Below, piece after piece: positions 1 to 64,000 of a stretch of DNA of 64,000 bases. The position numbers and the translations under genes are program-made. This DNA is from Tsukamurella spumae (GTDB lineage Bacteria; Actinomycetota; Actinomycetes; Mycobacteriales; Mycobacteriaceae). The DNA lies in the NCBI RefSeq assembly GCF_012396015.1, contig NZ_JAAXOQ010000020.1:1-64000 (forward strand), read 5' to 3'. The notes under the pieces are model-generated. The model did no database searches, was not told where the DNA came from, and worked only from the letters and a program-made list of their open reading frames with translations. Every line of letters starts with the position of its first letter. Positions within the stretch are counted from its first letter, which is position 1.

Positions 1-1212
1 CGCCGCCCGCGGGTGATCCCGCCTCCGGAGGTCCAGGTCGCCGCGCAGGAGGCGGCGCGCGCCGCGGCGGGCGCGCCGCCACTGGCACCGGGATCGCCGT
101 CGGTCCAGCCCGCCGCGGCACCGTCGGCCCCCCGGCCCGGCCGTCCGGCGCCCGAGGCGGGCCGCAGCAAGCCCGACCCGCTGACGGACCCGCTCACGTC
201 CGAGACCTTCCAGGGCGTGCAGCCCGCGTCGGACACCTACGAGGCGGGCGTCGTCGGCGACATCGGCTACAGCGCGCCGGCGGGGCCGCAGGCGCCGCCG
301 AGTACCGCCGCGACCGGCTTCGACGGCGGCTTCGATCAGTTCGCGCCGCCGCGGTTCGAGCCGCGCGCCGAGAGCCGTGCGGAGGACGCCTGGGCCGATG
401 CGGCGCCGCAGGCCGGGCCGCAGGCCGGGCACGAGGACGGACAGACCTTCGAGGCGACCTTCGAGGCGCACCCGGAGTCCGAGACCCTCGACGAGCCGGA
501 CGAGTCGTACATCGACGTCGAGGTGGTGGACGTCGAGGTGGACGCGGCGCACGTCGCGGAGACCGGGGAGTCCGAGGACACCGCGGCCGTGGAGGTCGAC
601 GAGGCAACGGGGGTCGACGAAGCTGCGGAGGCCGACGAGGCTGTGAAGCTCGACGAGGCCGACGAGTCGGCGGACGCGGACGAGGCCGCGGAGGCGAAGG
701 AGCAGGCGCGCCCGACCTTCGCGGAGCCGCTCGCGATCGATCCGTACCCGTACACGCAGATCGACGACTCCTATGTCGACCCCGAGACCCTGCAGCATCT
801 GCAGAACCGCCAGGCACAGTACGAAGCGAAGGACCCCGGTGACATGACCGAATTCAACGAGTCCCTGAACGAAGCCATGGCCATCGACGGCGCGCTGGGC
901 GTCGCGCTGGTCGACGCGAGCAGCGGCATGGCGCTCGCGACCGCGGGCAATCCCGCGGAGTTCAACCTCGAGGTCGCGGCGGCGGGCAATTCGGCGCTGG
1001 TCCAGGCGATGAGCCGCACGCTGGGCGATCTGGACCTGGACGATCACATCGAGGACATCCTCATCACCCTCGGCACGCAGTACCAGATCGTGCGCCCGAT
1101 CAACCAGGGCACCGACGACCTGTTCCTCTACCTGGTGCTGGACCGCTCGCGCGCGAACCTCGCGATGGCCCGCTTCCGCCTCACCAAGCTGGCCGAGCAG
1201 ATCGAGGTCTGA
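1..1212 (+). CDS. Roadblock/LC7-type domain protein with acidic linker (5' partial)
   Basis: The reading frame is open to the left edge, so the start probably lies outside the window; a GTG at 13 has no visible ribosome-binding site. The N-terminal part is Pro/Ala-rich. Around codons 155-235 comes a long Asp/Glu-rich stretch with repeated V-D-E-A-type units, probably disordered. The last 120 residues form a compact domain that begins near MTEFNESLNEAMAIDGALG and ends RANLAMARFRLTKLAEQIEV. It resembles the roadblock/LC7 fold used by small-GTPase regulators; that assignment is by pattern only. It is followed by a palindromic repeat and the convergent serS gene. The role is unknown. Confidence 0.6.
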   Translation, partial: RRPRVIPPPEVQVAAQEAARAAAGAPPLAPGSPSVQPAAAPSAPRPGRPAPEAGRSKPDPLTDPLTSETFQGVQPASDTYEAGVVGDIGYSAPAGPQAPPSTAATGFDGGFDQFAPPRFEPRAESRAEDAWADAAPQAGPQAGHEDGQTFEATFEAHPESETLDEPDESYIDVEVVDVEVDAAHVAETGESEDTAAVEVDEATGVDEAAEADEAVKLDEADESADADEAAEAKEQARPTFAEPLAIDPYPYTQIDDSYVDPETLQHLQNRQAQYEAKDPGDMTEFNESLNEAMAIDGALGVALVDASSGMALATAGNPAEFNLEVAAAGNSALVQAMSRTLGDLDLDDHIEDILITLGTQYQIVRPINQGTDDLFLYLVLDRSRANLAMARFRLTKLAEQIEV

Positions 1213-1260
1213 GCCGGCCGACCGCGGCCGCCGAGCCGAGTCGCACCACGTCGTCCACTC

Positions 1261-1317
1261 GACTCTCGGATTCTGTCCGACACGGACAGCGTGTCCGTAG
1301 CGGACAGAATCCGAGAG
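1261..1317. repeat. Perfect-armed palindrome related to the 59-kb element
   Basis: Arms 1263-1279 and 1301-1317 are exact 17-bp inverted repeats. A second 7-bp stem (1282-1288 / 1292-1298) with a GCG loop sits between them. It lies between two convergent genes and could act as a terminator or cruciform. The left half (1261-1289) matches the left terminal inverted repeat of the element at 58954-59343 at 26 of 29 positions, so it looks like a minimal or empty copy of the same repeat family. Confidence 0.75.
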
Positions 1318-1377
1318 AGCTGCGTTCGATGATGGACGAGCGCGGCTCGCGAGCGCTCTCACGCACCCTGCGAGGGC

Positions 1378-2631
1378 CTACGGCCGCAGCACGTCCGTCC
1401 CGATGAAGGGCTGCAGCGCCGCGGGCACGCGCACGGAACCGTCGGGCTGCTGGTGGTTCTCCCAGATCGCGACGAGCCAGCGCGTGGTGGCCAACGTTCC
1501 GTTCAACGTGGCCGCGACCTGCGGCCTACCGTCGGAATCGCGGTACCGGATGCCGAGCCGGCGGGCCTGGAAGGTGGTGCAGTTCGACGTCGACGTGAGC
1601 TCCCGGTAGCGGCCCTGCGACGGCACCCACGCCTCGCTGTCGAACTTGCGCGCCGCCGACGAGCCGAGATCCCCCGCGGCCACGTCGATCACCCGATAGG
1701 GCACCTCGACGGCCGCGAGCATCTCCTTCTCGAAGTCGAGCAGGCGCTGGTGCTCGGCCTCGGCGTCCTCGGGCTTGCAGTAGACGAACATCTCGATCTT
1801 GTCGAACTGGTGCACGCGGATGATGCCGCGGGTGTCCTTGCCGTACGAGCCGGCCTCGCGCCGGAAGCAACTCGACTGCGCGGCGTAGCGCACCGGCCCG
1901 TTCGACAGGTCCAGGATCTCGTCCATGTGGTACCCGGCGAGGGGCACCTCCGAGGTCCCCACGAGGTACAGATCGTCGGCCTCGAGGCGGTAGATCTCGT
2001 CGGCGTGCGCGCCCAGGAAGCCGGTACCGGCCATGACCTCGGGCTTGACCAGCACGGGCGGGATCATCAGGGTGAAGCCGTTCGCCACGGCCTTCTGCAC
2101 CGCGAGCTGCAGCAGCGCCATCTGGAACAGGGCGCCGTAGCCGGTCATGAAGTAGAACCGCGAGCCCGAGACCTTGGCACCGCGCTCCATGTCGAGCAGG
2201 CCCAGCCCCTCGGCCAGTTCCAGGTGGTCCTTCGGATCCGCGATCTCCGGGACCGCGCCCACGTGCTCGAGTACCTCGAAGTCGTCCTCGCCGCCGGCGG
2301 GTACGCCGTCGATGATGATGTTGCCGATCTTCCGGGCGAGAACGTCGAAGGCCTCGTCGGCGCGGGTCTGCTCGGCCTCGGCCTCCTTGACGCGCGCGGC
2401 GAGCTCGCCCGCCGCGGCCACGAGGGCCTGGCGGTCCTCGGGCGCCGCCTTGCCGATCGATTTCGACGAGGCCCGGTGCTCGGCGCGCAGGGTGTCGGCC
2501 GCCAGCACCGCCGCCCGACGGTCCGCGTCCGCGGACAGCAGCGCGTCGACCAGCGACGGGTCCTCTCCACGGGCGCGCTGCGAGGCGCGTACACGGTCCG
2601 GGTTCTCGCGTACCAGCTTGACGTCGATCAC
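1378..2631 (-). CDS. serS: Serine--tRNA ligase
   Basis: Class II aminoacyl-tRNA synthetase that charges tRNA-Ser in the cytoplasm. The protein has 417 residues, the usual size for actinobacterial SerRS. It starts at GTG 2631 with [20 protein letters not shown], the typical N-terminal coiled-coil arm. That start is preferred over the much longer open frame upstream, which is antisense to the next gene. Motif 2 is seen in [20 protein letters not shown] and motif 3 in [20 protein letters not shown]; both carry the catalytic arginines. It is transcribed divergently from the septum-formation gene. An essential single-copy gene, and the anchor for synteny with Rv3834c. Confidence 0.98.
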
Positions 2632-2718
2632 GAGGGCAAGCCTATTACGGCACCGTCGCCGCACCCCAATCGATATCCGTGCGCCCATCGCGGCCCGGGC
2701 CAGGCATGATGGGAGGCG

Positions 2719-3726
2719 ATGGCCGACGACACCGATACCCAGCCCGCACCCGCCGAGCGGACCAGCCGCGCCGGCGCCCTGCCCGTGCGCGCCGTTCTGG
2801 CCGCGGTGATCGTGGGCGCGCTCGCCGTCGGCGGCGTGCTGTTCGCCACCGGCGCGTTCGAGCCGAAGAACGAGGAGAACGGGCCGCGCCTCGTGGCGAG
2901 CGGCACCGTCCTCGCCCGGTCGAAGCCGGGTACATGCCTGACCTGGGACAAGGATCCGACGACGATGGCGCCCGTCGACTGCCTCGAGTCGCACAGGTTC
3001 GAGGTCGCGGGCGAGCCCGCGCACACGCTGCCCGCGGACGCGCCGTATCCCTCGGAATCGGCGATCGCAGCGCAGCGCGATCAGCTGTGCCCGCCCGTGG
3101 TCACCGAGTACCTGGGCAAGCGGCTCGACCCGATGGGCCGGTTCCAGACGAATCTGCTCACCGCCGGCCAGAAGGCGTGGGAGTCGGGCGATCGCACCAT
3201 GCGGTGCGGCATCCAGGTGGCCGACGGTGCCGGCAACGCGCTCGAGGTCAAGGGCAAGGTCGTCAACCAGGACCAGTCGCTGACCTGGCCCCCCGGCACG
3301 TGCATCGGCGTGAGCGATCGCGGGAAGCCGACCGGCCCCGTCGAATGCACGCAGCCGCACGCGCTCGAGGTCACGTCCGTGATCGACCTGCGGCAGGCGT
3401 TCCCGGATGCGTCGTGGCCCACGAAGCAGCAGCAGGAGGACTACCTGGGCCGGATCTGCCCGTCGCGCACGACGGGGTGGTTCGGGTCGCAGGACGGGCT
3501 GCGCAAGTCGGGGCTGCAGTTGGCGTGGAACACGCTGTCGCAGCCGTCGTGGACCGCGGGTTCGCGCTCGGTGATCTGCTTCCTGGCCTCGTCGAAGGAC
3601 ACGACGACCTACACGCCGATCACCGGCTCGGCGAAGTCCCCCGGCCTGCTCATCGACGGCAAGCCGCCCGTGATGCCGACCTTCCCCGGCGCGAAGCCGG
3701 CCGAGCCCTCGACCGGACCGCGGTAG
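2719..3726 (+). CDS. Septum formation family membrane protein
   Basis: A 335-residue protein with a short cytoplasmic N terminus, one membrane segment at about residues 24-46 ([20 protein letters not shown]) and a large external part. The external part holds two repeats of the type CLxW...DCLxSHxFEV and CIGV...[10 protein letters not shown], each followed by a region with a conserved Cys-Pro ([20 protein letters not shown]). This is the pattern of the actinobacterial septum-formation family (PF13845) and matches the Rv3835 position next to serS. The conserved cysteines probably form disulfides outside the cell. The downstream metallopeptidase begins 3 bases after the stop, so the two are probably co-transcribed. 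Confidence 0.8.
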
Positions 3727-3728
3727 TC

Positions 3729-4073
3729 GTGCACGTCTCCCGCCGCGCGTTCCAGGACTGGGTGTCCGACGCCCTCGACGACGTTCCGCCCGAGCTCGCG
3801 ACGGCGATGGACAACGTGGTGGTGCTGGTCCGCGACCGCAACGAGGACGAGCCGACGCTGCTCGGCCTGTACGAGGGCATCGCGCTCACCGAGCGCGACT
3901 GGAACTACGTGGGCACGCTGCCGGACACCATCACGATCTACCGCGAGGCGCTGATGGACATCTGCGAGACCGAGGAGCAGCTCCGGCACGAGATCCGGGT
4001 GACGGTGCTGCACGAGATCGGCCATCATTTCGGCATCGACGATCACCGACTGCACGAATTGGGCTGGGCCTGA
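3729..4073 (+). CDS. Small zincin-type metallopeptidase (PF06262 family)
   Basis: A 114-residue protein starting at GTG 3729 ([20 protein letters not shown]). Near the C terminus it has [13 protein letters not shown], an HExxH zinc site with a further downstream His/Asp, as in the metallopeptidase family of Rv3836. Family members are small soluble proteins with unproven substrates. The gene sits 3 bases behind the septum-formation gene and very likely shares its transcript. The frame stays open far upstream, but that stretch is only a shadow of the preceding gene. Confidence 0.85.
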
Positions 4074-4101
4074 CCCTCGCCCGTCCGGGTCGAGTCCGAT
4101 G

Positions 4102-4731
4102 TCAGCCCATCGGGTCCAGGTGCGACGGTGCGTCGGCCCAGCTGACGAGCTCCCATGCGCCGCCGTCGACCGGCCGGAGGACGATCTCGCCGGTGTTCGG
4201 CAGATGATGCTTGTGCGCGTAGGCACCGTCGACCCCGGACAGGCGGAAGCCGGCGAGCCGGATGGCGGCGCCGTGGCTGACGAGGTAGGCGTCGCCGTGC
4301 GGAAGATGCTCGGCGCGAATGGCGTCCAGGGCGGGCAGGTAGCGGGCGAGCAGATCGTCGGCGGACTCGCCGCCAGGCATCGCCGCGGTGGATTCGCCCG
4401 CGTACCAACGCTTCACGACGTCCTGGAACACCGCGATCGAGTCCTCGTCGTTGAACCCTTCCAGGTCGCCGGCCTGCACCTCGTGCACGCCGTCGATCAC
4501 GGCGGTCGGCATGCCCCACGCCGCCGCGATGTGCCCGGCGGTCTGCTGAGCGCGACGCGCGATGGAGCTGAGCAGCACCGCGGGCGCGGCGTCCGGCCGC
4601 GAGGCGCCGAAGATCCTGGCCTGTTCGGCGCCCTCGGGCGTCAACGGAGCGCCCGGCGGGCGGGTGTCGAGGGTCCGCGCCACGTTCGCGGTGGTCTGGC
4701 CGTGCCGGACCAGATGCAACAGCCCCGTCAT
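4102..4731 (-). CDS. Histidine phosphatase family protein (phosphoglycerate mutase-like)
   Basis: A 209-residue protein. The N-terminal LLHLVRHGQTTANVARTLDT contains the RHG motif with the phospho-accepting His, and the C-terminal LVSHGAAIRLAGF supplies the second His. This is a soluble phosphatase of the histidine acid phosphatase/PGM superfamily; the substrate cannot be read from the sequence. Its ATG overlaps the end of pheA by 4 bases (4728-4731), so it is translationally coupled behind pheA. The same pairing is seen in mycobacteria (Rv3837c-Rv3838c). Confidence 0.9.
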   Translation of the reverse strand: MTGLLHLVRHGQTTANVARTLDTRPPGAPLTPEGAEQARIFGASRPDAAPAVLLSSIARRAQQTAGHIAAAWGMPTAVIDGVHEVQAGDLEGFNDEDSIAVFQDVVKRWYAGESTAAMPGGESADDLLARYLPALDAIRAEHLPHGDAYLVSHGAAIRLAGFRLSGVDGAYAHKHHLPNTGEIVLRPVDGGAWELVSWADAPSHLDPMG

Positions 4732-5660
4732 CGCTCGCCCCTGCGCAGCCCGTCGAACCAGGCCTCGGAGTCACCCGGGTCGACGGGGGCCGTGCCCGGC
4801 CCGCCCGGCCGGGGCCAGGAGCCCAGGAACCGCAGCTCGTTGCACACCCGGTGCAGGGCGCGCAGCGCCTCCCCCACCGCGGGATCGTCGATGTGGCCCA
4901 CGCAGTCGAAGTGGAAGACATAGCTGCCGAACACGGTCCGCTTCGGCCGCGACTCGATGCGGGTGAGATCGACACCGCGCAGGGCGAACTCGGCCATCGC
5001 GAGCGCGAGCGAACCGGGCCTGCTGGGCACGTCGATCACCACGGCCGTGCAGTCGCTGCCGGTTCGCGGCGATGCGGGACCGGGCTTGCCGCACAGCACG
5101 AACCGAGTGCGGGCGTCCGGCACGTCCGCCACGCCCGTCGCGGCCTCGGGCACGCCGTACATCCGCGCAGCGAGTGCGGTCGTGACACCCGCGTCGATGC
5201 GGCCGTCCGCGACGTCGAGAGCGGCGGCGCTGTTCGAGGCGGCCGGAACCACCTGCGCCTGCGGCATGTTCGTGGCCAGCCAGGCCCGGACCTGCGCAGC
5301 CGCGACGGGGTAGGCGCCCACCGTGCGCGCCTCGGCGAGCGGTACCCGCGAGGCGATCGAGAACGCGACGGCGAGGTCCGTCTCGGCGAAGATCTGCAGC
5401 GGCGCACCGAAGCCCAGCGCGTCCAGCGTGGGCGTCACCGGCCCCTCGACGGATGACTCGATGGGCACGCAGGCGAGGTCGGCCGCACCGTCGGACACCA
5501 TCTGCAGCGCGGCCACCTGACTGGGGGCGCTGATCCGCTCCGCCCCGACGAGGTCGAACCCGGGCACCGACATCGCCCCCCGCGCGGCGAGGTCCTGGCA
5601 CTGCAGCAGCGCCATCTCGGTGAAGGTCCCCTCGGGTCCGAAGTAGGCGATGCGCGTCAC
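4728..5660 (-). CDS. pheA: Prephenate dehydratase
   Basis: Converts prephenate to phenylpyruvate in phenylalanine synthesis. The 310-residue protein is a stand-alone dehydratase without a chorismate mutase domain. It starts MTRIAYFGPEGTFTEMALLQ. The catalytic Thr-Arg-Phe motif is in DARTRFVLCGKPG (about residue 185). The C-terminal ACT domain (DVPSRPGSLALAMAEFALRG followed by ESRPKRTVFGSYVFHFDCVG) carries the GALV/ESRP-type phenylalanine feedback site. First gene of a two-gene operon with the overlapping phosphatase. Confidence 0.97.
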   Translation of the reverse strand: MTRIAYFGPEGTFTEMALLQCQDLAARGAMSVPGFDLVGAERISAPSQVAALQMVSDGAADLACVPIESSVEGPVTPTLDALGFGAPLQIFAETDLAVAFSIASRVPLAEARTVGAYPVAAAQVRAWLATNMPQAQVVPAASNSAAALDVADGRIDAGVTTALAARMYGVPEAATGVADVPDARTRFVLCGKPGPASPRTGSDCTAVVIDVPSRPGSLALAMAEFALRGVDLTRIESRPKRTVFGSYVFHFDCVGHIDDPAVGEALRALHRVCNELRFLGSWPRPGGPGTAPVDPGDSEAWFDGLRRGER

Positions 5661-5719
5661 GCCACGAGCCTAGCCGAGATCGCCCGCTGTCCGCGGTGGT
5701 CGACCCGCGCGCGATTCAG

Positions 5720-5725
5720 TATAGT
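5720..5725 (+). promoter_or_regulatory. Probable -10 element of the 5755 gene
   Basis: TATAGT in an unusually A/T-rich stretch just upstream of the gene. A purine-rich GGGGGTGGG ribosome site lies directly before ATG 5755. No convincing -35 hexamer. Confidence 0.4.
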
Positions 5726-5754
5726 TATTTCGTTCTTGCAGAGACGGGGGTGGG

Positions 5755-6726
5755 ATGTCGCACGACGAGAACCCGCTGGATCGGATCAGTTCCGGGCCGG
5801 CGCCGACGGGGCCGAGCCCGTGGCGCTCGAATCGGATGCCGACCGGCAGCCCGTACGCGAGCGGGCTCTACGGCACGGGCGAGGTCCGGAACCCGCGGCG
5901 CCTCGGCCGCTCCGGGTGGACCGCCCTGATCATCGCGGTCGTCCTCGTCGCCGGCGCCGTGGCCTGGGCCGCCGTGTCGAAGCCGGGCCGTTCGGATATC
6001 GCCTCGCCGATCGGCACCGCGACGTCCCCGCCCCGTCCCCCCAGCGTCGCCCAGGTGACCGGCAGCACCGTCTTCACGACCGCGCTCGTCTCGCCACCCG
6101 GCTGCGCGCTCCCGCCGCTCGCCGCGACCCGGGAATCGGTGGAGGCGTTCGCGCGGACCGGCACCGTCTGCCTCGAGACGGTGTGGCACCTGCGGGCCGC
6201 CACGATCCGCCCGTTCAGCTCCCCCGACGACGTGCCGCCCGGCACCGGCTGCTTCGCCGGCGAGCCGATCACCACCTTCGGGACCTGCAACGATGAGATC
6301 TACCTCAATATCGATGCCGCGATCGAGGGCGCCGGCAACCAGGCGCCGCACCTGCTGCAGTGGCTCTCGATGGCCGTCGCCGACCGCGCCGAGAACCGCG
6401 CGGGGATCGCGGCCGACACCGCCGCACTGATCCGATCCGTGGACGGCGCGAGCCCGCTCGGCATCGAATACCGCAAGCGCGGCCACGCGCAGACCCTGTG
6501 CCTCGCGGGCGCGACGATGCAGCGCCTGGTGGATCACGGCATCACCCGGGCCGATATCGGCCAGGCATCGGCGCAGGCCCGTACCTGGACCCTGCTCGGC
6601 GAGGGCACGGACGGCCCGAAGGTCCAGGCGGCGACGGCGCAGCAGTGGTTCGACCGCGGCAGCCTGTCCCCGACGCAGGAGGTCTGCCGGACCGCGTGGA
6701 CGGTCCCCGTCGACCAGGTGTCCTAG
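5755..6726 (+). CDS. Membrane-anchored protein resembling an inactive neutral zinc metallopeptidase
   Basis: A 323-residue protein: about 55 cytoplasmic residues, one membrane helix (WTALIIAVVLVAGAVAWAAV) and an external domain with several cysteines. The C-terminal half follows the layout of the actinobacterial neutral zinc metallopeptidase (YpfJ-like) family: EIYLNI, then LCLAGATMQRLVDHGI, an ADIGQA helix, QQWFDRG and a final CRTAW. The HExxH zinc site expected between the first two blocks is missing; the segment reads HLLQWLSMAVADRAENRAG. I infer a catalytically dead relative. That family link is by motif order only, and the function is unknown. Confidence 0.5.
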   Translation: MSHDENPLDRISSGPAPTGPSPWRSNRMPTGSPYASGLYGTGEVRNPRRLGRSGWTALIIAVVLVAGAVAWAAVSKPGRSDIASPIGTATSPPRPPSVAQVTGSTVFTTALVSPPGCALPPLAATRESVEAFARTGTVCLETVWHLRAATIRPFSSPDDVPPGTGCFAGEPITTFGTCNDEIYLNIDAAIEGAGNQAPHLLQWLSMAVADRAENRAGIAADTAALIRSVDGASPLGIEYRKRGHAQTLCLAGATMQRLVDHGITRADIGQASAQARTWTLLGEGTDGPKVQAATAQQWFDRGSLSPTQEVCRTAWTVPVDQVS

Positions 6727-6735
6727 CGCAGGCCG

Positions 6736-7143
6736 CTACCGCAACCCGAGGGCGTGCAGGCGGTCGGTCACGGCCTGCGGGTCGGGCGCGACGATGTGCC
6801 GCAGCCGCTCCCGGACGGCGTCCTGCGCCATCGGGTTGAGGGCGGCCAATCGCGCCTCGTCGGGGGCGGACGCGGCGGCCTCGATGCCGCCGCCCGTCAG
6901 CGCGGCGACGGTCGCGCACAGCACCGCGATCGCCTGCTCCGCGTCGGCGACGGCGATCTCGAAACCCGGCCCCTCGTCGTGCACGCCCCGCACCAGGAAC
7001 TCCGCGAGCGCGGTGGGATCCTCGGGCGCGTAGGCGCAGCTCTGCAGGCCCGACGGTGCCGCCACGGCCAACCCGTCGACCAGGGACATCGGCTCGCGCG
7101 GGGGCGCCAGCAGCTCCAGTTCGATTGCCATCTCCTCGACCAT
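6736..7143 (-). CDS. Conserved hypothetical protein
   Basis: A 135-residue soluble protein with no signal peptide or membrane segment. It starts MVEEMAIELELLAPPREPMS; a second in-frame ATG at 7131 is an alternative start. High G/C at third positions supports real coding. I do not recognise a family. It converges on the metallopeptidase-like gene with a 9-base gap, and its 5' end faces the IdeR-type box of the divergent DUF2470 gene, so iron could influence both directions. Confidence 0.65.
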   Translation of the reverse strand: MVEEMAIELELLAPPREPMSLVDGLAVAAPSGLQSCAYAPEDPTALAEFLVRGVHDEGPGFEIAVADAEQAIAVLCATVAALTGGGIEAAASAPDEARLAALNPMAQDAVRERLRHIVAPDPQAVTDRLHALGLR

Positions 7144-7170
7144 AACCCTTGCCCGGGGTTGCTTCTCGCA

Positions 7171-7189
7171 TTAGGTTAGGGTTACCTTC
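7171..7189. promoter_or_regulatory. IdeR/DtxR iron box
   Basis: TTAGGTTAGGGTTACCTTC matches the 19-bp IdeR/DtxR consensus (TTAGGTTAGGCTAACCTAA) at 15 positions, with the left half perfect. It lies 33 bases before ATG 7222 and within the divergent intergenic region, a position suited to repression by Fe-loaded IdeR. Confidence 0.8.
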
Positions 7190-7221
7190 ATACCCATCAT
7201 CATCGAGCGAGAGGAGCCGTC

Positions 7222-7956
7222 ATGAGTGCCCCCACCATCGTCGAGCCGACCCCGGCTGAGCGCGTCCGCACAGTCGCGGCCGTCCCCCACGCCGCGGTCC
7301 TCGTCGCGGACGGCTACGAGCCGATCACGCTGGCCCTGCACCACGTGCTCGACGACCGGCTCGTCGTCGCCGTTCCGGACGACGCGCCCTGGCTCGAGGG
7401 CGCGCGCGCCATGGTCGAGATCAACGACATCTCGCCGCTGGCGCTGCGCGAGCGCACCCGCTCCCTCGTCTGGCTCTCCGGCCGGCTGTCCGAGGTGTCC
7501 GACGGTGCCGCGCTCGCCGCCCGGGTCGCCGTCGAGAACCCGCTCGAGGCACTGCTCGATGTGGGCAACGGCGCCCGACTGCTGGTCATGCCCATCGAGA
7601 ACGCAGTGCTCGCCGATACCGCCGGTGCGGCATCGGTGTCCGGCTCGGAACTGGCGCAGGCACAGCCGGATCCGTTCGCGGGCTTCGAGTCGGCATGGCT
7701 TGCGCACGTCGAGTCCGGGCACCCCGAGATGGTCGGGCAGCTCGCGCGCCGCCTGCCGGGCAGGCTTCGCAACCACCGGGTCCGATTGCTCGGCATCGAC
7801 CGGTTCGGCATCCGCCTGCGCGCCGAGCACCACGAGCTCTCCGACGTGGACGTGCGGCTGAACTTCCAACAGCCCGCCGACGACATGGCCGCCCTGCAGC
7901 GCGGCATCCGCATCCTGCTCGGCTGCCCGTTCCTCAACGGCCTGCGCGCCGGCTGA
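7222..7956 (+). CDS. DUF2470 protein, iron-regulated (Rv3839-like)
   Basis: A 244-residue soluble protein with a clear AGAGGAG ribosome site. The C-terminal 80 residues (AWLAHVESGHPEMVGQLARR through RLNFQQPADDMAALQRGIRI) have the DUF2470 pattern shared with heme-oxygenase-like HugZ/pyridoxamine-oxidase-type proteins. The N-terminal half resembles a split-barrel fold. In M. tuberculosis the gene at this place in the order (Rv3839) is repressed by IdeR, and an IdeR-type box lies just upstream here. A role in heme or iron handling is likely but unproven. Confidence 0.75.
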   Translation: MSAPTIVEPTPAERVRTVAAVPHAAVLVADGYEPITLALHHVLDDRLVVAVPDDAPWLEGARAMVEINDISPLALRERTRSLVWLSGRLSEVSDGAALAARVAVENPLEALLDVGNGARLLVMPIENAVLADTAGAASVSGSELAQAQPDPFAGFESAWLAHVESGHPEMVGQLARRLPGRLRNHRVRLLGIDRFGIRLRAEHHELSDVDVRLNFQQPADDMAALQRGIRILLGCPFLNGLRAG

Positions 7957-8129
7957 TTCGCCTCACGATTTCGGGTTGTCGCGCGCAGCGCGTGCACACA
8001 CCACTTCTGGCCCGCAGAAACCCGAGATTGTGAACCACCTCGGTGCTCGGGTGACGTTTCGTACGCGAACTGGGGATGGCCGGGCTTCTCAGCGGCGTTG
8101 CGGTGCGACCTGCGGGGCACCGTTGCGAC

Positions 8130-9155
8130 ATGGATCTGATCGCACTCATCGCCGAGCACGCCGACGCCGGCGTCATCTCCCGGGCACGGCTGATAACGCT
8201 CGGCGCCGACGCGCGCGAGATCAGCAAGCTGCGGCACGCCCGCGTTCTCGTCGTGATCCGGCGCGGGTGGTACGCGACCGCCGTAGCGGACTCCGCGGTC
8301 GTCGCCGCGGTACGCAACGGAGGCACCCTGACGTGCGTCTCCGCGGTGAAGTTCACACCGGGCGTGTGGGTTCCGCCCGGGATCACGCGAACTCACATCC
8401 GCTGGCCGGAACATCTCGCTCCGCCCGCCCGGGCGAAGGCCGGCCGGGCGAAGGCCGGCCGGGCGAAGGCCGGCCGCGAAGCGCGACAGCGAGCGAGCCA
8501 CGGGACGGCGGCCTCCCCGGGTACGACCGACAGGCGTCACCGCTGCCACTCGCACCGTGGGGTGCGCACGCCGACGCGGGCGATCGACCCGCTGGCCGTG
8601 GCGCTGCAGCACGCGGCGCACTGCCTCTCTGACGACTACTTGGTAGCGGTCCTGGACTCCACGCTGCGGATGCCGAACCCGTACAGCGAGGAGGATCTGC
8701 GGGAGATCTTCGAGGGCGCACCGCAGCGGGTGCGCAGGCTCCTCGACCGGCTGGATCCGCTCGCGGGCTCCGGTAGCGAATCCGTCACCCGGATCCGCCT
8801 GCAGAACGCGCACGTCACGGTGCGCAGCCAGGTCGAGATCGAGGATCTCGGCCGCGTCGACCTCCTCGTGGGCGAGCGACTGATCGTGGAGTGCGACAGC
8901 AAGGAGCATCACAACAACGAGCAGCGCACAGAGGACAACCGGCGCGACAGGATCGCCGTCCTGGCCGGCTACCGGGTGCTGCGGTTCGACTACGACGACC
9001 TGCTATTCCGCTGGGACACGGTGTTCGCGGAGATCATGACCATCGTGCGCGCACGTCGCCACCGCGCGCCCCGGCGTAGGCCGCTCACGATATCGGCGTC
9101 CAGCGCGTCGGAAGCGCTCCTGCCACCTCCGGATCACCAGGACCCGAAATCGTGA
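8130..9155 (+). CDS. DUF559-type endonuclease-like protein with AbiEi-like N terminus (copy 1)
   Basis: A 341-residue protein. The start at ATG 8130 (MDLIALIAEH) is chosen by alignment with the paralogue at 40078. The N-terminal 90 residues (SRARLITLGADAREISKLRH, then VIRRGWYATA and LTCVSAVKF) form the winged-helix region typical of AbiEi-family antitoxin-like proteins. The C-terminal part has the restriction-endonuclease-like DUF559/VSR pattern: GRVDLLVGERLIVECDSKEH, then NRRDRIAVLAGYRVLRFDYD, with the Asp, Glu and later Arg/Asp of a PD-(D/E)xK site. A triple A-K-A-G-R repeat is inserted in the middle and is absent from the paralogue. Such genes occur in many scattered copies in actinobacteria; their function is not established. 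Confidence 0.7.
   Translation: MDLIALIAEHADAGVISRARLITLGADAREISKLRHARVLVVIRRGWYATAVADSAVVAAVRNGGTLTCVSAVKFTPGVWVPPGITRTHIRWPEHLAPPARAKAGRAKAGRAKAGREARQRASHGTAASPGTTDRRHRCHSHRGVRTPTRAIDPLAVALQHAAHCLSDDYLVAVLDSTLRMPNPYSEEDLREIFEGAPQRVRRLLDRLDPLAGSGSESVTRIRLQNAHVTVRSQVEIEDLGRVDLLVGERLIVECDSKEHHNNEQRTEDNRRDRIAVLAGYRVLRFDYDDLLFRWDTVFAEIMTIVRARRHRAPRRRPLTISASSASEALLPPPDHQDPKS
8431..8475. repeat. Three perfect tandem 15-bp units
   Basis: GGGCGAAGGCCGGCC repeats three times without mismatch inside the DUF559 gene and encodes A-K-A-G-R three times. Being a multiple of three, changes in copy number keep the frame. The paralogue at 40078 lacks it, so the expansion is specific to this copy. Confidence 0.9.
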
Positions 9156-9171
9156 ACAACTGGACCCACGA

Positions 9172-10701
9172 TCAGTGCGCCTGCACCGTGATGTCGGTGT
9201 CCTTCGGGGTCAGCGCGTACACGCTGATCGCGACGGCGAGCAGGATCACCCCGCCGACCAGACCCGTCACCTGCAGTGAGGCGGTGAACCCCTCCGCCGC
9301 ACGGTGCGAGAGCTCGGCGTTGCCCGTCTGCTGCGCGATGGCCATTGCGGCGCCGAGGGATTCGCCCGCGGCATCCGCGGTCGCCCCGTCGACGCCCGGG
9401 ACGCCGCCGAACGCCGCGTCCGAGGTGTACAGCATCGCGGCAACGCTGCCAAGGATCGCGACACCGAGCACGTTGCCCAAGTCGTACGAGGTCTCCTCGA
9501 GCGCGGCGGCGTTGCCCGCCTTCTCCTCCGGCGTCCCCGACATGATCATCGCGGAGGCCACCGTCATCCCGCCCATCCCGACGCCGACCAGGATCAGCGG
9601 CGCCACCAGGCGCGCGTAGTCCAGGTGCGCGGGAGCCGCGAGGAGGAGCATGCCGATCGCCGCCGCGACCAGGCCGCCGGCGAGGACGGTGCGGGCGCTC
9701 AGGACGCTCGCCAGCCACGGGGCCGCGAGCGAGGCCACCACGGCCGCGACGGCGATGGGGAGCAGCCGGACGCCGGTCTCGATCGGCCCGTAGCCCGCGA
9801 CCAGCTGCATCCACTGCGCGAGCAGCAGCAGCGCGGCGGCCATCGCGAACACGACGCCCAGCGCCGCGATGATCGCCGCCGAGAACTGGCGCCGCCGGAA
9901 CAGCCGCACATCGAGCAGGGGATGTTCGCGGTGCAGCGAGCGCCGGACGAACAGCCCGAGCACCACGACGGCGAACAGCAGCACGACGAGCGCCGGCCCC
10001 GACAGCAGGCTGTGGTCCTTCGCGAACCGCTTGATCGACCACACCAGCGCGACCATGCCGGCGATCGACATCAGCGCGCCGATCCAGTCCCAGTCGCCGC
10101 GCGCGGGGACTCTCGACTCGGGCAGTAGGAAGAACCCGATGACGAGCACGATCACCATCACGGGGACGTTGACCATGAACGCCGCGCGCCACGAGAAGTT
10201 CTCCAGCAGAACGCCACCCACGATCGGCCCGACGGCTGCGCCCACGCCGGACACCGCGGCCCACAGGCCGAGCGCCTTCGCCCGCTCGGCGGGGTCGGTG
10301 AAGATCACGCGCAGCATGGTCAGGGCGGTCGGCATGATCATGGCGCCGCCCACGCCGAGGGCCGCCCGCAGGGCGATCACGTGGGCGGGCGTCTGCGCCC
10401 ACAGGACGAGCGCCGAGGCGAGCCCGAAGACGACGTAGCCCAGCAGCAGCATGCGCTTGCGGCCGAACCTGTCCCCCAGCGAGCTGGTGGAGACCAGGAG
10501 CCCGGCCAGCACGAGCGAGTAGACGTCGATGGTCCAGAGCTGCTCGGCCGCCGTCGGCCGCAGATCGGCGGCCAGGTCCGGGACCGCGATGTTGAGGATC
10601 GTCATGTCCACGGTGATCACGAGCAGGCTCGCCGAGAGCAGCAGTGCCGCGGCCCAGCGCCGCGTCGCGGACATCGCGGGCGCGGTCGAGAGGTCGGTCA
10701 T
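9172..10701 (-). CDS. MFS drug-efflux transporter, 14-helix DHA2 (EmrB/QacA) type
   Basis: A 509-residue inner-membrane protein starting MTDLSTAPAMSATRRWAAAL, with AGGAGA upstream. Motif A is present (GDRFGRKRMLLLG), as is the motif-C region GVGAAVGPIVGGVLL. About fourteen hydrophobic segments are seen. The family exports drugs, dyes or antiseptics with the proton gradient. Its ATG overlaps the TGA of the upstream TetR gene (ATGA at 10698-10701), so both are made from one transcript, presumably under control of that TetR protein. Confidence 0.9.
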   Translation of the reverse strand: MTDLSTAPAMSATRRWAAALLLSASLLVITVDMTILNIAVPDLAADLRPTAAEQLWTIDVYSLVLAGLLVSTSSLGDRFGRKRMLLLGYVVFGLASALVLWAQTPAHVIALRAALGVGGAMIMPTALTMLRVIFTDPAERAKALGLWAAVSGVGAAVGPIVGGVLLENFSWRAAFMVNVPVMVIVLVIGFFLLPESRVPARGDWDWIGALMSIAGMVALVWSIKRFAKDHSLLSGPALVVLLFAVVVLGLFVRRSLHREHPLLDVRLFRRRQFSAAIIAALGVVFAMAAALLLLAQWMQLVAGYGPIETGVRLLPIAVAAVVASLAAPWLASVLSARTVLAGGLVAAAIGMLLLAAPAHLDYARLVAPLILVGVGMGGMTVASAMIMSGTPEEKAGNAAALEETSYDLGNVLGVAILGSVAAMLYTSDAAFGGVPGVDGATADAAGESLGAAMAIAQQTGNAELSHRAAEGFTASLQVTGLVGGVILLAVAISVYALTPKDTDITVQAH

Positions 10702-11264
10702 GTCGTGCTCTCCTGTCGAGCCGTCCAGAGCGCCGCGATCGCGCGGTCGAGGAGCCTTCGCTCCGAAGGGGTTTCGGCGAGTGCCGTCTGCATGATCGCG
10801 CCGTCCGAGAGCATCGACACGGCCGCGGCGCTCTCGGTGGTGATGTAGCGCTCCAGCATCGCGAGGAAGTCGCTCTCCCACCGGACGGCGAGCGCTCGCA
10901 GGTCCGGATGCAGGGGCGCCGAACAGGTCACGGCGAAGTCGGCACCGACGAGGCGGGTGTCCTCGAGATAGCGGTACAGCCACGCCGTGTACACGGCGGC
11001 CGATGCCCCCTCCCGAACGAACTCGGCCTCCAGCTCCTCGAGCCAGCGCTCCGCGTCCTCCACCACCGATGTCATCGCGGCGGCGCGCAGATCGTCGAGC
11101 GTGGCGAAGTACTGCGTGGTCGAGCCGAGCGGCACCCCGGCCCGCGCGGCGACCTTCCGGTGGGTCAGCGCGTCCGGACCCGATTCCACGACGATGCCCG
11201 CGGCGGCCGCGATGATCTCGCGCCGGCGGCGCTCCGGGTCGCGGCGACGGGGGGTGGCGGTCAT
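10698..11264 (-). CDS. TetR family transcriptional repressor
   Basis: A 188-residue regulator. The N-terminal helix-turn-helix is clear: RREIIAAAAGIVVESGPDAL, then THRKVAARAGVPLGSTTQYF. The rest is a helical ligand pocket. It is the first gene of a two-gene operon with the MFS exporter and ends in a 4-base overlap with it. A TGTACA palindrome array lies 23 bases upstream of the start and is the probable operator. I infer autorepression relieved by an exported drug; the ligand is unknown. Confidence 0.88.
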   Translation of the reverse strand: MTATPRRRDPERRRREIIAAAAGIVVESGPDALTHRKVAARAGVPLGSTTQYFATLDDLRAAAMTSVVEDAERWLEELEAEFVREGASAAVYTAWLYRYLEDTRLVGADFAVTCSAPLHPDLRALAVRWESDFLAMLERYITTESAAAVSMLSDGAIMQTALAETPSERRLLDRAIAALWTARQESTT

Positions 11265-11287
11265 GCTCGGAACTCCTGACGGACGGC

Positions 11288-11307
11288 TGTACATGTACAA
11301 ATGTACA
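11288..11307. promoter_or_regulatory. Probable TetR operator (three TGTACA half-sites)
   Basis: TGTACA occurs at 11288-11293, 11294-11299 and 11302-11307. The first two form a 12-bp perfect palindrome, and the second and third an inverted pair with a 2-bp spacer. It lies between the divergent TetR gene (start 11264) and the membrane gene (start 11345), so one site could control both. Confidence 0.7.
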
Positions 11308-11344
11308 TTAGCTGGAACGGGGCGACAGGTACTAGATTGTGACC

Positions 11345-12013
11345 ATGACGACACCCGAGCCTGAATCGGCTTTGACGGAGAAGAAGCCGGTCGGCGAACG
11401 CGCAGGTGAGATCGCCAAGAAGGGCGCACAGCAGGTCGCGATATGGGTCGGCGTCGCCGTCGTGGCGGTGATCGTCTACTCGATCGGCGCGGCGGTGATC
11501 CCCCGCTGGTGGGCCCAACGGGTCGGCGAATGGGTCAACAAGAGCATGATCACCGGCACCGGCCTCGGCCTCACATTCGGAATCCTGTGCACCCTGATCC
11601 CGCTCCTGCTGCTCCTGTTCGCGGTCAAGCGGATCCGCCGGTCGCCGAAACTGGCGGCGGCCGCCGCCATCCTCGCGGTGATCATCGCCCTCCCGAACCT
11701 CATGACGGCGAGCATCGCCGCCGGCGTCAGCAACGCGGCGAAGGCCGGGCGCGACGTGATGAACGTGGACGCACCGATGTTCCGCGGCGCCACGCTGTGG
11801 GGCGCGATCATCGGCGTGGTGCTCGCGATCGCCATCCCGATCGCGGTCAAGGTCCACCGGAAGCGGCGCGAGGAGCGCAAGCTCCAGAAAGCGGCCGACA
11901 AGGCCGCGGCGAAGCAGGCCAAGATCGCCGCCAAGGAGGAGTCCCGGGCGCAGAAGGCCGCGGCGCGGACCGAGGGGCGGGCCCCCGAGCCGTCGGACCG
12001 CACCGTCGAATAG
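11345..12013 (+). CDS. Four-helix membrane protein with charged C-terminal tail
   Basis: About 222 residues from ATG 11345 (GTG 11339 is an alternative in-frame start). Four hydrophobic segments are visible: VAIWVGVAVVAVIVYSIGAA, GLTFGILCTLIPLLLLLFAV, AAAAILAVIIALPNLMTASI and LWGAIIGVVLAIAIPIAVKV. A Lys/Ala/Glu-rich coiled tail of about 50 residues follows and is probably cytoplasmic. I do not recognise a family. It is transcribed divergently from the TetR/MFS operon and shares the TGTACA region. Confidence 0.7.
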   Translation: MTTPEPESALTEKKPVGERAGEIAKKGAQQVAIWVGVAVVAVIVYSIGAAVIPRWWAQRVGEWVNKSMITGTGLGLTFGILCTLIPLLLLLFAVKRIRRSPKLAAAAAILAVIIALPNLMTASIAAGVSNAAKAGRDVMNVDAPMFRGATLWGAIIGVVLAIAIPIAVKVHRKRREERKLQKAADKAAAKQAKIAAKEESRAQKAAARTEGRAPEPSDRTVE

Positions 12014-12025
12014 CGTTCCCGGAGA

Positions 12026-13486
12026 TCAGATCCCGAACAGGGTCTCGATCGGCGTCTTCGCGAAGTACAGCAGGAACAGCGCGGCCACGATCCACAGCAG
12101 CGGGTGGATCGTCCGCCACTTGCCGCGCGCCACGGCCATCACCACCCAGGTGATGAAGCCGATGCCGATGCCGTTCGCGATGGAGTAGGTGAAGGGCATC
12201 GACACCACGGTGAGGAACACCGGCAGGGCGATGTCGAACCGCGACCAGTCGATGTCGCGCAGCTGGCCGATCATCATCGCGCCCACGATCACCAGCGCCG
12301 GCGCGGCGGCCTCGGACGGCACCACCTCGTAGAGCGGGGTGAAGAACATCGCGAGCAGGAACAGCACGCCGGTCACGATGTTCGCCAGGCCCGTCCGGGC
12401 GCCCTCCGCGATGCCGGACGCCGACTCCACGAACACGGTGTTCGACGACGCCGAGGCGCCACCACCGACGATCGCGCCCGCGCCCTCGACCGCCAGGGCC
12501 TTGCCGATGTTCGGGACGGAACCGTCCTCCTTCATCAGCCCGGCCTCCTTGGTCAGGCCGGTGATGGTGCCCATCGCATCGAAGAAGTTCGACAGCACCA
12601 GCGCGAACACCAGCACCGACGCCGCGAGCACGCCGATCCGGGTGAACGCACCGAACAGGTCCACCTCGCCGACCAGCGACAGGTCCGGCATCCCGCCCAG
12701 CGAGGACGGAAGCTCGGGGATGTTCAGGCTCCAGCCGTGCGGGTCCTTGAACGACGGTCCCAGGCCCGCCACCTTCTGCACGATCAGGGCCACGATCGTG
12801 GTGACGACGATGCCCAGCAGGATCGCGCCCGGCACCTTGCGGACGACGAGGATCCCGATGAGCAGGACGCCGAAGACGAACACCGCCGTCGGCCACGCGG
12901 CCACGGAGTTGCCGATGCCGAGGCCGACGGGCACCGTCGTCCCCGCGGCGTCGGGGATGCGCCGGACGAAGCCCGCGTCGACCAGGCCGATGAAGGCGAT
13001 GAAGCAGCCGATGCCGGCGGCGATGGCCGCCTTGAGCTCGGCGGGAATGGCGCGGAACACCGCGGTGCGGAAGCCCGTGACGCCGAGGATGACGATGATG
13101 ATGCCGTCGATCACCACCAGGCCCATCGCCTCGGGCCAGGTGACCTGCGGCGCGATGGTCACCGCGAGCAGGCTGTTGACGCCCAGGCCGGCGGCGATGC
13201 CGAACGGATAGTTGACGATCGCGCCGAAGGCGATGCACATGACGCCCGCGGCGAGGGCCGTCACGGCCGCGACCTGCGCGGTCGGCAGCACGTGGCCGAG
13301 CACGTCGACGTTCTTCGTCTGCCCGACGACGCCGCCGATGATGATCGGGTTCAGCACCACGATGTAGGCCATCGTGAAGAACGTGACCAGGCCGCCACGG
13401 AGCTCGCGCGGCACCGTCGAGCCGCGTTCGGTGATGTGGAAGAACCGGTCGAGAGGCCCCAGGCGGGACTCAGTGGGAGCGGACAC
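12026..13486 (-). CDS. NCS2 family purine permease (AzgA-like)
   Basis: A 486-residue inner-membrane nucleobase transporter with about 12-14 hydrophobic segments. The N terminus (LDRFFHITERGSTVPRELRG then GLVTFFTMAYIVVLNPIIIG) and NYPFGIAAGLGVNSLLA are characteristic of the AzgA branch of the xanthine/uracil permease superfamily, which imports adenine, guanine or hypoxanthine. ESASGIAEGARTGLANI is the conserved substrate-region motif. It stands alone and converges with the preceding membrane-protein gene, with a 12-base gap. Confidence 0.9.
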   Translation of the reverse strand: MSAPTESRLGPLDRFFHITERGSTVPRELRGGLVTFFTMAYIVVLNPIIIGGVVGQTKNVDVLGHVLPTAQVAAVTALAAGVMCIAFGAIVNYPFGIAAGLGVNSLLAVTIAPQVTWPEAMGLVVIDGIIIVILGVTGFRTAVFRAIPAELKAAIAAGIGCFIAFIGLVDAGFVRRIPDAAGTTVPVGLGIGNSVAAWPTAVFVFGVLLIGILVVRKVPGAILLGIVVTTIVALIVQKVAGLGPSFKDPHGWSLNIPELPSSLGGMPDLSLVGEVDLFGAFTRIGVLAASVLVFALVLSNFFDAMGTITGLTKEAGLMKEDGSVPNIGKALAVEGAGAIVGGGASASSNTVFVESASGIAEGARTGLANIVTGVLFLLAMFFTPLYEVVPSEAAAPALVIVGAMMIGQLRDIDWSRFDIALPVFLTVVSMPFTYSIANGIGIGFITWVVMAVARGKWRTIHPLLWIVAALFLLYFAKTPIETLFGI

Positions 13487-13552
13487 TGGTGTTCCCCTTC
13501 ATCGGCGGCAGGATTTGCGCGAATCGTACAACGGTCCGGCTAAGGTGGCTCG

Positions 13553-14332
13553 GTGACCGTCCCGGAACCCGCGCAGCCGCGCGATCGCCGCCTCCTGCGG
13601 GCCGAGGTCGCGATCGTGTTGACGGTGACCTTCGCCTGGTCGGGGCTGTATTCGCTGGTCCGGCTGATCGGCTACCAGCTCGGGGCCGGGGTCGGATCGA
13701 CGACGGTGACTCTCAACCCCGTCCGCAGCCCACACGCGATCATCGACTTCCTGCTGCAGGCGCTCGGCGCGGTGCAGCTGTTCGGTTGGGCGGCGCTGGC
13801 GCTCTACCTGCTGATCCGGTCGGGTATCGGGTTCTCGGACATCGGCTTCGCGCTGCGCGGCCCGCGCGCCGCGCTGATGCGCAACATCGGGCTGGGCACG
13901 GGACTGGCCGCGCTCATCGGGATCCCCGGCCTCGCGCTGTACACCGCGGGGCGGGCGCTGGGTGTGACCGCCAGCGTGGTGCCCGCCTCGGGCGACGTGC
14001 AGTGGTGGCGGATCCTCGCCTACGTCCTGCTCGCGGCCGGGAACGCCGTGGCCGAGGAGGTCGTGGTGGTGGGCTACTTCATGACGCGGCTGCGGCAGCT
14101 CGGGATGGGTCGCGCGGGCACCGTCGCGTCCGCCGCGGTGCTCCGCGGCAGCTACCACCTGTACCAGGGCTTCGGCGCCGGCCTCGGGAACCTGGTGATG
14201 GGCCTGGTCTTCGGCGCCGCCTACGACCGGTGGCGCAGGCTGTGGCCGCTGGTCATCGCCCACTTCCTGCTCGACGTGGTCGCCTTCGTCGGGTATGCGC
14301 TCCTGCGACCGCACCTCGGCTTCCTACGGTGA
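13553..14332 (+). CDS. CPBP family intramembrane protease-like protein
   Basis: A 259-residue multi-pass membrane protein from GTG 13553. The conserved CPBP (Abi/CAAX protease) motifs are visible in the second half: AEEVVVVGYF (the EExxxR motif with the Arg replaced), LRGSYHLYQG (with the catalytic-type His) and IAHFLLD. Family members are Rce1-like glutamate proteases or are linked to bacteriocin immunity. The missing Arg in motif 1 leaves activity uncertain. It is divergent from the purine permease. Confidence 0.75.
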   Translation: MTVPEPAQPRDRRLLRAEVAIVLTVTFAWSGLYSLVRLIGYQLGAGVGSTTVTLNPVRSPHAIIDFLLQALGAVQLFGWAALALYLLIRSGIGFSDIGFALRGPRAALMRNIGLGTGLAALIGIPGLALYTAGRALGVTASVVPASGDVQWWRILAYVLLAAGNAVAEEVVVVGYFMTRLRQLGMGRAGTVASAAVLRGSYHLYQGFGAGLGNLVMGLVFGAAYDRWRRLWPLVIAHFLLDVVAFVGYALLRPHLGFLR

Positions 14333-14499
14333 CGCCCCGCTGAAATGTGGGTCCCAGCGGCGCCGGTCTCGTGTGACCTACACGAACGCGGAGCGCCGCC
14401 GCTGAGCGCGAGATCTCAGCGCTCAACCGGGTATCCACGTCTGCACCCCGGGACCGGTCCCGGCATGCGACCCGGCCATGAACACCACCTGATTCTCAG

Positions 14500-15972
14500 A
14501 TGCGGCCCGTACAGTCGGACGACGTGAATGACGAACGACCTCGCGGCCGGGACCGGCAGCAGCCGAACCTCGCCTGGTCGCAGGTGCCGGAGGACGATCC
14601 GCGTTCCCGCGCGCCCCGGCACCCGCAGGGCATCCCGCGCGCGCAGCAGGGCGGGCGGCCCGCGGCTTCCCCGCAGCAGCCGCCCCGGCGCCCGCTACCT
14701 CCGCAGGGCGCGCAGCCGGGGCCGCATGGCCCGCAGCCGGGCGCATCCCGGCCCCGCGCCACCCGCGTCGAGCGGCCGGCGCCGCAGCCCCGTCAGGACT
14801 GGGCTCCCCGCCAGGACCCCGAGCCGCTACCCGCGGGCGAGGCCCTGCGCACCGTCGGGGCCCGGGGCAGTAGCGGCGGGCGCGTTCCGCCGCCGCCGCG
14901 CCCTCCTCGTGCCAAGGACCGTGACCGGGGCCGGCGGTCCGCCGCCGCCCCGGACCCGCACGCCCCCGCACCGAAGAAGGTGCGCCGCAAACGCAAGCTG
15001 CACCCGTTCCGATGGCTCGCGGTGCTCGTCGTGCTCCTCCTCGTCAGCACGGTCGCGGGCACCTTCTACTTCGACGGCAAGCTCAAGCGGATCGACGCGC
15101 TGGCGGCCTACTCCGGGCGGATCGCCGATACGCCGGGTACCAACTGGCTGCTCGTCGGCACCGACGCACGCGAGGGCCTCACGCCCGCGCAGCAGAAGGC
15201 GCTGGCCACCGGCGGCGACCTCGGCGGCGCCCGCACCGACACGATCATGCTGGTGCATATCCCGGAATCCGGGAACGCGACGCTGATCTCGATCCCTCGC
15301 GACCTGTTCGTACAGATCCCGGGCCAGGGCGGCTACAAGATCAACGCCGCCTACTTCTTCGGCAGCACCTCCGGCGCCGGCGACGCGGGCGGCGCGCAAC
15401 TACTGGTCAAGACCTTCGAGAAGGCGGCCGGCGTGCACATCGATCACTACGCGGAGATCGGTTTCGGCGGCTTCGCGAACATGGTGGACGCGGTCGGCGG
15501 CGTCGAGATGTGCCCGAAGTACCCGATCAACGACCCCAAGGCCGGCATCCGTCTCAAGGCGGGCTGCCAGACGCTCGACGGTGCGCAGGCCCTCGGCTAC
15601 GTCCGCACCCGCGCGACGCCGAACGCCGACCTCGACCGCGTCGTGCACCAGCGCGAGTTCATGTCGGCGCTGTTCAAGGAGGCGACCTCGCCGACCACGC
15701 TGATCAACCCGTTCGAGCTGTGGGGCCTGTCGAACGCCGTCGCCGACGCGCTCACCGTCGACACCGGCACGCACCTGTGGGACCTGGGCCGCCTCGCCTG
15801 GGCTCTGCGGTCCGGCACCGTCACCACCACCACGCCGACGGCCGGCAGCGAGTCGACCAGCGACGGGGACGCACTCGCGTGGGGCAAGAACACGACCGAG
15901 TTCTTCGGGCTCCTCGCCGCCGACCAGCCCATTCCCGATCGTCTCCTGAGCGGGCCCCCCGGAACCGGATAA
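14500..15972 (+). CDS. LytR-CpsA-Psr (LCP) family cell-wall ligase
   Basis: A 490-residue type II membrane protein. It has a Pro/Arg-rich cytoplasmic tail of about 150 residues, one membrane helix (FRWLAVLVVLLLVSTVAGTF) and an external LCP domain. Key signatures are LLVGTDAREGL, GARTDTIMLVHI, LISIPRDLFVQI and GYVRTRATPNADLDR, holding the Arg and Asp residues that bind the polyprenyl pyrophosphate. In mycobacteria, LCP proteins attach arabinogalactan to peptidoglycan. The start may be ATG 14500 or GTG 14524; both give the same domains. A TetR gene begins 9 bases downstream and is probably co-transcribed. Confidence 0.92.
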   Translation: MRPVQSDDVNDERPRGRDRQQPNLAWSQVPEDDPRSRAPRHPQGIPRAQQGGRPAASPQQPPRRPLPPQGAQPGPHGPQPGASRPRATRVERPAPQPRQDWAPRQDPEPLPAGEALRTVGARGSSGGRVPPPPRPPRAKDRDRGRRSAAAPDPHAPAPKKVRRKRKLHPFRWLAVLVVLLLVSTVAGTFYFDGKLKRIDALAAYSGRIADTPGTNWLLVGTDAREGLTPAQQKALATGGDLGGARTDTIMLVHIPESGNATLISIPRDLFVQIPGQGGYKINAAYFFGSTSGAGDAGGAQLLVKTFEKAAGVHIDHYAEIGFGGFANMVDAVGGVEMCPKYPINDPKAGIRLKAGCQTLDGAQALGYVRTRATPNADLDRVVHQREFMSALFKEATSPTTLINPFELWGLSNAVADALTVDTGTHLWDLGRLAWALRSGTVTTTTPTAGSESTSDGDALAWGKNTTEFFGLLAADQPIPDRLLSGPPGTG

Positions 15973-15981
15973 GGTGGCGAC

Positions 15982-16641
15982 ATGACTGAACGCGGCCGCG
16001 TCGGCCGTCCGCCGAAGGTGAACCGCGAGCAGGTGGTCGCGGCCGCCGCGGACATCCTCACCAACGAGGGGCCGCTGAAGTTCTCCATGCGGACCCTCGC
16101 CGCGCGGCTCGACATCAGCGCGATGGGGATCTACCACTACTTCGATTCGAAGAACGATCTCCTGGGCGCCGTGCTCGAGCACCAGTCCTGGAACACGCCG
16201 ATCCCCGAACTGTCCGACGACCCGCGCGAGCGCCTGGTCCAGCTGCCGCTCGCGGTCGTCGAGCACCTCACCGAGCACCCGTGGGTGATCGACGTCCTCG
16301 CCGGCGACGAGATCATCGACGCGTACTCGGCGTGGTCCTTCGACGAGTTCCTGCAGACCACCGACCGCCTCGACATCCCCGAGGACGAGTCGCTGCATCT
16401 GCTGCTGGGTCTGTGGCGCATCGTCATCGGCGAGGTCACCGTTCGCACCAACCATGCGCTGCGCGACGCCCGCCCGACGTCGACCCCCTGGTACGAGCGA
16501 GAGATCCCGCAGCACGTGATCGACCGTCCGCGGCTCGCCCGCGCGCTGGGGTCCCTCGACCCCAGCAGCGCGACCTACGACTTCCGCAGCACGATCACCG
16601 CCTACCTCCACGGCGCCCTCGGCGACCGCTTCCCGGGCTGA
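15982..16641 (+). CDS. TetR/AcrR family transcriptional regulator
   Basis: A 219-residue regulator with an N-terminal helix-turn-helix: REQVVAAAADILTNEGPLKF, then SMRTLAARLDISAMGIYHYF. The C-terminal domain is Glu/Asp-rich and does not suggest a ligand. It follows the LCP gene by 9 bases and so may be part of the same transcript. No obvious palindromic operator was seen in the immediate upstream region. Confidence 0.85.
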   Translation: MTERGRVGRPPKVNREQVVAAAADILTNEGPLKFSMRTLAARLDISAMGIYHYFDSKNDLLGAVLEHQSWNTPIPELSDDPRERLVQLPLAVVEHLTEHPWVIDVLAGDEIIDAYSAWSFDEFLQTTDRLDIPEDESLHLLLGLWRIVIGEVTVRTNHALRDARPTSTPWYEREIPQHVIDRPRLARALGSLDPSSATYDFRSTITAYLHGALGDRFPG

Positions 16642-16642
16642 C

Positions 16643-17545
16643 CTACAGCGACACCTGTCGGCCGCGCAGGCCGTCACGCGAGCGCCGCTGCGCGGCGGTG
16701 AGCTCGGAGTCGTCGGCCAGAGCCTCCGCCAGGCGCTTGGCCAGTTCGACGGTGCCCGGCACCCACTCGTCCGGGTGCGACTCGCGGTCGAGGTCGAAGA
16801 CGGGGACCAGCAGACCGTCGGACCGGAACGAGCCGGCGAACCGCGAGCCCTCGCCCACCGTCAAGCCGCCGGCGGCGTGCACGCGGGCCAACGCGGCCAT
16901 GAGCTCGTCCTCGGGCGCGGGGTGCACCCAGCGCAGGTGCGCCTTGGAGCCCGTGTCGGCCCACCACGGCGCGCCGATCCCGTCGGCGCCCAGGTCCAGG
17001 CGCGCCGCGGGCGTGATCAGCGAGTTGGCGTGCTCGACGAGCTGTCGGGTCTGCGCGTCCGCACCGTCGGTTCCCGCGAGCCACCAGTCGAAGTCCTTGT
17101 GCACGGTGATCTCGAGCTGCGCGGCGGGGTCGAGGACCTCGAGCAGCGCACCGTCGGGCGTCTCGGACAGGGCCTCCCCGGCGGGCGCGTCCGCCGCGAA
17201 CCGGGCGGCACCCGCGAGGGCGGCGCCGGGCGCGGTCGGCCGGGCGGCGGTCTGCAGCGCGGCGTAGCCGACGACACCGTCGGCCTCCTCGCGGACCAGC
17301 GCGTACGCGGCGCCCGGGAGCACCGTCGCGAGGCGGACCTCGCGGTTCGCGCCCGCGACCTTCAGCGGGGCCGTGGCGCTGGGGACGAACTGGCGCAGCG
17401 CGACGATGTCGCACTCGGCGGCCAGGCCCTCGAACGGGCGGGCCGTTGCGGCCTCGGCGGCCTCGGTGCGGGCGCGCTGCGCGGCCAGCTTCTCGGCACG
17501 GTTGGATCCCTCGCGGGGAGTGGCATTGCGTTCGCGTCTACCCAT
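16643..17545 (-). CDS. Conserved actinobacterial protein (DUF5926-like)
   Basis: A 300-residue soluble protein that begins with a very basic segment (MGRRERNATPREGSNRAEKL). It ends in a Trp-containing domain: KDFDWWLAGTDGADAQTRQL, then APWWADTGSKAHLRWVHPAP. It resembles the DUF5926 family found in many actinobacteria; I am only moderately sure of that label. No catalytic motif is recognised. It ends 1 base after the convergent TetR gene and lies 9 bases downstream of the glycerophosphodiesterase gene on the same strand, so it may be the last gene of that operon. Confidence 0.7.
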   Translation of the reverse strand: MGRRERNATPREGSNRAEKLAAQRARTEAAEAATARPFEGLAAECDIVALRQFVPSATAPLKVAGANREVRLATVLPGAAYALVREEADGVVGYAALQTAARPTAPGAALAGAARFAADAPAGEALSETPDGALLEVLDPAAQLEITVHKDFDWWLAGTDGADAQTRQLVEHANSLITPAARLDLGADGIGAPWWADTGSKAHLRWVHPAPEDELMAALARVHAAGGLTVGEGSRFAGSFRSDGLLVPVFDLDRESHPDEWVPGTVELAKRLAEALADDSELTAAQRRSRDGLRGRQVSL

Positions 17546-17554
17546 GCCGGAAGC

Positions 17555-18313
17555 CTATCCGCGCAGCCAGGACCGCGTCCGCGCCGGGTGGTTGGTCGCG
17601 ATCCACTCGACGCCGAGTCCATTGCACAGCGCGACGTCGACCTCGGAGTCCACGGTCCAGCAGTAGGTGAAGCGGCCGGCGGCGCGCGCCTTGGCGACGG
17701 TGTCCGGACGCTCCCGCAGCGACTCCACCGACGGTCCGATGCCCTGCGCGCGGACCGCCGTGGCCGCGCCGCCGCCGAGCAGCCGCGAGGCCTCGCCGAG
17801 GAGGACCGCGGGCACGCCGGGGGCGTTGCGCCGCACCCGCCAGATCGCGGAGCCGGAGAACGAGATGACGGTGACCGGCGCGTCCCGCAGGTCGTCGGGC
17901 TTGGCGAGCCCGTGGCGCTGGAGCGCGGCGACGAGCTTCTGCTCGACCATGCCGCCGAACCGGACCGGATGCTTGGTCTCGACGAACAGCTTCCGCCCGG
18001 ACGTGCGCGCCAGCTCGATCAACTCGTCGAGGGTGACGACGGGCTCCGGCTTGCCCGGCCGCTTCCACGAGCCGAAGTCCATGGCCTTGAGGTCGGCCAG
18101 GTCGAGCTCGGAGACGGCACCCGTGCCGTCGGAGGTGCGCTCGACGGTGCGGTCGTGCAGGCAGACGAGGTGCTGGTCCTTGGTCAGCCGCACATCGCAC
18201 TCGATGGCGTCGGCGCCCTCGGCGACGGCCGCCTCGAACGCGCTCATGGTGTGCTCGGGGTACTCGCCGCTCGCTCCCCGGTGCGCCACGACCCCTGCTA
18301 CGCCGCCAGCCAT
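17555..18313 (-). CDS. glpQ1: Glycerophosphodiester phosphodiesterase (cytoplasmic type)
   Basis: Hydrolyses glycerophosphodiesters from lipid turnover to glycerol-3-phosphate. The 252-residue protein carries the GDPD signature at its start: VAHRGASGEYPEHTMSAFEA (catalytic His-Arg, metal ligand Glu), then DAIECDVRLTKDQHLVCLHD with the metal-binding Glu/Asp and second catalytic His. The C-terminal WTVDSEVDVALCNGLGVEWI is also typical. An excellent AGGAGGAG ribosome site precedes ATG 18313, which lies 16 bases inside the upstream DUF4328 gene. No signal peptide. The position matches Rv3842c (glpQ1). Confidence 0.93.
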   Translation of the reverse strand: MAGGVAGVVAHRGASGEYPEHTMSAFEAAVAEGADAIECDVRLTKDQHLVCLHDRTVERTSDGTGAVSELDLADLKAMDFGSWKRPGKPEPVVTLDELIELARTSGRKLFVETKHPVRFGGMVEQKLVAALQRHGLAKPDDLRDAPVTVISFSGSAIWRVRRNAPGVPAVLLGEASRLLGGGAATAVRAQGIGPSVESLRERPDTVAKARAAGRFTYCWTVDSEVDVALCNGLGVEWIATNHPARTRSWLRG

Positions 18314-19128
18314 CGCGTCTCCTCCTGTTCGCGGGCCGTCGGCCCCCCGTCGATCATGCGCACCAACCGCGCCGTCACCAGCAGGAACGCACCGGACAGC
18401 AGGTAGGTCAGCGTGGTGTACACCATCGCATCGGCGCCGTGCTGCAGGCCGCCGGCCGCGAGGGTGTACGCCGTGCACGCCACGGTGACGATAGTCAGCG
18501 CGATCCACGCGCCCCACCAGCGCCGGATGAACATCGCGCGACGATCCGTCCTCGCGCCGCCCGCGCGCCGCTGCGCGTCGACCAGTTCGAGCACCAGCAC
18601 CGGCGCGGCCACCAGATTCACGACCGGGACCAGGCAGTACACCCACAGCTGCCAGACGGGCCGCGGCTCGCGGGTGCCCAGCTCGTCGAAGGCCCGGGCC
18701 CGGGCCGCCTGCAGCCACAGCGCGAGCACCGCGACCAGCGCGAGGACGGCGAGCACGGCCAGCCACCCCGTGGCGAACACGGCGACGGTCGCCGCGATCG
18801 CGAGAGCGCCGGGCACGGGCCCCGCCCGGTTGATCACCAGCAGCAGGTAGGCCAGCGCCTCGGCCGCGGCGGCGACGAAGACGATCACCGTGGTCAGCCG
18901 GAGCACGAAGGGCGTGACGTCCGCCGCGGCCTGCGCCGTGCTCACCGGCGCGGCGGGCGCGGGCGTGAAGTCCTGCCGCAGACCCCAGCGCGGGACCGCC
19001 GGGTAGCGCGGGGTCGGCCTCGGGCCCGACGGTGCCCGCCTCGGCACCGGGAGCGTCTCGGGCGGGCGTCGGGCCAGCCAGCGGATGCGCCGACGCGGGG
19101 CCTCGGTGCGGGCCGGGGTCGGGTGCAT
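18298..19128 (-). CDS. DUF4328 family membrane protein (Rv3843c-like)
   Basis: A 276-residue protein with a Pro/Arg-rich cytoplasmic N terminus (MHPTPARTEAPRRRIRWLAR) and about six hydrophobic segments, such as VLRLTTVIVFVAAAAEALAY and GWLAVLAVLALVAVLALWLQ. WLQAARARAFDELG followed by PVWQLWVYCLVPVVNLVAAP is the core of the DUF4328 pattern. The start codon overlaps the rhodanese stop by one base (TGATG), and the 3' end overlaps the GDPD gene by 16 bases. Rhodanese, DUF4328 and GDPD thus form a tightly coupled operon. The molecular role is unknown. Confidence 0.82.
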   Translation of the reverse strand: MHPTPARTEAPRRRIRWLARRPPETLPVPRRAPSGPRPTPRYPAVPRWGLRQDFTPAPAAPVSTAQAAADVTPFVLRLTTVIVFVAAAAEALAYLLLVINRAGPVPGALAIAATVAVFATGWLAVLAVLALVAVLALWLQAARARAFDELGTREPRPVWQLWVYCLVPVVNLVAAPVLVLELVDAQRRAGGARTDRRAMFIRRWWGAWIALTIVTVACTAYTLAAGGLQHGADAMVYTTLTYLLSGAFLLVTARLVRMIDGGPTAREQEETRWLAA

Positions 19129-19478
19129 CAGACGGCCCCCGGGGTGCCGTCCGCACGCACGACGGGGCGCTCCGACGACGCCCACGCGATCATTCCCCCG
19201 TCCACGACCACGGCCTCGATCCCCACGGTCTCGAGGTACCGCACCGCCTGCTCCGACCGCCCACCGCCGCGGCAGATCACGAGCACCTCCGAGTCGAGGT
19301 CGAGCTCGGCGAACCGGACCGGCAACTCGGCCAGCGGGATGTGCTGCGCGCCGGGCGCATGGCCGAGGTCCCATTCGTCCTGTTCACGGACGTCGAGCAG
19401 GGTGATCGTCGAGGCAGCGGCCACATCAGCGGGAAGCGCGTCGACGGGGATCGGGCCGTCGCCGGAGTAGTCCGTCAT
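19128..19478 (-). CDS. Single-domain rhodanese (sulfurtransferase-like) protein
   Basis: A 116-residue cytoplasmic protein with one rhodanese domain: ITLLDVREQDEWDLGHAPGA, then the active-site loop VICRGGGRSEQAV with the persulfide-forming Cys at about residue 80. The CRGGGRS loop has seven positions, in the range of true sulfurtransferases. First gene of the operon with DUF4328 and the GDPD. The substrate is unknown. Confidence 0.9.
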   Translation of the reverse strand: MTDYSGDGPIPVDALPADVAAASTITLLDVREQDEWDLGHAPGAQHIPLAELPVRFAELDLDSEVLVICRGGGRSEQAVRYLETVGIEAVVVDGGMIAWASSERPVVRADGTPGAV

Positions 19479-19550
19479 GCCACCAGTCTTCCACGCGCGG
19501 GGGCGGGCATCCCGGAGAAATCACCGCGCCGGGCACGCGCCGGAGACGCG

Positions 19551-19637
19551 CCATCCACAGTTTCCACAGGCTCATCCACAGGTTGAGGGTTGTGAGGTGC
19601 GTGCTTCACCAGTGCGAATCCGTCGCCCTGTGGATCG
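19551..19637. promoter_or_regulatory. Cluster of four DnaA-box-like motifs
   Basis: CCATCCACA (19551-19559), GTTTCCACA (19560-19568) and TCATCCACA (19572-19580) lie on the plus strand, and TGTGGATCG (19629-19637, reading CGATCCACA) on the minus strand. TCATCCACA matches TTATCCACA at eight of nine positions; the others match less well. The cluster sits in the 165-base gap between the rhodanese gene and the SppA-like gene. Confidence 0.5.
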
Positions 19638-19643
19638 ATCACG

Positions 19644-20552
19644 TCAGGATCCGTAACTCGCCCACAGGCCGCGGCGCTGGAGGCCCGACAGCGCACCGTC
19701 GAGCACCCCTGCGGTGATCGACGCGGCGAGCCCCGCCCCGTCGACCGCGGTGCTGCCGCCGAGCAGGCGGGCGAGCAGTGGTTTCGGGGTGTGCATGGCC
19801 TCGATCTCCGCGTCGGGGAAGCGGTCGGCGAGGACGCCGCGCAGGGTGCCGATGCCGTCGGCGAGGCCCAGGTCGACGGCCTTGCGGCCGATCCAGACCT
19901 CGCCCGTGAACAGGGCGGGATCCTCACCCAGCCGAGTGCCGCGGCGATCGACGACCCACTCGCGGAAGGCGGTGTGGATGTCGCCCTGGATGCCGTGCAG
20001 CCACTCGAGATCGCCCTCGCGGACGTCCTCGAACATGTCGAGGCGATGCTTCGCGTCCCCCTCGGTGAACACCCGCCGTTCCAGGCCGATCTTGCCGATG
20101 AGCTCCTTCGCGCCGAAGCCCGCGGAGATCACGCCGATCGATCCGACGATGGACGTGCTGGTCACGAAGATCTCGTCGGCGGCGCAGGCCAGCCAGTAGC
20201 CACCCGACGCGGCGACGTCCTCGCAGAACGCCAGCACCGGCAGCTCATGCTTCTCGGCGAGTTGGCGGATGCGGGTTCCGATCAGTTCGGACTGGGCCGG
20301 CGAGCCGCCGGGGCTGTTGAGCGCGAGTGCGACGGCGACGGCGTCGTCGGTCTCGAAGGCCCGACGCAGCACCGGCTCGACGCCGGCCAGGTTGAGCGCG
20401 CCGCGGCCGAGCCCGCCGGACATCGCGGGCGCGGCGATCGGGCCCTCCAGGCGGACGACGGGGACCACGCCCCCGGCCTGCCCGAGGGCGGCGCGTACGC
20501 GGTGGCTCGCGGCCTTGGCCGCGTCCTGCAGATCGGTCACGAGAGGACTCAT
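19644..20552 (-). CDS. SppA/S49 family serine peptidase
   Basis: A 302-residue ClpP-fold protease of the signal-peptide-peptidase A family. VALALNSPGGSPAQSELIGT is the oxyanion region. AFCEDVAASGGYWLACAADE contains the nucleophilic Ser of the short (single-domain) SppA type, and the Lys in FTEGDAKHRLDMF is the likely base. It lacks a clear N-terminal membrane helix, unlike E. coli SppA, so it may be cytoplasmic or peripheral. It follows the DUF2752 gene by 47 bases and probably shares its transcript. Confidence 0.85.
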   Translation of the reverse strand: MSPLVTDLQDAAKAASHRVRAALGQAGGVVPVVRLEGPIAAPAMSGGLGRGALNLAGVEPVLRRAFETDDAVAVALALNSPGGSPAQSELIGTRIRQLAEKHELPVLAFCEDVAASGGYWLACAADEIFVTSTSIVGSIGVISAGFGAKELIGKIGLERRVFTEGDAKHRLDMFEDVREGDLEWLHGIQGDIHTAFREWVVDRRGTRLGEDPALFTGEVWIGRKAVDLGLADGIGTLRGVLADRFPDAEIEAMHTPKPLLARLLGGSTAVDGAGLAASITAGVLDGALSGLQRRGLWASYGS

Positions 20553-20599
20553 GGCCCCGACGGTAGCGGCAAGCACCGACGACGCGGCGACGACGCAGG

Positions 20600-21019
20600 T
20601 CAGGGCGCCAGCGGGGAGCCCGGGAGGTTGCGGGCCACCGTCCACACCGCGATCAGGACGCCGACGGTGACCCACAGATAGGTGTTCGTCGGCAGGGACG
20701 GGACCCGGAAGCCGACCTTCCTGCCCAGCCACCCGATCCACAACCACACCACGATCGCCGCTGCGGGGTAGACGAGCGCGTTCGACCCGAGAGCGGCGCC
20801 GAAGGCTCCGTTGGTGATGTCGTTGACGGCGCGCAGGCCGCCACAGCCCGGACAGTAGAGGCCGGTCACCGCGTACAGCGGGCAGACGCCCCAGCTCCCC
20901 TGCTGATGCGGGTCGCGCAGGTGCAGGGCGAGGGCGGTCGCGCCCACGGCCGCCGCCGTGGCGAGGGGGCCGGCCGCGGCGCGCAGGCTCCCCCGGGCGG
21001 GTGAGGTGGTGGCCGTCAT
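20600..21019 (-). CDS. DUF2752 family membrane protein
   Basis: A 139-residue protein with about three membrane segments. Between the first two it has WGVCPLYAVTGLYCPGCGGL, the CPxxxxTGxxCPGCGxxR signature of DUF2752, whose cysteines may bind a metal or form disulfides. It sits between another small membrane-protein gene (44 bases upstream) and the SppA-like peptidase gene, forming a three-gene membrane/protease operon. Function not established. Confidence 0.88.
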   Translation of the reverse strand: MTATTSPARGSLRAAAGPLATAAAVGATALALHLRDPHQQGSWGVCPLYAVTGLYCPGCGGLRAVNDITNGAFGAALGSNALVYPAAAIVVWLWIGWLGRKVGFRVPSLPTNTYLWVTVGVLIAVWTVARNLPGSPLAP

Positions 21020-21063
21020 GGGGTCCAGGCTAGCGCTCCGTGGCCGACGGGGCCCGGGCCCGA

Positions 21064-21471
21064 TCAGGCAGCGGTGATCCAGGCCAGGCCGCCGAACAGG
21101 CAGCCCAGCGAGACGAGCGCGTCCAGCGCCGCGTAGCCCCAGGCGAAGCGGCGGTTGAGCAGGTTGAGCACCGCATGCGCACCGAAGGTGGTGCCCAGCA
21201 GCAGCGAGATCAGGAAGGTGATCGCCAGGACGTCGAGGTCGCCGCCGTAGCTGCAGGCCATCGCCGCGCAGTCGCGGAACGAGGGCAGCGCGGCCACTGC
21301 GAGCACGAGGTTGGCGATGGTCGCCGTGAACGAGGCGATGAGCAGTGCCATCGACACGACGATGTCGGCGCGGGTCTGGCGGCCGCCGACGAGGGTGCGA
21401 ATGCGGCCGGCCCGACCAGCGTGCGGGTGCTGGGTGCGCACTCCGATGCTGAATCCGGTCATGCCAATCAT
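21064..21471 (-). CDS. Small polytopic membrane protein
   Basis: About 135 residues from ATG 21471 (MIGMTGFSIGVRTQHPHAGR). ATG 21462 and a TTG at 21498 are alternative starts. The basic N terminus is followed by about four hydrophobic stretches, for instance MALLIASFTATIANLVLAVA and VLAITFLISLLLGTTFGAHA. Two cysteines lie in RDCAAMACSYGGD. I do not recognise a family. First gene of the DUF2752/SppA operon, with a long inverted repeat directly upstream. Confidence 0.65.
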   Translation of the reverse strand: MIGMTGFSIGVRTQHPHAGRAGRIRTLVGGRQTRADIVVSMALLIASFTATIANLVLAVAALPSFRDCAAMACSYGGDLDVLAITFLISLLLGTTFGAHAVLNLLNRRFAWGYAALDALVSLGCLFGGLAWITAA

Positions 21472-21499
21472 GATCCGTCCGAACACGACGGATTCCAAG

Positions 21500-21538
21500 C
21501 ACGTTCGATAGAAACCATGACAGATTCTATCGAACGTG
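21500..21538. promoter_or_regulatory. 14-bp perfect inverted repeat, probable operator
   Basis: CACGTTCGATAGAA (21500-21513) and TTCTATCGAACGTG (21525-21538) are exact reverse complements with an 11-base spacer. It sits 29 bases before the preferred start of the minus-strand membrane gene, in an A/T-richer stretch and without a U-run. An operator fits better than a terminator. It does not match the actinobacterial LexA box. Confidence 0.55.
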
Positions 21539-21721
21539 GGTGCCGCGCTGCAGGTGAGCGCCGTAAGGCAATCCTACGGTCTATTACGTCACATTCGCTT
21601 GAATGAACAACAAACATCGGACATTCCGGCGCTTCGGCCACGGGGCGGATTGAACGGGACGCCGTATCAGACTCGATTTCCTACGTCCGTGTAGGTCGGC
21701 TATGGTGGTCCACACCACAGC

Positions 21722-21737
21722 TGTGACAGAGTTCACA
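21722..21737. promoter_or_regulatory. CRP/GlxR-type binding site
   Basis: TGTGACAGAGTTCACA matches the palindromic TGTGA-N6-TCACA consensus of actinobacterial cAMP receptor proteins exactly. It is 24 bases before the ATG of the 50-residue membrane protein. A possible -10 (TATGGT) lies just upstream, which would place the site at or after the transcription start, as in repression. Confidence 0.7.
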
Positions 21738-21761
21738 ACTGCAAGCACGGAAGGCGGCGCG

Positions 21762-21914
21762 ATGACGGTCAGGCACACACGATCCATCGCCACGGGCGCG
21801 GACGCGGCGGCGCGCAGCTCATGCACCGTGCACTTCTCGCGTTCGCTGGCCCGAACCGGCCTGACGGTCGCCGTGCTGGCGCTCGCCCTCGTGCTCATCA
21901 TCGCCCTGGGCTGA
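21762..21914 (+). CDS. Small single-span membrane protein (50 residues)
   Basis: ATG 21762 is preceded by GGAAGG. The peptide has a polar N-terminal half (MTVRHTRSIATGADAAARSS) and a C-terminal membrane helix (TGLTVAVLALALVLIIALG). Third-position G/C is high and an exact CRP-type site lies upstream; both support a real gene. A longer in-frame start at 21702 would place the CRP site inside the coding region and lacks a ribosome site. Function unknown. Confidence 0.55.
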   Translation: MTVRHTRSIATGADAAARSSCTVHFSRSLARTGLTVAVLALALVLIIALG

Positions 21915-22067
21915 CACTCCGGCAGGCGGCTCGACCGGCGCGAACCTCAACAGCACTTCATGCGCATTCGGCCATCCTTATTGCGGAACCATTCCAGATA
22001 AGAAAAGCTGGACCAGTAACGTAGGACCAATCAGGGGACGATCGTCCTCGCTATCGAAGGGAAAGAC

Positions 22068-22670
22068 GTGGCCGTCTACACTCTGCCGGACCTCGACTAC
22101 GACTACAGCGCTCTCGAGCCCTACATCTCGGCCGAGATCATGGAGTTGCACCACAGCAAGCATCACGCCGCGTACGTGGCCGGCGCCAACCAGGCTCTCG
22201 AGCAGCTCGCCGAGGCCCGCGAGGACGGCTCGATCGCCACCAAGGCGCCGCTGCTCTCGAAGAACCTCGCGTTCCACCTGGGTGGCCACACCAACCACTC
22301 CATCTTCTGGAAGAACATGTCGCCCAACGGCGGCGACAAGCCGGTCGGTGACCTGGCCGCCGCGATCGACGACCAGTTCGGCGGCTTCGACAAGTTCCAG
22401 GCGCACTTCAACGCCGTCGCGATGACGCTGCAGGGCTCCGGCTGGTCCGTGCTCGCGTACGACCACATCGGGCAGCGCCTCGTGATCCAGCAGCTGACCG
22501 ACCAGCAGGGCAACATCTCGGAGGCCCTCACTCCGCTGCTGCAGCTCGACATGTGGGAGCACGCCTTCTACCTGCAGTACAAGAACGTCAAGGGCGATTA
22601 CGTCAAGGCCTGGTGGAACGTTGTGAACTGGGACGATGTCGCTGCGCGCTACGCCGCCGCCACCGCCTGA
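22068..22670 (+). CDS. sodA: Superoxide dismutase [Fe/Mn]
   Basis: A 200-residue Fe/Mn-family enzyme that converts superoxide to oxygen and hydrogen peroxide. It starts at GTG 22068 after a GAAGGGA site, with [20 protein letters not shown]. Metal ligands are visible: His in [12 protein letters not shown], His in [13 protein letters not shown], and Asp and His in [14 protein letters not shown]. It resembles mycobacterial SodA closely (ending YAAATA). Like that protein it has no signal peptide. The metal, Fe or Mn, cannot be decided from sequence alone. The position matches Rv3846. Confidence 0.97.
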
Positions 22671-22692
22671 GTCCGTATCTCCTCAGCCTCGG

Positions 22693-22724
22693 AACCCCGT
22701 CCAGCGCACTGCGCCGGCGGGGTT
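22693..22724 (+). terminator. Rho-independent-type terminator after sodA
   Basis: AACCCCG (22693-22699) pairs with CGGGGTT (22718-22724), with a GC-rich inner part and a following T. It lies 23 bases after the sodA stop. Confidence 0.65.
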
Positions 22725-22801
22725 TCGTCGTTGCGCGTGCTGCGCAGTGCGAGGCCATTCGCTACCGTGAGCCCACAACCCACGTATCTGAAAGGTCTCC
22801 C

Positions 22802-23272
22802 ATGCTCCCCCGTGTCACCGCTGCCCTCACCTCCGTGGCCGCCGTCGCCGTCCTCGCGCCGGCCGTCGCCCACGCCGCGCCCGCCCCCGGCGACGAGGCG
22901 ACCGCGCGCCGGATCGCGTGCGAGCAGTACGCCGTCGGCGCGGTGACCTTCGACTACCGCGATCTCGCGCCGTGGCGCGCACGCCTCGTCCGCGGTACGT
23001 CTCCTGAGCTGTCGACGAAGCTCGCAGACACCTACGACGCCATGCGGGAACTGCTCCAGCCGCTCAAGTGGGTGTCCACCGCGAGCCTGAGCGGCGCCGA
23101 GGTCCGGCACGTCGGTGACGACGTGTGGAAGGCCAGGTGCTTCGTCTCCGTGCACGCCACCAACGTGCAGGCACCGCAGGGCCGGGACGTGTTGACCGTC
23201 TACGAGGTCACACTCGACAAGAAGCGGAACTGGCAGATCACCGACGTCGGCGGCACCCCCAACGGGCTCTGA
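22802..23272 (+). CDS. Secreted Mce-associated/NTF2-like protein
   Basis: 156 residues from ATG 22802, preceded by GAAAGG. It has a clean signal peptide ending near AVAHAAPAPG (about residue 27) and a mature domain of about 130 residues. VTFDYRDLAPWRARLVRGTS and the closing DKKRNWQITDVGG are reminiscent of the NTF2-like C-terminal domain of Mce-associated proteins; this is a pattern-based suggestion. Two cysteines could form a disulfide outside the membrane. No Mce genes are nearby. Confidence 0.7.
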   Translation: MLPRVTAALTSVAAVAVLAPAVAHAAPAPGDEATARRIACEQYAVGAVTFDYRDLAPWRARLVRGTSPELSTKLADTYDAMRELLQPLKWVSTASLSGAEVRHVGDDVWKARCFVSVHATNVQAPQGRDVLTVYEVTLDKKRNWQITDVGGTPNGL

Positions 23273-23309
23273 TCCCCATCGTGTCAGCGCCCGCTGAGAG
23301 AGTGGGCAC

Positions 23310-23915
23310 ATGACGCAGCCGGGATACGACGCCCTCGCCGACACCTACGCCGAGATGTTCCCGGATCCGTACCAGTACCCCATCGAGGCGCACGCCGCGG
23401 CGGCCTTCGCGGAGGCCGCCGCGGGCCGGATCGGCCGCACCGTCGACGTCGGCTGCGGGCTCGGCCATGTCGCCGCCGACCTCGCCGCCCGCGGCCTCGA
23501 CGTGATCGGTGTCGATCCGAGCCCCGGCATGCTCGCCCACGCACGCAGCCTGCACCCCCACGTCGCCTTCTCCGCCGACGATGCCTCGCTGAGCACCCTG
23601 ACCGACGGCCCGATCGCCGCGATCCTCGCCCGGTTCAGCCTGATTCACGTGGAACCGTCCGAGGTCCGTTCGACGGTGCGCCGCTGGGCCGCGCGGGTGT
23701 CCGCCGGGACTCCGGTGCTCGTCGCGTTTCAGGCGGCCGACGAGCCCGGTCCGGCGATCGCCTTCGACCACGCCGTCGCGCCGGCCTGGCGGTGGCATCC
23801 GGATGAGTTCGGCGAGGTTCTCGCCGCGGCGGGCTTCGAGGAGTCCTGGCGAATCGTCTACCGCGACAAGAACTACCGGTTCCCCATGGCGCAGATCCTC
23901 GCCCACCGGCGCTGA
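23310..23915 (+). CDS. Class I SAM-dependent methyltransferase
   Basis: A 201-residue soluble protein with a Rossmann-type methyltransferase domain: TVDVGCGLGHVAADLAARGL (glycine-rich loop, motif I), then VIGVDPSPGMLAHARSLHP (acidic residue that binds the ribose) and a PIAAILARFSLIHV motif II/III region. The acceptor substrate is unknown. It stands 37 bases after the secreted protein gene and may be co-transcribed. Confidence 0.85.
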   Translation: MTQPGYDALADTYAEMFPDPYQYPIEAHAAAAFAEAAAGRIGRTVDVGCGLGHVAADLAARGLDVIGVDPSPGMLAHARSLHPHVAFSADDASLSTLTDGPIAAILARFSLIHVEPSEVRSTVRRWAARVSAGTPVLVAFQAADEPGPAIAFDHAVAPAWRWHPDEFGEVLAAAGFEESWRIVYRDKNYRFPMAQILAHRR

Positions 23916-24043
23916 ACGGGGCACCGGCACCGTCGGATACGGGGAGCCGAAACCCTCGCGCCGGAGGCCTGAAGAACCGCGACAGGGCACCGAAACTCTT
24001 GCGCGACTTGCGGTTCCGATAAGGCGTGACTACCCTGGGTGAT

Positions 24044-24145
24044 GCACGAAGGGGAGTAGCCCCCCAATCGCGCGGTCGACACACTGGCACCCCGATGGCG
24101 CCCGGCCCCGCGAACCGCCTCCCGCGGTGGGCGAGACCTTTGTGC
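24044..24145 (+). ncRNA. yybP-ykoY manganese riboswitch aptamer
   Basis: The 5' side has GCACGAAGG followed by GGAGUAGC (the conserved GGGGAGUAGC at 24051-24060), and the 3' side has GCGAGACCUUUGUGC. These are the hallmark sequences of the Mn2+-sensing yybP-ykoY class. P1 forms from 24044-24052 and 24137-24145 (nine pairs, one G-U). The gene downstream is a GDT1/TMEM165-family transporter, a known partner of this riboswitch class. See the terminator entry for the switching mechanism. Confidence 0.85.
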
Positions 24146-24191
24146 CACTTGCGCGGTCCGCGAACGTGGATCCGTGTGGCACAGGTCTTTT
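24134..24191 (+). terminator. Riboswitch-controlled intrinsic terminator
   Basis: 24134-24148 (AGACCUUUGUGCCAC) pairs with 24176-24188 (GUGGCACAGGUCU), leaving a 2-base bulge, and a U-run follows at 24188-24191. Its 5' arm uses the conserved AGACC and the 3' strand of P1, so aptamer and terminator exclude each other. Mn2+ binding should stabilise P1, prevent this hairpin and allow transcription of the transporter. Confidence 0.8.
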
Positions 24192-24204
24192 CGGAGGTTC
24201 CATC

Positions 24205-24936
24205 GTGTTCAACGCGCTGCTGATCAGTTTCGCGGTCGTCTTCGTCGCCGAGCTCGGCGACAAGTCCCAGCTCATGGCGATGACCTTCGCCGCCCGCTTC
24301 AAGTGGTGGGTCGTCCTCCTGGGCATCACCGCCGCCACCGCCCTCACGCACATCGCCTCGGTCGGCATCGGCTTCGCGCTCGGCTCCACCATCCCCTCCC
24401 AACTCATCACTGCGGTCGCGGGCGTCTCGATGCTGGTCTTCGCGTTCTGGACCTGGCGCGGCGACACCCTCTCGGACGATGAGAGCAGCACCGCGGACCG
24501 CGTCACCCGCTCGGTCTTCCTCGCCGTCGCCTCCGCCTTCTTCCTCGCCGAGCTCGGCGACAAGACGATGCTCGCGACGATCACCCTGACCACGCAGCAC
24601 AACTGGTTCGGCGTCTGGGTCGGGTCGACGCTCGGCATGGTCGCGGCCGATGCCCTCGCCATCGCCGTCGGCGCCGTGCTCGGCTCGAGGCTGCCCGAGC
24701 GCGCCATCGCGATCGGCGCGACGATCCTGTTCTTCGGTTTCGGCGCCTGGCTCCTGGCGGAGGCCTGGCCGGAGCTCGACGGCATCAGCCGCATCGTCAC
24801 CGGGCTGGTCGTGGCCGCCACGGTGGTCGTCGGTGGGCTCGTCGTGCGCCGGGCGCACCGCTCGGCGCCGGCACCGTCGAACCCGGAGGTCCCGGAGGCG
24901 AGCACCCCCGGCCGCGGAAGAACGGCCCTTCACTAA
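24205..24936 (+). CDS. GDT1/TMEM165 (UPF0016) family manganese/calcium exporter
   Basis: 243 residues from GTG 24205, behind CGGAGG. Two homologous three-helix halves each contain the family signature: FVAELGDKSQLMAMTFAARF near residue 14 and FFLAELGDKTMLATITLTTQ near residue 115. In bacteria this family (MneA-like) exports Mn2+ and protects from manganese excess. The riboswitch directly upstream makes the metal assignment stronger. A Pro/Glu-rich tail follows the last helix. Confidence 0.92.
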   Translation: MFNALLISFAVVFVAELGDKSQLMAMTFAARFKWWVVLLGITAATALTHIASVGIGFALGSTIPSQLITAVAGVSMLVFAFWTWRGDTLSDDESSTADRVTRSVFLAVASAFFLAELGDKTMLATITLTTQHNWFGVWVGSTLGMVAADALAIAVGAVLGSRLPERAIAIGATILFFGFGAWLLAEAWPELDGISRIVTGLVVAATVVVGGLVVRRAHRSAPAPSNPEVPEASTPGRGRTALH

Positions 24937-24997
24937 TGTGAGACGGGTCGCCCCGCCCACCGGCGGCGGCGCATGCCACCACAGAAGGGAAACAGCC

Positions 24998-25756
24998 ATG
25001 GACGTGTCCGGCTCCTCCGTCATCGTCACCGGCGCCGCCTCGGGCCTGGGTGCCGCCACCGCCAAGCGCTTCGCCGAGGCGGGCGCGACCGTCTTCGGGC
25101 TGGACCTGCAGCCGTCGATCGACAAGGCCACCCCCGCCGAGAACGTGCACCTCGTCGCCACCGATGTCACCAAGGAGGACGAGGTCCTCGCCGCGATCGC
25201 CGAGGCCGTCAAGGCCGGCCCGCTGCGCGTGGCCGTCAACTGCGCGGGCGTCGGCTGGGCCGGCCGCATCCTGTCCAAGAACGGCCCGCACGCCCTGGAG
25301 CTGTTCCAGACCGTCATCAACATCAACCTGGTCGGCACCTTCAACGTCATGCGCCTGGCCGCCGACCAGATGAGCAAGCAGGAGACCGTCGACGCACAGG
25401 GCTCGCGCGGCCTCATCGTCAACACCGCGTCGGTCGCGGCCTTCGAGGGTCAGATCGGCCAGATCGCCTACACCGCCTCCAAGGGCGGCGTGCACGCGAT
25501 GACCATCACCGCCGCGCGCGACCTGGCGCAGTTCGGCATCCGCGTCAACACCATCGCCCCCGGCATCATCAACACCCCGATGCTCGCCGGCGTGACCCCC
25601 GAGTTCAAGCAGACGCTCGAGGCCGGCGTGCCCTTCCCCCAGCGCCTCGGCGAGCCCTCCGAGTACGCGGACCTCGCGTACTTCCTCTCGCAGCACGACT
25701 ACCTCAACGGCGAGACAGTGCGGATGGATGGGGCCATTCGGATGGCTCCGCGCTGA
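24998..25756 (+). CDS. SDR family oxidoreductase, 3-hydroxyacyl-CoA dehydrogenase type
   Basis: A 252-residue NAD(P)-dependent enzyme. Cofactor loop: VIVTGAASGLGAATAKRFAE; NAG-type motif: NCAGVGWAG; active site: Ser in NTASVAAFEG and Tyr/Lys in AYTASKGGVHAM. The PGIINTPMLAGV loop and the ending GETVRMDGAIRMAPR resemble the HSD17B10-like branch acting on short 3-hydroxyacyl-CoAs. AGAAGGGA precedes the ATG. The last codons are part of a 22-bp sequence that recurs 62 bases downstream. Confidence 0.88.
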   Translation: MDVSGSSVIVTGAASGLGAATAKRFAEAGATVFGLDLQPSIDKATPAENVHLVATDVTKEDEVLAAIAEAVKAGPLRVAVNCAGVGWAGRILSKNGPHALELFQTVININLVGTFNVMRLAADQMSKQETVDAQGSRGLIVNTASVAAFEGQIGQIAYTASKGGVHAMTITAARDLAQFGIRVNTIAPGIINTPMLAGVTPEFKQTLEAGVPFPQRLGEPSEYADLAYFLSQHDYLNGETVRMDGAIRMAPR

Positions 25757-25816
25757 CCCCGGCGCGACCACCGCGGTCGGCCGCGCGGAGTACAGCCATT
25801 CGGATGGCTCCGCGCT
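25733..25816. repeat. 22-bp direct repeat at the SDR 3' end
   Basis: The same 22 bases (beginning GCCATTCGGATGGCTCCGCG) occur at 25733-25754 and 25795-25816. The first copy encodes the SDR C terminus; the second lies just after it and reaches the stop codon of the convergent membrane-protein gene. It looks like a local duplication of the SDR end. Confidence 0.9.
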
Positions 25817-26921
25817 AGATCTGCAGTTCCTCCGCCGGCGTCGCCCCCACCGCGTCCGACAGGACGAGGAGCGGGGCGGCGTCGTCGTCTATCGAGGTGC
25901 CCTCGGGCGGCAGCACCATGCTCGACGGTGCCGGGGCCGCGCCGGCCTCGTTGCGTAGATCGATCGCGACGAGCAGGTTGTGCACGTTCTCCTCGGGGAC
26001 CCCGTCGCCGAAGTCGTCCGGCAGGTAGGGGCTCAGCTGGACCAGCACGTCCCGGATCTCGACGACGCGCCGCTGGAACCTCAGGTGCGGGTCCTTCGCG
26101 GCGGACCGGGCGTCGAGCACGACCTCGGGTACCGCGGTGGTCAGGAGCTGCCACAGGGGCTCCAGTCGCTTGAAGTCCCGACGGTGCCGCTTGCGGTAGT
26201 CCATCTGCACGAAGAAGCCCCGCACGCCGGGGTAGCTGAGCCCGATGACGAACAGCACGATCCCCACCGCGGTACACCCGCGGGAGATCGTGAGCAGGAC
26301 CGGCCAGGACACGGCGTGCGTCATGCTGGTGAGCACGAAGACGACCTGGGTGAGCGAGCCGATCGCCGTCAGCGCGAGACCTGCGGCCATGAGCCGCAAG
26401 GAGGTCACCAGGTAGCCGTCCGCGAAGGGCATCAGTCGCGTGAGGGACAGGACGCAGTCCGCGAGGCCGTACATGAGGTAGCCGCCCGCGATCGCGAAGA
26501 ACACGGCGAAGCCGAGCTCCTGCACGGTGAGCGTGTCCAGCGTGGCATCGCGCAGCGACGGCGGCATCACCGTCATGGCGACGGACAGGCCGATGACGGA
26601 TGCGAGCAGCGGGATCGCTTCCATCCCGGCACGGCGCTGGCGCGCCGATTCGGTGGGGCCGTAGAAGAAGGCGACGGCGAGAGCGGCCACGCCCAGTGCG
26701 AGGGCCGCGTATCCGCCGAGCCGGCTGGAGCCGCGCCACAGCGCACCGTCGATGCTCGCGGCGAGCGGTGAGTTCAGCAGGAGCACCGCCACGGTGAGCG
26801 CCGCGATGGCGACGGTCACCGCGACGGCCTGAATGCCGGCCTTGGCGCGGTAGAGCCTGTCGACGCGGTAACACAGCACCAGGGTGAAGAACGCGACGCC
26901 GACTACGTTCACGACCTTCAC
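25815..26921 (-). CDS. Multi-span membrane protein of the MAB_1171c type
   Basis: 368 residues from GTG 26921, which overlaps the upstream peptidase stop (GTGA). About ten hydrophobic segments fill the first 250 residues, starting VKVVNVVGVAFFTLVLCYRV. A soluble C-terminal region follows (RKRHRRDFKRLEPLWQLLTT, then RVVEIRDVLVQLSPYL). The architecture and partner genes match the MAB_1171c-type putative transporters that accompany XRE regulators and ImmA/IrrE peptidases in actinobacteria. The substrate or signal is unknown. Confidence 0.7.
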   Translation of the reverse strand: MKVVNVVGVAFFTLVLCYRVDRLYRAKAGIQAVAVTVAIAALTVAVLLLNSPLAASIDGALWRGSSRLGGYAALALGVAALAVAFFYGPTESARQRRAGMEAIPLLASVIGLSVAMTVMPPSLRDATLDTLTVQELGFAVFFAIAGGYLMYGLADCVLSLTRLMPFADGYLVTSLRLMAAGLALTAIGSLTQVVFVLTSMTHAVSWPVLLTISRGCTAVGIVLFVIGLSYPGVRGFFVQMDYRKRHRRDFKRLEPLWQLLTTAVPEVVLDARSAAKDPHLRFQRRVVEIRDVLVQLSPYLPDDFGDGVPEENVHNLLVAIDLRNEAGAAPAPSSMVLPPEGTSIDDDAAPLLVLSDAVGATPAEELQI

Positions 26922-27421
26922 AGCCACCGAGAATGTCCTCCCAACGCACGTTGGATACCGCGCAGGCTGTCGTGCTTCGCGGTGCGCCCGGCCAGGGCGC
27001 CGGCTTCGGACGCCCAGCCGAGGATGATGGAGGCGATCATTTCGGCCTCCCACTCGTTCGCATCGTCGTAACAGGTCCGGTGCAGGGCGGCGTCGGCCTC
27101 CTCGGCGGGGATCTGCTCCGCGTTCGCCGAGGGGCCGGCGTTCTGATGGCCGGCGATCAGGTGGCCGAACTCGTGGATGATGATCTGGTCGCGATGGGTG
27201 CGCGAGGTGTTGGCCTGGTAGAAGAAGTAGTCCGCATCGTCACCGACGAGCCACAGCCCGTTCGGCATGCCGACGGGAAGCGGCTGCGAGATGACCAGGA
27301 TGTCCGGACCGCGGCGTTTGCCGTACTTCTCGCACAGCTGCACGGCGTCGAAGGGCAGGTCGAGATCGAGACTGCGCACCTCGTTCTCACAGAGGCGGCG
27401 GAGGGCCTTGACGGTACGCAC
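26918..27421 (-). CDS. ImmA/IrrE family metallopeptidase
   Basis: A 167-residue soluble protein starting at GTG 27421 behind GAAGGAGGGG. The zinc site HEFGHLIAGH lies at about residue 87 (IIIHEFGHLIAGHQNAG), and a downstream acidic ligand is provided by the EWEAEMIAS helix. In IrrE and ImmA systems such peptidases cleave a partner XRE-type repressor to trigger a response. The upstream gene here is an XRE regulator and the downstream gene, overlapping by 4 bases, a membrane protein. Cleavage of that regulator is inference. Confidence 0.85.
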   Translation of the reverse strand: MRTVKALRRLCENEVRSLDLDLPFDAVQLCEKYGKRRGPDILVISQPLPVGMPNGLWLVGDDADYFFYQANTSRTHRDQIIIHEFGHLIAGHQNAGPSANAEQIPAEEADAALHRTCYDDANEWEAEMIASIILGWASEAGALAGRTAKHDSLRGIQRALGGHSRWL

Positions 27422-27523
27422 GGCCCCTCCTTCAACGGATCCGGGAGGGACGGTGCGGACCGGCAGGACGCGCGCTCGCGGCCCGTTCTACGAGCCGTCG
27501 AGCGCCGGGTCAACCGGAGAAGG

Positions 27524-28015
27524 TTACAGTCCCTCAGTCTCGCGAGAGTCTACGGGAAGTTCCGGCGGATCGGCGGGGAGGCCCTGCTGCACCCGGAGCA
27601 CCTTGATCAGCTCGTTGACCATGTTCACCGAGTCGGGCGAGAGGCCTGCCAGGCGGAACGCGGCCATCTGCACCTTGGTGTCGGCCTGGAGCCGCATGAG
27701 GTGGATCTGGTCACGCGTGCGCTGGGCCGCCTCGTCCTCGAGGAAGTAGTGCACGTCCACACCGAACGCCGCTGAGATGCCCTCGACGGTGCGGAACGAC
27801 GGCGACTTGGCCTTGCCCGAGCGCAGCTGGCTCAGGTAGGACTCGCCCAGGCGGAAGCCCAGGGCCGTCGATCGCTGGGCGATCGCCTTGGCGGTGAATG
27901 CGCGACCGTTGGGGCCGGGCACCGTGCGGAACAGCTCCTCGAGCCGACTGGCGAACAGACCCTGACCCACCAGGGCGTCGCTGTCGTACTTTTTACCTGT
28001 ATCCACTTGTGCCAT
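27524..28015 (-). CDS. EspR-like XRE family regulator
   Basis: A 163-residue protein. The helix-turn-helix spans about residues 20-95, with RLGESYLSQLRSGKAKSPSF followed by RTVEGISAAFGVDVHYFLED. A C-terminal helical tail carries FRLAGLSPDSVNMVNELIKV. This is the layout of M. tuberculosis EspR (Rv3849; YLSQLRSG core, YF-x-DE linker, dimerising tail), and the chromosomal position agrees. Unlike espR, it heads an operon with an ImmA/IrrE peptidase and a membrane protein. Its 5' end faces the surface-protein gene. A TATAGT near 28091 could be its -10. Confidence 0.78.
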   Translation of the reverse strand: MAQVDTGKKYDSDALVGQGLFASRLEELFRTVPGPNGRAFTAKAIAQRSTALGFRLGESYLSQLRSGKAKSPSFRTVEGISAAFGVDVHYFLEDEAAQRTRDQIHLMRLQADTKVQMAAFRLAGLSPDSVNMVNELIKVLRVQQGLPADPPELPVDSRETEGL

Positions 28016-28200
28016 CCCTCTCTATCGCCGGCACGACCTGCCCTGTGGTCCCACCTCGTCTGTTGCGAGTCCACCAAGCTTGATCACACTATAGCGCACT
28101 TTGCCATCGGCCACGATCTCTTCGTGATCGCCTATCAGATCGCCGCGACCATGCTGTATTCTTACCCATAACTGTGCGACAACTGCGGAAGGGGTGCGTC

Positions 28201-29247
28201 GTGTCTCGCCCTACGCATCTTTCCCGGCGCATGCGGGCCGTCCTCGTCACCGCCCTGGCCGTCGGTGCAATCGCATCCGCGCCGGCCTGGGCCGACCCCG
28301 ATGACAGCTCCACCTCGGACTCGTCCGGCGGCAACTCGTCCACCTCGCAGGACACGAAGTCCACGGACGACCCCGTCGGCATCCGCGGTGGTGACACCGC
28401 GCGCGACGGCGGCAGTGGCCGCACCACCGTTCCAGGCAGCGGCAACACCGGCTCGGGCATCGGTGCCGGCAGCGGCACGCCCACCGGCACCGGATCCACC
28501 GGCACCGGCACCGGCACCGGCACCGGCACCGGGTCGAATACCAGCGGCAACTCCGTCGGCGCCAACCCCACCGGCAGCGAGCCGACCAAGGACAAGGACA
28601 AGGACAAAGACAAGGACCACGACCACCGCGGCGGCGGCCTGGTCGGCGGGATCCTGGGCGGCATCTTCGGTGGGTCCGGGGGCGGTTCGGTTCCGGCTCC
28701 GTCGGTCCCCACCGTCTCGAGCGGCGGTTCGACGGGCGGATCCATCGGCCCCGCCCCCATCGAGACCCCCGGCACCGGCTCGGGCGGCGCACCGTCGTCC
28801 GGCATCGGCGTCCGGACCGGCAGCCCGCTCCCGCAGGGCACGGGCGGAAGCGAGCGCGATCGCTCTGCGTCCGCCGACGAGCCCAGCGTCCCGGCCGCCG
28901 CGCCCGTGGCACCGGCCCCGGTCGCCCCCGTCGTGGCGGCGCCCGTCGTAGTGGGTCCCGCCGCCGCACCGGCGCCGGCCGCCCCGAAGTCGGCTCCGGC
29001 CGCGCCGAAGCCCGCACCGTCGGACACGAACCGCCCGACGACGAGCAACCAGAGCACCCGCCCCAAGGAGACCACGGTGTTCGCATCGGCGGTCACGTCC
29101 GCGCAGCGCGTGGCACCGGTCGCCGCGGAGACGGCGCGGCAGCTCTCCCCCGCCATGATCGCCATCCTGGGCGGCATCGCCCTGCTCGGCAGCGGCAGCT
29201 TCGCGGACGCACTCCGGCGCGCCCACCTCCGCCAGGCCCAGGCCTAA
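28201..29247 (+). CDS. Repeat-rich secreted or surface protein with C-terminal helix
   Basis: 348 residues from GTG 28201, behind GGAAGGGG. The signal peptide ends near ASAPAWADPDD (residue 31). The mature part is low complexity: a G-T-G-T run (hexamers around 28489-28531), a Lys-Asp alternation at 28588-28617, His/Gly/Ser-rich and Pro/Ala-rich stretches. A hydrophobic helix near the C terminus (MIAILGGIALLGSGSFADAL) is followed by a short basic tail, as in surface proteins held in the membrane. No enzymatic domain. Divergent from the EspR-like operon, so it is a likely target of that regulator. Confidence 0.7.
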   Translation: MSRPTHLSRRMRAVLVTALAVGAIASAPAWADPDDSSTSDSSGGNSSTSQDTKSTDDPVGIRGGDTARDGGSGRTTVPGSGNTGSGIGAGSGTPTGTGSTGTGTGTGTGTGSNTSGNSVGANPTGSEPTKDKDKDKDKDHDHRGGGLVGGILGGIFGGSGGGSVPAPSVPTVSSGGSTGGSIGPAPIETPGTGSGGAPSSGIGVRTGSPLPQGTGGSERDRSASADEPSVPAAAPVAPAPVAPVVAAPVVVGPAAAPAPAAPKSAPAAPKPAPSDTNRPTTSNQSTRPKETTVFASAVTSAQRVAPVAAETARQLSPAMIAILGGIALLGSGSFADALRRAHLRQAQA

Positions 29248-30830
29248 GCGCCCACCACCGGCAGCGCGAGCACGCGGTCGCTCGACATGAACGCGCGGAG
29301 CGCGGCCGTGGCCTTCACATCGTCCTCGTTGTACTCGAGGATCCGCTGTCGCTGCGCCGCGCGCTCTGCCTCAGCGAATCCCGCATCGATCCCGACGCCC
29401 ACGCGGTACCAGAGCATCGACGCCTCGCCGCCGGCTTCGGCATCGCGCCAATGGAATCCGGCGACGGGTGCGACCTTCTTCAACCCCCGCCCCTCCAGCG
29501 AGAGGAAGGAATCGCCGACGGCGTCGAACATGTCGACCCATTCCGGTGACGCGATGAACTCCTCGACGGCACCGCGGCGCGGCACACCGGGCTCGCCCGC
29601 GAACCTGTCCGCCGACGCCAACAGCCACTTGTTCTCGGCGTTCTGCGAGTAGCAGTACGCCGCGAAGGACTTCCCCGCCGCGTGGGCCTCCGCACGACGG
29701 TCCATGAGGAAGGCCCAGAACTCCGCGAAGGACCGCGCCTCATCGCGCGTGGGCACGGGATCCCAGGTGACGAAGGGCCGGTAGCCCAGCTCGACCCCGT
29801 CCCGCCGCAACCACGTGCCCCACAGGTAGGCGCCATACTCCTGGTAGCTCTCCATGTCGACGTCCACCTCGACATCGGCCCGACGCACCGTGACCTCCGG
29901 GTGCCGCCGCACGAGCACCTGCCCGTCGCGCCAGGCGCGAGCCATCGCGCGCAGGTCTGCGATGGGGACGGGCACGTCCTCGGGCTGGGGCCCCTCGTAC
30001 TCGGCCAGCTGATCGACGGTGACGATGCCCGCCTCGCGCAGGCCGGGTGCGGAGCGGCCGTCCGCGACGAGACTGACATCGCGCGCCAGTGTCAGGGTCT
30101 GCTCGCAGCGGGGCCACCAGGGGCACCGCCGGCATTCGGCGACCCGCACGGGCTCCGTCTCCACGGTTCCGGCGAGCACTGCCCGACGGTCCGCGAACCG
30201 CTCGTCGTAGGCGGGCAGCAGTGGGCCTACCTCGTGCACGACGATCCGCGCACCGTCGACCCCGATGCTCCCGCCGAGCAGCGTGCGCGACGCGAACCCC
30301 GTGTCCTGCAGCATGCGGGTGAGGTGGGCCAGGCGCATCTGGTCGCCGCGGTGCTGGCGGACCCGCACCGTTTCGTCCTCCCGGGGCTCCCAGCGTTCCA
30401 GCGGCGATGTGACGGGCCCGCGGGGCGCGCCGTCCGGACCGGGGGCCGGGCGCGAACCGGAGACGGGGTCGCAGGTCTTGTGATTGACGACGATGACGGG
30501 GATGTAGCCGTCGGCGAGGCGGACCAGGAGTTCGCTGTGGCCGCGGCGGTCGTGCGCGGTGGGCAGCACGGCGTTCCAAATCCGATCGGCGCCCGCCTCC
30601 ATCGCGGCCAGGGTGCGACGAACCGCTCCCTCCCCCGGCTCGATGATCGTGAGTCCCGGCAGGCCGTCCCTGATCGACGCGCGGAACACGGCGGCCGCCT
30701 CGACCCGCAACTCCATGCCCGGGTCCGGCTCGCCCTGCGGGGCGCGGGCCTCGAGCGCCAGACGGTGCCGACAACCGGTGAGCGACCGTGCGCTCACCGG
30801 ATTCGTCGCGGTTGCCTCGTTGATGTTCAC
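29244..30830 (-). CDS. TM0106 family RecB-like putative nuclease
   Basis: A 528-residue protein. The N-terminal half has the RecB-like (PD-(D/E)xK) pattern with VIVVNHKTCDPVSG and the cysteine cluster ECRRCPWWPRCEQ, which may bind an Fe-S cluster. The C-terminal half is an RNase H/DEDD-like exonuclease region: VDVDMESYQEYGAYLWGTWL (first acidic motif), AAYCYSQNAENKWLL and ILEYNEDDVKATAALRAFM (last acidic motif). This two-domain form is typical of the TM0106 family, thought to act in DNA repair. GTG 30830 is chosen. The 3' end overlaps the surface-protein gene by 4 bases tail to tail. Confidence 0.82.
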   Translation of the reverse strand: MNINEATATNPVSARSLTGCRHRLALEARAPQGEPDPGMELRVEAAAVFRASIRDGLPGLTIIEPGEGAVRRTLAAMEAGADRIWNAVLPTAHDRRGHSELLVRLADGYIPVIVVNHKTCDPVSGSRPAPGPDGAPRGPVTSPLERWEPREDETVRVRQHRGDQMRLAHLTRMLQDTGFASRTLLGGSIGVDGARIVVHEVGPLLPAYDERFADRRAVLAGTVETEPVRVAECRRCPWWPRCEQTLTLARDVSLVADGRSAPGLREAGIVTVDQLAEYEGPQPEDVPVPIADLRAMARAWRDGQVLVRRHPEVTVRRADVEVDVDMESYQEYGAYLWGTWLRRDGVELGYRPFVTWDPVPTRDEARSFAEFWAFLMDRRAEAHAAGKSFAAYCYSQNAENKWLLASADRFAGEPGVPRRGAVEEFIASPEWVDMFDAVGDSFLSLEGRGLKKVAPVAGFHWRDAEAGGEASMLWYRVGVGIDAGFAEAERAAQRQRILEYNEDDVKATAALRAFMSSDRVLALPVVGA

Positions 30831-30927
30831 TTCCCTAGCAGTATGGCGGGCGGCACCGACAACTCGCGGAGCCGCGCTGTGCAATGCTGTACCGGACGGC
30901 AGTACTGACCTACAAGGACGTGCACTG

Positions 30928-31623
30928 ATGGGTTTGTTCGGCAAGAAGAAGAAGTCCTCCCGCGCGGAGCGCCGCGCGCAGGCCAAGGCGCTCAAGTCCA
31001 AGGCGCGCCTCGAGGCGAAGCTCGCCGCCAAGAACGCCGACCGCGACGCCAAGCGCGTCGTCAAGAGTGCGTCGAAGAGCGAGCGCAAGGCCCTCAAAGC
31101 AGACCTGCAGCGTTCGAAGATCGTGGCGAAGGCGCAGGGCAAGGCGGACGCGGCGAATCTCAAGATCGCCGAGACCAATGCTCGCGCGGCGGTCGAGGGC
31201 AAGCTGCTCTCCGAGGCGCGGCTCAAGCGGTACGTCTCCACCGCGCGCCTGCTGGCGCCCGTCGTGGTGCCGATCGCGTACCGCGCCGCGCAGGCCGGCC
31301 GGAACCAGTTGGACGCGGCAAAGGCCTCGCGCCTCGGCGTCCCCGTCGATGAGGTCGCGGCCTTCGCCGGTTACGGCGGAGGGCTCTCCGCGCGCATCGC
31401 GGCGGCGCGGCGCTCGCTGGACCAGCTGGCGGCCACGCACCCCGACGCGGAGACCACGTCCTTCACGGCCGCCGTGGCGCAGCGCCTCGACGACCTGGGC
31501 ACTGCCGTCACCGCGTCCGAGTCGATGCCGCCCGCGCGGCGTCGCCCCGCGCACCAGGCCATCGCCCGCGAGCTCGACGGCATCGACGCCGACCTGCTCA
31601 ACCGCCTGGGCGTCAGCTCCTAG
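30928..31623 (+). CDS. DUF6474-like basic protein (Rv3850 position)
   Basis: 231 residues from ATG 30928. The first 100 residues are extremely Lys/Ala-rich and likely coiled (MGLFGKKKKSSRAERRAQAK onward), followed by a helical region containing TARLLAPVVVPIAYRAAQAG. This looks like the DUF6474 family and sits where Rv3850 is found after espR. Such a basic coiled protein could associate with nucleic acid or the membrane; this is inference. Confidence 0.72.
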   Translation: MGLFGKKKKSSRAERRAQAKALKSKARLEAKLAAKNADRDAKRVVKSASKSERKALKADLQRSKIVAKAQGKADAANLKIAETNARAAVEGKLLSEARLKRYVSTARLLAPVVVPIAYRAAQAGRNQLDAAKASRLGVPVDEVAAFAGYGGGLSARIAAARRSLDQLAATHPDAETTSFTAAVAQRLDDLGTAVTASESMPPARRRPAHQAIARELDGIDADLLNRLGVSS

Positions 31624-31645
31624 CCCGATCGGTCCGCGCGGCGGT

Positions 31646-32158
31646 TCACCGCCGCCGCGCGGAGGCGTCGGAGACCATCTCCGGGCACGACGCTCGGCAC
31701 CGTAGCTCGTAGTGCCAGACCTCGTTCGCGTATGTCCGGCACAGGCCGAAACGCCCCGAGTAGCGGTCCATCCAATAGGCCGCGTCCGTCGGACCGACAT
31801 CCACGGCGTCCCCCGTCACGTGCTCCGACTCCGCCGGGTCCGCGACCAGCCGCGCCGCCGCCTCCGCGCCATCGCGCCTGACGGCATCGTCGTAGAGGTA
31901 CTGCTGATACCGCGGCGACCGCCACCCCGAGGTCAGGTACATCGCCACCCCCTCCCGCTCGGCGGCCTGTGCCGCTCTCCGCACAGCCTTCCGCAGGCGA
32001 GGGGCGAGCTTCGTCACCGCCGGCACGCCCGCGTCGACGGCCACGTGGTCCAGGACCACGCCGTCCGCCTCCCCCAGCTGCCCGACGGTGCCGCCCTCCC
32101 CACCGCGCACGCCCGGGACCGATGTCGAGCACCCCGCGATCACCGCCACTATCGCCAT
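31646..32158 (-). CDS. VanY-type D-alanyl-D-alanine carboxypeptidase lipoprotein
   Basis: About 170 residues. The domain has YLTSGWRSPRYQQYLYDDAV, then SEHVTGDAVDVGPTDAA (the SxHxxGxAxD zinc site) and NEVWHYELRC (the second zinc His), as in VanY/DacB peptidoglycan carboxypeptidases. The lipobox VIAGC lies only about 10 residues after ATG 32158. The frame continues upstream as a natural-looking signal-peptide start (YTKSAAALAVLMAIVAVIAG) but without ATG/GTG, so the true start is uncertain and the 5' end may be damaged. Confidence 0.75.
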   Translation of the reverse strand: MAIVAVIAGCSTSVPGVRGGEGGTVGQLGEADGVVLDHVAVDAGVPAVTKLAPRLRKAVRRAAQAAEREGVAMYLTSGWRSPRYQQYLYDDAVRRDGAEAAARLVADPAESEHVTGDAVDVGPTDAAYWMDRYSGRFGLCRTYANEVWHYELRCRASCPEMVSDASARRR

Positions 32159-32307
32159 CAATACCGCCAGTGCTGCAGCCGATTTCGTGTATACGTGAGC
32201 CAGGTGCTCACGATGGGCCGCTCACGTCCCGGTGCCGTCGCCGACGGTCCGCCGTCCCGCCCCAGTCCAGTCCAGTCCCCGGATGATTCCCGCTCAGGTT
32301 GCCCTGC

Positions 32308-33699
32308 TTACCGCCCGGTCTGATTTATCCAGCCTTCCGGACCGGGCAGGTCTGACCGTCGACCTGAAGGTCGATATGGGCGACCGACGCCACCGGCGTG
32401 CCGAGCAACGGCGTCGTTGACTCCCGATACCAACCGGAGTGTCCGTACCCGTCGTCGGAGGTGACGGTGTTGGTCCATGAGCTGACCTTCCCGTCCGTCG
32501 TCGTCACCACGACCGTGACGTCCTTTGCGACGCGACGCCCGATCCACACGTGCGTGTTGACCGGGTCGCCGTACCAGTAGCTCCCCGCGCACGTGTCTGC
32601 AATCGTCGGGACGGTCGTCGGTTCCGGGGTGAACGAGTGCACGGCCGTCGCCGATGTCACCGAGGTTGTCGAAGCCGATAGCGTGTACCCGGGACGAACG
32701 TACGTCGTGGGCGCCTCTGCGGCATGCCCGAGGCCACAGCTGCTCACAAGTCCGGTCGCGCCCACAGCGATCGCGATTCGAGGCAAGTATCGAAGTGACG
32801 TTGTCATTGTTCCTTCTGCTTCCGGTGTAGTTCTTCGCCGTCTCGTTCGGATCTTGAGGCCACGCGCCCACCTGCGTGGTCAGCGCAAACGAGAGCGCCA
32901 GCGACGCAGGAAGTTCCCGGGCTGCGAGGGCTCGGTTTCCGCGACGGGTTCGCCGGGTCGCGCCTCGGGTTCCGATGGTGCGCTCGCGCGAAGGGTACTC
33001 ACGTGACCTGCGCCGGTCGGGTTCCGATGGTGCGCTCGCGCGAAGGGTACTCACGTGACCTGCGCCGGTCGCCGCGCGTGCCGTCGCGACTTCCTCCCGC
33101 GCGGGCGCACCGCCCGCGACGACTCCCTCCAGTTCGGAGGGTGTCATGACGGTCAGCGCGATGATGTCGACCCGGCCAACCGGCGAATCGACCGTCGCGG
33201 GGCGGCCCGACGGAAGTCCTACCAAACAGCCGACGGTGCCATATTCCGTGGCCATCGGACTCTCGCCGATATCGACAGGAAGTTCGATCGAAAGTACGCC
33301 GTACTCCTCTAGCGCCCCGCTGATCCCCTGGCTGTTCGCAACGTTCTGCGCGAAGTTCTGGATGACCTGAAAATGCGGGCTGGACTTGATCTCCTCGAAG
33401 TCGGCACCGCAGAGATCGGGCGTCTCGAGGAACACCTCGCAGCCGAAGCCGGGAAAACTCTCGCCGTCACGCCCTTCAGGATCAGCCAGCCCATCGGAGG
33501 CCAGGATCACCGTCGACGGCGTGCGGACCACCCGGTAAGCTTGCCGCGTGTTCGGCCATGCCGGCGCGCCGCTGAACATCGGGTTCAGCAGGTAGGTGAT
33601 CACATCCGGGTCCACCTCCCCAATGCCCGCCCAGTAGGCATCCATCACAGCGTGATGCCTCGGTGCCGCCGAGTTGTCACGATCGATTTCGTCGGTCAT
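32308..33699 (-). CDS. SUFU-like (putative immunity) protein, tail frameshifted by a tandem duplication
   Basis: Starts at ATG 33699 (MTDEIDRDNSAAPRHHAVMD). The first 200 residues look like a suppressor-of-fused domain (YRVVRTPSTVILASDGLADP, then FPGFGCEVFLETP and LTVMTPSEL). SUFU relatives are predicted immunity proteins in bacterial polymorphic-toxin systems. At about residue 228 the frame meets a 52-bp tandem duplication, which is not a multiple of three. With one copy, translation would end at TGA 32880 as a 255-residue protein closing NFLRRWRSRLR. With two copies it runs out of frame to 32308 (463 codons), over the lipoprotein gene. The family call is by pattern. Confidence 0.6.
   Translation of the reverse strand: MTDEIDRDNSAAPRHHAVMDAYWAGIGEVDPDVITYLLNPMFSGAPAWPNTRQAYRVVRTPSTVILASDGLADPEGRDGESFPGFGCEVFLETPDLCGADFEEIKSSPHFQVIQNFAQNVANSQGISGALEEYGVLSIELPVDIGESPMATEYGTVGCLVGLPSGRPATVDSPVGRVDIIALTVMTPSELEGVVAGGAPAREEVATARAATGAGHVSTLRASAPSEPDRRRSREYPSRERTIGTRGATRRTRRGNRALAARELPASLALSFALTTQVGAWPQDPNETAKNYTGSRRNNDNVTSILASNRDRCGRDRTCEQLWPRACRRGAHDVRSSRVHAIGFDNLGDIGDGRALVHPGTDDRPDDCRHVRGELLVRRPGQHARVDRASRRKGRHGRGDDDGREGQLMDQHRHLRRRVRTLRLVSGVNDAVARHAGGVGRPYRPSGRRSDLPGPEGWINQTGR
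32325..32807 (-). CDS. Putative lipoprotein of unknown function
   Basis: 160 residues with a signal peptide ending in the lipobox LVSSC (about residue 24), so it is likely membrane-anchored outside the cell. The mature part is Thr/Ser/Val-rich, with two cysteines (ADTCAGSYWYGDPVNTHVWI and DGQTCPVRKAG) that may pair. It contains a repeated beta-strand-like pattern (VTVVVTTTDGKVSSW). It is embedded in the out-of-frame read-through of the preceding SUFU-like gene on the same strand; before the duplication the two genes would have been 72 bases apart. No family recognised. Confidence 0.65.
   Translation of the reverse strand: MTTSLRYLPRIAIAVGATGLVSSCGLGHAAEAPTTYVRPGYTLSASTTSVTSATAVHSFTPEPTTVPTIADTCAGSYWYGDPVNTHVWIGRRVAKDVTVVVTTTDGKVSSWTNTVTSDDGYGHSGWYRESTTPLLGTPVASVAHIDLQVDGQTCPVRKAG
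32965..33068. repeat. Two tandem copies of a 52-bp unit
   Basis: 32965-33016 and 33017-33068 are identical (unit starting TCGGGTTCCGATGGTGCGCT). The next three bases also match the unit start. Since 52 = 3 x 17 + 1, gain or loss of one copy changes the frame of the SUFU-like gene that contains it. Confidence 0.95.
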
Positions 33700-34093
33700 T
33701 TCCACTCCATCCCGTTCGAACAACCCTCGCGCTCGTAATTGTCTCGTGACTCCCTGTGGAGCTACACATCCGCTTTCCCATCGCCCTCTAAAGGACTTCC
33801 TCGACAAGATCGACCGCAAGACGACTTCAGTCACGAGCCACTAGATTAGTCAACAACCGCCCGATCCTGTTGCGCGGCCTGCTCGTGATGCGGCGGCGCG
33901 CTGGAATCTGCGGCAAGGAGCTCCTCACATCATCGATACGCCGAAGCCCTGACGAGCGCATGCCCGCTCAAGCTCGAAGAGCCACAAATCTATTGGGCAC
34001 GCCATCGTTCATCGGCGAGCAGGGGATTATCGCAGTGATTCGACCCGATCTGGCGGATTCCGTACGTCGAGAAAATTCGATCTCCTGATGATT
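33700..34093. other. Intergenic stretch, lower G+C
   Basis: About 394 bases between the SUFU-like start and the end of the dead-HNH gene. G+C falls here compared with the flanks. A 72-codon plus-strand frame (33870-34088) shows no coding bias or ribosome site. No convincing RNA or promoter was seen apart from the GGAGTGGA ribosome site just before ATG 33699. Confidence 0.5.
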
Positions 34094-35032
34094 CTAATCG
34101 CCCTGGTTGGCTATCTGCATTCCCTTCCACACTCCCACCGCGGCTCGCACCCAATCCTCCGTCGAAGAAGACGTAGAACTATAACCTGCCACGCTGCCGG
34201 TCATAAACTCAAAACTATCCGGTGTCACGCACTCGAAATACCGAAGCTCCCCTTGACCAGCGACTGAAAACCACCGATGCAGTTCTTCCGCATCGACAAC
34301 CTTTGCCATCACTCCCGATATGGCACCGCGCAAGACTTCCCGCACCGACGCGCTTTCGCCTACCGTCATCGTTCCGAAGTCGCACCACATGCAGATACTA
34401 TCGAGACTAGGGGTCTTCGCGAAATACTGAATTCCCCTCCAATCACCAGCAACTACGTGCGCGCCACCAATTCTTTCGAAACCGATCGTAGCGGCTTCCA
34501 ATCGCTCCGCCTCGGCTGCGCGATAGACCTGAAAGGCGTTGTCGTTCCAATTCGAACTCCCGAATCCCGCGGATAGTTCTGCCAGCGCCCGGCTGTCATT
34601 GTCCATTAGAAGGCTGAGGATAGCCGACCTGATGGCAATTTCCTTAGCAGTTTCGTCCAGTGCGAAATCAAACGCCCAACCGGAGACATCGATCGCCCAC
34701 TGACCGTCTTTGCGCATACTCAACGCTTGGGGCGAAAGCCATCTGAAGTTGGCGGGAATGTTCGCGATAGCGTACATCCACTCGGGCGACAACGACGCAA
34801 ACCCGTCTAACGATACTATCTCATCCAGAGAGACAATGCGATCAACCACTACATCTACCTGACCCGAACTATTCGACTCAAAAACACGTCCAGCCATGGC
34901 TGGATCCGGAGTTCCGATAGGGGGCTTGCCAGGTAGGTTTCGCTCATCCGCTGGCAACAGCACGTCACGGAGGTTCGCAAGGTCAGTCTCAGGCGAAACG
35001 ACCGGCGAGGCTATGTAGCCTAGAATCGTCAT
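34094..35032 (-). CDS. Protein with inactivated HNH-type domain fused to an unknown domain
   Basis: 312 residues from ATG 35032, behind GGAGGATAAGAGA. Residues 47-145 align without large gaps to the C-terminal HNH-like domain of the gene just upstream (SLDEIVSLDGFASLSPEWMY, PANFRWLS, DVSGW, ILSLL). The catalytic positions differ: His becomes Arg65, the metal-site Asn becomes Leu104 and the Lys becomes Arg107. The remaining 170 residues (AGDWRGIQYFAKTPSLDSIC, then MWCDFGTMTVGE) are of unknown type and could be an immunity-like domain. Lower G+C than the surroundings. The toxin-like gene ends 45 bases upstream on the same strand, suggesting a pair. Function is inference. Confidence 0.6.
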   Translation of the reverse strand: MTILGYIASPVVSPETDLANLRDVLLPADERNLPGKPPIGTPDPAMAGRVFESNSSGQVDVVVDRIVSLDEIVSLDGFASLSPEWMYAIANIPANFRWLSPQALSMRKDGQWAIDVSGWAFDFALDETAKEIAIRSAILSLLMDNDSRALAELSAGFGSSNWNDNAFQVYRAAEAERLEAATIGFERIGGAHVVAGDWRGIQYFAKTPSLDSICMWCDFGTMTVGESASVREVLRGAISGVMAKVVDAEELHRWFSVAGQGELRYFECVTPDSFEFMTGSVAGYSSTSSSTEDWVRAAVGVWKGMQIANQGD

Positions 35033-35077
35033 TCTCTTATCCTCCAACTAATTCGACGCGCCGGCGCCGCTGGATAT

Positions 35078-36427
35078 TCAGCCATCGAGGCGCTCAGGAT
35101 GAGATAGCAGACTGTATATCATGGCTTGAATGCTATCACGATTTCTTAGCTCCAGGACGGTCTGTGCATCTCGAAACGACGGATCCCACCCCTTCACATC
35201 TGCTGCTACTCTCGATCTCTTCGCGGAGTTCGCTGGACGAGATAGCCATTGAAGATTGGCTCTCCAATTCATCATGCGATACATGTCCCGAGGTGAGAGC
35301 TTTGCGAATCCGGGCATGCCGACCATCTCCGCCAATGAAATAACGTGGTCGGGCGACACTTTTGACAATCCGCCACTTGTTTCACCGATGGTACGACCCG
35401 ACGACGTGTACGCACCATCGATATCCCCGACCTTTGGGCGCATTTTGCCTTGCAGTGCGTCCGTCGAACTACGCAATGAGCTCGATGGCGTTTTGGGCCG
35501 AAGGATGTCGTAAATGCCCCGCTCGGGCGCATCTCTCGGAATCACAAGACCACGTTCCGGAGAGTAGATTGCACCCGGTCGGGAGCTCGCGAGTGATTCC
35601 GCAGCAGATTGAAGTTTGCTAGCAGTAGACGCCGTGGGTGCTACTGCTCCAGCAAATGCTGGTGCCTCTGCCCTACTGAACGAAGTCGCCACCGGCGCGA
35701 TGGGATTTGATGTGGCGACGCGAGTGAGAGCATCGCCCGTAGCAATACGCCCGAAGTTTGCGGTTTCGGTGGCAGCAGCCCGACCTGTCCCGCCTGGGGT
35801 CACAACTTCTGCGGTCTCGGCACGCCCCGCGAGCTTTGCCGCTTCAATACTCTTCGCCGTCTCTGAAATCTTGCCAATACCAGAGTCGATCTGGGCCTTA
35901 GCAGCCTCAGCAACTCCTCCTGTATTCGAGGGAAATGAGGTATCTACGATCTTAGCGGCTTCGGTTGCCGTCTTTGCGGCGTCGTCGATGATGGGTTGGC
36001 CGATGCGGCTGCCTACTTGAGTCCGAATTTCGCTTTCGGCAGCGATGCGGGCGGCTTGTTGCGCTTCTTGTTTGACGACGGCTACGGTGGCGCCTTCGGC
36101 GATTTTCCGTTCGAAGGTGGATAGGCACGCTTCCTTCGCGGCGGCCGTGATTGCCGTCACGGCTCCGGCTTCTGGTTGGCCGCCAGGGACGAGCATCGCT
36201 GCCCAGCCTGCGTAGTCGGCGATTTTCAGGAAAGTTTCCAACGTGCCCGGGGTAGGACTGGCCTTCCCTGTCCCAATGTCGAGATCGGCGTCACCAAGCA
36301 ACGTCGACTTCTTGATTTGAAACTTGGCCAGTTTGTCGGTAAACGAATCGTTGCCGGCGAATCTGCTCATCTCCAGTACCGACCCGTCAGAGAAGGTAAC
36401 GAACGTTCTCTCTGGCTCGATAGGCAC
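35078..36427 (-). CDS. HNH/EndoVII-like toxin module (5' end uncertain)
   Basis: 449 residues from GTG 36427, which has no ribosome site. The frame stays open to 36604 with coding-like codon use but no start codon, so the gene is probably 5'-truncated. The middle is Ala/Thr-rich and helical. The C-terminal 92 residues have an HNH-like layout: SPDHVISLAEM (D360, H361), then ANLQWLS (N391) and PANSAKRS (N400, K403). Order, spacing and terminal position resemble nuclease tips of polymorphic toxins. No trafficking domain remains. Lower G+C than the core genome, with a homologous but inactivated copy in the next gene. Confidence 0.6.
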   Translation of the reverse strand: MPIEPERTFVTFSDGSVLEMSRFAGNDSFTDKLAKFQIKKSTLLGDADLDIGTGKASPTPGTLETFLKIADYAGWAAMLVPGGQPEAGAVTAITAAAKEACLSTFERKIAEGATVAVVKQEAQQAARIAAESEIRTQVGSRIGQPIIDDAAKTATEAAKIVDTSFPSNTGGVAEAAKAQIDSGIGKISETAKSIEAAKLAGRAETAEVVTPGGTGRAAATETANFGRIATGDALTRVATSNPIAPVATSFSRAEAPAFAGAVAPTASTASKLQSAAESLASSRPGAIYSPERGLVIPRDAPERGIYDILRPKTPSSSLRSSTDALQGKMRPKVGDIDGAYTSSGRTIGETSGGLSKVSPDHVISLAEMVGMPGFAKLSPRDMYRMMNWRANLQWLSRPANSAKRSRVAADVKGWDPSFRDAQTVLELRNRDSIQAMIYSLLSHPERLDG

Positions 36428-36607
36428 TTGCGGGGCAAAACCGCCCGAAACGTGCGGAACAGTTCCGCTGATGGTGTGACTGCTGACCGGATAGACGCCG
36501 TCGAGGAAGAACCCTCTGATCTTGTCCGCGTTGGTACCGAACTGATCGGCCCACGCTTGCGTGACCCGATCTTCGAGTCCGACTGACCTGATCGATCGCG
36601 CATTTCA

Positions 36608-37153
36608 TCACTGCTGCGGATAGGCGTCGCCGACCCGACGGGGTCCTGACGCGACGGTGCCTGGCCACCGCAGCGTGAGCTCGCCCCCATCGGGTAGCGC
36701 CGCCCAGCGCGGGGCGAAATCGTCGTAGCGGGCGAAGATCCGCTGGCGCAGGGCGGGGGCGATGTCCGCGTCGTCGAGCGCGCCGGGCCAGGCGGGCTCC
36801 GGCTTGCGGTGGCCTCGCTCGACCTCCCACAGCGCCGCCGTCAGCGAGGCCAGGTACTCCGAGCGCGCCATATCCGCGGACTGCGCCGGGGTCGGTCGCC
36901 GATTGCGCCGGGAGGCCTTTCGGCGCTCCGCCGGGTCGGCCGGCCAGAACAGACCGTCGAGGCCGTTGGCGTCGGCGAGCCGTCCGAACACTCCGCCGCG
37001 CAGGCCCGCCTCGGTCTCCACAATGAGGTGCGCTGCGTCGTGCGGCACCGGCGGCCGTCCGCCCGGGCCGCCGCGGGGCGCGAGTTCCGGGCCCGTCGCT
37101 CGGACGATCCGCACGTCGTACCCGTTCCGGCGCTTGACGAACGTGACCTCCAT
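36608..37153 (-). CDS. Conserved hypothetical protein
   Basis: 181 residues from ATG 37153 (MEVTFVKRRNGYDVRIVRAT). High-G+C coding, unlike the low-G+C genes that follow. No signal or membrane segment. Features include PHDAAHLIVETEAGLRGGVF and a C-terminal GELTLRWPGTVASGPRRVGD. I do not recognise a domain. Its stop is the last base before the open, start-less frame of the toxin-like gene, so the island boundary falls here. Confidence 0.65.
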   Translation of the reverse strand: MEVTFVKRRNGYDVRIVRATGPELAPRGGPGGRPPVPHDAAHLIVETEAGLRGGVFGRLADANGLDGLFWPADPAERRKASRRNRRPTPAQSADMARSEYLASLTAALWEVERGHRKPEPAWPGALDDADIAPALRQRIFARYDDFAPRWAALPDGGELTLRWPGTVASGPRRVGDAYPQQ

Positions 37154-37211
37154 GCCCCCAGGTTCCGTCATCCGGCCCTGCGCCGCAACGGGATTTCGTC
37201 GGATTGCGGGC

Positions 37212-37888
37212 TCAGGGCCGCGCCTGCAGCCGTTCCCGGGTCGCCTCGTCGGCGGGCAGGAAGGTTTCCAGGTGCAGCTCGTCGACGGTGGCGTCGTGGG
37301 GCGTGAGCACCGCGCTGACCACGCTGAACAGCCGCAGGTGCGGCGCACCGTCGGGCATGCGGAGCACGAGCTCGATGACGGGGCCCGAGGGCTCCGGGCC
37401 CGGCTCGCCGGCGGGGTACTCCCGGCACTCGGCGAGGAGCGCCACCAGTCGCGGGTCGGCGGTGCGGTCGGCGCGCGCGGACACCTGATGCAGCAGGTGC
37501 GCGCGCCATGCCCCGAGATCGACGATGCGCGGCGCGAGCCCGTCCGGGTGCAGGCTCAGCCGGACGACATTGATCGGCGGCTCCAGCAGGTGCGCCGCAC
37601 AGCCGTCGAGGAGCGGCGGCACCGCGTCGTTGGCGTCCACGAGGTCCCAGTACCGGTCGAGCAGCAGAGCGGGATAGGCACATGCGCATCCTGGAGGGTC
37701 CGGAAGGACGCGAGTACCCCGGCCGCGTCGACGGGGCTGACGTGGCGCGGCGCGAACCCGCCGGCCACGAGAAGCACGTCGCGTTCGCGCGGCGGCACGT
37801 CGAGGTGTTCCGCGAGCCGCAGGATCATCTCGGCGCTCGGGTGCGAGCGGCCGGTCTCCAACGAAGCGCCGGGGAAGCTCCACCACAA
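37212..37888 (-). pseudogene. Decaying MmyB-type XRE regulator
   Basis: Two adjacent frames together make a broken regulator. The helix-turn-helix part (ETGRSHPSAEMILRLAEHLD, VPPRERDVLLVAGGFAP) reads in the frame covering 37680-37888. The ligand-binding part (AYPALLLDRYWDLVDANDAV onward to HLETFLPADEATRERL) reads in another frame from about 37685 to 37212. One base appears missing near 37680, where ...DAH should continue into ...PYPALL. The first helices before ETGRS are also missing. MmyB-type regulators often neighbour a SnoaL-like or SDR gene, as here. Confidence 0.75.
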
Positions 37889-37962
37889 CCTCGGAGGTAA
37901 TCGCCATCGGATCCCGTTCGCGGCAGACTCGGGGCCGGCCGGTCAGAAGATGCCGAGAACCC

Positions 37963-38250
37963 TTGGAGGACATCACGAACGATATCGTCAGCGCCTACCT
38001 GAGCACGTGGAACGCCGTCGACCCTCACACCCCCATCGGTGCCGTCGTCGCGGGCGTGCACGAGCAGTTCCCGGGCTTCGAGTTCACCCTCGTCGGCGAG
38101 CCGGACGCCCACCACGACCAGGTGCGCTTCCAGTGGGGCCTCGGTCCCGCGGGCACCGAGCCGCCCGTGATCGGCTTCGACGTGGTGACCGTCGACGCGG
38201 ACCGTCGGATCGCCACCGTCGCCGGATTCCTGGACCGCGTACCCGCCTGA
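37963..38250 (+). pseudogene. Damaged SnoaL/NTF2-like gene with ATG-to-ACG start
   Basis: The coding part reads NDIVSAYLSTWNAVDP and continues AGVHEQFPGFEFTLVGEPDA to FLDRVPA, as in SnoaL-like/NTF2 proteins. A GGAGGA site stands at normal distance from an ACG (37975) where ATG is expected; the only alternative is TTG 37963, which overlaps that site. About 35-40 residues normally found between WNAVDP and the HEQFPG segment are absent. Divergent from the broken MmyB-type regulator, its probable former controller. Confidence 0.65.
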
Positions 38251-38261
38251 CCGGGAAGACG

Positions 38262-38291
38262 CCGATGGCCCCTCCGCAGAGGGGCCATCGG
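38262..38291. terminator. Bidirectional hairpin terminator
   Basis: CCGATGGCCCCTC (38262-38274) and GAGGGGCCATCGG (38279-38291) form a perfect 13-bp stem with a CGCA loop. It separates the convergent SnoaL-like remnant and gabD2. Confidence 0.8.
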
Positions 38292-38302
38292 TGCTCGTCG
38301 GC

Positions 38303-39853
38303 CTACCGGCCGATCAGCTTGAGCGCCTTGATCGCCGAAGGCACGACGCCCAGGAAGACATTACGGGGCACACCCTTGATGCCGCCGATGCCGATGATCC
38401 GCTGCTGCGCAATGGTCTTCGACTCGCAGTACTTGAGCAGGCCCTCCGTACCGTGACGCCGGCCCACACCCGAGATACCCATGCCGCCCATCGGCGCAGC
38501 GGTGGAACCCCATGCCGCGGCGTAGCCCTCGTTGATGTTGACGGTGCCGGCGTTGATCCGCTCGGCGATCTGCTGCGCCTGCTTCGTGGTGCCGGCGAAG
38601 ACGCTGGCGTTGAGCCCGTACTCGGTGTCGTTGGCCTTCTCGATCGCCTCGTCGACCGAGTCCACCGGGTAGATGGACACGAGCGGGCCGAAGGTCTCCG
38701 ACTTGAAGCAGACGGCCTCCTCCGGCACGTCCTTGAGCACCGTCGGCTCGTAGAAGAACGGGCCGAGGTCCGGGCGGGCCTTACCGCCCGCGAGCACCGT
38801 CGCACCCTTGGCCACCGCGTCGTCCACATGCGCGGCCACGGTGTCGATCTGCGCCTTCGACGCCAGCGAGCCCATCTCGTTGGTGAAGTCGTAACCCGCG
38901 CCCAGTGCGAGCGTGGCGGTGCGCTCGGCGAAGGCGCGGGCGAACTCGTCGGCGATCTCCCGCTCGACGTAGATCCGCTCGATCGAGATGCACAGCTGGC
39001 CCGAGTTCGAGAACGCGGCGCGGGCGGCACCGTCGGCCGTGTGCGCGATGTCGGCGTCCTTGGTGACCACCATGGGGTTCTTGCCGCCCAGCTCGGCGGA
39101 GAAACCGATGAGCCGCCTGCCGCACTGCTCGGCGAGCGTGGCGCCGGTCGCGGACGAGCCGGTGAACATGAGGTAGTCCGCGGCCTCGACGATCGCGGTG
39201 CCCACGACGCCGCCGGGGCCCGGGACCACGGCGAACAGGTCACGCGGCAGGCCGGCCTTGTACAGCAGCTCGACGGCGGCGAGCGCGCAGTACGGGGTCT
39301 GCGAGTCCGGCTTGAGCACCACGGCATTGCCCGCGGCGAGCGCGGCGATGCCGTCCGATACCGCGAGGGTGATGGGGTAGTTCCACGGCGCGATCACACC
39401 GACGACGCCCTTGGGCTGGTACCGCACGCGCGTCTTGGTGAACACCGGCAGCATGCCGTCGGTACTCTTCTCCGCCAAGATCTTCGGCGCGTTCTTGCCG
39501 TACCAGCGGGCCGTCATCGCGACGTCCAGCGCCTCCTCCTGCGCGTACTGGCGGGCCTTGCCCGTCTCCAGCTGCACCATGTCCATCAGTTCGGCGCGGT
39601 TGTCCCCCACCAGGTCCGCGAACTTCAGCAGCACCTTCGCGCGGTCCTGCGGGGTGCGCGCCGCCCACTGCTTCTGCGCGACGCGGGCGCGCTCGAAGGC
39701 CCTGACCACGTCCTCGGCGGTGCCGACGGGGATCGTGGTGACCTTCTCCCCCGAGAACGCTTCGAGGACATCGCGCGATGTCCGCTCCTCCGGGTGATCG
39801 ATCGCCGAAAGGGCGCGAAGACGGTCGAACGTGGCCTGGGTGGGTGCTGGCAT
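38303..39853 (-). CDS. gabD2: Succinate-semialdehyde dehydrogenase (NADP+)
   Basis: A 516-residue aldehyde dehydrogenase that oxidises succinic semialdehyde to succinate, feeding the TCA cycle. Visible are the cofactor site IAPWNYPITLAVSDGIAALA, the general-base Glu in GFSAELGGKNPMVV, the catalytic Cys in SNSGQLCISIERIYVE and the late motif ETFGPLVSIYP. Length and ending (KGVPRNVFLGVVPSAIKALK) match mycobacterial GabD2 (Rv1731). A single gene; no GABA transaminase is adjacent. Confidence 0.88.
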   Translation of the reverse strand: MPAPTQATFDRLRALSAIDHPEERTSRDVLEAFSGEKVTTIPVGTAEDVVRAFERARVAQKQWAARTPQDRAKVLLKFADLVGDNRAELMDMVQLETGKARQYAQEEALDVAMTARWYGKNAPKILAEKSTDGMLPVFTKTRVRYQPKGVVGVIAPWNYPITLAVSDGIAALAAGNAVVLKPDSQTPYCALAAVELLYKAGLPRDLFAVVPGPGGVVGTAIVEAADYLMFTGSSATGATLAEQCGRRLIGFSAELGGKNPMVVTKDADIAHTADGAARAAFSNSGQLCISIERIYVEREIADEFARAFAERTATLALGAGYDFTNEMGSLASKAQIDTVAAHVDDAVAKGATVLAGGKARPDLGPFFYEPTVLKDVPEEAVCFKSETFGPLVSIYPVDSVDEAIEKANDTEYGLNASVFAGTTKQAQQIAERINAGTVNINEGYAAAWGSTAAPMGGMGISGVGRRHGTEGLLKYCESKTIAQQRIIGIGGIKGVPRNVFLGVVPSAIKALKLIGR

Positions 39854-39931
39854 GACGCCAGATTACCCGCTTGTTGATGGTCACTCAATAGAGTGCCGCG
39901 GCGATGCTCGTGAGATCGGCCGAATACTGGA

Positions 39932-39957
39932 TCAGGAGGCCGGAATCGGCCTCCTGA
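39932..39957. repeat. Perfect 11-bp hairpin upstream of DUF559 copy 2
   Basis: TCAGGAGGCCG (39932-39942) and CGGCCTCCTGA (39947-39957) with a GAAT loop. A related imperfect palindrome (GAGGCCGGATCCGGCTTC) lies at the 3' end of the gene around 40980-40999, so this copy too is bracketed by similar sequences. Confidence 0.6.
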
Positions 39958-40077
39958 GCTGCAATTGTGCCGAACTCACGAGGCTCACCCTGCACAAGTG
40001 AGCGTATGAAACGTGTTTCTTCCACAGAGACGCTTCTGCCGCGCCGAGCGGGTCGGCGGCCCCGCCACGCTGGGACC

Positions 40078-41001
40078 ATGCACACCATCGAGATCCTGCA
40101 GGCGCTGGCCGCTCCCGACGGCGGCGTCTTCTCCCGCCGGGCTGCGCTGCGTGCGGGCGCCGACTCCGCGGAGATCGAGCGCCTTCGCCATCTCGGCGAT
40201 ATCGTCGTGATCCGTCGGGGCTGGTACCGGCTCCCCGGAGCGAATGCCGTGGTCGTCGCCGCGGTGAAAGGCGGCGCCGTGATCACGTGCGTCTCCGCAC
40301 TCTCCTTCCGCCCCGGCGTCTGGATCCCGCCCCGGAAGACCGCCAAGACCACGTTGTCGAAGTCCAAGACCCACCTCCGCCGCGCACGACATCGGCGGAC
40401 GCGATCGCACGAGGACTGCGACGCGTACCAACGGCTCCCCTCCCCGACCCGCGCGGTCGACGACCTCTCGACAGCGCTGCGTTGCGCGGCGAACTGCCTC
40501 GACGCCGACGAGTTCGTTGCAGTACTCGATTCGGTGCTCCGCATGACGAACCCGCACACCATCGAGGACCTCGAGGAGATCTTCGTCGACGCCCCCGAAC
40601 GCACCAAGCGGCTGCTGAGCTTCCTCGACCCCGAGTCCGGCTCCGGGACGGAGTCCCTCACTCGGTTCCGACTGGCTCGCCTGCATATCCGCGTGCGCAG
40701 CCAGCAGACGATTCCCGGAATCGGCCGGGTGGATCTGCTGGTCGGCGACAAGCTGATCATCGAATGCGATAGCACCGACCACCACAGTGGGGTGCAGCGC
40801 CTCGTGGACAACAAGCGTGATCGGACCGCTACCCGCGGGAACTACCGCGTGATGCGGTTCGACTACACCGAGGTCGTCGCTGATTGGGACGCGATCTTGG
40901 CCGAGATCCTCGACATCGTCCGGACCGACCGCCACATGGGTGCCGTCCGAGTCGTGGAATCGGCGGATGAGGACGACACGAGGCCGGATCCGGCTTCGTG
41001 A
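40078..41001 (+). CDS. DUF559-type endonuclease-like protein with AbiEi-like N terminus (copy 2)
   Basis: 307 residues from ATG 40078 (MHTIEILQALAAPDGGVFSR), the start that aligns with copy 1. The N-terminal winged-helix region includes RRAALRAGADSAEIERLRHL and VIRRGWYRLP. The C-terminal nuclease-like region has GRVDLLVGDKLIIECDSTDH, then NKRDRTATRGNYRVMRFDYT. Identity to the 8130 gene is clear through the whole length, including the DP-A/K-S C terminus, but the 15-bp repeats are absent. Role unknown; possibly a multicopy element-associated nuclease or a toxin-antitoxin derivative. Confidence 0.7.
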   Translation: MHTIEILQALAAPDGGVFSRRAALRAGADSAEIERLRHLGDIVVIRRGWYRLPGANAVVVAAVKGGAVITCVSALSFRPGVWIPPRKTAKTTLSKSKTHLRRARHRRTRSHEDCDAYQRLPSPTRAVDDLSTALRCAANCLDADEFVAVLDSVLRMTNPHTIEDLEEIFVDAPERTKRLLSFLDPESGSGTESLTRFRLARLHIRVRSQQTIPGIGRVDLLVGDKLIIECDSTDHHSGVQRLVDNKRDRTATRGNYRVMRFDYTEVVADWDAILAEILDIVRTDRHMGAVRVVESADEDDTRPDPAS

Positions 41002-41043
41002 CCCAGGAATCGGACGGATTCACGAGGCGATACCCTGGCGGGC

Positions 41044-41535
41044 ATGAGCAACGTGCAGTTCACCCCCACCGCGGACCTGGTCGACGAGATCGGCCCCGAC
41101 GTGCGCAGCTGCGACACGCAGTTCCGCCAGTTCGGCGGCCGCAAGCAGTTCGCCGGCGAGGTCGTCACGGTGAAGTGTTTCCAGGACAACGCGCTGCTCA
41201 AGTCCGTCCTCGGCGAGCCCGGCGAGGGCCGCGTGCTGGTCATCGACGGCTCGGACTCCAGCGGCGTGCCCTCCCTGCACACTGCCCTGGTCGGCGACCT
41301 CATCGCCGAGCTGGGCCGCTCCAACGGCTGGGCGGGCATCGTCGCGTACGGCGCCGTCCGCGACGCCGCGGTGATCGGGACCCTCGACATCGGCGTCAAG
41401 GCCCTGGGCACCAACCCCCGCAAGTCGACGAAGACGGCGGAGGGGCAGCGCGACGTGCCGATCTCCTTCGGCGGGGTCACCTTCACGCCGGGCGATGTGC
41501 TCTACAGCGATGAGGACGGCATCGTCCTGAGGTAG
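41044..41535 (+). CDS. rraA: RraA family protein
   Basis: 163 residues, starting [20 protein letters not shown]. This is the RraA fold (earlier annotated as MenG). It binds and inhibits RNase E in E. coli, while many relatives are 4-hydroxy-4-methyl-2-oxoglutarate aldolases. The core [20 protein letters not shown] with the conserved Arg-Asp, and [13 protein letters not shown], match the family. The location corresponds to Rv3853. Which of the two activities applies cannot be read from sequence. Confidence 0.93.
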
Positions 41536-41541
41536 CGGCCC

Positions 41542-41772
41542 TCAGCGCGCGACGCGCGCCGATCGCCCGAACACCTCGACCACGTCGCCCACCGCGAGCT
41601 GCCGGCCGCGACGCGTATCGACCTCGCCGTTCACGGTCACCTCACCATCCGTGATCACGCCCTTCGCCTCCGCCCCGGAGTCGATCAGGCCCGCCAGCTT
41701 GAGGAACTGCCCCAGCCGGATCGTCTCGTCGGAGATGGCCACGTCGATCGCGTCGTTCACGCCGACCATCAT
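41542..41772 (-). CDS. S4-domain RNA-binding protein
   Basis: A 76-residue protein that is essentially one S4 domain: ETIRLGQFLKLAGLIDSGAE, then GVITDGEVTVNGEVDTRRGR, as in YbcJ-type and rRNA-associated S4 proteins. Cytoplasmic; the likely ligand is structured RNA. It converges on rraA with a 6-base gap. The lipoprotein gene upstream ends 12 bases before its start, so the two may be co-transcribed. Confidence 0.88.
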   Translation of the reverse strand: MMVGVNDAIDVAISDETIRLGQFLKLAGLIDSGAEAKGVITDGEVTVNGEVDTRRGRQLAVGDVVEVFGRSARVAR

Positions 41773-41784
41773 GCCGCAGTGGCG

Positions 41785-42627
41785 CTAGTTCGCCGCCTTC
41801 GCCTTCGCGATCACGTCGCCGAGCACGCGGTCCAGTACGTCCTGCGAGACGGCGCCCGTCCCCTGCACGGTGACCACCACGGACCGGACGCGGGCGAGCA
41901 CCGTCCGGCTGCTTCCCCCGGACTTCGCGAGCGGCTTGCCGGCGGAGTCGTCGTCGAGAGGGGTCACGTCGGAGACGTACCGGTAGGTGGGGACGCCATC
42001 GATGCTCGCGCCGGGCCCGAAAGCGTCCTCGACCGACACGGTGCGCACCTCCGGCCGGGCGAACGAGGGCTGGGCGCGCTGATAGGCGCCGCAGTCCTTG
42101 ATCCATTGCGCGGTCAGGGCGAAGACATCGGAGCCCGCGCGTTGGCGATCCACCGTGGCGGTGATGGTGGATCCGTCCGGCGCCCGGTAGGCCACGGACG
42201 CGGCGTAGTACAGGTTCCAGTCGGAGCCGTCGGCCGCGCGCGAGAAGTTCTTCCCGAAGGGCGTGTAGAGGCACTGCGCCGGACGCGTCTCCCCATCGGA
42301 CTGGCCGTGCAGACCGAGGCCGGAACCGTCCTCGGCCGCCGTGTCCGCAGGTGCGACGGTGCCGCCCACGGGGAACGCGGCGGCGCTCGGCAGGAGGCGT
42401 GCGAGCTCGGCATTGCTGCGCCCGCCCAGGTCGGTGTGGTCGGGGTGGAACGTGGCCCGGTACTCCGGGAACAGGCCCGGGTAGCTGCGCGCCACCGTCG
42501 ACGCGGCGGCGGAGGGGCTGATCGAGCCCGGCGCCGGGGACGGCGAGGGCGTATCGACACCGGCGGTGCTGCACCCGGCCAAGGCCGCCGTCAACGCCAC
42601 CGCGGTGACCGTACCGAACTTGTTCAT
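41785..42627 (-). CDS. Putative lipoprotein
   Basis: 280 residues from ATG 42627. MNKFGTVTAVALTAALAGCS is a lipoprotein signal with lipobox LAGC, so the mature Cys19 is probably acylated and the protein faces the cell-wall space. A Ser/Pro linker (TPSPSPAPGSISPS) precedes a 240-residue domain with two cysteines (AQCLYTPFGKNFS, IKDCGAYQRAQPS) that may form a disulfide, as in PknH-sensor-like domains. That resemblance is weak. Divergent from the hydrolase gene with 45 bases between the starts. Confidence 0.72.
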   Translation of the reverse strand: MNKFGTVTAVALTAALAGCSTAGVDTPSPSPAPGSISPSAAASTVARSYPGLFPEYRATFHPDHTDLGGRSNAELARLLPSAAAFPVGGTVAPADTAAEDGSGLGLHGQSDGETRPAQCLYTPFGKNFSRAADGSDWNLYYAASVAYRAPDGSTITATVDRQRAGSDVFALTAQWIKDCGAYQRAQPSFARPEVRTVSVEDAFGPGASIDGVPTYRYVSDVTPLDDDSAGKPLAKSGGSSRTVLARVRSVVVTVQGTGAVSQDVLDRVLGDVIAKAKAAN

Positions 42628-42672
42628 CGCGCCCCCGAGAATTGTTGCTCCGACGGTACTACTGTCGCCCCC

Positions 42673-43533
42673 GTGCTGCTCGAACTTGCCGGTACCCGCA
42701 CCCACGTGGTGGTCGACGGTCCGCGCGGACCGGAATCCGGTCCGCCGGTCGTGCTCAATTCCGGCCTGGCCGGCAATTGGTTCGACTGGGACGCCGTCAC
42801 CGAATTGCTGACGGCGGGCCGCACCGTCGTCCGCCTGGACCGGCCCGGTTACGGCCTCTCCGATCCCTGGCCCGACGGTGCCGTGCCCACCCTGGAGTCC
42901 GAGACCGCGCGGCTGCACGAGCTGCTCGACGCGCTGCAGCTGGAGTCCGCGGTCATGGTGGGCCACTCGATGGCCGCCTTCTACGTGGAGGCCTTCGCCC
43001 GCGAATTTCCCGCGCGGACAGCGGGTTCGGTGATCCTCGACGGGAGCGTCGAGTCCTCGCCGCGCTGGGTCCTGCCGGGCGACCTGCGCGACGACATCCT
43101 GCGGCGGTCGGCCGACGTGGCCACCGCGGTGGGGATGAACCGCTTGGGCCCGGCGGCGCACCGGATGCTCGGCGGCGCGACCCCGCCCCCCGAGCACGCG
43201 GACATCCTGAAGTCGGACGCCTACTTCAAGGCCGCGTTCCTGGAGAACGGGAGGTACCCGGTCCTGGCGCACGAGCTGGCCGCGCTGCGCGAACGCCGGG
43301 AGTTGGCGCCGGGGATCCCGACCATCGTCGCGGCGGCGTACGGCGGGCACCGCACGCCCCTATCGGCCCGGTGGCTCAGGGAGCAGCGGGGTCTCGCGGA
43401 CCTACTGCGCGCCCGCTACGCGGTGATCTCGCCCAGTGGGCACCTGGTGATGGCCGACCAGCCCGCTCAGGTGGCGGCGCTGGTGCTCGACGCGGTCAGC
43501 CGACGCGGAGGCTCCGCAGGTCGGACGAGGTGA
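42673..43533 (+). CDS. Alpha/beta-fold hydrolase
   Basis: 286 residues from GTG 42673. Oxyanion region: VVLNSGLAGNWFDWDAV; nucleophile elbow: MVGHSMAAFYVEAFA (Ser at about 102); late motif SPSGHLVMADQP with the catalytic His. The strand order fits a serine hydrolase such as an esterase or peptidase; the substrate is unknown. No signal peptide. Its 3' end overlaps a small minus-strand coding frame. Confidence 0.85.
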   Translation: MLLELAGTRTHVVVDGPRGPESGPPVVLNSGLAGNWFDWDAVTELLTAGRTVVRLDRPGYGLSDPWPDGAVPTLESETARLHELLDALQLESAVMVGHSMAAFYVEAFAREFPARTAGSVILDGSVESSPRWVLPGDLRDDILRRSADVATAVGMNRLGPAAHRMLGGATPPPEHADILKSDAYFKAAFLENGRYPVLAHELAALRERRELAPGIPTIVAAAYGGHRTPLSARWLREQRGLADLLRARYAVISPSGHLVMADQPAQVAALVLDAVSRRGGSAGRTR

Positions 43534-43642
43534 CGAGGCGCTCGCCGTCCTCCGTGAGCAGGAGCGCCAGGCGCCGGTTCCGCAGGCGCAGGCGGGCAAG
43601 GGTGCGTGAGCCCAGGATGGCGGGGCGGCGGGTCAGCTTCAC
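43496..43642 (-). CDS. Small basic protein (48 residues)
   Basis: A short frame from GTG 43642 with TCGGAGA upstream, reading VKLTRRPAILGSRTLARLRL and ending VTSSDLRSLRVG. Third codon positions are almost all G or C, far above the neighbouring intergenic sequence, which argues for real coding. It overlaps the 3' end of the hydrolase gene by 38 bases tail to tail. It is strongly basic in the first half and resembles no family I know. Confidence 0.4.
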   Translation of the reverse strand: MKLTRRPAILGSRTLARLRLRNRRLALLLTEDGERLVTSSDLRSLRVG

Positions 43643-43844
43643 GGGGAATCTCCGAGGGTGCGATCTCGATGCATAACGATTGGTTACAGATACTGTATTG
43701 CTTCCTGAGGGCGCGGTCCAGTGCTCGCACCGCCAGCGTGTCCGTCCTCACAACCGGGTTCCACGAAGGCCCGCGCGGCGACGCGGCTAATCTGTCATTG
43801 TTCAACCGCAGATTTGCGTCCCAACACATCCTCCAAGGAGAACC

Positions 43845-44369
43845 GTGTCCGATCTCGACGACCTGCTCAAGTCCATTCCGCTCGCCGACATCGCGGCCCA
43901 GCTCGGCGTCTCGGAGGACGTCGCCTCGGAGGCCGTGAACCAGACCGTTCCGACCCTCCTCGCCGGTCTCCAGGCGCAGGACACCACCGAGGCTCCCGCC
44001 CAGCTCATCGACGCCGCCGACAACGGCGACGGCCAGGAGATCGTGGCCAGCCTGTTCGGTGAGAAGACCGACGACGTGGCGGCCGCCGCGGCCGCGCCGC
44101 TGTCGTCGGGCGTCACCGACGGCCTGGTCAAGCAGCTCCTGCCGATCCTCGCGCCGATCGTGATCAGCTTCGTCATGAAGAAGATGACGAGCGGTGGCGC
44201 CGCGGCCCCCGAGCAGCAGGCTCAGGCCCCGCAGCAGGGCGGCGGCGATCTGCTCGGCAGCATCCTGGGCAACATGCTCGGCGGCGGCAACTCGGGCGCG
44301 AGCGCCGGCGGCAACGCCGCGGGCAATGTGCTCGGCAGCATCCTCGGCGGCCTGCTCAAGGGCAAGTAG
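43845..44369 (+). CDS. DUF937 family protein
   Basis: 174 residues from GTG 43845. The N-terminal SIPLADIAAQLGVSEDVASE and AVNQTVPTLLAGLQAQ, followed by ILAPIVISFVMKKM, are typical of DUF937. A Gly/Gln-rich stretch follows, and the protein ends in repeated short motifs (LLGSILGNMLGG, VLGSILGGLLKG). The family is widespread and its function unknown; it may be membrane-associated. A strong terminator follows. Confidence 0.88.
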   Translation: MSDLDDLLKSIPLADIAAQLGVSEDVASEAVNQTVPTLLAGLQAQDTTEAPAQLIDAADNGDGQEIVASLFGEKTDDVAAAAAAPLSSGVTDGLVKQLLPILAPIVISFVMKKMTSGGAAAPEQQAQAPQQGGGDLLGSILGNMLGGGNSGASAGGNAAGNVLGSILGGLLKGK

Positions 44370-44390
44370 CCGCACCGCAGCACCACGCGG

Positions 44391-44423
44391 AAGGCCGGGC
44401 CCCCTCTCGGGGAGCCCGGCCTT
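44391..44423. terminator. Bidirectional terminator between the DUF937 gene and gltD
   Basis: AAGGCCGGGC (44391-44400) pairs with GCCCGGCCTT (44414-44423), an inner CCCC/GGGG stem extends it, and TT(CC) follows. Suited to end both convergent transcripts. Confidence 0.85.
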
Positions 44424-44469
44424 TTCCGTTCGTGGCCCGACGGTGCGCGCGGCACCGTCGGGCGTCCGA

Positions 44470-45936
44470 CTACCGCTGCGGCGCGGCGGTGGGCACGATC
44501 GGCGCGGGAAGCGCCGTGTCGCCCATGAGGAAGCGGTCGACGGCGGCCGCGGCGCTGCGGCCCTCCGCGATCGCCCACACGATGAGCGACTGGCCGCGGC
44601 CCGCGTCACCGGCCACGAACACGCCGGGGACCGTCGACTGGAAGTCGTCGCCGCGCGCGACATTGCCGCGCTCGTTGTACTCGACGCCCAGCTTGTCGAG
44701 CAGGTCGTCGCGCTGCGGGCCGACGAAGCCCATCGCCAGGAGGACGAGGTCGGCCTCGAGGGTGAAGTCGGTACCCTCGACCTTCTCGAACCGGCCGCCC
44801 TCCATCTTGACCTCGTACGCCTTGAGGCCGGTGACCTTGCCGTCCTCGCCGACGAACTCCTCGGTGCTGACGGAGAACTTGCGCTCGCCGCCCTCCTCGT
44901 GCGCGGAGCTGATGCGGTACATGAGCGGGTAGGTCGGCCACGGGGTCGACTCCGCGCGCTCGCGGGGCGGCACCGGCATGATCTCGAACTGGTGCACGAT
45001 CTCCGCGCCCTGACGCAGCGAGGTGCCCAGGCAGTCGGCGCCGGTGTCACCGCCGCCGATGATGACGACCTTCTTGCCCTTGGCGTGCAGCGGCGGCAGG
45101 CCGTCCTCGTCGAGGACGTCGTCGCCGACCGCGGCGCGGTTTGCCCACGGCAGGAACTCCATCGCCTGGTGGATGCCGTCCAGCTCGCGGCCGGGGATCG
45201 GCAGGTCGCGCCAGACGGTCGCCCCGTTGGCGAGCACGACCGCGTCGAAGTCCTCGCGGAGCTGCTCGACGGTGACGTCCACACCCACGTTGACCCCGGT
45301 CTTGAAAACCGTTCCCTCGGCGTTCATCTGGGCGAGGCGACGATCGATGTGCCGCTTCTCCATCTTGAACTCGGGGATGCCGTAGCGCAGCAGGCCGCCG
45401 ACGCGATCGGCGCGCTCGAACACCGTCACCGTGTGCCCGCCGCGGGTGAGCTGCTGCGCGGCGGCCAGGCCCGAGGGGCCCGAGCCGACGACGGCGATCT
45501 TCTTGCCGGTCAGCTTGGTCGGGTGCTGCGGCGAGACCCAGCCCTCGTCGAAGGCCTTGTCGATGAGCTCGACCTCGACCTGCTTGATGGTGACGGGGTC
45601 CTGGTTGATGCCGAGCACGCACGACGCCTCACAGGGCGCCGGGCACAACCGTCCGGTGAACTCCGGGAAGTTGTTCGTGGCGTGCAGCCGCTCGATGCCG
45701 TCGTACCAGCGATCCTTGTACGCCAGCGTGTTCCACTCGGGGATCAGGTTCCCCAGCGGGCAACCGTTGTGGCAGAACGGGATACCGCAGTCCATGCACC
45801 GGGATGCCTGCTTGCGCAGGGTGTCCCCGTCGAAGGGCTTGTAGACCTCGTTCCAGTCCAGCAGACGGAGCGGGACCGGCCGGCGGACCGGCAGTTCACG
45901 GGAGTTGTGCTTCAGAAAGCCTTGCGGATCAGCCAC
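44470..45936 (-). CDS. gltD: Glutamate synthase, small subunit
   Basis: A 488-residue FAD/NADPH-binding subunit that passes electrons to the large subunit for glutamate synthesis from glutamine and 2-oxoglutarate. The N-terminal cysteines for Fe-S clusters are present: [20 protein letters not shown] and [16 protein letters not shown] site: [22 protein letters not shown] site: [18 protein letters not shown]-terminal FAD contact: [19 protein letters not shown]. Its start lies 8 bases inside the end of gltB, so the two subunits are translationally coupled. Position of Rv3858c. Confidence 0.97.
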
Positions 45937-48900
45937 GAGCGGCCTCCATCACTGCGTCGTCGATGTCGCGGCCGTCCAGTTCGGCACGCTTGATGGCGGT
46001 GAGCACGCGCTTGTAGTCGCGCGGCATCACCTTGGCGAAGAGCTGACGCTCCCGGCCCCAGTTGGCCAGGATCCGCTCCGCGATCGCGGAGTCGGTGTAC
46101 TCGTAGTGCTTGGTCACGGCCTCGAGGACGAACTCGATGTCGTCCTCGCCCAACGACTCCAGCTCCACCAGCTCGGTGTTGAGGTCGCGCTCGAACTGGC
46201 CGTCGGCGTTGTAGACGTAGGCCACGCCGCCGGACATGCCGGCGCCGAAGTTGCGTCCCGTGTCGCCGAGGACCACCACGCGGCCGCCGGTCATGTACTC
46301 GCAGCCGTGGTCGCCCACGCCCTCGACCACCGCGACGGCGCCCGAGTTGCGCACCGCGAAGCGCTCGCCGGCCTTGCCGCTGAGGTACACCTCGCCGCCG
46401 GTCGCACCGAACAGGATCACGTTGCCCGCGATGATGTTCTCGGCGGCGACGAAGCCCTCGGGGGCGTTGCGCGCCGGCCGGACCACGATCTTGCCGCCGG
46501 ACAGGCCCTTGCCCACGAAGTCGTTGGCGTCGCCCTCGAGGCGCAGCGTGATGCCCTTCGGCACGAAGGCGCCGAAACTGTTGCCCGCGCTGCCCCGGAA
46601 GGTGATGTCGATCGTGTCCTCGGGGAGCCCGTCGGCGCCGTGCGCCTTGGTCACCTCGTGGCCCAGCATCGTGCCCACGGTGCGGTTGACGTTGGAGATC
46701 GGCGTCTCGATCGTGACCGGGGCACCGGTCTCCACCGCGACCCGCGCCTGCGAGATCAGCTGCTGGTCCAGGGCCTTCTCGAGACCGTGGTCCTGGGGCT
46801 GGCTGCAGAACGGGTCCTGCTTCATGAACGGCGAGTCGACCTGGGCCAGGATCGGCGAGAGGTCGAGCTTGCCCGCCTTCGCACCTCCCCAATGCGCCTG
46901 CGCCGCAGTGGTGTCGAGGATCTGCGACTGGCCGACGGCCTCCTGCAGGGTGCGGAAGCCCAGCTCGGCGAGGAGCTCGCGCACCTCCTCGGCGATGTAG
47001 CGGAAGAAGTTCTCCACGAACTCGGGCTTGCCGGTGAAGCGCCGGCGCAGCACCGGGTTCTGCGTGGCCACGCCCACCGGGCAGGTGTCCAGGTGGCAGA
47101 CCCGCATCATGATGCAGCCGGAGACCACCAGCGGGGCGGTCGCGAAGCCGAACTCCTCGCCGCCGAGCAGCGCCGCGACGATGACGTCCCGACCCGTCTT
47201 GAGCTGACCGTCGACCTGCACCACGATCCGGTCGCGCAGACCGTTGAGCAGCAGCGTCTGCTGGGTCTCGGCGAGGCCGATCTCCCAGGGCGCGCCGGCG
47301 TGCTTGACCGAGGTCAGCGGGGTGGCGCCGGTGCCGCCGTCGTGGCCCGAGATGAGCACGACGTCGGCGTGCGCCTTGGAGACGCCCGCGGCGACGGTGC
47401 CCACGCCGATCTCCGAGACCAGTTTCACGTGGATCCGCGCCTGCGGGTTCGCGTTCTTCAGGTCGTGGATCAGCTGCGCGAGATCCTCGATCGAGTAGAT
47501 GTCGTGGTGCGGGGGCGGCGAGATCAGGCCGACGCCCGGCGTCGATCCGCGGACCTCGGCGACCCAGGGGTACACCTTGTGCGGGGGCAGCTGCCCGCCC
47601 TCGCCGGGCTTCGCGCCCTGCGCCATCTTGATCTGGATATCGGTGCAGTTGCTCAGGTAGTGCGAGGTCACGCCGAACCGGCCCGAGGCGACCTGCTTGA
47701 TCGCGCTGCGCCGGAGATCGCCGTTCTCGTCGGGGGTGAACCGCCGCGGATCCTCGCCGCCCTCACCGGAGTTGCTGCGGCCGCCGAGCCGGTTCATGGC
47801 GATCGCCAGGGTCTCGTGCGCCTCCGCCGAGATCGAGCCGTAGCTCATGGCGCCGGTCGAGAACCGCTTGACGATCTCGCTCACGGGCTCCACCTCGTCG
47901 ACGGAGATCGACGGGCGGTCGCTGTTGAAGCGGAACAGTCCGCGCAGCGAGGCCAGGCGCGTGCTCTGGTCGTTGACCAGCGCGGTGTACTCCTTGAACA
48001 CCTTGTACTGCCCGGTGCGCGTCGCGTGCTGGAGCTTGAAGACGGTGTCCGGGTTGAACAGGTGGTACTCGCCCTCACGACGCCACTGGTACTCGCCGCC
48101 CACCTCGAGCTCGCGGTGCGCCAGCTCCTCGGGGCGGTCGTTCATGGCGCGCTTGTGCCGCGCGGCCACGTCGGCGGCGATCTCCTCCAGGCCGATCCCG
48201 TCGAGCTGGCTCTGCAGGCCGGTGAAGAACTCGTCGACGATCTCCTGCGACAGGCCGATGACCTGGAACAGCTGCGCACCGGTGTACGAGGCGAGAGTGG
48301 AGATGCCCATCTTGGACATCACCTTGAGCACGCCCTTGCCGGCCGCCTTGACGTAGTTGGCGTTGAGCTTCTCCAGGGGGGTGCCGTTGAGCTCGCCGCG
48401 GAGGTGCATGTCCTCGATGGTCGCGAAGGCCATGTACGGGTTCACCGCCGCCGCACCGCAGCCGATGAGCGCGGCCATGTGGTGCACCTCGCGGGCGTCG
48501 CCGGACTCGACGATGAGGCCGACCTTGGTGCGGCTGCGCTCGCGCACCAGGTGGTGGTGCACGGCGGAGGTCAGCAGCAGCGACGGGATCGGCGCCAGCA
48601 GCCGGTCGGAGTTGCGGTCCGACAGAATGATCAGGCGCGCGCCACCGGCGATCGCCTCGGAGACCCGGGTGCGCACGGTGTCCAGCGCCTCGCGCAGGCC
48701 CTTGCCGCCCTCGGCGACGTGGTACAGGCCCGGGATGACCACGGACCGGAACTCGGGCAGGGTGCCGTCGTCGTTGACCTTGACCAGCTTGATCAGCTCG
48801 TCGTTGTTGAGGATCGGCTGGTCCAGGTGGATCTGGCGGCAGCTGCCCGGCTCCGGGTGCAGCAGGTCGCCCTCGCCGCCGATGGTGCCGCCGAGGCTGG

Positions 48901-50536
48901 TGACGATCTCCTCGCGGATGGCGTCCAGCGGCGGGTTGGTCACCTGCGCGAACAGCTGCTGGAAGTAGTCGAACAGCAGCCGGGGCCGCAGCGACAGCAC
49001 GGCGACCGGGGTATCGGTGCCCATGGAGCCGATCGCCTCGGCACCCGTCTTCGCCATCGGCGTGAGCAGCAGGTCCAGTTCCTCGGTGGTGTACCCGAAC
49101 ATCTGCTGCCGCTGGGTGACCCGGTCGTGCGGCATCACGGGGTGCGGGCGGTCCGGGAGCTCCTTGAGGCGCAGCAGTCCCTCGTCGAGCCACTGCTGGT
49201 AGGGCTCGGCCGCGGCCAGGTCGCTCTTGATCTCCTCATCGGAGACGATGCGCCCCTGCGCCGTGTCCACCAGGAACATGCGGCCCGGCTGCAGGCGGGT
49301 CTTGTAGACCACCTCGGAGTGGTCGATGTCGAGGACGCCGACCTCCGAGCCGAGCACGACGAGGCCGTCCTTGGTGACCCAGATCCGCGACGGGCGAAGG
49401 CCGTTGCGGTCCAGCACGGCGCCGATCAGGGTGCCGTCGGTGAAGCACACCGACGCCGGCCCGTCCCACGGCTCCATCAAGGAGGAGTGGTACTCGTAGA
49501 ACGCCCGGCGCGCCGGGTCCATGTCCTGGTGCCGCTCCCACGCCTCGGGGATCATCATCAGCACGGCGTGCGGCAGGCTGCGACCGCCCAGGTGCAGCAG
49601 CTCGAGGACCTCGTCGAAGCGCGCGGTGTCGGAACCGCCCTCCGTGCAGATCGGGAAGATCTTGTCGGCGGCGTCCTCGCCGAACGCCGAGACATCGAGC
49701 AGCGCCTCGCGGGCCCGCATCCAGTTCTCGTTGCCGCCGACGGTGTTGATCTCGCCGTTGTGGGCGACCCGCCGGTACGGGTGGGCCAGCGGCCAGCTCG
49801 GGAAGGTGTTCGTGGAGAAACGCGAATGCACCAGGCCCAGAGCCGATTCCACGCGCTCGTCCTGCAGGTCCACGAAGAATCCGCGCAGCTGCGGAGTGGT
49901 CAGCATGCCCTTGTAGACGAAGGTCTGGCCGGACAGCGACGGGAAGTACACCGACTCCTCGCCCTGCGAGCCGGCGCCCGCACCGTCGGTGCCGAGCTCG
50001 CGCTCGATCCGCTTGCGGATCACGAAGCAGCGCCGCTCGAGGTCCATACCGGACAGGGGTGCACCGTCGGAATCCGTTCCGGCGATGAAGATCTGGCGCA
50101 TGGTGGGCATCGCATCGCGCGCCAGCGCTCCCAGCGAGCCGTCGTCGGTGGGCTGATCGCGCCAACCCAGGACCGTCAGGCCCTCCGCGGCGACGATCCG
50201 CTCCACGCCCGCCGCGGCGGCCGTCGCCTCCGCGGCGGCCTGCGGCAGGAAGGCGATGCCCGTGGCGTAGGCGCCCTGGTGGGGCAGCTCGAAGTCCACG
50301 ACCTCGCGGAAGAAGCGGTCCGGCACCTGGATCAGGATGCCCGCGCCGTCACCGGTGTTGGGCTCGGCGCCGGCGGCGCCACGGTGCTCGAGGTTGACCA
50401 GGGCGGTGATGGCCTTGTCGACGATGTCCCGGGACTTGCGCCCGTGCATGTCCACCACGAAGGCGACGCCACACGCGTCGTGCTCGTTGGCGGGGTGGTA
50501 CAGGCCCTGCGGGCCCGGGGGGACGAATCGGCTCAT
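45929..50536 (-). CDS. gltB: Glutamate synthase, large subunit
   Basis: 1535 residues, the full length of the NADPH-GOGAT alpha subunit. After a short propeptide the catalytic Cys follows ANEHD ([20 protein letters not shown]). The glutaminase domain (class II amidotransferase) occupies the first 400 residues, including [20 protein letters not shown] and [20 protein letters not shown]. The FMN/synthase domain has [16 protein letters not shown], the 3Fe-4S cysteines in [18 protein letters not shown], and a C-terminal beta-helix rich in Gly. It forms an operon with gltD and is transcribed away from the FetB-like gene. Position of Rv3859c. Confidence 0.98.
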
Positions 50537-50764
50537 CGAATACCTGCCTTAGCGCAGCGCCTCACGGCGGAACGGACGGATCAAGGGCGGCGAACAGCGC
50601 GCGTCCGTCGGACGCGGCTCGCCTCAGGCATCGTTGGCTGTAGTCAAAACTGTAGTTTCCCCCGCCCGGATCACAAAATGAAAGGCCATCCTTACTCTGC
50701 TTGACCTGGGGTGATTGCCGGTCGCGGCACAGCGGACCCCAGGTTTCGGCTAGGTTTCCCCCTC

Positions 50765-51547
50765 GTGACCGGTGGTAGTGATCGGGGCGAGTTGCTGAGC
50801 GTCGGGCCGGGCCTCGCCGTCGTGCTCGTCACCCTCGCGCTGACCGGCGCCGCAGTGGCCTGGCTCGGGCGCACCGGCTACGGGGCGGCGGTCCTGGGGG
50901 CGGCGGCGCGGGCCACGCTGCAGTTGGCCGTCCTCGGCATGGCGCTGAGCCTGATCGTGCGGAGTCTGTGGTTCACGGCGGCGTTCACCGTACTGATGGG
51001 GTGCACGGCGGGCTGGACCGCGGCGGGACGCATCGTGGGGCGCCGTCCCCGCTGGTCCGAGTTCGCGGTGACGACCGTGACCGTCGCCGGCCCCGCGGCG
51101 CTCCTGACGGTCGCGCTGATCCTCTCGGGCGTGCTGCCCGCGCGGGGAATCGCCGTGATCCCCGTGGCGGGCAGCGCGATCGGGGCGGCGATGGCCGCAG
51201 CTGGGTTGGCGGGCACGCGTGCGCTGGAGGAGCTCGCGGCGCGGCGCGGCGAGCTGGAGGCGGGGCTGTCCCTGGGGCTGGATCCGATGTTCGTCCGGCT
51301 CGACCTGACCCGCTCAGCCGCGGCGACCGCGCTGATCCCCGCACTGGACCAGACGCGGACCGTGGGACTGGTGACGATCCCGGGCGCTTTCGTGGGCATG
51401 GTGCTGGGCGGTGCCTCACCGGTGGCCGCGGCGATCATGCAGCTCTACGTCCTGGTCGCGATCCTCTGCGTGACCCCGATCGCAGTCGTCGCGGTCACGT
51501 GGCTCGTCGCCGACGGCAGGTACGAGACCGGTCGGCGCAACTACTGA
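50765..51547 (+). CDS. FetB-like (UPF0014) membrane permease
   Basis: 260 residues from GTG 50765 with about seven hydrophobic segments. The UPF0014/FetB pattern is seen in AAARATLQLAVLGMALSLIV, the conserved VAGSAIGAAMAAAGLAG and the long Glu/Arg-rich loop ELAARRGELEAGLSLGLDPM, followed by ALIPALDQTRTVGLVTIPGA. In E. coli FetB pairs with the ATPase FetA to export iron. No FetA gene is adjacent here, so the ATPase must be elsewhere or absent. Confidence 0.82.
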   Translation: MTGGSDRGELLSVGPGLAVVLVTLALTGAAVAWLGRTGYGAAVLGAAARATLQLAVLGMALSLIVRSLWFTAAFTVLMGCTAGWTAAGRIVGRRPRWSEFAVTTVTVAGPAALLTVALILSGVLPARGIAVIPVAGSAIGAAMAAAGLAGTRALEELAARRGELEAGLSLGLDPMFVRLDLTRSAAATALIPALDQTRTVGLVTIPGAFVGMVLGGASPVAAAIMQLYVLVAILCVTPIAVVAVTWLVADGRYETGRRNY

Positions 51548-51593
51548 GCTCCTGCGGTCGATGGTGCCCACCACGCGGGCACTATCGACCGCA

Positions 51594-52466
51594 CTACGAA
51601 CCGGCGATGGCGTTCAGCTCGGCGACCGCGTCCTCCGGGAGTTCCAGGGCAGCGCCGGCGATGTTCTCGCGCAGGTGGACCACCGAGGAGGTGCCGGGGA
51701 TGAGCAGGATGTTCGGGGAGCGCTGCAGCAGCCAGGCGAGGGCGACCGACATGGGCGTCGCCTCCAGCCGCGCGGCGACGGCGTTGAGCGCCTCCGACTG
51801 CAGCGGGCTGAAGCCGCCGAGCGGGAAGTACGGCACGTACGCGATCCCCTGCGCCGCCAGCGAATCCACGAGCTCGTCGTCCACGCGGTGGGCGATGTTG
51901 TAGAAGTTCTGTACGCACGCGACCGGGGCGATCGACTGCGCCTCGCGTACCTGCTCGGCGGACACCGTGCTGATGCCGAGGTGGCGGATCAGCCCCTGCT
52001 GCTGCAGTTCGGCGAGCGCGGTGAAGGGCTCGGCGATCGACCCCGGAGCAGGCGTGTCGAAGTCGCCGACGCGCAGATTCACCACGTCGATCGCGTCGAG
52101 CCCGAGGCGTTCGAGGTTCTCGTCGACCGCGCGGCGCAGGTCGTCGGGCTCGAGGGCCGGCGGCCAGCCGCCCGTGGCGTCGCGGCGGGCCCCGACCTTG
52201 GTGACGATGTGCAGCGAGTCCGGGTAGGGGTGCAGCGCCTCGCGGATGATCTCGTTCGTGACGAACGGCCCGTAGTAGTCGCTGGTGTCGATGTGGGTGA
52301 TGCCGAGGTCGATCACATCGTGCAGGACCTCGATCGCGGCCTCGCGGTCCGCCGGCGGGCCGAAGACACCCGGGCCGGCGAGCTGCATCGCGCCGTAGCC
52401 GAAGCGGGTGACCGACAGGTCGCCGCCCAGATCGAATGTCCCGCCGGGCGGCGTGGGTGCGGTCAT
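51594..52466 (-). CDS. Aldo/keto reductase family oxidoreductase
   Basis: 290 residues, (beta/alpha)8 NADPH-dependent enzyme. The catalytic Asp-Tyr pair is in HIDTSDYYGPFVTNEIIREA and the active-site Lys in HIVTKVGARR. The cofactor region LLIPGTSSVVHLRENIAG is near the C terminus. Substrate unknown. It converges on the FetB-like gene and is read in the same direction as the MarR-like regulator upstream, with a 102-base gap. Confidence 0.9.
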   Translation of the reverse strand: MTAPTPPGGTFDLGGDLSVTRFGYGAMQLAGPGVFGPPADREAAIEVLHDVIDLGITHIDTSDYYGPFVTNEIIREALHPYPDSLHIVTKVGARRDATGGWPPALEPDDLRRAVDENLERLGLDAIDVVNLRVGDFDTPAPGSIAEPFTALAELQQQGLIRHLGISTVSAEQVREAQSIAPVACVQNFYNIAHRVDDELVDSLAAQGIAYVPYFPLGGFSPLQSEALNAVAARLEATPMSVALAWLLQRSPNILLIPGTSSVVHLRENIAGAALELPEDAVAELNAIAGS

Positions 52467-52568
52467 GAGGACTCCTTCGTCGTCAGCGCTGATCCCTCCA
52501 GCGTTCCACTGCCGCCACGATTTCGCACGGGACCCGTCGAGCGCGGGTACCCGGCCACCCCCTCGGCG

Positions 52569-53030
52569 TCAGTATCCGTGCTTGTCCTGCCGCACCTGCC
52601 GCCAGCGCTCCATCATCTCGGGGAGCTCGCCGATCATGAACTCGAAGAAGTCCCGCATCACGGACAGCCGCTCAGCGGCGGGACCGCCGGGCGGAAGTTC
52701 CTCGATGCCCTCGATCGCCACCTCGCGCCACCGCTCCAGGATCGGATTCCGCGAGGCGAAGACCTCGTACCAGATGTCGTCGCCGAGCGTGATCAGACTG
52801 TGCCGCGACCCCGGGACGTGGGTGCGGCGGATCATGGACGTCTGCTCGAGGTACCCCACCGCGCCGGACACCGCCCCCGCGGACACCTGCAGTTGCGCGG
52901 CGATCTGCGACGGGGTCAGCGCGGCCTCCGGCGAGGTCAGCACCGCGGCGAACACGCGGGACGCCATCCGCTGCATCCCGGCCTCCACGAACGCGGCTGC
53001 CATGTTCTCCACGAAGTCCGGCGCGTCCAT
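52569..53030 (-). CDS. MarR/GbsR-type transcriptional regulator
   Basis: 153 residues with a winged helix: TPSQIAAQLQVSAGAVSGAV (recognition helix) followed by GYLEQTSMIRRTHVPGSRHS (wing). Flanking helices serve dimerisation. It is divergent from an ABC-exporter operon whose start is 65 bases away, with a perfect palindrome between them. I infer that it represses the exporter. The effector is unknown. Confidence 0.87.
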   Translation of the reverse strand: MDAPDFVENMAAAFVEAGMQRMASRVFAAVLTSPEAALTPSQIAAQLQVSAGAVSGAVGYLEQTSMIRRTHVPGSRHSLITLGDDIWYEVFASRNPILERWREVAIEGIEELPPGGPAAERLSVMRDFFEFMIGELPEMMERWRQVRQDKHGY

Positions 53031-53059
53031 ATCGCGCAGATTATCTGAATTTCTGACAC

Positions 53060-53075
53060 TTCACAAATTTGTGAA
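53060..53075. promoter_or_regulatory. Perfect 16-bp palindrome, probable MarR operator
   Basis: TTCACAAATTTGTGAA, in the gap between the divergent MarR-like gene and the ABC ATPase gene. A/T-rich and symmetric as expected for a MarR-type dimer; it starts 21 bases before ATG 53096. Confidence 0.75.
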
Positions 53076-53095
53076 ATGAGCGTAGCGTCAGCGCC

Positions 53096-53992
53096 ATGAC
53101 AACTGACGTCATCCGCGCCGAGGGCCTCACCAAGACCTTCGGCAGCGCACATGCCCTCAACGGACTCGACCTGACCGTGACCCCCGGAGAGGTGCACGCC
53201 TTCCTCGGACCCAACGGCGCCGGCAAGTCCACCACCATCCGCGTCCTGTTGGGGCTCCTGCGGAAGACCTCGGGCACCGTCGAACTGCTCGGCGGCGATC
53301 CGTGGCGCCAGGCGCCCGAACTGCACCGTCGCCTGGCCTACGTACCGGGCGATGTCACCCTGTGGCCCAACCTGTCCGGCGGCGAGATCATCGACCTGAT
53401 GGGCCGCCTCCGGGGCGGGCTCGACGAGGCCCGCCGCGCCGAGCTCATCGAGCGCTTCGCCCTGGACCCCGCGAAGAAGGCGCGCACCTACAGCAAGGGC
53501 AACCGGCAGAAGGTCGCGCTCGTCGCGGCGTTCGCGGCGCGTGCCGAGCTCATGATCCTCGACGAACCGACCTCCGGCCTCGACCCGCTGATGGAGGAGG
53601 TGTTCACGCAGTGCCTCGCCGAGGCGAAGGCCGCGGGCACCTCGATCCTGCTGTCCAGCCACATCCTGTCCGAGGTGGACCGGGTGGCCGACACGGTCAC
53701 CATCATCAAGGACGGCGCGACCGTCGAGACCGGTTCCCTGGCCTCGCTCCGCCACCTGTCCCGCACGCGTGTCGAGGCGACGCTCGCGCGGACCGTCGAC
53801 CTGTCCGGCGATCCGGACGTGCACGACCTGCAGGCCGACGGTGACCGGGTCTCGTTCAGCGTCGAATCCCGTGATCTGGGAAGGGTTCTCGGCGAGCTCG
53901 CGGCCGCCGGGCCCACATCGCTGACGAGCCGCCCACCCACGCTCGAGGAACTGTTCCTGCGGCACTACGACACCGCGGGGGCCGTGCGATGA
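53096..53992 (+). CDS. ABC exporter ATP-binding protein (DrrA-like)
   Basis: 298 residues. Walker [21 protein letters not shown]; signature: [15 protein letters not shown] (with the usual SGG replaced by SKG); Walker [22 protein letters not shown]-loop: [14 protein letters not shown]. The C-terminal domain resembles drug-exporter ATPases such as DrrA. Its stop overlaps the start of the membrane subunit (ATGA at 53989-53992). Probably exports a lipid-like or antibiotic compound under control of the divergent MarR-type regulator. Confidence 0.92.
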
Positions 53993-55569
53993 CGGGTCTG
54001 GCTCCCGCCCTCCGGTTGGTGTTGCGGCGCGACCGCATCCAGCTGGTGGTGTGGCTGTTGCTGTACGTGGCCATGGCCGCGTCGGCGTACTCGACGGCGA
54101 AGACCAACTACGCCGATCCCGAGTCGCTGCATTCGGCGGCGCGCGCCGCGAGCGAGAACCCCTCCCTCGTGGCGATGTTCGGCCCGGTCTACTCGGCGAC
54201 CGTGGGCGCTGTCGCCATGATCAAGATGGTCGTCATGATGGCGGCCGCGCTGGGCCTGCTCACCGGGCTGCTGGTGATCCGGCACACCCGCGCCGACGAG
54301 GAGTCCGGCCGCCGGGAGATGTTGGGCGCCTCCGCGATCGACCGCACGGCGCCCCCGATCGCCGCGCTCATCGAGTCCGTCGTGCTGAGCCTGGCGATCG
54401 GCGTGCTCAGCGCGCTGGTACTGATCGGCATGGGTGCGGACGCGCGCGGCAGCCTGAACTTCGGTGCGCTGTGGGCGTTCACGGGCATCGTGTTCGCGAC
54501 ATGGGCCCTGCTCTGCGCACAGCTCACGGAGGGTGCTCGCGCGGCCCGCGGACTGTTCGCCGTGGGCCTCGGCGTCGCCTACCTACTCCGGGCCGTCGGC
54601 GATGTCTCCGTCATCCTGACCGACGGTACGCTGCCGGCCGAGCCCGGCTGGGAGTCCTGGCTGTCCCCACTGGGCTGGGCGCAGCAGATCCGGCCCTTCG
54701 CCGCGGACCGGCCGTGGCCGATCCTGGCGCTGCTGGCACTGTCCGTGGTGTTCACCGCGGTGGCACTGCGCCTGGCCGCAGAGCGCGACCTGGGCGCCGG
54801 ACTCATCCCCGTGGGCCGCGGAAAGGCCCGTGCCGGAGCCCTGCTCGGCACCGTCGAGGCGCTGACCTGGCGGCTGCACCGGGGTCAGGTGATCGGCTGG
54901 AGCGTCGGCTTCCTCGCCGTCGGCCTCGCCTTCGGCGGCATGGGCAGCGCGATCGACTCCCTGGTCGGCAACAGCGGCACGCGCGAGATGCTCGAGCGGC
55001 TGGGCGGATCCGGCTCGAGCATGCTCGACATCTTCTTCGGCGCCGAGTTCTCGATCATGGGCATGGCGACGGCCGCGCTGGGCATCTCCATCGTCAACAC
55101 CGCGTGCTCCGAGGAGACCTCGGGCCGGGCCGAGTACCTGCTGTCCGCGCCGGTCCGGCGCCTGCGCTGGTACGCCTCGCACCTGACGGCCGCCGTGATC
55201 GCGACCTCCGTCGCGACCTTCGCGCTGGGCGTGGGGGTCTCGCTCACCGCGGGGCGCCAGCTGATCCTGCCCGCCCTGGCCGCGCTGCCCGCCGTGTGGG
55301 TGATCACCGCGATCGCCGCCCTGGCCGGCGCGATCTCGGCGCACTGGTCCTCGGTCGGCTGGGTGGTCCTCGCGCTGTGCGTGATGACCATGGTCGCCGA
55401 TGTGCTCAAGCTGCCCGACTGGGTCGCGAAGGTCTCGCCGTTCAAGCACGTCGCGACGCAGCCGGGGGCGACGGTGCTGACCGGCGCCACCCTCGCCCTG
55501 GTCCTGATCGCCGCGGCGGGTCTCGTCGCGGCCGCGTTCTCCGAGTCGCGGCGGGATCTGGCCTCGTAG
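53989..55569 (+). CDS. ABC exporter permease (polyketide-antibiotic-type)
   Basis: A 526-residue inner-membrane protein with about twelve hydrophobic segments arranged as two homologous halves. The first half starts [20 protein letters not shown] and the second [20 protein letters not shown]. This duplicated layout is typical of actinobacterial polyketide/anthracycline-exporter permeases that work with a single type of ATPase. Coupled to the ATPase gene by a 4-base overlap. Confidence 0.88.
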
Positions 55570-55656
55570 GGGCCGGGTCTCACGCACTGAGACGGTTGAA
55601 CTTTCACCTGAGAGACACCGGGCTAACTTGAAAGATCAAAAGCCCTGCAAATGACT

Positions 55657-55690
55657 ACTGACCGCAGCGAGCGAGTCAGCTGCGGTCAGT
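55657..55690 (+). terminator. Hairpin terminator after the ABC exporter
   Basis: ACTGACCGCAG (55657-55667) and CTGCGGTCAGT (55680-55690) make a perfect 11-bp stem with a 12-base loop, followed by GCTGTCTT. The surrounding 180 bases between the convergent genes are A/T-richer and hold no gene that I can see. Confidence 0.65.
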
Positions 55691-55749
55691 GCTGTCTTAG
55701 GATAACAGGACCATTGCGATCATGCATATATCCCGTCGCGGTATTTCTG

Positions 55750-56547
55750 TCACGTGTTTTTCGCACCGCGAACGCAACGCTCGAGCAGTGAGCGTCCCGC
55801 GGGGTAGGCGGCCAGCGCGGCGGGCAGCGACCCGACGCGGCCGGACTCCAGCACGGCCACCACATCGCCCAGCTCCGACGGGCCGCCGGGCTCGACACCG
55901 AGCCGTCGGAGCGTCTGCCGCGCGACCGGCTCCGGCGAGTCGAAGACGGCCACCCCGCGCCCCGTCCGCTCCCGTAGGGCGGCCACGATCGGCTCCCTGA
56001 CCAGGCCGTAATGGGTGCAGCCGAGCACCACCGACTCGATGTCCGCGGGCGTGGCGGCGGCCGCGTCCGCGATCGCCGACGCCACGCGAGTCGGTTCACC
56101 GGAGTCGATCGCCTCGGCCAGGCCGTAGCAGGGGATGCGGTGCGCGAGCGCGGGGTCGGCGAAGGCGTCGATGAGCGAGGTCTGGTAGTCACTCACGGTC
56201 GCGGCCGCAGTGGCCCACACGGCGAAGGGACGCCCCGTCGACCCCGCCGGGCGGATGGCCGGCACCACCCCGACCACGGGGATCGCGGGTTCGAACCGGG
56301 CCCGGGCCGCTTCGAGCGCGTACATCGATCCCGTGTTGCAGGCGACGATGATGGCGTCCACGTCGTACCGCGCCGCGGCGCCGGCCATGGCCACCACGCA
56401 CTCGGAGATCTGCGCGGGTTCGAGCAGGCCGTAGGGCATGTTGTCGGGGTCGCGCGCCAGTACGAGCTCGGTGTCGGGGCGCACGCGGGAGAGGGCGTCG
56501 GCGTAGTTGACCATCCCGAAGCCCGAGTCGATCACCGCAACACGCAT
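55750..56547 (-). CDS. Aspartate/glutamate racemase family protein (MurI-like)
   Basis: 265 residues. The two catalytic cysteines of cofactor-independent racemases are present: VACNTGSMYALEAA (about residue 71) and VLGCTHYGLV (about residue 176). The N terminus is MRVAVIDSGFGMVNYADALS, where MurI normally has DSGVGG. It may therefore be a paralogue rather than the cell-wall D-glutamate enzyme. If it is MurI, it supplies D-Glu for peptidoglycan. Stands alone. Confidence 0.82.
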   Translation of the reverse strand: MRVAVIDSGFGMVNYADALSRVRPDTELVLARDPDNMPYGLLEPAQISECVVAMAGAAARYDVDAIIVACNTGSMYALEAARARFEPAIPVVGVVPAIRPAGSTGRPFAVWATAAATVSDYQTSLIDAFADPALAHRIPCYGLAEAIDSGEPTRVASAIADAAAATPADIESVVLGCTHYGLVREPIVAALRERTGRGVAVFDSPEPVARQTLRRLGVEPGGPSELGDVVAVLESGRVGSLPAALAAYPAGRSLLERCVRGAKNT

Positions 56548-56632
56548 GCCTCGAATTTACCGGGCGGGCCGCAGCCGGAAGACGGTGGTCGCCGTCACCA
56601 CCACCGGCAGCTGCCGACGGTAGCCTGGCCGC

Positions 56633-57313
56633 ATGCGCCGCGCCCGCCTCATCGTGATCGGGGGCGCCGTGCTCTATTCGGCCTGGTTGATCGCGCCCGT
56701 GCTGGGCTCCGAGCTGAGCCCGCTGACCTCCTATGTCAGCGAGGTCGGCGCGTCGGGGCAGCCCTACGCGCGGCTGTTCCGCGCCACGGACCTGCTGGCG
56801 GGCACCGCGCTCGTGGTCGCGGCGGCGCTGATCTGGCGGGCGGCCCCACGGGCGACGACCCGCGCCGGCACTGCGGCTGCCCGGGGCGCGCTGCTGGGCC
56901 TGCTCGTCCTGGGCGCCGCGACCATGTGCGACGCGCTGATGCCGCTGTCCTGCACGCCCACCGCGGATGCCGCGTGCGCCGCGCGGGAGCTGGCCGGGCA
57001 GGTGCCGTTCACGCACCTCGGGCACGCCGTCTCCTCCGGGATCGCCGGTTTCGGCGGCGTGGTCGCCGTACTCGGCTGGGCGCTGTGGCGCGGGGCGGAG
57101 GGCGCCGACGGGCGCACTCCCCTACTGCGCCGGTTCGACGGTGTCCGGCTCACCCTGGGCGCGGGCGTCGCGTTCCTGCTCGCGACGGCGTGGACACTGC
57201 TCGCGATGCTCGAACCGGCCCTGTACCTCGGGCTGGCGCAGCGGGCTCAGATCCTCTCGCTCACTCTGTGGCTGGTGCTGGTGGCGCTGCCGCCTCGCGC
57301 TCGGCCGCGCTGA
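56633..57313 (+). CDS. DUF998 family membrane protein
   Basis: A 226-residue protein with about six hydrophobic segments, including RLIVIGGAVLYSAWLIAPVL and GALLGLLVLGAATMCDALMP. The pattern SELSPLTSYVSEVGASGQPY and the later HAVSSGIAGFGGVVA fit DUF998. Two cysteines in LSCTPTADAACAA may pair outside. Function unknown. The 3' end overlaps the convergent ArsR gene by 53 bases. Confidence 0.8.
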   Translation: MRRARLIVIGGAVLYSAWLIAPVLGSELSPLTSYVSEVGASGQPYARLFRATDLLAGTALVVAAALIWRAAPRATTRAGTAAARGALLGLLVLGAATMCDALMPLSCTPTADAACAARELAGQVPFTHLGHAVSSGIAGFGGVVAVLGWALWRGAEGADGRTPLLRRFDGVRLTLGAGVAFLLATAWTLLAMLEPALYLGLAQRAQILSLTLWLVLVALPPRARPR

Positions 57314-57605
57314 TCACCGAGTCCAGCAGGCCGGGGTAGGCGCGCTCCACGGCGTCGACCCGCAGCAGCTGCCTGGTGTGTGCGCCCACGTCCTCGCGGC
57401 AGGTGATCCCGGCCTCGCGGAGCACCTTGAAGTGATGGCTCGCCGTCGCCTTGGTCACGCCGTCGTAGAGGTCCGCGCAGGCCACGGGGCCCTGCTCGCG
57501 GTGCAATCGCCGGACCATCTCGAGGCGCACCGGATCCGCCAGTGCGCTGAGCACGGTGTGCAGCGAGGCGACCTCGATGCCGGACGCGACTGTGACGTCG
57601 ATCAT
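57261..57605 (-). CDS. ArsR-family winged-helix regulator
   Basis: 114 residues from ATG 57605. The winged helix is clear: ALADPVRLEMVRRLHREQGP, then VTKATASHHFKVLREAGITC. The metal-binding cysteine pairs of ArsR/SmtB are not evident (single Cys residues at ACADL and GITCRED), so the signal may be non-metal. Divergent from an MFS transporter with 105 bases between the starts. Repeated TCATCGAAC motifs in that gap are probable binding sites. Confidence 0.87.
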   Translation of the reverse strand: MIDVTVASGIEVASLHTVLSALADPVRLEMVRRLHREQGPVACADLYDGVTKATASHHFKVLREAGITCREDVGAHTRQLLRVDAVERAYPGLLDSVISAAEREAAAPPAPATE

Positions 57606-57637
57606 GATTCTCGTTCCCTGAGATAACTGTTTGATCC

Positions 57638-57684
57638 TCATCGAACCGGGTGTAGCGTACGTAATGGTTCGACGATCATCGAAC
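57638..57684. promoter_or_regulatory. Probable ArsR-type operators (TCATCGAAC repeats)
   Basis: TCATCGAAC occurs at 57638-57646 and again at 57676-57684. The second is part of an inverted repeat GTTCGA (57667-57672) / TCGAAC (57679-57684). The spacing of 38 bp and the place between divergent regulator and transporter genes suggest paired operator sites. Confidence 0.55.
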
Positions 57685-57710
57685 TCGACCGTACACCGGA
57701 GGCGTACCCG

Positions 57711-58955
57711 ATGAGTATCACCCAGCAGGCACCAGCACCGTCGACCCATGCGCACCCGCAGCGCTGGGCCTTCGCGCTCCTGCTCACGCTGCTGGCGCTG
57801 GCCCTCGGCGTCTCGGGTCTGCCCTCCCCGCTGTACCCGCTCTACCAGGAGCAATGGCACCTGTCGGCGCTGTCGACCACGGTCGTGTTCGCGGTGTACG
57901 CCATCGGCGCGCTCGGGGCGGCGCTCACCGTCGGGCCGATCTCCGACGCGATCGGCCGCAAGCCGGTGCTGCTGGCCGCGGTCGCGACGATCCTGCTCGG
58001 GCTGGTGCTGTTCCTCTTCGCGGGCGCCGAGTGGCAGCTGATCCTGGCGCGGTTCCTGCACGGCGCGGCGATCGGTTCGATCACCGTGGTCGCCGGCGCC
58101 GCCCTCCTGGACGTCCGGCCGGACGACGGTGCCCGCAACGGCATGCTCTCCGGTGTCGCGCTCAACGTGGGCATCGCCGCCACCGCGCTCGGTGCCGCGG
58201 CCGTGGCCCAGTACGCGCCGCACCCGCTGCGCACGCCGTTCGTGACGATGAGCGTCGTGGTGCTCGCGATCCTCCTCGGCGTCATCGCCCTGATCGAGCC
58301 GCACACCGGGCGCACCGGCGGCCGCGTCCGGCTGAGTAGGCCCGGCGTGCCGGGCGAGATCGCCTCCGACTTCTGGTTCTCCGGCATCGGGATCATCACC
58401 GCGTGGTCGGTGCTCGGCGTGTTCCTGAGCCTGTACCCCGCGCTCGTGCAACACGTGACCGGGCACCACTCCGTGATGTTCACCGGCGGCCTCGTCGCGG
58501 TGATGGCCGTCGCGTCCGCGATCTCGCAGTACATCGGCGGCCGCTACCCGGCGCGCCCCACCGCCGTCGTCGGCGACATCGGCCTGGCGCTCTCGCTGGC
58601 GCTCGCCGTGGTCGCGGTGCGCCACGGCCACACCTGGCTCATCGTGCTCGACACCGTCCTGCTCGGCGCCACCTTCGGCCTGGCCTTCGGCGGGTCGCTG
58701 CGGCACCTCGCCGCCATGGCCCCGGCGCACGCCCGCGGCCAGGTGATGAGCGCGTACTACCTGCTCGGCTACCTCGCGATGGGCGTGCCGACGGTGATCG
58801 CCGGCTACCTCGCCACCACCTACAGCACCGCCACGATCTTCCCGTGGTTCGCCACCGCCGTCGCCGGTGCGTGCCTCCTGGCCGCCGCCATCGGCCTCCG
58901 AGGCCGACGGTCCGTGGGCTCGGTGGGCGAGCGCGAGGACTCGACGATGCACTGA
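57711..58955 (+). CDS. MFS transporter, 12-helix type
   Basis: 414 residues with twelve hydrophobic segments. Motif A appears after helix 2 as GPISDAIGRKPVLLAAVATI. The N-terminal LALGVSGLPSPLYPLYQEQW is typical of MFS sugar/drug exporters in actinobacteria. Substrate unknown. Divergent from the ArsR-type regulator, which probably controls it. Its stop codon lies inside the terminal inverted repeat of the element that follows. Confidence 0.88.
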   Translation: MSITQQAPAPSTHAHPQRWAFALLLTLLALALGVSGLPSPLYPLYQEQWHLSALSTTVVFAVYAIGALGAALTVGPISDAIGRKPVLLAAVATILLGLVLFLFAGAEWQLILARFLHGAAIGSITVVAGAALLDVRPDDGARNGMLSGVALNVGIAATALGAAAVAQYAPHPLRTPFVTMSVVVLAILLGVIALIEPHTGRTGGRVRLSRPGVPGEIASDFWFSGIGIITAWSVLGVFLSLYPALVQHVTGHHSVMFTGGLVAVMAVASAISQYIGGRYPARPTAVVGDIGLALSLALAVVAVRHGHTWLIVLDTVLLGATFGLAFGGSLRHLAAMAPAHARGQVMSAYYLLGYLAMGVPTVIAGYLATTYSTATIFPWFATAVAGACLLAAAIGLRGRRSVGSVGEREDSTMH

Positions 58956-59343
58956 CTCTCGGATTCTGACCGATATGGACAGGATCCCGGACCATCGTGG
59001 GCCGCAAGGCATCTGGTGCCGCATAGGGGAGTCGGCGCCGCATGGGGGACTACTTCTCTCCCCCACCGAACGCCGCGGCGCCCCATGGGGGACACGGCGT
59101 CGCGCGGGGGACGGCCGAGCCCACACCGAACGACCGGCGTCCCATCGGGGTCCGAACGCCCGGCGCTCCTTTCGGCGCCGCGCGGGGGACGAACCCTCTC
59201 CCCCACCGGACGCCTGGCGTGTCCTGGGGGAATCGGTGCCACGTTCGGGAATCGGCGCCGCATGGGGGACACGGCGCCGGACGCGAGATGGCAACGGCGG
59301 CTGCAGATCCGGCACTGTCCATTTCGGTCAGAATCCGAGAGTC
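58954..59343. mobile_element. 390-bp MITE-like element with 29-bp terminal inverted repeats
   Basis: 58954-58982 and 59315-59343 are inverted repeats identical at 28 of 29 positions (outer end GACTCTCGGATTCTGACCGA). The interior holds no gene but about ten degenerate units of roughly 20 bp built around CGGCGCCGCATGGGGGAC, giving many G-runs of 4-5. A short-arm relative lies at 1261-1317. No transposase is present. Stop TGA 58953-58955 of the MFS gene overlaps the left end by two bases. The 496-base gap before the L,D-transpeptidase gene is thus mostly this element. Confidence 0.7.
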
Positions 59344-59451
59344 GCGAGATCGGCTGAGTCCTCCTTCGGCGCAGAGCGCACGAAGCCGCCACGTACCTCG
59401 CGGGAGACCACCGCTGCCGGCCTCGCGGCGGCCGCCGCCGGAGTCCGCGGA

Positions 59452-60801
59452 TCAGCCGGGGGGCGTGCTCGTGCCGGGCTCGCCGGTGGGCGGCACCGTC
59501 GACGACGGGGTGGGGGCGGCGGAGGAGGCCGGGGCGAGCGGGACACCGTCACCGTCGACGGGCACGGCGCTCCCGGCGATCCAGGTGGACCACGGGACGG
59601 ACCAGTCGCCGTTCTGCCACTGCTCGAGCGCGGGGCCGCCCGTGTTGCGGACCTCCACCACGTCACCCGGCTGGGAGAGCCCGAAGAACCACTGCGCATT
59701 GGCCGGGCTCAGGTTGAGGCAGCCGTGCGACTGGTTGCTCACGCCCTGCGCCCAGATGTTGTCGAGGGCGTGCAGGTAGATGCCGTCGTTGCTGATCCGG
59801 GTGGCCCAGCCGATGGTCTGCTTGTAGCCCAGCCGCGAGTTGATCGGCAGACCGTAGGTGGACGAGTCCATGATCACGGGATTGGCCTTGTCCAGCACCG
59901 TGTAGACGCCGCGCTGCGTCCAGAAGTGGAAGGTCTTGCCGTTGATGACCTCGTTGCCGCCCTGCCCCATCGAGGTGGGCATCGATCGGACCATCTGTCC
60001 GTTCACGAAGACCTGCACCTGCTTGGTGGTGTCGTCGGCGATGGACACGTGCGACTCGCCGATGGTGAACGAGACGGAGACGTCCTTCTCGCCCCAGAGC
60101 CCGGGGCTGACCTCCTTGCCGAAGACGCCCGCCTCGATCGACACCTTCGTGCCGGACGGGTAGTAGGCCTTCGGCCGCCACGCGACGGTCTTGTCCGTCG
60201 TCCACATCCAGGCCCCCGGCACCGCCGGGGTGGTGGTGACCGTGAGCAGCTTCTGCGCCATCACGCGGTCCTTGATCGGCTCGTCGAAGTGGACGACCGC
60301 GACCTGCCCCACGCCGTAGACGGCACCGTCGTTCAGCGACATCCCGCCCGTGTTCTCGAAGTAGGGCTGGGTCTTGTTCGACTCGTCGACCTTCACCGTG
60401 GAGAAAGTGACGCGCTTCTCGCGCGGCTGGCCCAGCGTCTCGTACTTCGCGACCAGCGTGTACACGCCGCTGTAGGCCAGCGGCTTCGTGGGCTTCCACG
60501 AGAGCAGGTCCGTCGAGAGCTCCCCCTCGACCGCGACGCCCTTGTCGTCGGTCAGCGTGACCGAGCCCAGCTTCGCCTTGGCGATGGAGACCTCGACCGG
60601 AGCGATCGGGCTGATCTCCGTGGCACCGTCGGCCGGGCTGACGGTGACCTCCGCCGGGTCCGCGGGTGGGCCGGACGGACCCGCGCTCGCGCCCGAGCCT
60701 CCCGTATCCCCGATCGTGCAGCCGGCGACGACCACGGGCACCGCGGCCGCGGCACCGATCAGTACCGCACGCCGGCCGACGCGCTCGTTGAACATGCTCA
60801 C
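59452..60801 (-). CDS. L,D-transpeptidase lipoprotein (LdtMt2-like)
   Basis: 449 residues from GTG 60801 behind AGGGGAAA (ATG 60795 is an alternative). Signal peptide with lipobox VVAGC at about residue 28. Two Ig-like domains follow (VTVSPADGATEISPIAPVEV and the WKPTKPLAYSGVYTLVAKY type), then the YkuD catalytic domain with the active-site motif SNQSHGCLNLSPANAQWFF (His and Cys) near residue 365. A Ser/Pro/Thr tail ends the protein. It makes 3-3 cross-links in peptidoglycan, as mycobacterial Ldt enzymes do. Confidence 0.94.
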   Translation of the reverse strand: MSMFNERVGRRAVLIGAAAAVPVVVAGCTIGDTGGSGASAGPSGPPADPAEVTVSPADGATEISPIAPVEVSIAKAKLGSVTLTDDKGVAVEGELSTDLLSWKPTKPLAYSGVYTLVAKYETLGQPREKRVTFSTVKVDESNKTQPYFENTGGMSLNDGAVYGVGQVAVVHFDEPIKDRVMAQKLLTVTTTPAVPGAWMWTTDKTVAWRPKAYYPSGTKVSIEAGVFGKEVSPGLWGEKDVSVSFTIGESHVSIADDTTKQVQVFVNGQMVRSMPTSMGQGGNEVINGKTFHFWTQRGVYTVLDKANPVIMDSSTYGLPINSRLGYKQTIGWATRISNDGIYLHALDNIWAQGVSNQSHGCLNLSPANAQWFFGLSQPGDVVEVRNTGGPALEQWQNGDWSVPWSTWIAGSAVPVDGDGVPLAPASSAAPTPSSTVPPTGEPGTSTPPG

Positions 60802-60829
60802 TGATTTCCCCTCGTCAGATGACCGCAGT

Positions 60830-61471
60830 CTAACGATCGGAACCGACATCGCCGTTCGGGTAACGCTCGCGGTGCACCGCCTCGGCGAGGGGCCGCCGCT
60901 GCCGCCAGCCGAAACGCTCCAGGTCGGGGACGGTCTGGAGCCGGGTCACAGGGCCCACGCAGAGCCACGCCACAACGTGCACGTGCTCCGGCACGTCGAC
61001 CAGTTCCCGCAGGAAGGGCTCCCGGTAGAAGGACACCCACCCCACGCCGATGCCCTCCGCCGTCGCGGCCAACCACAGGTTCTGGATGGCCAGCGCCACC
61101 GACAGGTGCCCGGTCTCGTCGATGGTGTGCCGCCCCAGGATGTGCGTGCCGCCGCGGGTGGGGTCGTAGGTGACCACGACGCCGGTCCGCGAGAGCTCGA
61201 TCCCCTCGATCGAGATGGGATTGAGCGTGTCCTTCCGATCCTCGGGCAGGGACCGCGCGAAGTCCTCCCGGCAGTCGCCGACGTGCTCGGCGAACCGGGC
61301 GAGCGTGCCCGGGTCCTGAACCACCACGAAATCCCAGGGCTGCGTGTTGCCGACGCTCGGCGCGCTGTGCGCGGCGCTGAGGATCCGCAGCAGGCGATCG
61401 TCGTCGATGACCTCGCCCGCGAACTCGTTGCGCACGTCGCGCCGGCGCAGGATGGCCTCGAAGACGTCCAT
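60830..61471 (-). CDS. bluB: BluB-like nitroreductase (5,6-dimethylbenzimidazole synthase)
   Basis: A 213-residue flavoenzyme of the nitroreductase fold. RRRDVRNEFAGEVIDDDRLL, then AAHSAPSVGNTQPWDFVVVQ and ATAEGIGVGWVSFYREPFLR are typical of BluB, which breaks FMN down to dimethylbenzimidazole, the lower ligand of vitamin B12. No cobalamin genes are adjacent, so the label rests on sequence pattern. Its ATG overlaps the GNAT stop by one base (TGATG); third gene of a TetR-GNAT-BluB operon. Confidence 0.78.
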   Translation of the reverse strand: MDVFEAILRRRDVRNEFAGEVIDDDRLLRILSAAHSAPSVGNTQPWDFVVVQDPGTLARFAEHVGDCREDFARSLPEDRKDTLNPISIEGIELSRTGVVVTYDPTRGGTHILGRHTIDETGHLSVALAIQNLWLAATAEGIGVGWVSFYREPFLRELVDVPEHVHVVAWLCVGPVTRLQTVPDLERFGWRQRRPLAEAVHRERYPNGDVGSDR

Positions 61472-61968
61472 CAGGCGCCGTCGGCGACGGCGGCCAGAGC
61501 CCCGAGGGCCGGACCGGTGAGCCGCTGCGTGGTCCACTCGTCCATGGGGACCGCCCCGATGGACCGGTAGAAGCCGATCGCCGGCGCGTTCCAGTCCAGG
61601 ACGGTCCACTCGAGCCGCTCGTAGCCCTGGTCCCGACACTCCTGCGCGAGCGCCGCCAACAACTGCTTGCCGTGCCCACCGCCGCGCACCCCGGGGCGCA
61701 CGTACAGGTCCTCGAGCCAGATGCCGTGCGTGCCGGTCCACGTGGAGAAGGTGCGGAAGTAGACGGCCATGCCGACGACGGTCTCGGTGCCGTCGGCGCC
61801 GACCTCCGCGGCGATCCGGGCGAAGACGGCCGGCGCGGGGCCGAACAGTGCGGCCCGCAGCTGATCCGCGGTCGCGACCGCGGCGTCCGGCTCCTTCTCG
61901 TACGCGGCGAGCTCGGCGATCATGGTGAGGATCTCCGGAACGTCCGCCGGCGTCGCGAGACGGATCAC
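61471..61968 (-). CDS. GNAT family N-acetyltransferase
   Basis: 165 residues from GTG 61968, which overlaps the TetR stop (GTGA). IRLATPADVPEILTMIAELA is the N-terminal GNAT strand-helix. LEDLYVRPGVRGGGHGKQLL contains the acetyl-CoA pyrophosphate loop (RGGGHGK). WTVLDWNAPAIGFYRSIGAV is the late motif. The overall pattern is closest to diamine (spermidine/spermine-type) acetyltransferases. Middle gene of the operon with TetR and BluB-like genes. Confidence 0.88.
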   Translation of the reverse strand: MIRLATPADVPEILTMIAELAAYEKEPDAAVATADQLRAALFGPAPAVFARIAAEVGADGTETVVGMAVYFRTFSTWTGTHGIWLEDLYVRPGVRGGGHGKQLLAALAQECRDQGYERLEWTVLDWNAPAIGFYRSIGAVPMDEWTTQRLTGPALGALAAVADGA

Positions 61969-62591
61969 GAGGCGCCCCCCGGGGCCGTTCCTCCGGCGGC
62001 CGCGGCCTGCGCCGCGATCGCGGGCATCAGGCACTCCCGGACCACCCGGCCGGCGGCGTACGGGTCGTCGAAGCTGATCAGGCCGTCCGGCGCCAACAGG
62101 ACCGAGTGCCCGACCCGCGCGAAGATCTCCGCGATCGGTTTGGCGTCGAACTCGGGGAGCTCGCCCGTGGCCTGGAATCCCTCGATGATGTGCGCGGCGA
62201 ATTCCCGGCCGATCTCGATGAGCATGCCGCCGCCCTGCGCGATCATCGGCAGACCGACCACGACATTGCCGTCGCCGATGCCCCGGATCAGGGGCCGACG
62301 GTGCGCCTCCCGCAGGAACGCGACGAACCCCTCCGTCAGCGCCTCCTCGACGGTGGCCAAGCCCTTGACCTGCTGTTCGACCGCGCTGAGCAGTTGCTCC
62401 GCCTCGTACCGAATGGCCTGCTGGACCAGGTTGTCCTTGCGGTTGAAACGGCGGTAGACGGTGGCGACGCCGATGCCGGCGAGGTTCGCGACGTTCTCCA
62501 TCGTGGTACGCGAAATGCCGACGCTACCGATACTCGACACCGCCGCAGACAGAATGCTCTGCGCGGTCTTATCGTTTCTGCCGGGACTCAC
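61965..62591 (-). CDS. TetR family transcriptional regulator
   Basis: 208 residues from GTG 62591. The helix-turn-helix is TAQSILSAAVSSIGSVGISR, then TTMENVANLAGIGVATVYRR followed by FNRKDNL. The C-terminal ligand domain is unremarkable. It leads the GNAT/BluB operon and is divergent from the DUF5313 gene. The 139-base gap between them has an A/T-rich core (TTCTATTATTACAAG, 62656-62670) that may hold both promoters. Confidence 0.86.
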   Translation of the reverse strand: MSPGRNDKTAQSILSAAVSSIGSVGISRTTMENVANLAGIGVATVYRRFNRKDNLVQQAIRYEAEQLLSAVEQQVKGLATVEEALTEGFVAFLREAHRRPLIRGIGDGNVVVGLPMIAQGGGMLIEIGREFAAHIIEGFQATGELPEFDAKPIAEIFARVGHSVLLAPDGLISFDDPYAAGRVVRECLMPAIAAQAAAAGGTAPGGAS

Positions 62592-62730
62592 AGCAGTCGA
62601 TTCTATGCGGTGCGCGGATGCCGGGGGTTCCCACCAACTGTTCGCGGCATCGATCTTCTATTATTACAAGTGGCGCTCGTAGAAATGGCCCCGCAGAGTC
62701 GAGCGCCGAAACCGAGAGGAACCTGGAGCG

Positions 62731-63126
62731 ATGAGCGAAGGCCGGAGCAAGCCGAACCTGCTGCAATTCATTCCGTACGCCTACGGCCGCACGGTGCTGC
62801 CGCCGTCGATGCACCCGTGGGTCGCCAACGATCTCGCCGGGCCCGGCGCGGCCATGCGCACCGTCGTGCGGTTCGCGATCCCCTGCCTCCTGATCCTGGT
62901 CCCCTTCTGGTTCATCGACACCTCGGTGCTGAACCGCATGACCATGACGCTGCCGATCTTCATCCCGTTCGTGTACTTCTCGATCGCGCTGAACAAGATC
63001 TACCGGCGCGGTCGGTTGCGGCATCACGGCCTCGACCCCGAGCTCGTCGACGTGATCGCGCGGAGGAAAGAGGCGGACGTGCACGCCGACTACATCGCCA
63101 AGTACGGCCCGCGCGACGACGACTGA
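62731..63126 (+). CDS. DUF5313 family membrane protein
   Basis: 131 residues. PNLLQFIPYAYGRTVLPPSM, then two hydrophobic segments (TVVRFAIPCLLILVPFWFID and MTLPIFIPFVYFSIALNKIY) and a basic tail with RRGRLRHHGLDPELVDVIAR fit DUF5313, a family confined to mycolic-acid actinobacteria. GAGAGGAACCTGG precedes the ATG. Role unknown. Confidence 0.85.
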   Translation: MSEGRSKPNLLQFIPYAYGRTVLPPSMHPWVANDLAGPGAAMRTVVRFAIPCLLILVPFWFIDTSVLNRMTMTLPIFIPFVYFSIALNKIYRRGRLRHHGLDPELVDVIARRKEADVHADYIAKYGPRDDD

Positions 63127-63195
63127 CGCTCCGCACCGGGGGGCGCGACCGCCGCGCCCGCCGTGATACGTGACGCACGTCCTACTATCGGTGCC

Positions 63196-64000
63196 ATGGC
63201 GCTCACCGACCTCCTCCACACGCTGTCCCTGAAGATCCCGACGCCGCTCGTCGCTGGCGCCGCGAAGGCGCTCTTCGGGCTGCCCGTGCCCGTCAAGCAG
63301 CGACTCGGGACCCCGCGGACCGTCGAGGGCAACGAACTCGGCATCGACTCGCAGATCACGCTCCTGCTGCTGGGGCTGCAGGGCGTCGACGGGCTGTCCG
63401 GCGCCCGCGACGTCGCCTTCTCCCGCGCATCGCTGAACAAGTTGGGTCAGGCGGTCGGTACCGGGGCCGGTCCGACGGTCGGCGCCCGGGGCGTCATGGT
63501 CGACGGTGCCGCCGGCCCGCTCCCGGCGCGGCTCTACACGCCCGCGGGGCTGGAGGCCGGATCACCGCTGGTCGTGTTCTTCCACGGCGGCGGTTTCGTG
63601 CTCGGCGACCTGGACTCGCACGACGCGCCGTGCCGGTACATCGCCGACCGTGCGCGGGTGCGCGTGCTCTCGGTCGACTACCGACTCGCGCCGGAGGCGA
63701 TCTTCCCCGCGGCCGCCGACGACGCCGTCGCGGCGACGCGGTGGGCCCTCGCGCACGCCGATCAGCTGGGCGCGGACGCCACCCGAGTGGCCGTCTCCGG
63801 CGACAGCGCGGGCGGCAACCTGGCCGCGGTCGCGGCCCGCGAGCTGTCGCTCGAGGGCGGCGCGCAGCCCGCCTTCTCGCTGCTGTTCTACCCCGTGACC
63901 GGTGCCGATCCGGCGAACCGCAGCCGCGACACCTTCGCCACGGGCTACTTCCTCACCAAGGCCGACATCGAGTGGTTCCGGGAGATCTACACCCCGGAGC
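63196..64000 (+). CDS. Hormone-sensitive-lipase-type esterase (3' partial)
   Basis: Starts at ATG 63196 (MALTDLLHTLSLKIPTPLVA) and runs off the right edge after 268 codons. The oxyanion motif VFFHGGGFVLGDLDSHDAPC and the nucleophile motif VAVSGDSAGGNLAAVAA, with VDYRLAPEAIFPAA between them, identify an HSL/LipN-type esterase. Such enzymes hydrolyse short- to medium-chain esters and are numerous in mycobacteria. The catalytic Asp and His would lie beyond the window. Confidence 0.9.
   Translation, partial: MALTDLLHTLSLKIPTPLVAGAAKALFGLPVPVKQRLGTPRTVEGNELGIDSQITLLLLGLQGVDGLSGARDVAFSRASLNKLGQAVGTGAGPTVGARGVMVDGAAGPLPARLYTPAGLEAGSPLVVFFHGGGFVLGDLDSHDAPCRYIADRARVRVLSVDYRLAPEAIFPAAADDAVAATRWALAHADQLGADATRVAVSGDSAGGNLAAVAARELSLEGGAQPAFSLLFYPVTGADPANRSRDTFATGYFLTKADIEWFREIYTPE

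What the first reader, a model, noticed from the sequence alone, without database searches (positions are those of the whole stretch)
34094..36427. HNH toxin-like gene paired with a downstream gene carrying a catalytically dead copy of the same domain
The C-terminal domain of the 35078-36427 product and residues 47-145 of the 34094-35032 product are clear homologues: both have S-L-x-E-x-V, GFAxLSP, xMY, ANxxWLS, DVxGW and a closing SLL. In the first, D360/H361, N391, N400 and K403 form an HNH-type pattern. In the second, His is Arg65, the second Asn is Leu104 and Lys is Arg107, so it should not cut DNA. The dead copy is fused to about 170 residues of unknown type. An inactive toxin domain joined to a possible immunity domain could act as a decoy, heterodimer inhibitor or DNA-site competitor. 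I know of no described family with this make-up.
Basis: partly seen in the sequence, partly recalled or inferred. Interest (0 to 1): 0.87.

Follow-up and report, generated by a model that had tools for sequence, protein, structure and literature searches.

The report
Immunity gene with dead toxin copy
A bacterial gene for a toxin that probably cuts DNA sits beside a gene that joins a disarmed copy of the same toxin domain to what looks like an antidote domain; a second, separately made fusion of this sort and several more disarmed copies turned up in related bacteria.

Summary
Gene A (35078-36427, -) ends in an HNH domain with D360/H361, N391, N400, K403. Gene B (34094-35032, -) carries a homologous module with H to R65 and N to L104; the Lys is ambiguous. 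Local A-B score 162; maximum in 1000 shuffles 69.

The domain type is described: by motif it is Tox-DHNNK (PMC3482391), related to the GmrSD C-terminal HNH. In 22 of 24 intact relatives the adjacent gene belongs to one unnamed immunity-like family. B's C-terminal 160 residues belong to another family, found 48-64 bases behind HNH-tipped proteins in four genomes of the window's genus. So B is most likely an immunity protein joined to a dead toxin module.

Dead copies recur: four unfused ones lack an adjacent immunity gene (0 of 4), and G300 fuses one to the other immunity family.

Open: whether the dead module does anything, and whether B acts on A. B's immunity family was seen with a different HNH domain, and the A-B pair only in this genome. 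A's 5' end may be missing.

The parts
35078..36427 (-). Gene A: toxin-like protein, 449 aa from the first start codon (GTG), C-terminal Tox-DHNNK-type HNH domain
   Evidence: D360, H361, N391, N400, K403 present
35081..35527 (-). A: C-terminal HNH domain, last 149 aa (as modelled)
36428..36604 (-). Open frame continuing upstream of A's first start codon; A may be 5'-truncated or may start in a way not considered
   Evidence: no ATG, GTG or TTG in these 59 codons; stop at 36605-36607
34094..35032 (-). Gene B: 312 aa, dead HNH module plus immunity-type domain
35041..35045 (-). GGAGG, likely ribosome-binding site of B, eight bases before ATG 35032
34607..35002 (-). B: dead DHNNK-type module (about residues 11-142); H to R65, N to L104, Lys uncertain
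   Evidence: model confident over most of this part
34097..34579 (-). B: C-terminal immunity-type domain (about residues 152-312), family A2
33064..33699 (-). Gene C region: further downstream same-strand frame (open frame 32308-33834), unknown; whether it belongs to the cassette is not established
   Evidence: no Pfam match; no match in the 15 other genomes of the genus

Best explanation
A and B are a toxin-immunity cassette of a polymorphic toxin system on a low-GC, probably acquired, stretch. A ends in a metal-dependent HNH nuclease domain of Tox-DHNNK type. B is an immunity protein: its C-terminal domain belongs to a family that accompanies HNH-tipped proteins and most likely binds and blocks such a nuclease in the cytoplasm. 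B's N-terminal half is a toxin module that lost its general-base His and a metal-site Asn and was joined in frame to an immunity gene, as happened separately in G300. Shown by sequence: homology, loss of catalytic residues, family membership and gene order. Inferred: that A cuts DNA, that B neutralises a nuclease, that A is its target, and that the dead module is mainly a folded leftover of a decayed cassette rather than the working part.
For: Homology and dead residues. HNH relation: A1 against four GmrSD_C-like rows, 97.3%, E 2.5e-11, DH/N/N/K aligned; model pLDDT 90.7 with strand, strand, helix around D60/H61 of the modelled piece. Toxin context: 22 of 24 intact loci have an A3 immunity-like gene beside the domain (one of them, L004, only weakly, E 5.7e-5), 0 of 4 dead unfused loci do (Fisher p 7e-4, or 0.003 without L097). 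A related domain lies in a type VI effector with a hypothetical gene right behind it. B's C-terminal family follows HNH-tipped open frames of 825-949 codons in G002, G004, G013, G014. Separate fusion of a dead domain to an A3 domain in G300. Low GC: B 0.549, A 0.572, window 0.700. GGAGG before B's ATG.
Against: B's immunity family was seen with a different HNH domain (hhalign to A's domain only 0.5%), and none of the 24 intact DHNNK loci has it in the stretch examined, so B may not act on A. In two samples of 401 family genomes no other genome had a DHNNK hit beside an A2 hit (only part of the candidates per genome are scored). A has no recognisable secretion part; its N-terminal part matched none of the 15 other genomes of the genus and only weakly, apparently by chance, 12 others of 351 family genomes. 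Its 5' end may be missing, in which case the cassette may be inactive. B's C-terminal half could not be modelled (pLDDT 25-54 per block). In four loci of genus g9 that I read (L028, L030, L033, L038) the A2 gene lies downstream of a dehydrogenase-like gene, not a toxin, so the family may not be only immunity.
Confidence: 0.55

Rival explanations
1. The dead module is the working part, or a needed part, of B: it binds A (mixed dimer or competing DNA-site binder) or holds incoming DHNNK toxins, and the C-terminal domain blocks them, so B is a pseudotoxin-based immunity protein.
For: The six dead rows lost H, second N or K in 15 of 18 cells but other conserved columns in only 44 of 150. After removing the one loss per row that the definition of 'dead' forces: 9 of 12 against 44 of 150, one-sided p 0.002; also leaving out L013 for kinship, 7 of 10 against 38 of 125, p 0.016; counting B's Lys as kept, 8 of 12, p 0.012. 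A dead unfused pair (L012/L013) has dN/dS 0.24 in the HNH part. A second fusion exists in G300.
Against: B kept only 14 of 25 non-catalytic conserved columns and has one of the three longest end branches, which also fits relaxed constraint. No binding evidence. The dN/dS pair are unfused, secreted-type proteins. No second genome with the A2-type fusion.
Confidence: 0.2
2. The stretch is a decaying orphan cassette: A is a 5'-truncated toxin fragment, B a fused remnant, gene C disturbed, and none of it has a present role.
For: A's frame is open 59 codons beyond its first start codon, that start has no visible ribosome-binding site, and low GC begins near the same point. Exact 52-base tandem duplication in the gene C frame. 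No relative of A's N-terminal part or of gene C in the 15 other genomes of the genus.
Against: A keeps all five catalytic residues and B is an intact frame with GGAGG before its ATG.
Confidence: 0.2
3. B is a regulator: the dead HNH fold still binds DNA and controls its own island, and the C-terminal domain senses something else.
For: HNH folds bind DNA (established knowledge); A2 genes in four loci of genus g9 lie behind a dehydrogenase-like gene.
Against: A2 genes follow HNH-tipped proteins in four genomes of the window's genus. No inverted repeat of 20 bases or more and no sigma-70-like site was found near A and B, though the promoter scan does not cover other promoter types.
Confidence: 0.05

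Closest known systems
Tox-DHNNK clade of HNH/EndoVII polymorphic toxin domains (PMC3482391, passages seen)
   Same: DH, N, N, K pattern, C-terminal position, actinobacteria among its hosts, immunity gene adjacent
   Different: No curated profile was on hand to test membership; the third Asn of the published motif was not identified; the partner family found here (A3) matched no Pfam family above its cut-off
GmrSD_C / DUF1524 (PF07510)
   Same: Profile-profile match 97.3%, E 2.5e-11, catalytic residues aligned
   Different: A and B do not match PF07510 at E 10; 1 of 15 domain rows does, at E 0.061
Toxin-immunity fusions of PMC3482391 (SUKH fused to Tox-GHH; Imm35 fused to a papain-like toxin; table rows seen)
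   Same: Toxin and immunity domain in one chain
   Different: The rows seen do not say that the toxin part is dead; B pairs a dead copy with an intact relative one gene away
Tde5 with Tdi5a/Tdi5b (PMC13392607; outline with abstract and sections 5 and 8 read)
   Same: Beta-beta-alpha metal DNase toxin blocked by immunity proteins of unrelated fold; DUF4150 and DUF2169 among the domains named at homologous loci
   Different: Three conserved catalytic His, not DH/N/N/K; no dead toxin copy in the immunity proteins in what I read

Membership tests
Tox-DHNNK | DH, N, N, N, K residues (PMC3482391 table) | tested here: inconclusive
   DH, two N and K present in A and in the other 22 intact rows of 29 ('intact' was defined by these residues); third N not identified
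Tox-DHNNK | HNH/EndoVII (beta-beta-alpha metal) fold | tested here: met
Tox-DHNNK | C-terminal in a secreted or injected toxin, immunity gene next to it | tested here: met
   22 of 24 intact relatives have an A3 gene beside the domain; for A itself the export part is not recognisable and the neighbour is B
Tox-DHNNK | Match to a curated Tox-DHNNK profile | not testable with these tools
   No Pfam or NCBIfam family matched A or B at E 10 and nothing of note in PHROGs or PADLOC at E 1
GmrSD_C (PF07510) | Score at or above the curated cut-off (23 bits) | tested here: not met
   A and B: no match at E 10; 1 of 15 domain rows at E 0.061
A2 family (B C-terminal part; unnamed) | Shared conserved core (D-W-R-G, W, G, C-V, F) and significant matches | tested here: met
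   13 invariant columns in 7 rows; best matches E 1.6e-12 and 1.0e-11 outside the own genome
Immunity protein of a polymorphic toxin | Encoded directly behind a toxin gene | tested here: met
   B lies 45 bases behind A; the shared ATG of the A2 relatives lies 48-64 bases behind the HNH-tipped frame in G002, G004, G013, G014. Counter-examples in genus g9: four loci read
Immunity protein of a polymorphic toxin | Neutralises its toxin | not testable with these tools
   Needs a bench test

The most novel reading that the evidence does not exclude
Bacteria repeatedly turn a toxin's own dead domain into part of the antidote: actinobacterial DHNNK toxin domains lose just the catalytic residues, keep the fold, and are then either kept as secreted-type pseudotoxins without an antidote gene or fused to an immunity domain to make a two-part inhibitor that recognises the live toxin through the dead copy.
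Probability: 0.2. Interest if true: 0.75.

Novelty: new variant of a known kind. Interest (0 to 1): 0.52.

Why it matters
Immunity proteins are as a rule unrelated to the toxins they block (general knowledge). A family in which dead toxin domains are kept under selection, and joined at least twice to different immunity domains, would give a direct way to ask whether a disarmed toxin can serve as a recognition module or a competing pseudotoxin. The split between intact and dead domains that tracks the immunity gene (22 of 24 against 0 of 4) is also evidence, from gene order alone, that the unnamed A3 family is an antidote.

Tried and rejected
Pfam and NCBIfam gave no match for A or B; PADLOC none; PHROGs one chance-level match for A. 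PDB sequence searches with A1 and A2 gave only chance-looking hits. A scan of viral contigs with A gave no relative; no plasmid match for B; no phage match for A (B was not searched in phages). A2 and A3 are not detectably related (hhalign 0.2%), nor are the A2-linked HNH domain and A's domain (0.5%). That HNH domain was not found in the own genome (the tool warns that an empty answer shows nothing). A class-level profile search for A3 found it in 1 of 384 genomes with at most 7 candidates per listed genome scored, so absence there means little. A recent local duplication of A as the source of B is neither shown nor excluded: tree with A and B held together, p-AU 0.289, B on a long branch. Weak matches of A's N-terminal part were read in six loci and look like chance. 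One early gene list was cut in the middle; two scripts stopped with an error at their last step and were redone (76 by 78, 110 by 112).

Rows dropped before counts: L019-L024 were left out of the domain alignments (five GmrSD_C-like rows and L019, a more distant intact-looking relative), as were the hits other than L054 and those already held. Five of the 18 loci repeat loci already held (L081, L083, L084, L088, L093). L094 and L095 were left out of the tree and the residue count as near copies, but kept in the gene-order count. Many gene-order rows are close kin, so the Fisher values are not independent-sample probabilities. L097 is called dead only for its Lys (NxxE); it keeps the His.

Full report
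WHAT IS THERE. On the minus strand, gene A (35078-36427, 449 aa from its first start codon) is followed after 45 bases by gene B (34094-35032, 312 aa). The N-terminal half of B is homologous to the C-terminal part of A: 36% identity and E 2.3e-14 in a search of the own genome, where the only other match has E 0.58; local score 162 against 1000 shuffles with mean 38.5 and maximum 69, 45 identical of 128 aligned. A has D360, H361, N391, N400, K403. B, counted from ATG 35032, has R65 where A has H361 and L104 where A has N400. The Lys position is ambiguous: R107 in the pairwise alignment, K108 with a one-residue insertion in the multiple alignment A1. Loss of the His should be enough to abolish HNH catalysis (established knowledge of the fold).

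Both genes lie in a GC trough: B 0.549, A 0.572, window 0.700; the 11 lowest 1-kb windows of the 64 kb all start between 33,251 and 35,751. That fits acquired DNA. B has GGAGG eight bases before its ATG. A's first start codon has no such site, and its frame stays open for 59 more codons, to 36604. A may therefore be a truncated toxin, or its start is not where the tools place it. Its N-terminal part matched none of the 15 other genomes of the genus and 12 others of 351 family genomes only at E 1e-3 to 1e-2; six of those loci were read and look like chance.

WHAT A's DOMAIN IS. No curated Pfam or NCBIfam model matches A or B at E 10. A's C-terminal domain was found at E 0.001 or better in 20 of 401 genomes of the family. 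On reading the loci, five of these 20 are GmrSD_C-like proteins and one (L019) is a more distant relative; of the five only L020 was scanned, and it matches PF07510 at 4.7e-23. A profile comparison of 15 domain rows with four such rows gives 97.3%, E 2.5e-11, with DH, N, N and K in register. AlphaFold2 on 19 rows gives pLDDT 90.7, with a strand ending in D60/H61, a second strand and a helix, as in beta-beta-alpha metal nucleases. The residue pattern is the one that PMC3482391 lists as Tox-DHNNK (DH, N, N, N, K; passages seen). I could not identify the third Asn and no Tox-DHNNK profile was on hand, so this is membership by motif. A scan of named genomes gave 18 loci in Gordonia, Williamsia, Jongsikchunia, Mycobacterium, Mycolicibacterium, Amycolatopsis, Streptomyces, Virgisporangium, Micromonospora and Cellulomonas. 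A related domain sits at the end of a DUF4150 effector behind VgrG and DUF2169 genes on a Rhizobium tumorigenes plasmid (28.7-30.5% identity, E 3e-4 and 2e-5), with a 218-aa hypothetical gene right behind it.

TOXIN-IMMUNITY LOGIC. Most intact relatives are proteins of about 300 aa with a hydrophobic, signal-peptide-like N-terminus (no signal-peptide program was run); L004 is a 1018-aa one. The adjacent gene encodes a protein of 226-265 aa of one family (A3) without a Pfam name, often followed by a proline-rich membrane protein. Of 29 loci outside the window, 24 keep D, H, N, N and K; 22 of these 24 have an A3 gene beside the domain (L004 only at E 5.7e-5), the exceptions being L054 (G500) and L096 (a Cellulomonas MAG). 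Five have lost catalytic residues: L012, L013, L026 and L097 have no A3 gene (0 of 4; for the first three also none in the longer stretches L108-L110), and L016 has it fused. Fisher p for 22/24 against 0/4 is 7e-4, and 0.003 without L097, which keeps its His; several loci are close kin, so these are not independent-sample values. This is what is expected if A3 is the antidote and becomes useless once the toxin is dead.

WHAT B's C-TERMINAL HALF IS. It belongs to another family (A2), not detectably related to A3. Of 401 family genomes 76 (own included) have some match at E 0.1 or better; the stronger ones (E 1e-12 to about 1e-7) are in the window's genus and in two other genera, g9 and g11. In G002, G004, G013 and G014, all in the window's genus, the A2 gene follows a long open frame (825-949 codons, stop to stop) ending in another HNH domain (GWNVDH..DLQLGG...NLQLL.ASVN); the shared ATG lies 48-64 bases behind it. 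Pfam's HNH matched the G004 one weakly, E 0.002. In G005 and G007 the A2 gene follows another gene of unknown type. In four loci of genus g9 (the genus of Gordonia araii, since locus L008 of that genus reads the same as L081), the A2 gene lies downstream of a dehydrogenase-like gene instead (L028, L030, L033, L038). So A2 looks like an immunity family at least in the window's genus, but for a domain not detectably the same as A's (hhalign 0.5%), and none of the 24 intact DHNNK loci has an A2 gene in the stretch examined. B may thus protect against a different HNH toxin than A; this is the main weakness of the simple pair reading.

DEAD COPIES ARE RECURRENT. In G300 a 351-aa protein joins a dead domain (AR in place of DH; second Asn and Lys lost) to an A3 domain; no other DHNNK domain was found in the 17 kb fetched around it. 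L012 and L013 (DR in place of DH), L026 (D, H, second N and K lost) and L097 (NxxE) are unfused, secreted-type dead versions. On a tree of 29 domains the label needs four changes, at least two of them forced by well-supported branches. Against 23 intact rows, the six dead rows lost H, second N or K in 15 of 18 cells but the other conserved columns in 44 of 150. Allowing for the one loss per row that the definition demands gives 9 of 12 against 44 of 150, p 0.002; also leaving out L013 gives 7 of 10 against 38 of 125, p 0.016; with B's Lys counted as kept, 8 of 12, p 0.012. The first Asn (NLQW) is kept in 6 of 6. The L012/L013 pair has dN/dS 0.38 overall and 0.24 in the HNH part; four intact pairs gave 0.03-0.27 there. 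So at least one dead lineage appears to be under purifying selection. B itself has no orthologue to test, kept 14 of 25 non-catalytic conserved columns, and sits on a long branch. AlphaFold2 gives B's dead module the same order of main elements as A's domain with good confidence, but with intact relatives in the alignment; the C-terminal half is not modelled.

MECHANISM. Most likely: A's domain is a DNA-cutting (inferred) toxin; B's C-terminal domain is an antidote that binds an HNH nuclease; B's dead module is a disarmed toxin cassette fused to an immunity gene. Whether the module is a leftover (slightly favoured) or helps recognise the live toxin cannot be settled from sequence. No sigma-70-like site and no inverted repeat of 20 bases or more was found around the genes, and terminator-like sites were not more than expected (2 against a mean of 2.6).

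NOVELTY. Polymorphic toxins, Tox-DHNNK and toxin-immunity fusions are in print (PMC3482391, passages seen). In my seven searches (listings only, apart from the two papers opened) I saw no paper describing an immunity protein with a dead copy of the toxin domain; those searches are few and the library holds only open papers. I rate it a new variant of a known kind.

Noticed in passing
L016; L048:7540-8595 (G300): 351-aa protein joining a dead DHNNK-type domain to an A3 immunity-type domain: a separate fusion of the same sort with an unrelated immunity family; a resolvase-like frame lies downstream.
   Followed up: partly
L012, L013 (L109, L110), L026 (L108), L097: Unfused, secreted-type DHNNK proteins that lost catalytic residues and lack the usual immunity gene; the L012/L013 pair has dN/dS 0.24 in the domain.
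   Followed up: partly
L081, L082, L087, L089 and others: Recurrent actinobacterial gene order: secreted-type DHNNK protein, unnamed ~236-aa immunity-like protein, then often a proline-rich membrane protein; the examples scanned reached no Pfam cut-off.
   Followed up: partly
L096 (Cellulomonas MAG) and L054/L107 (G500): Intact DHNNK domain but no A3 gene found beside it, against the rule.
   Followed up: no
window 32965-33068: Exact 52-base tandem duplication within the gene C open frame; 52 is not a multiple of three.
   Followed up: no
window 33500-36600: GC trough (0.54-0.61 per 500 bases against 0.70), with a sharp edge near 36.6 kb where the open frame of A also ends.
   Followed up: partly
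L028, L030, L033, L038: In these four loci of genus g9 the A2-type gene lies downstream of a dehydrogenase-like gene, not a toxin, so the family may have a second role.
   Followed up: no
L113:1864-4152 (Rhizobium tumorigenes plasmid pRt932): Type VI DUF4150 effector ending in a related DHNNK-type domain, with a 218-aa hypothetical gene directly behind it (possible immunity gene).
   Followed up: partly
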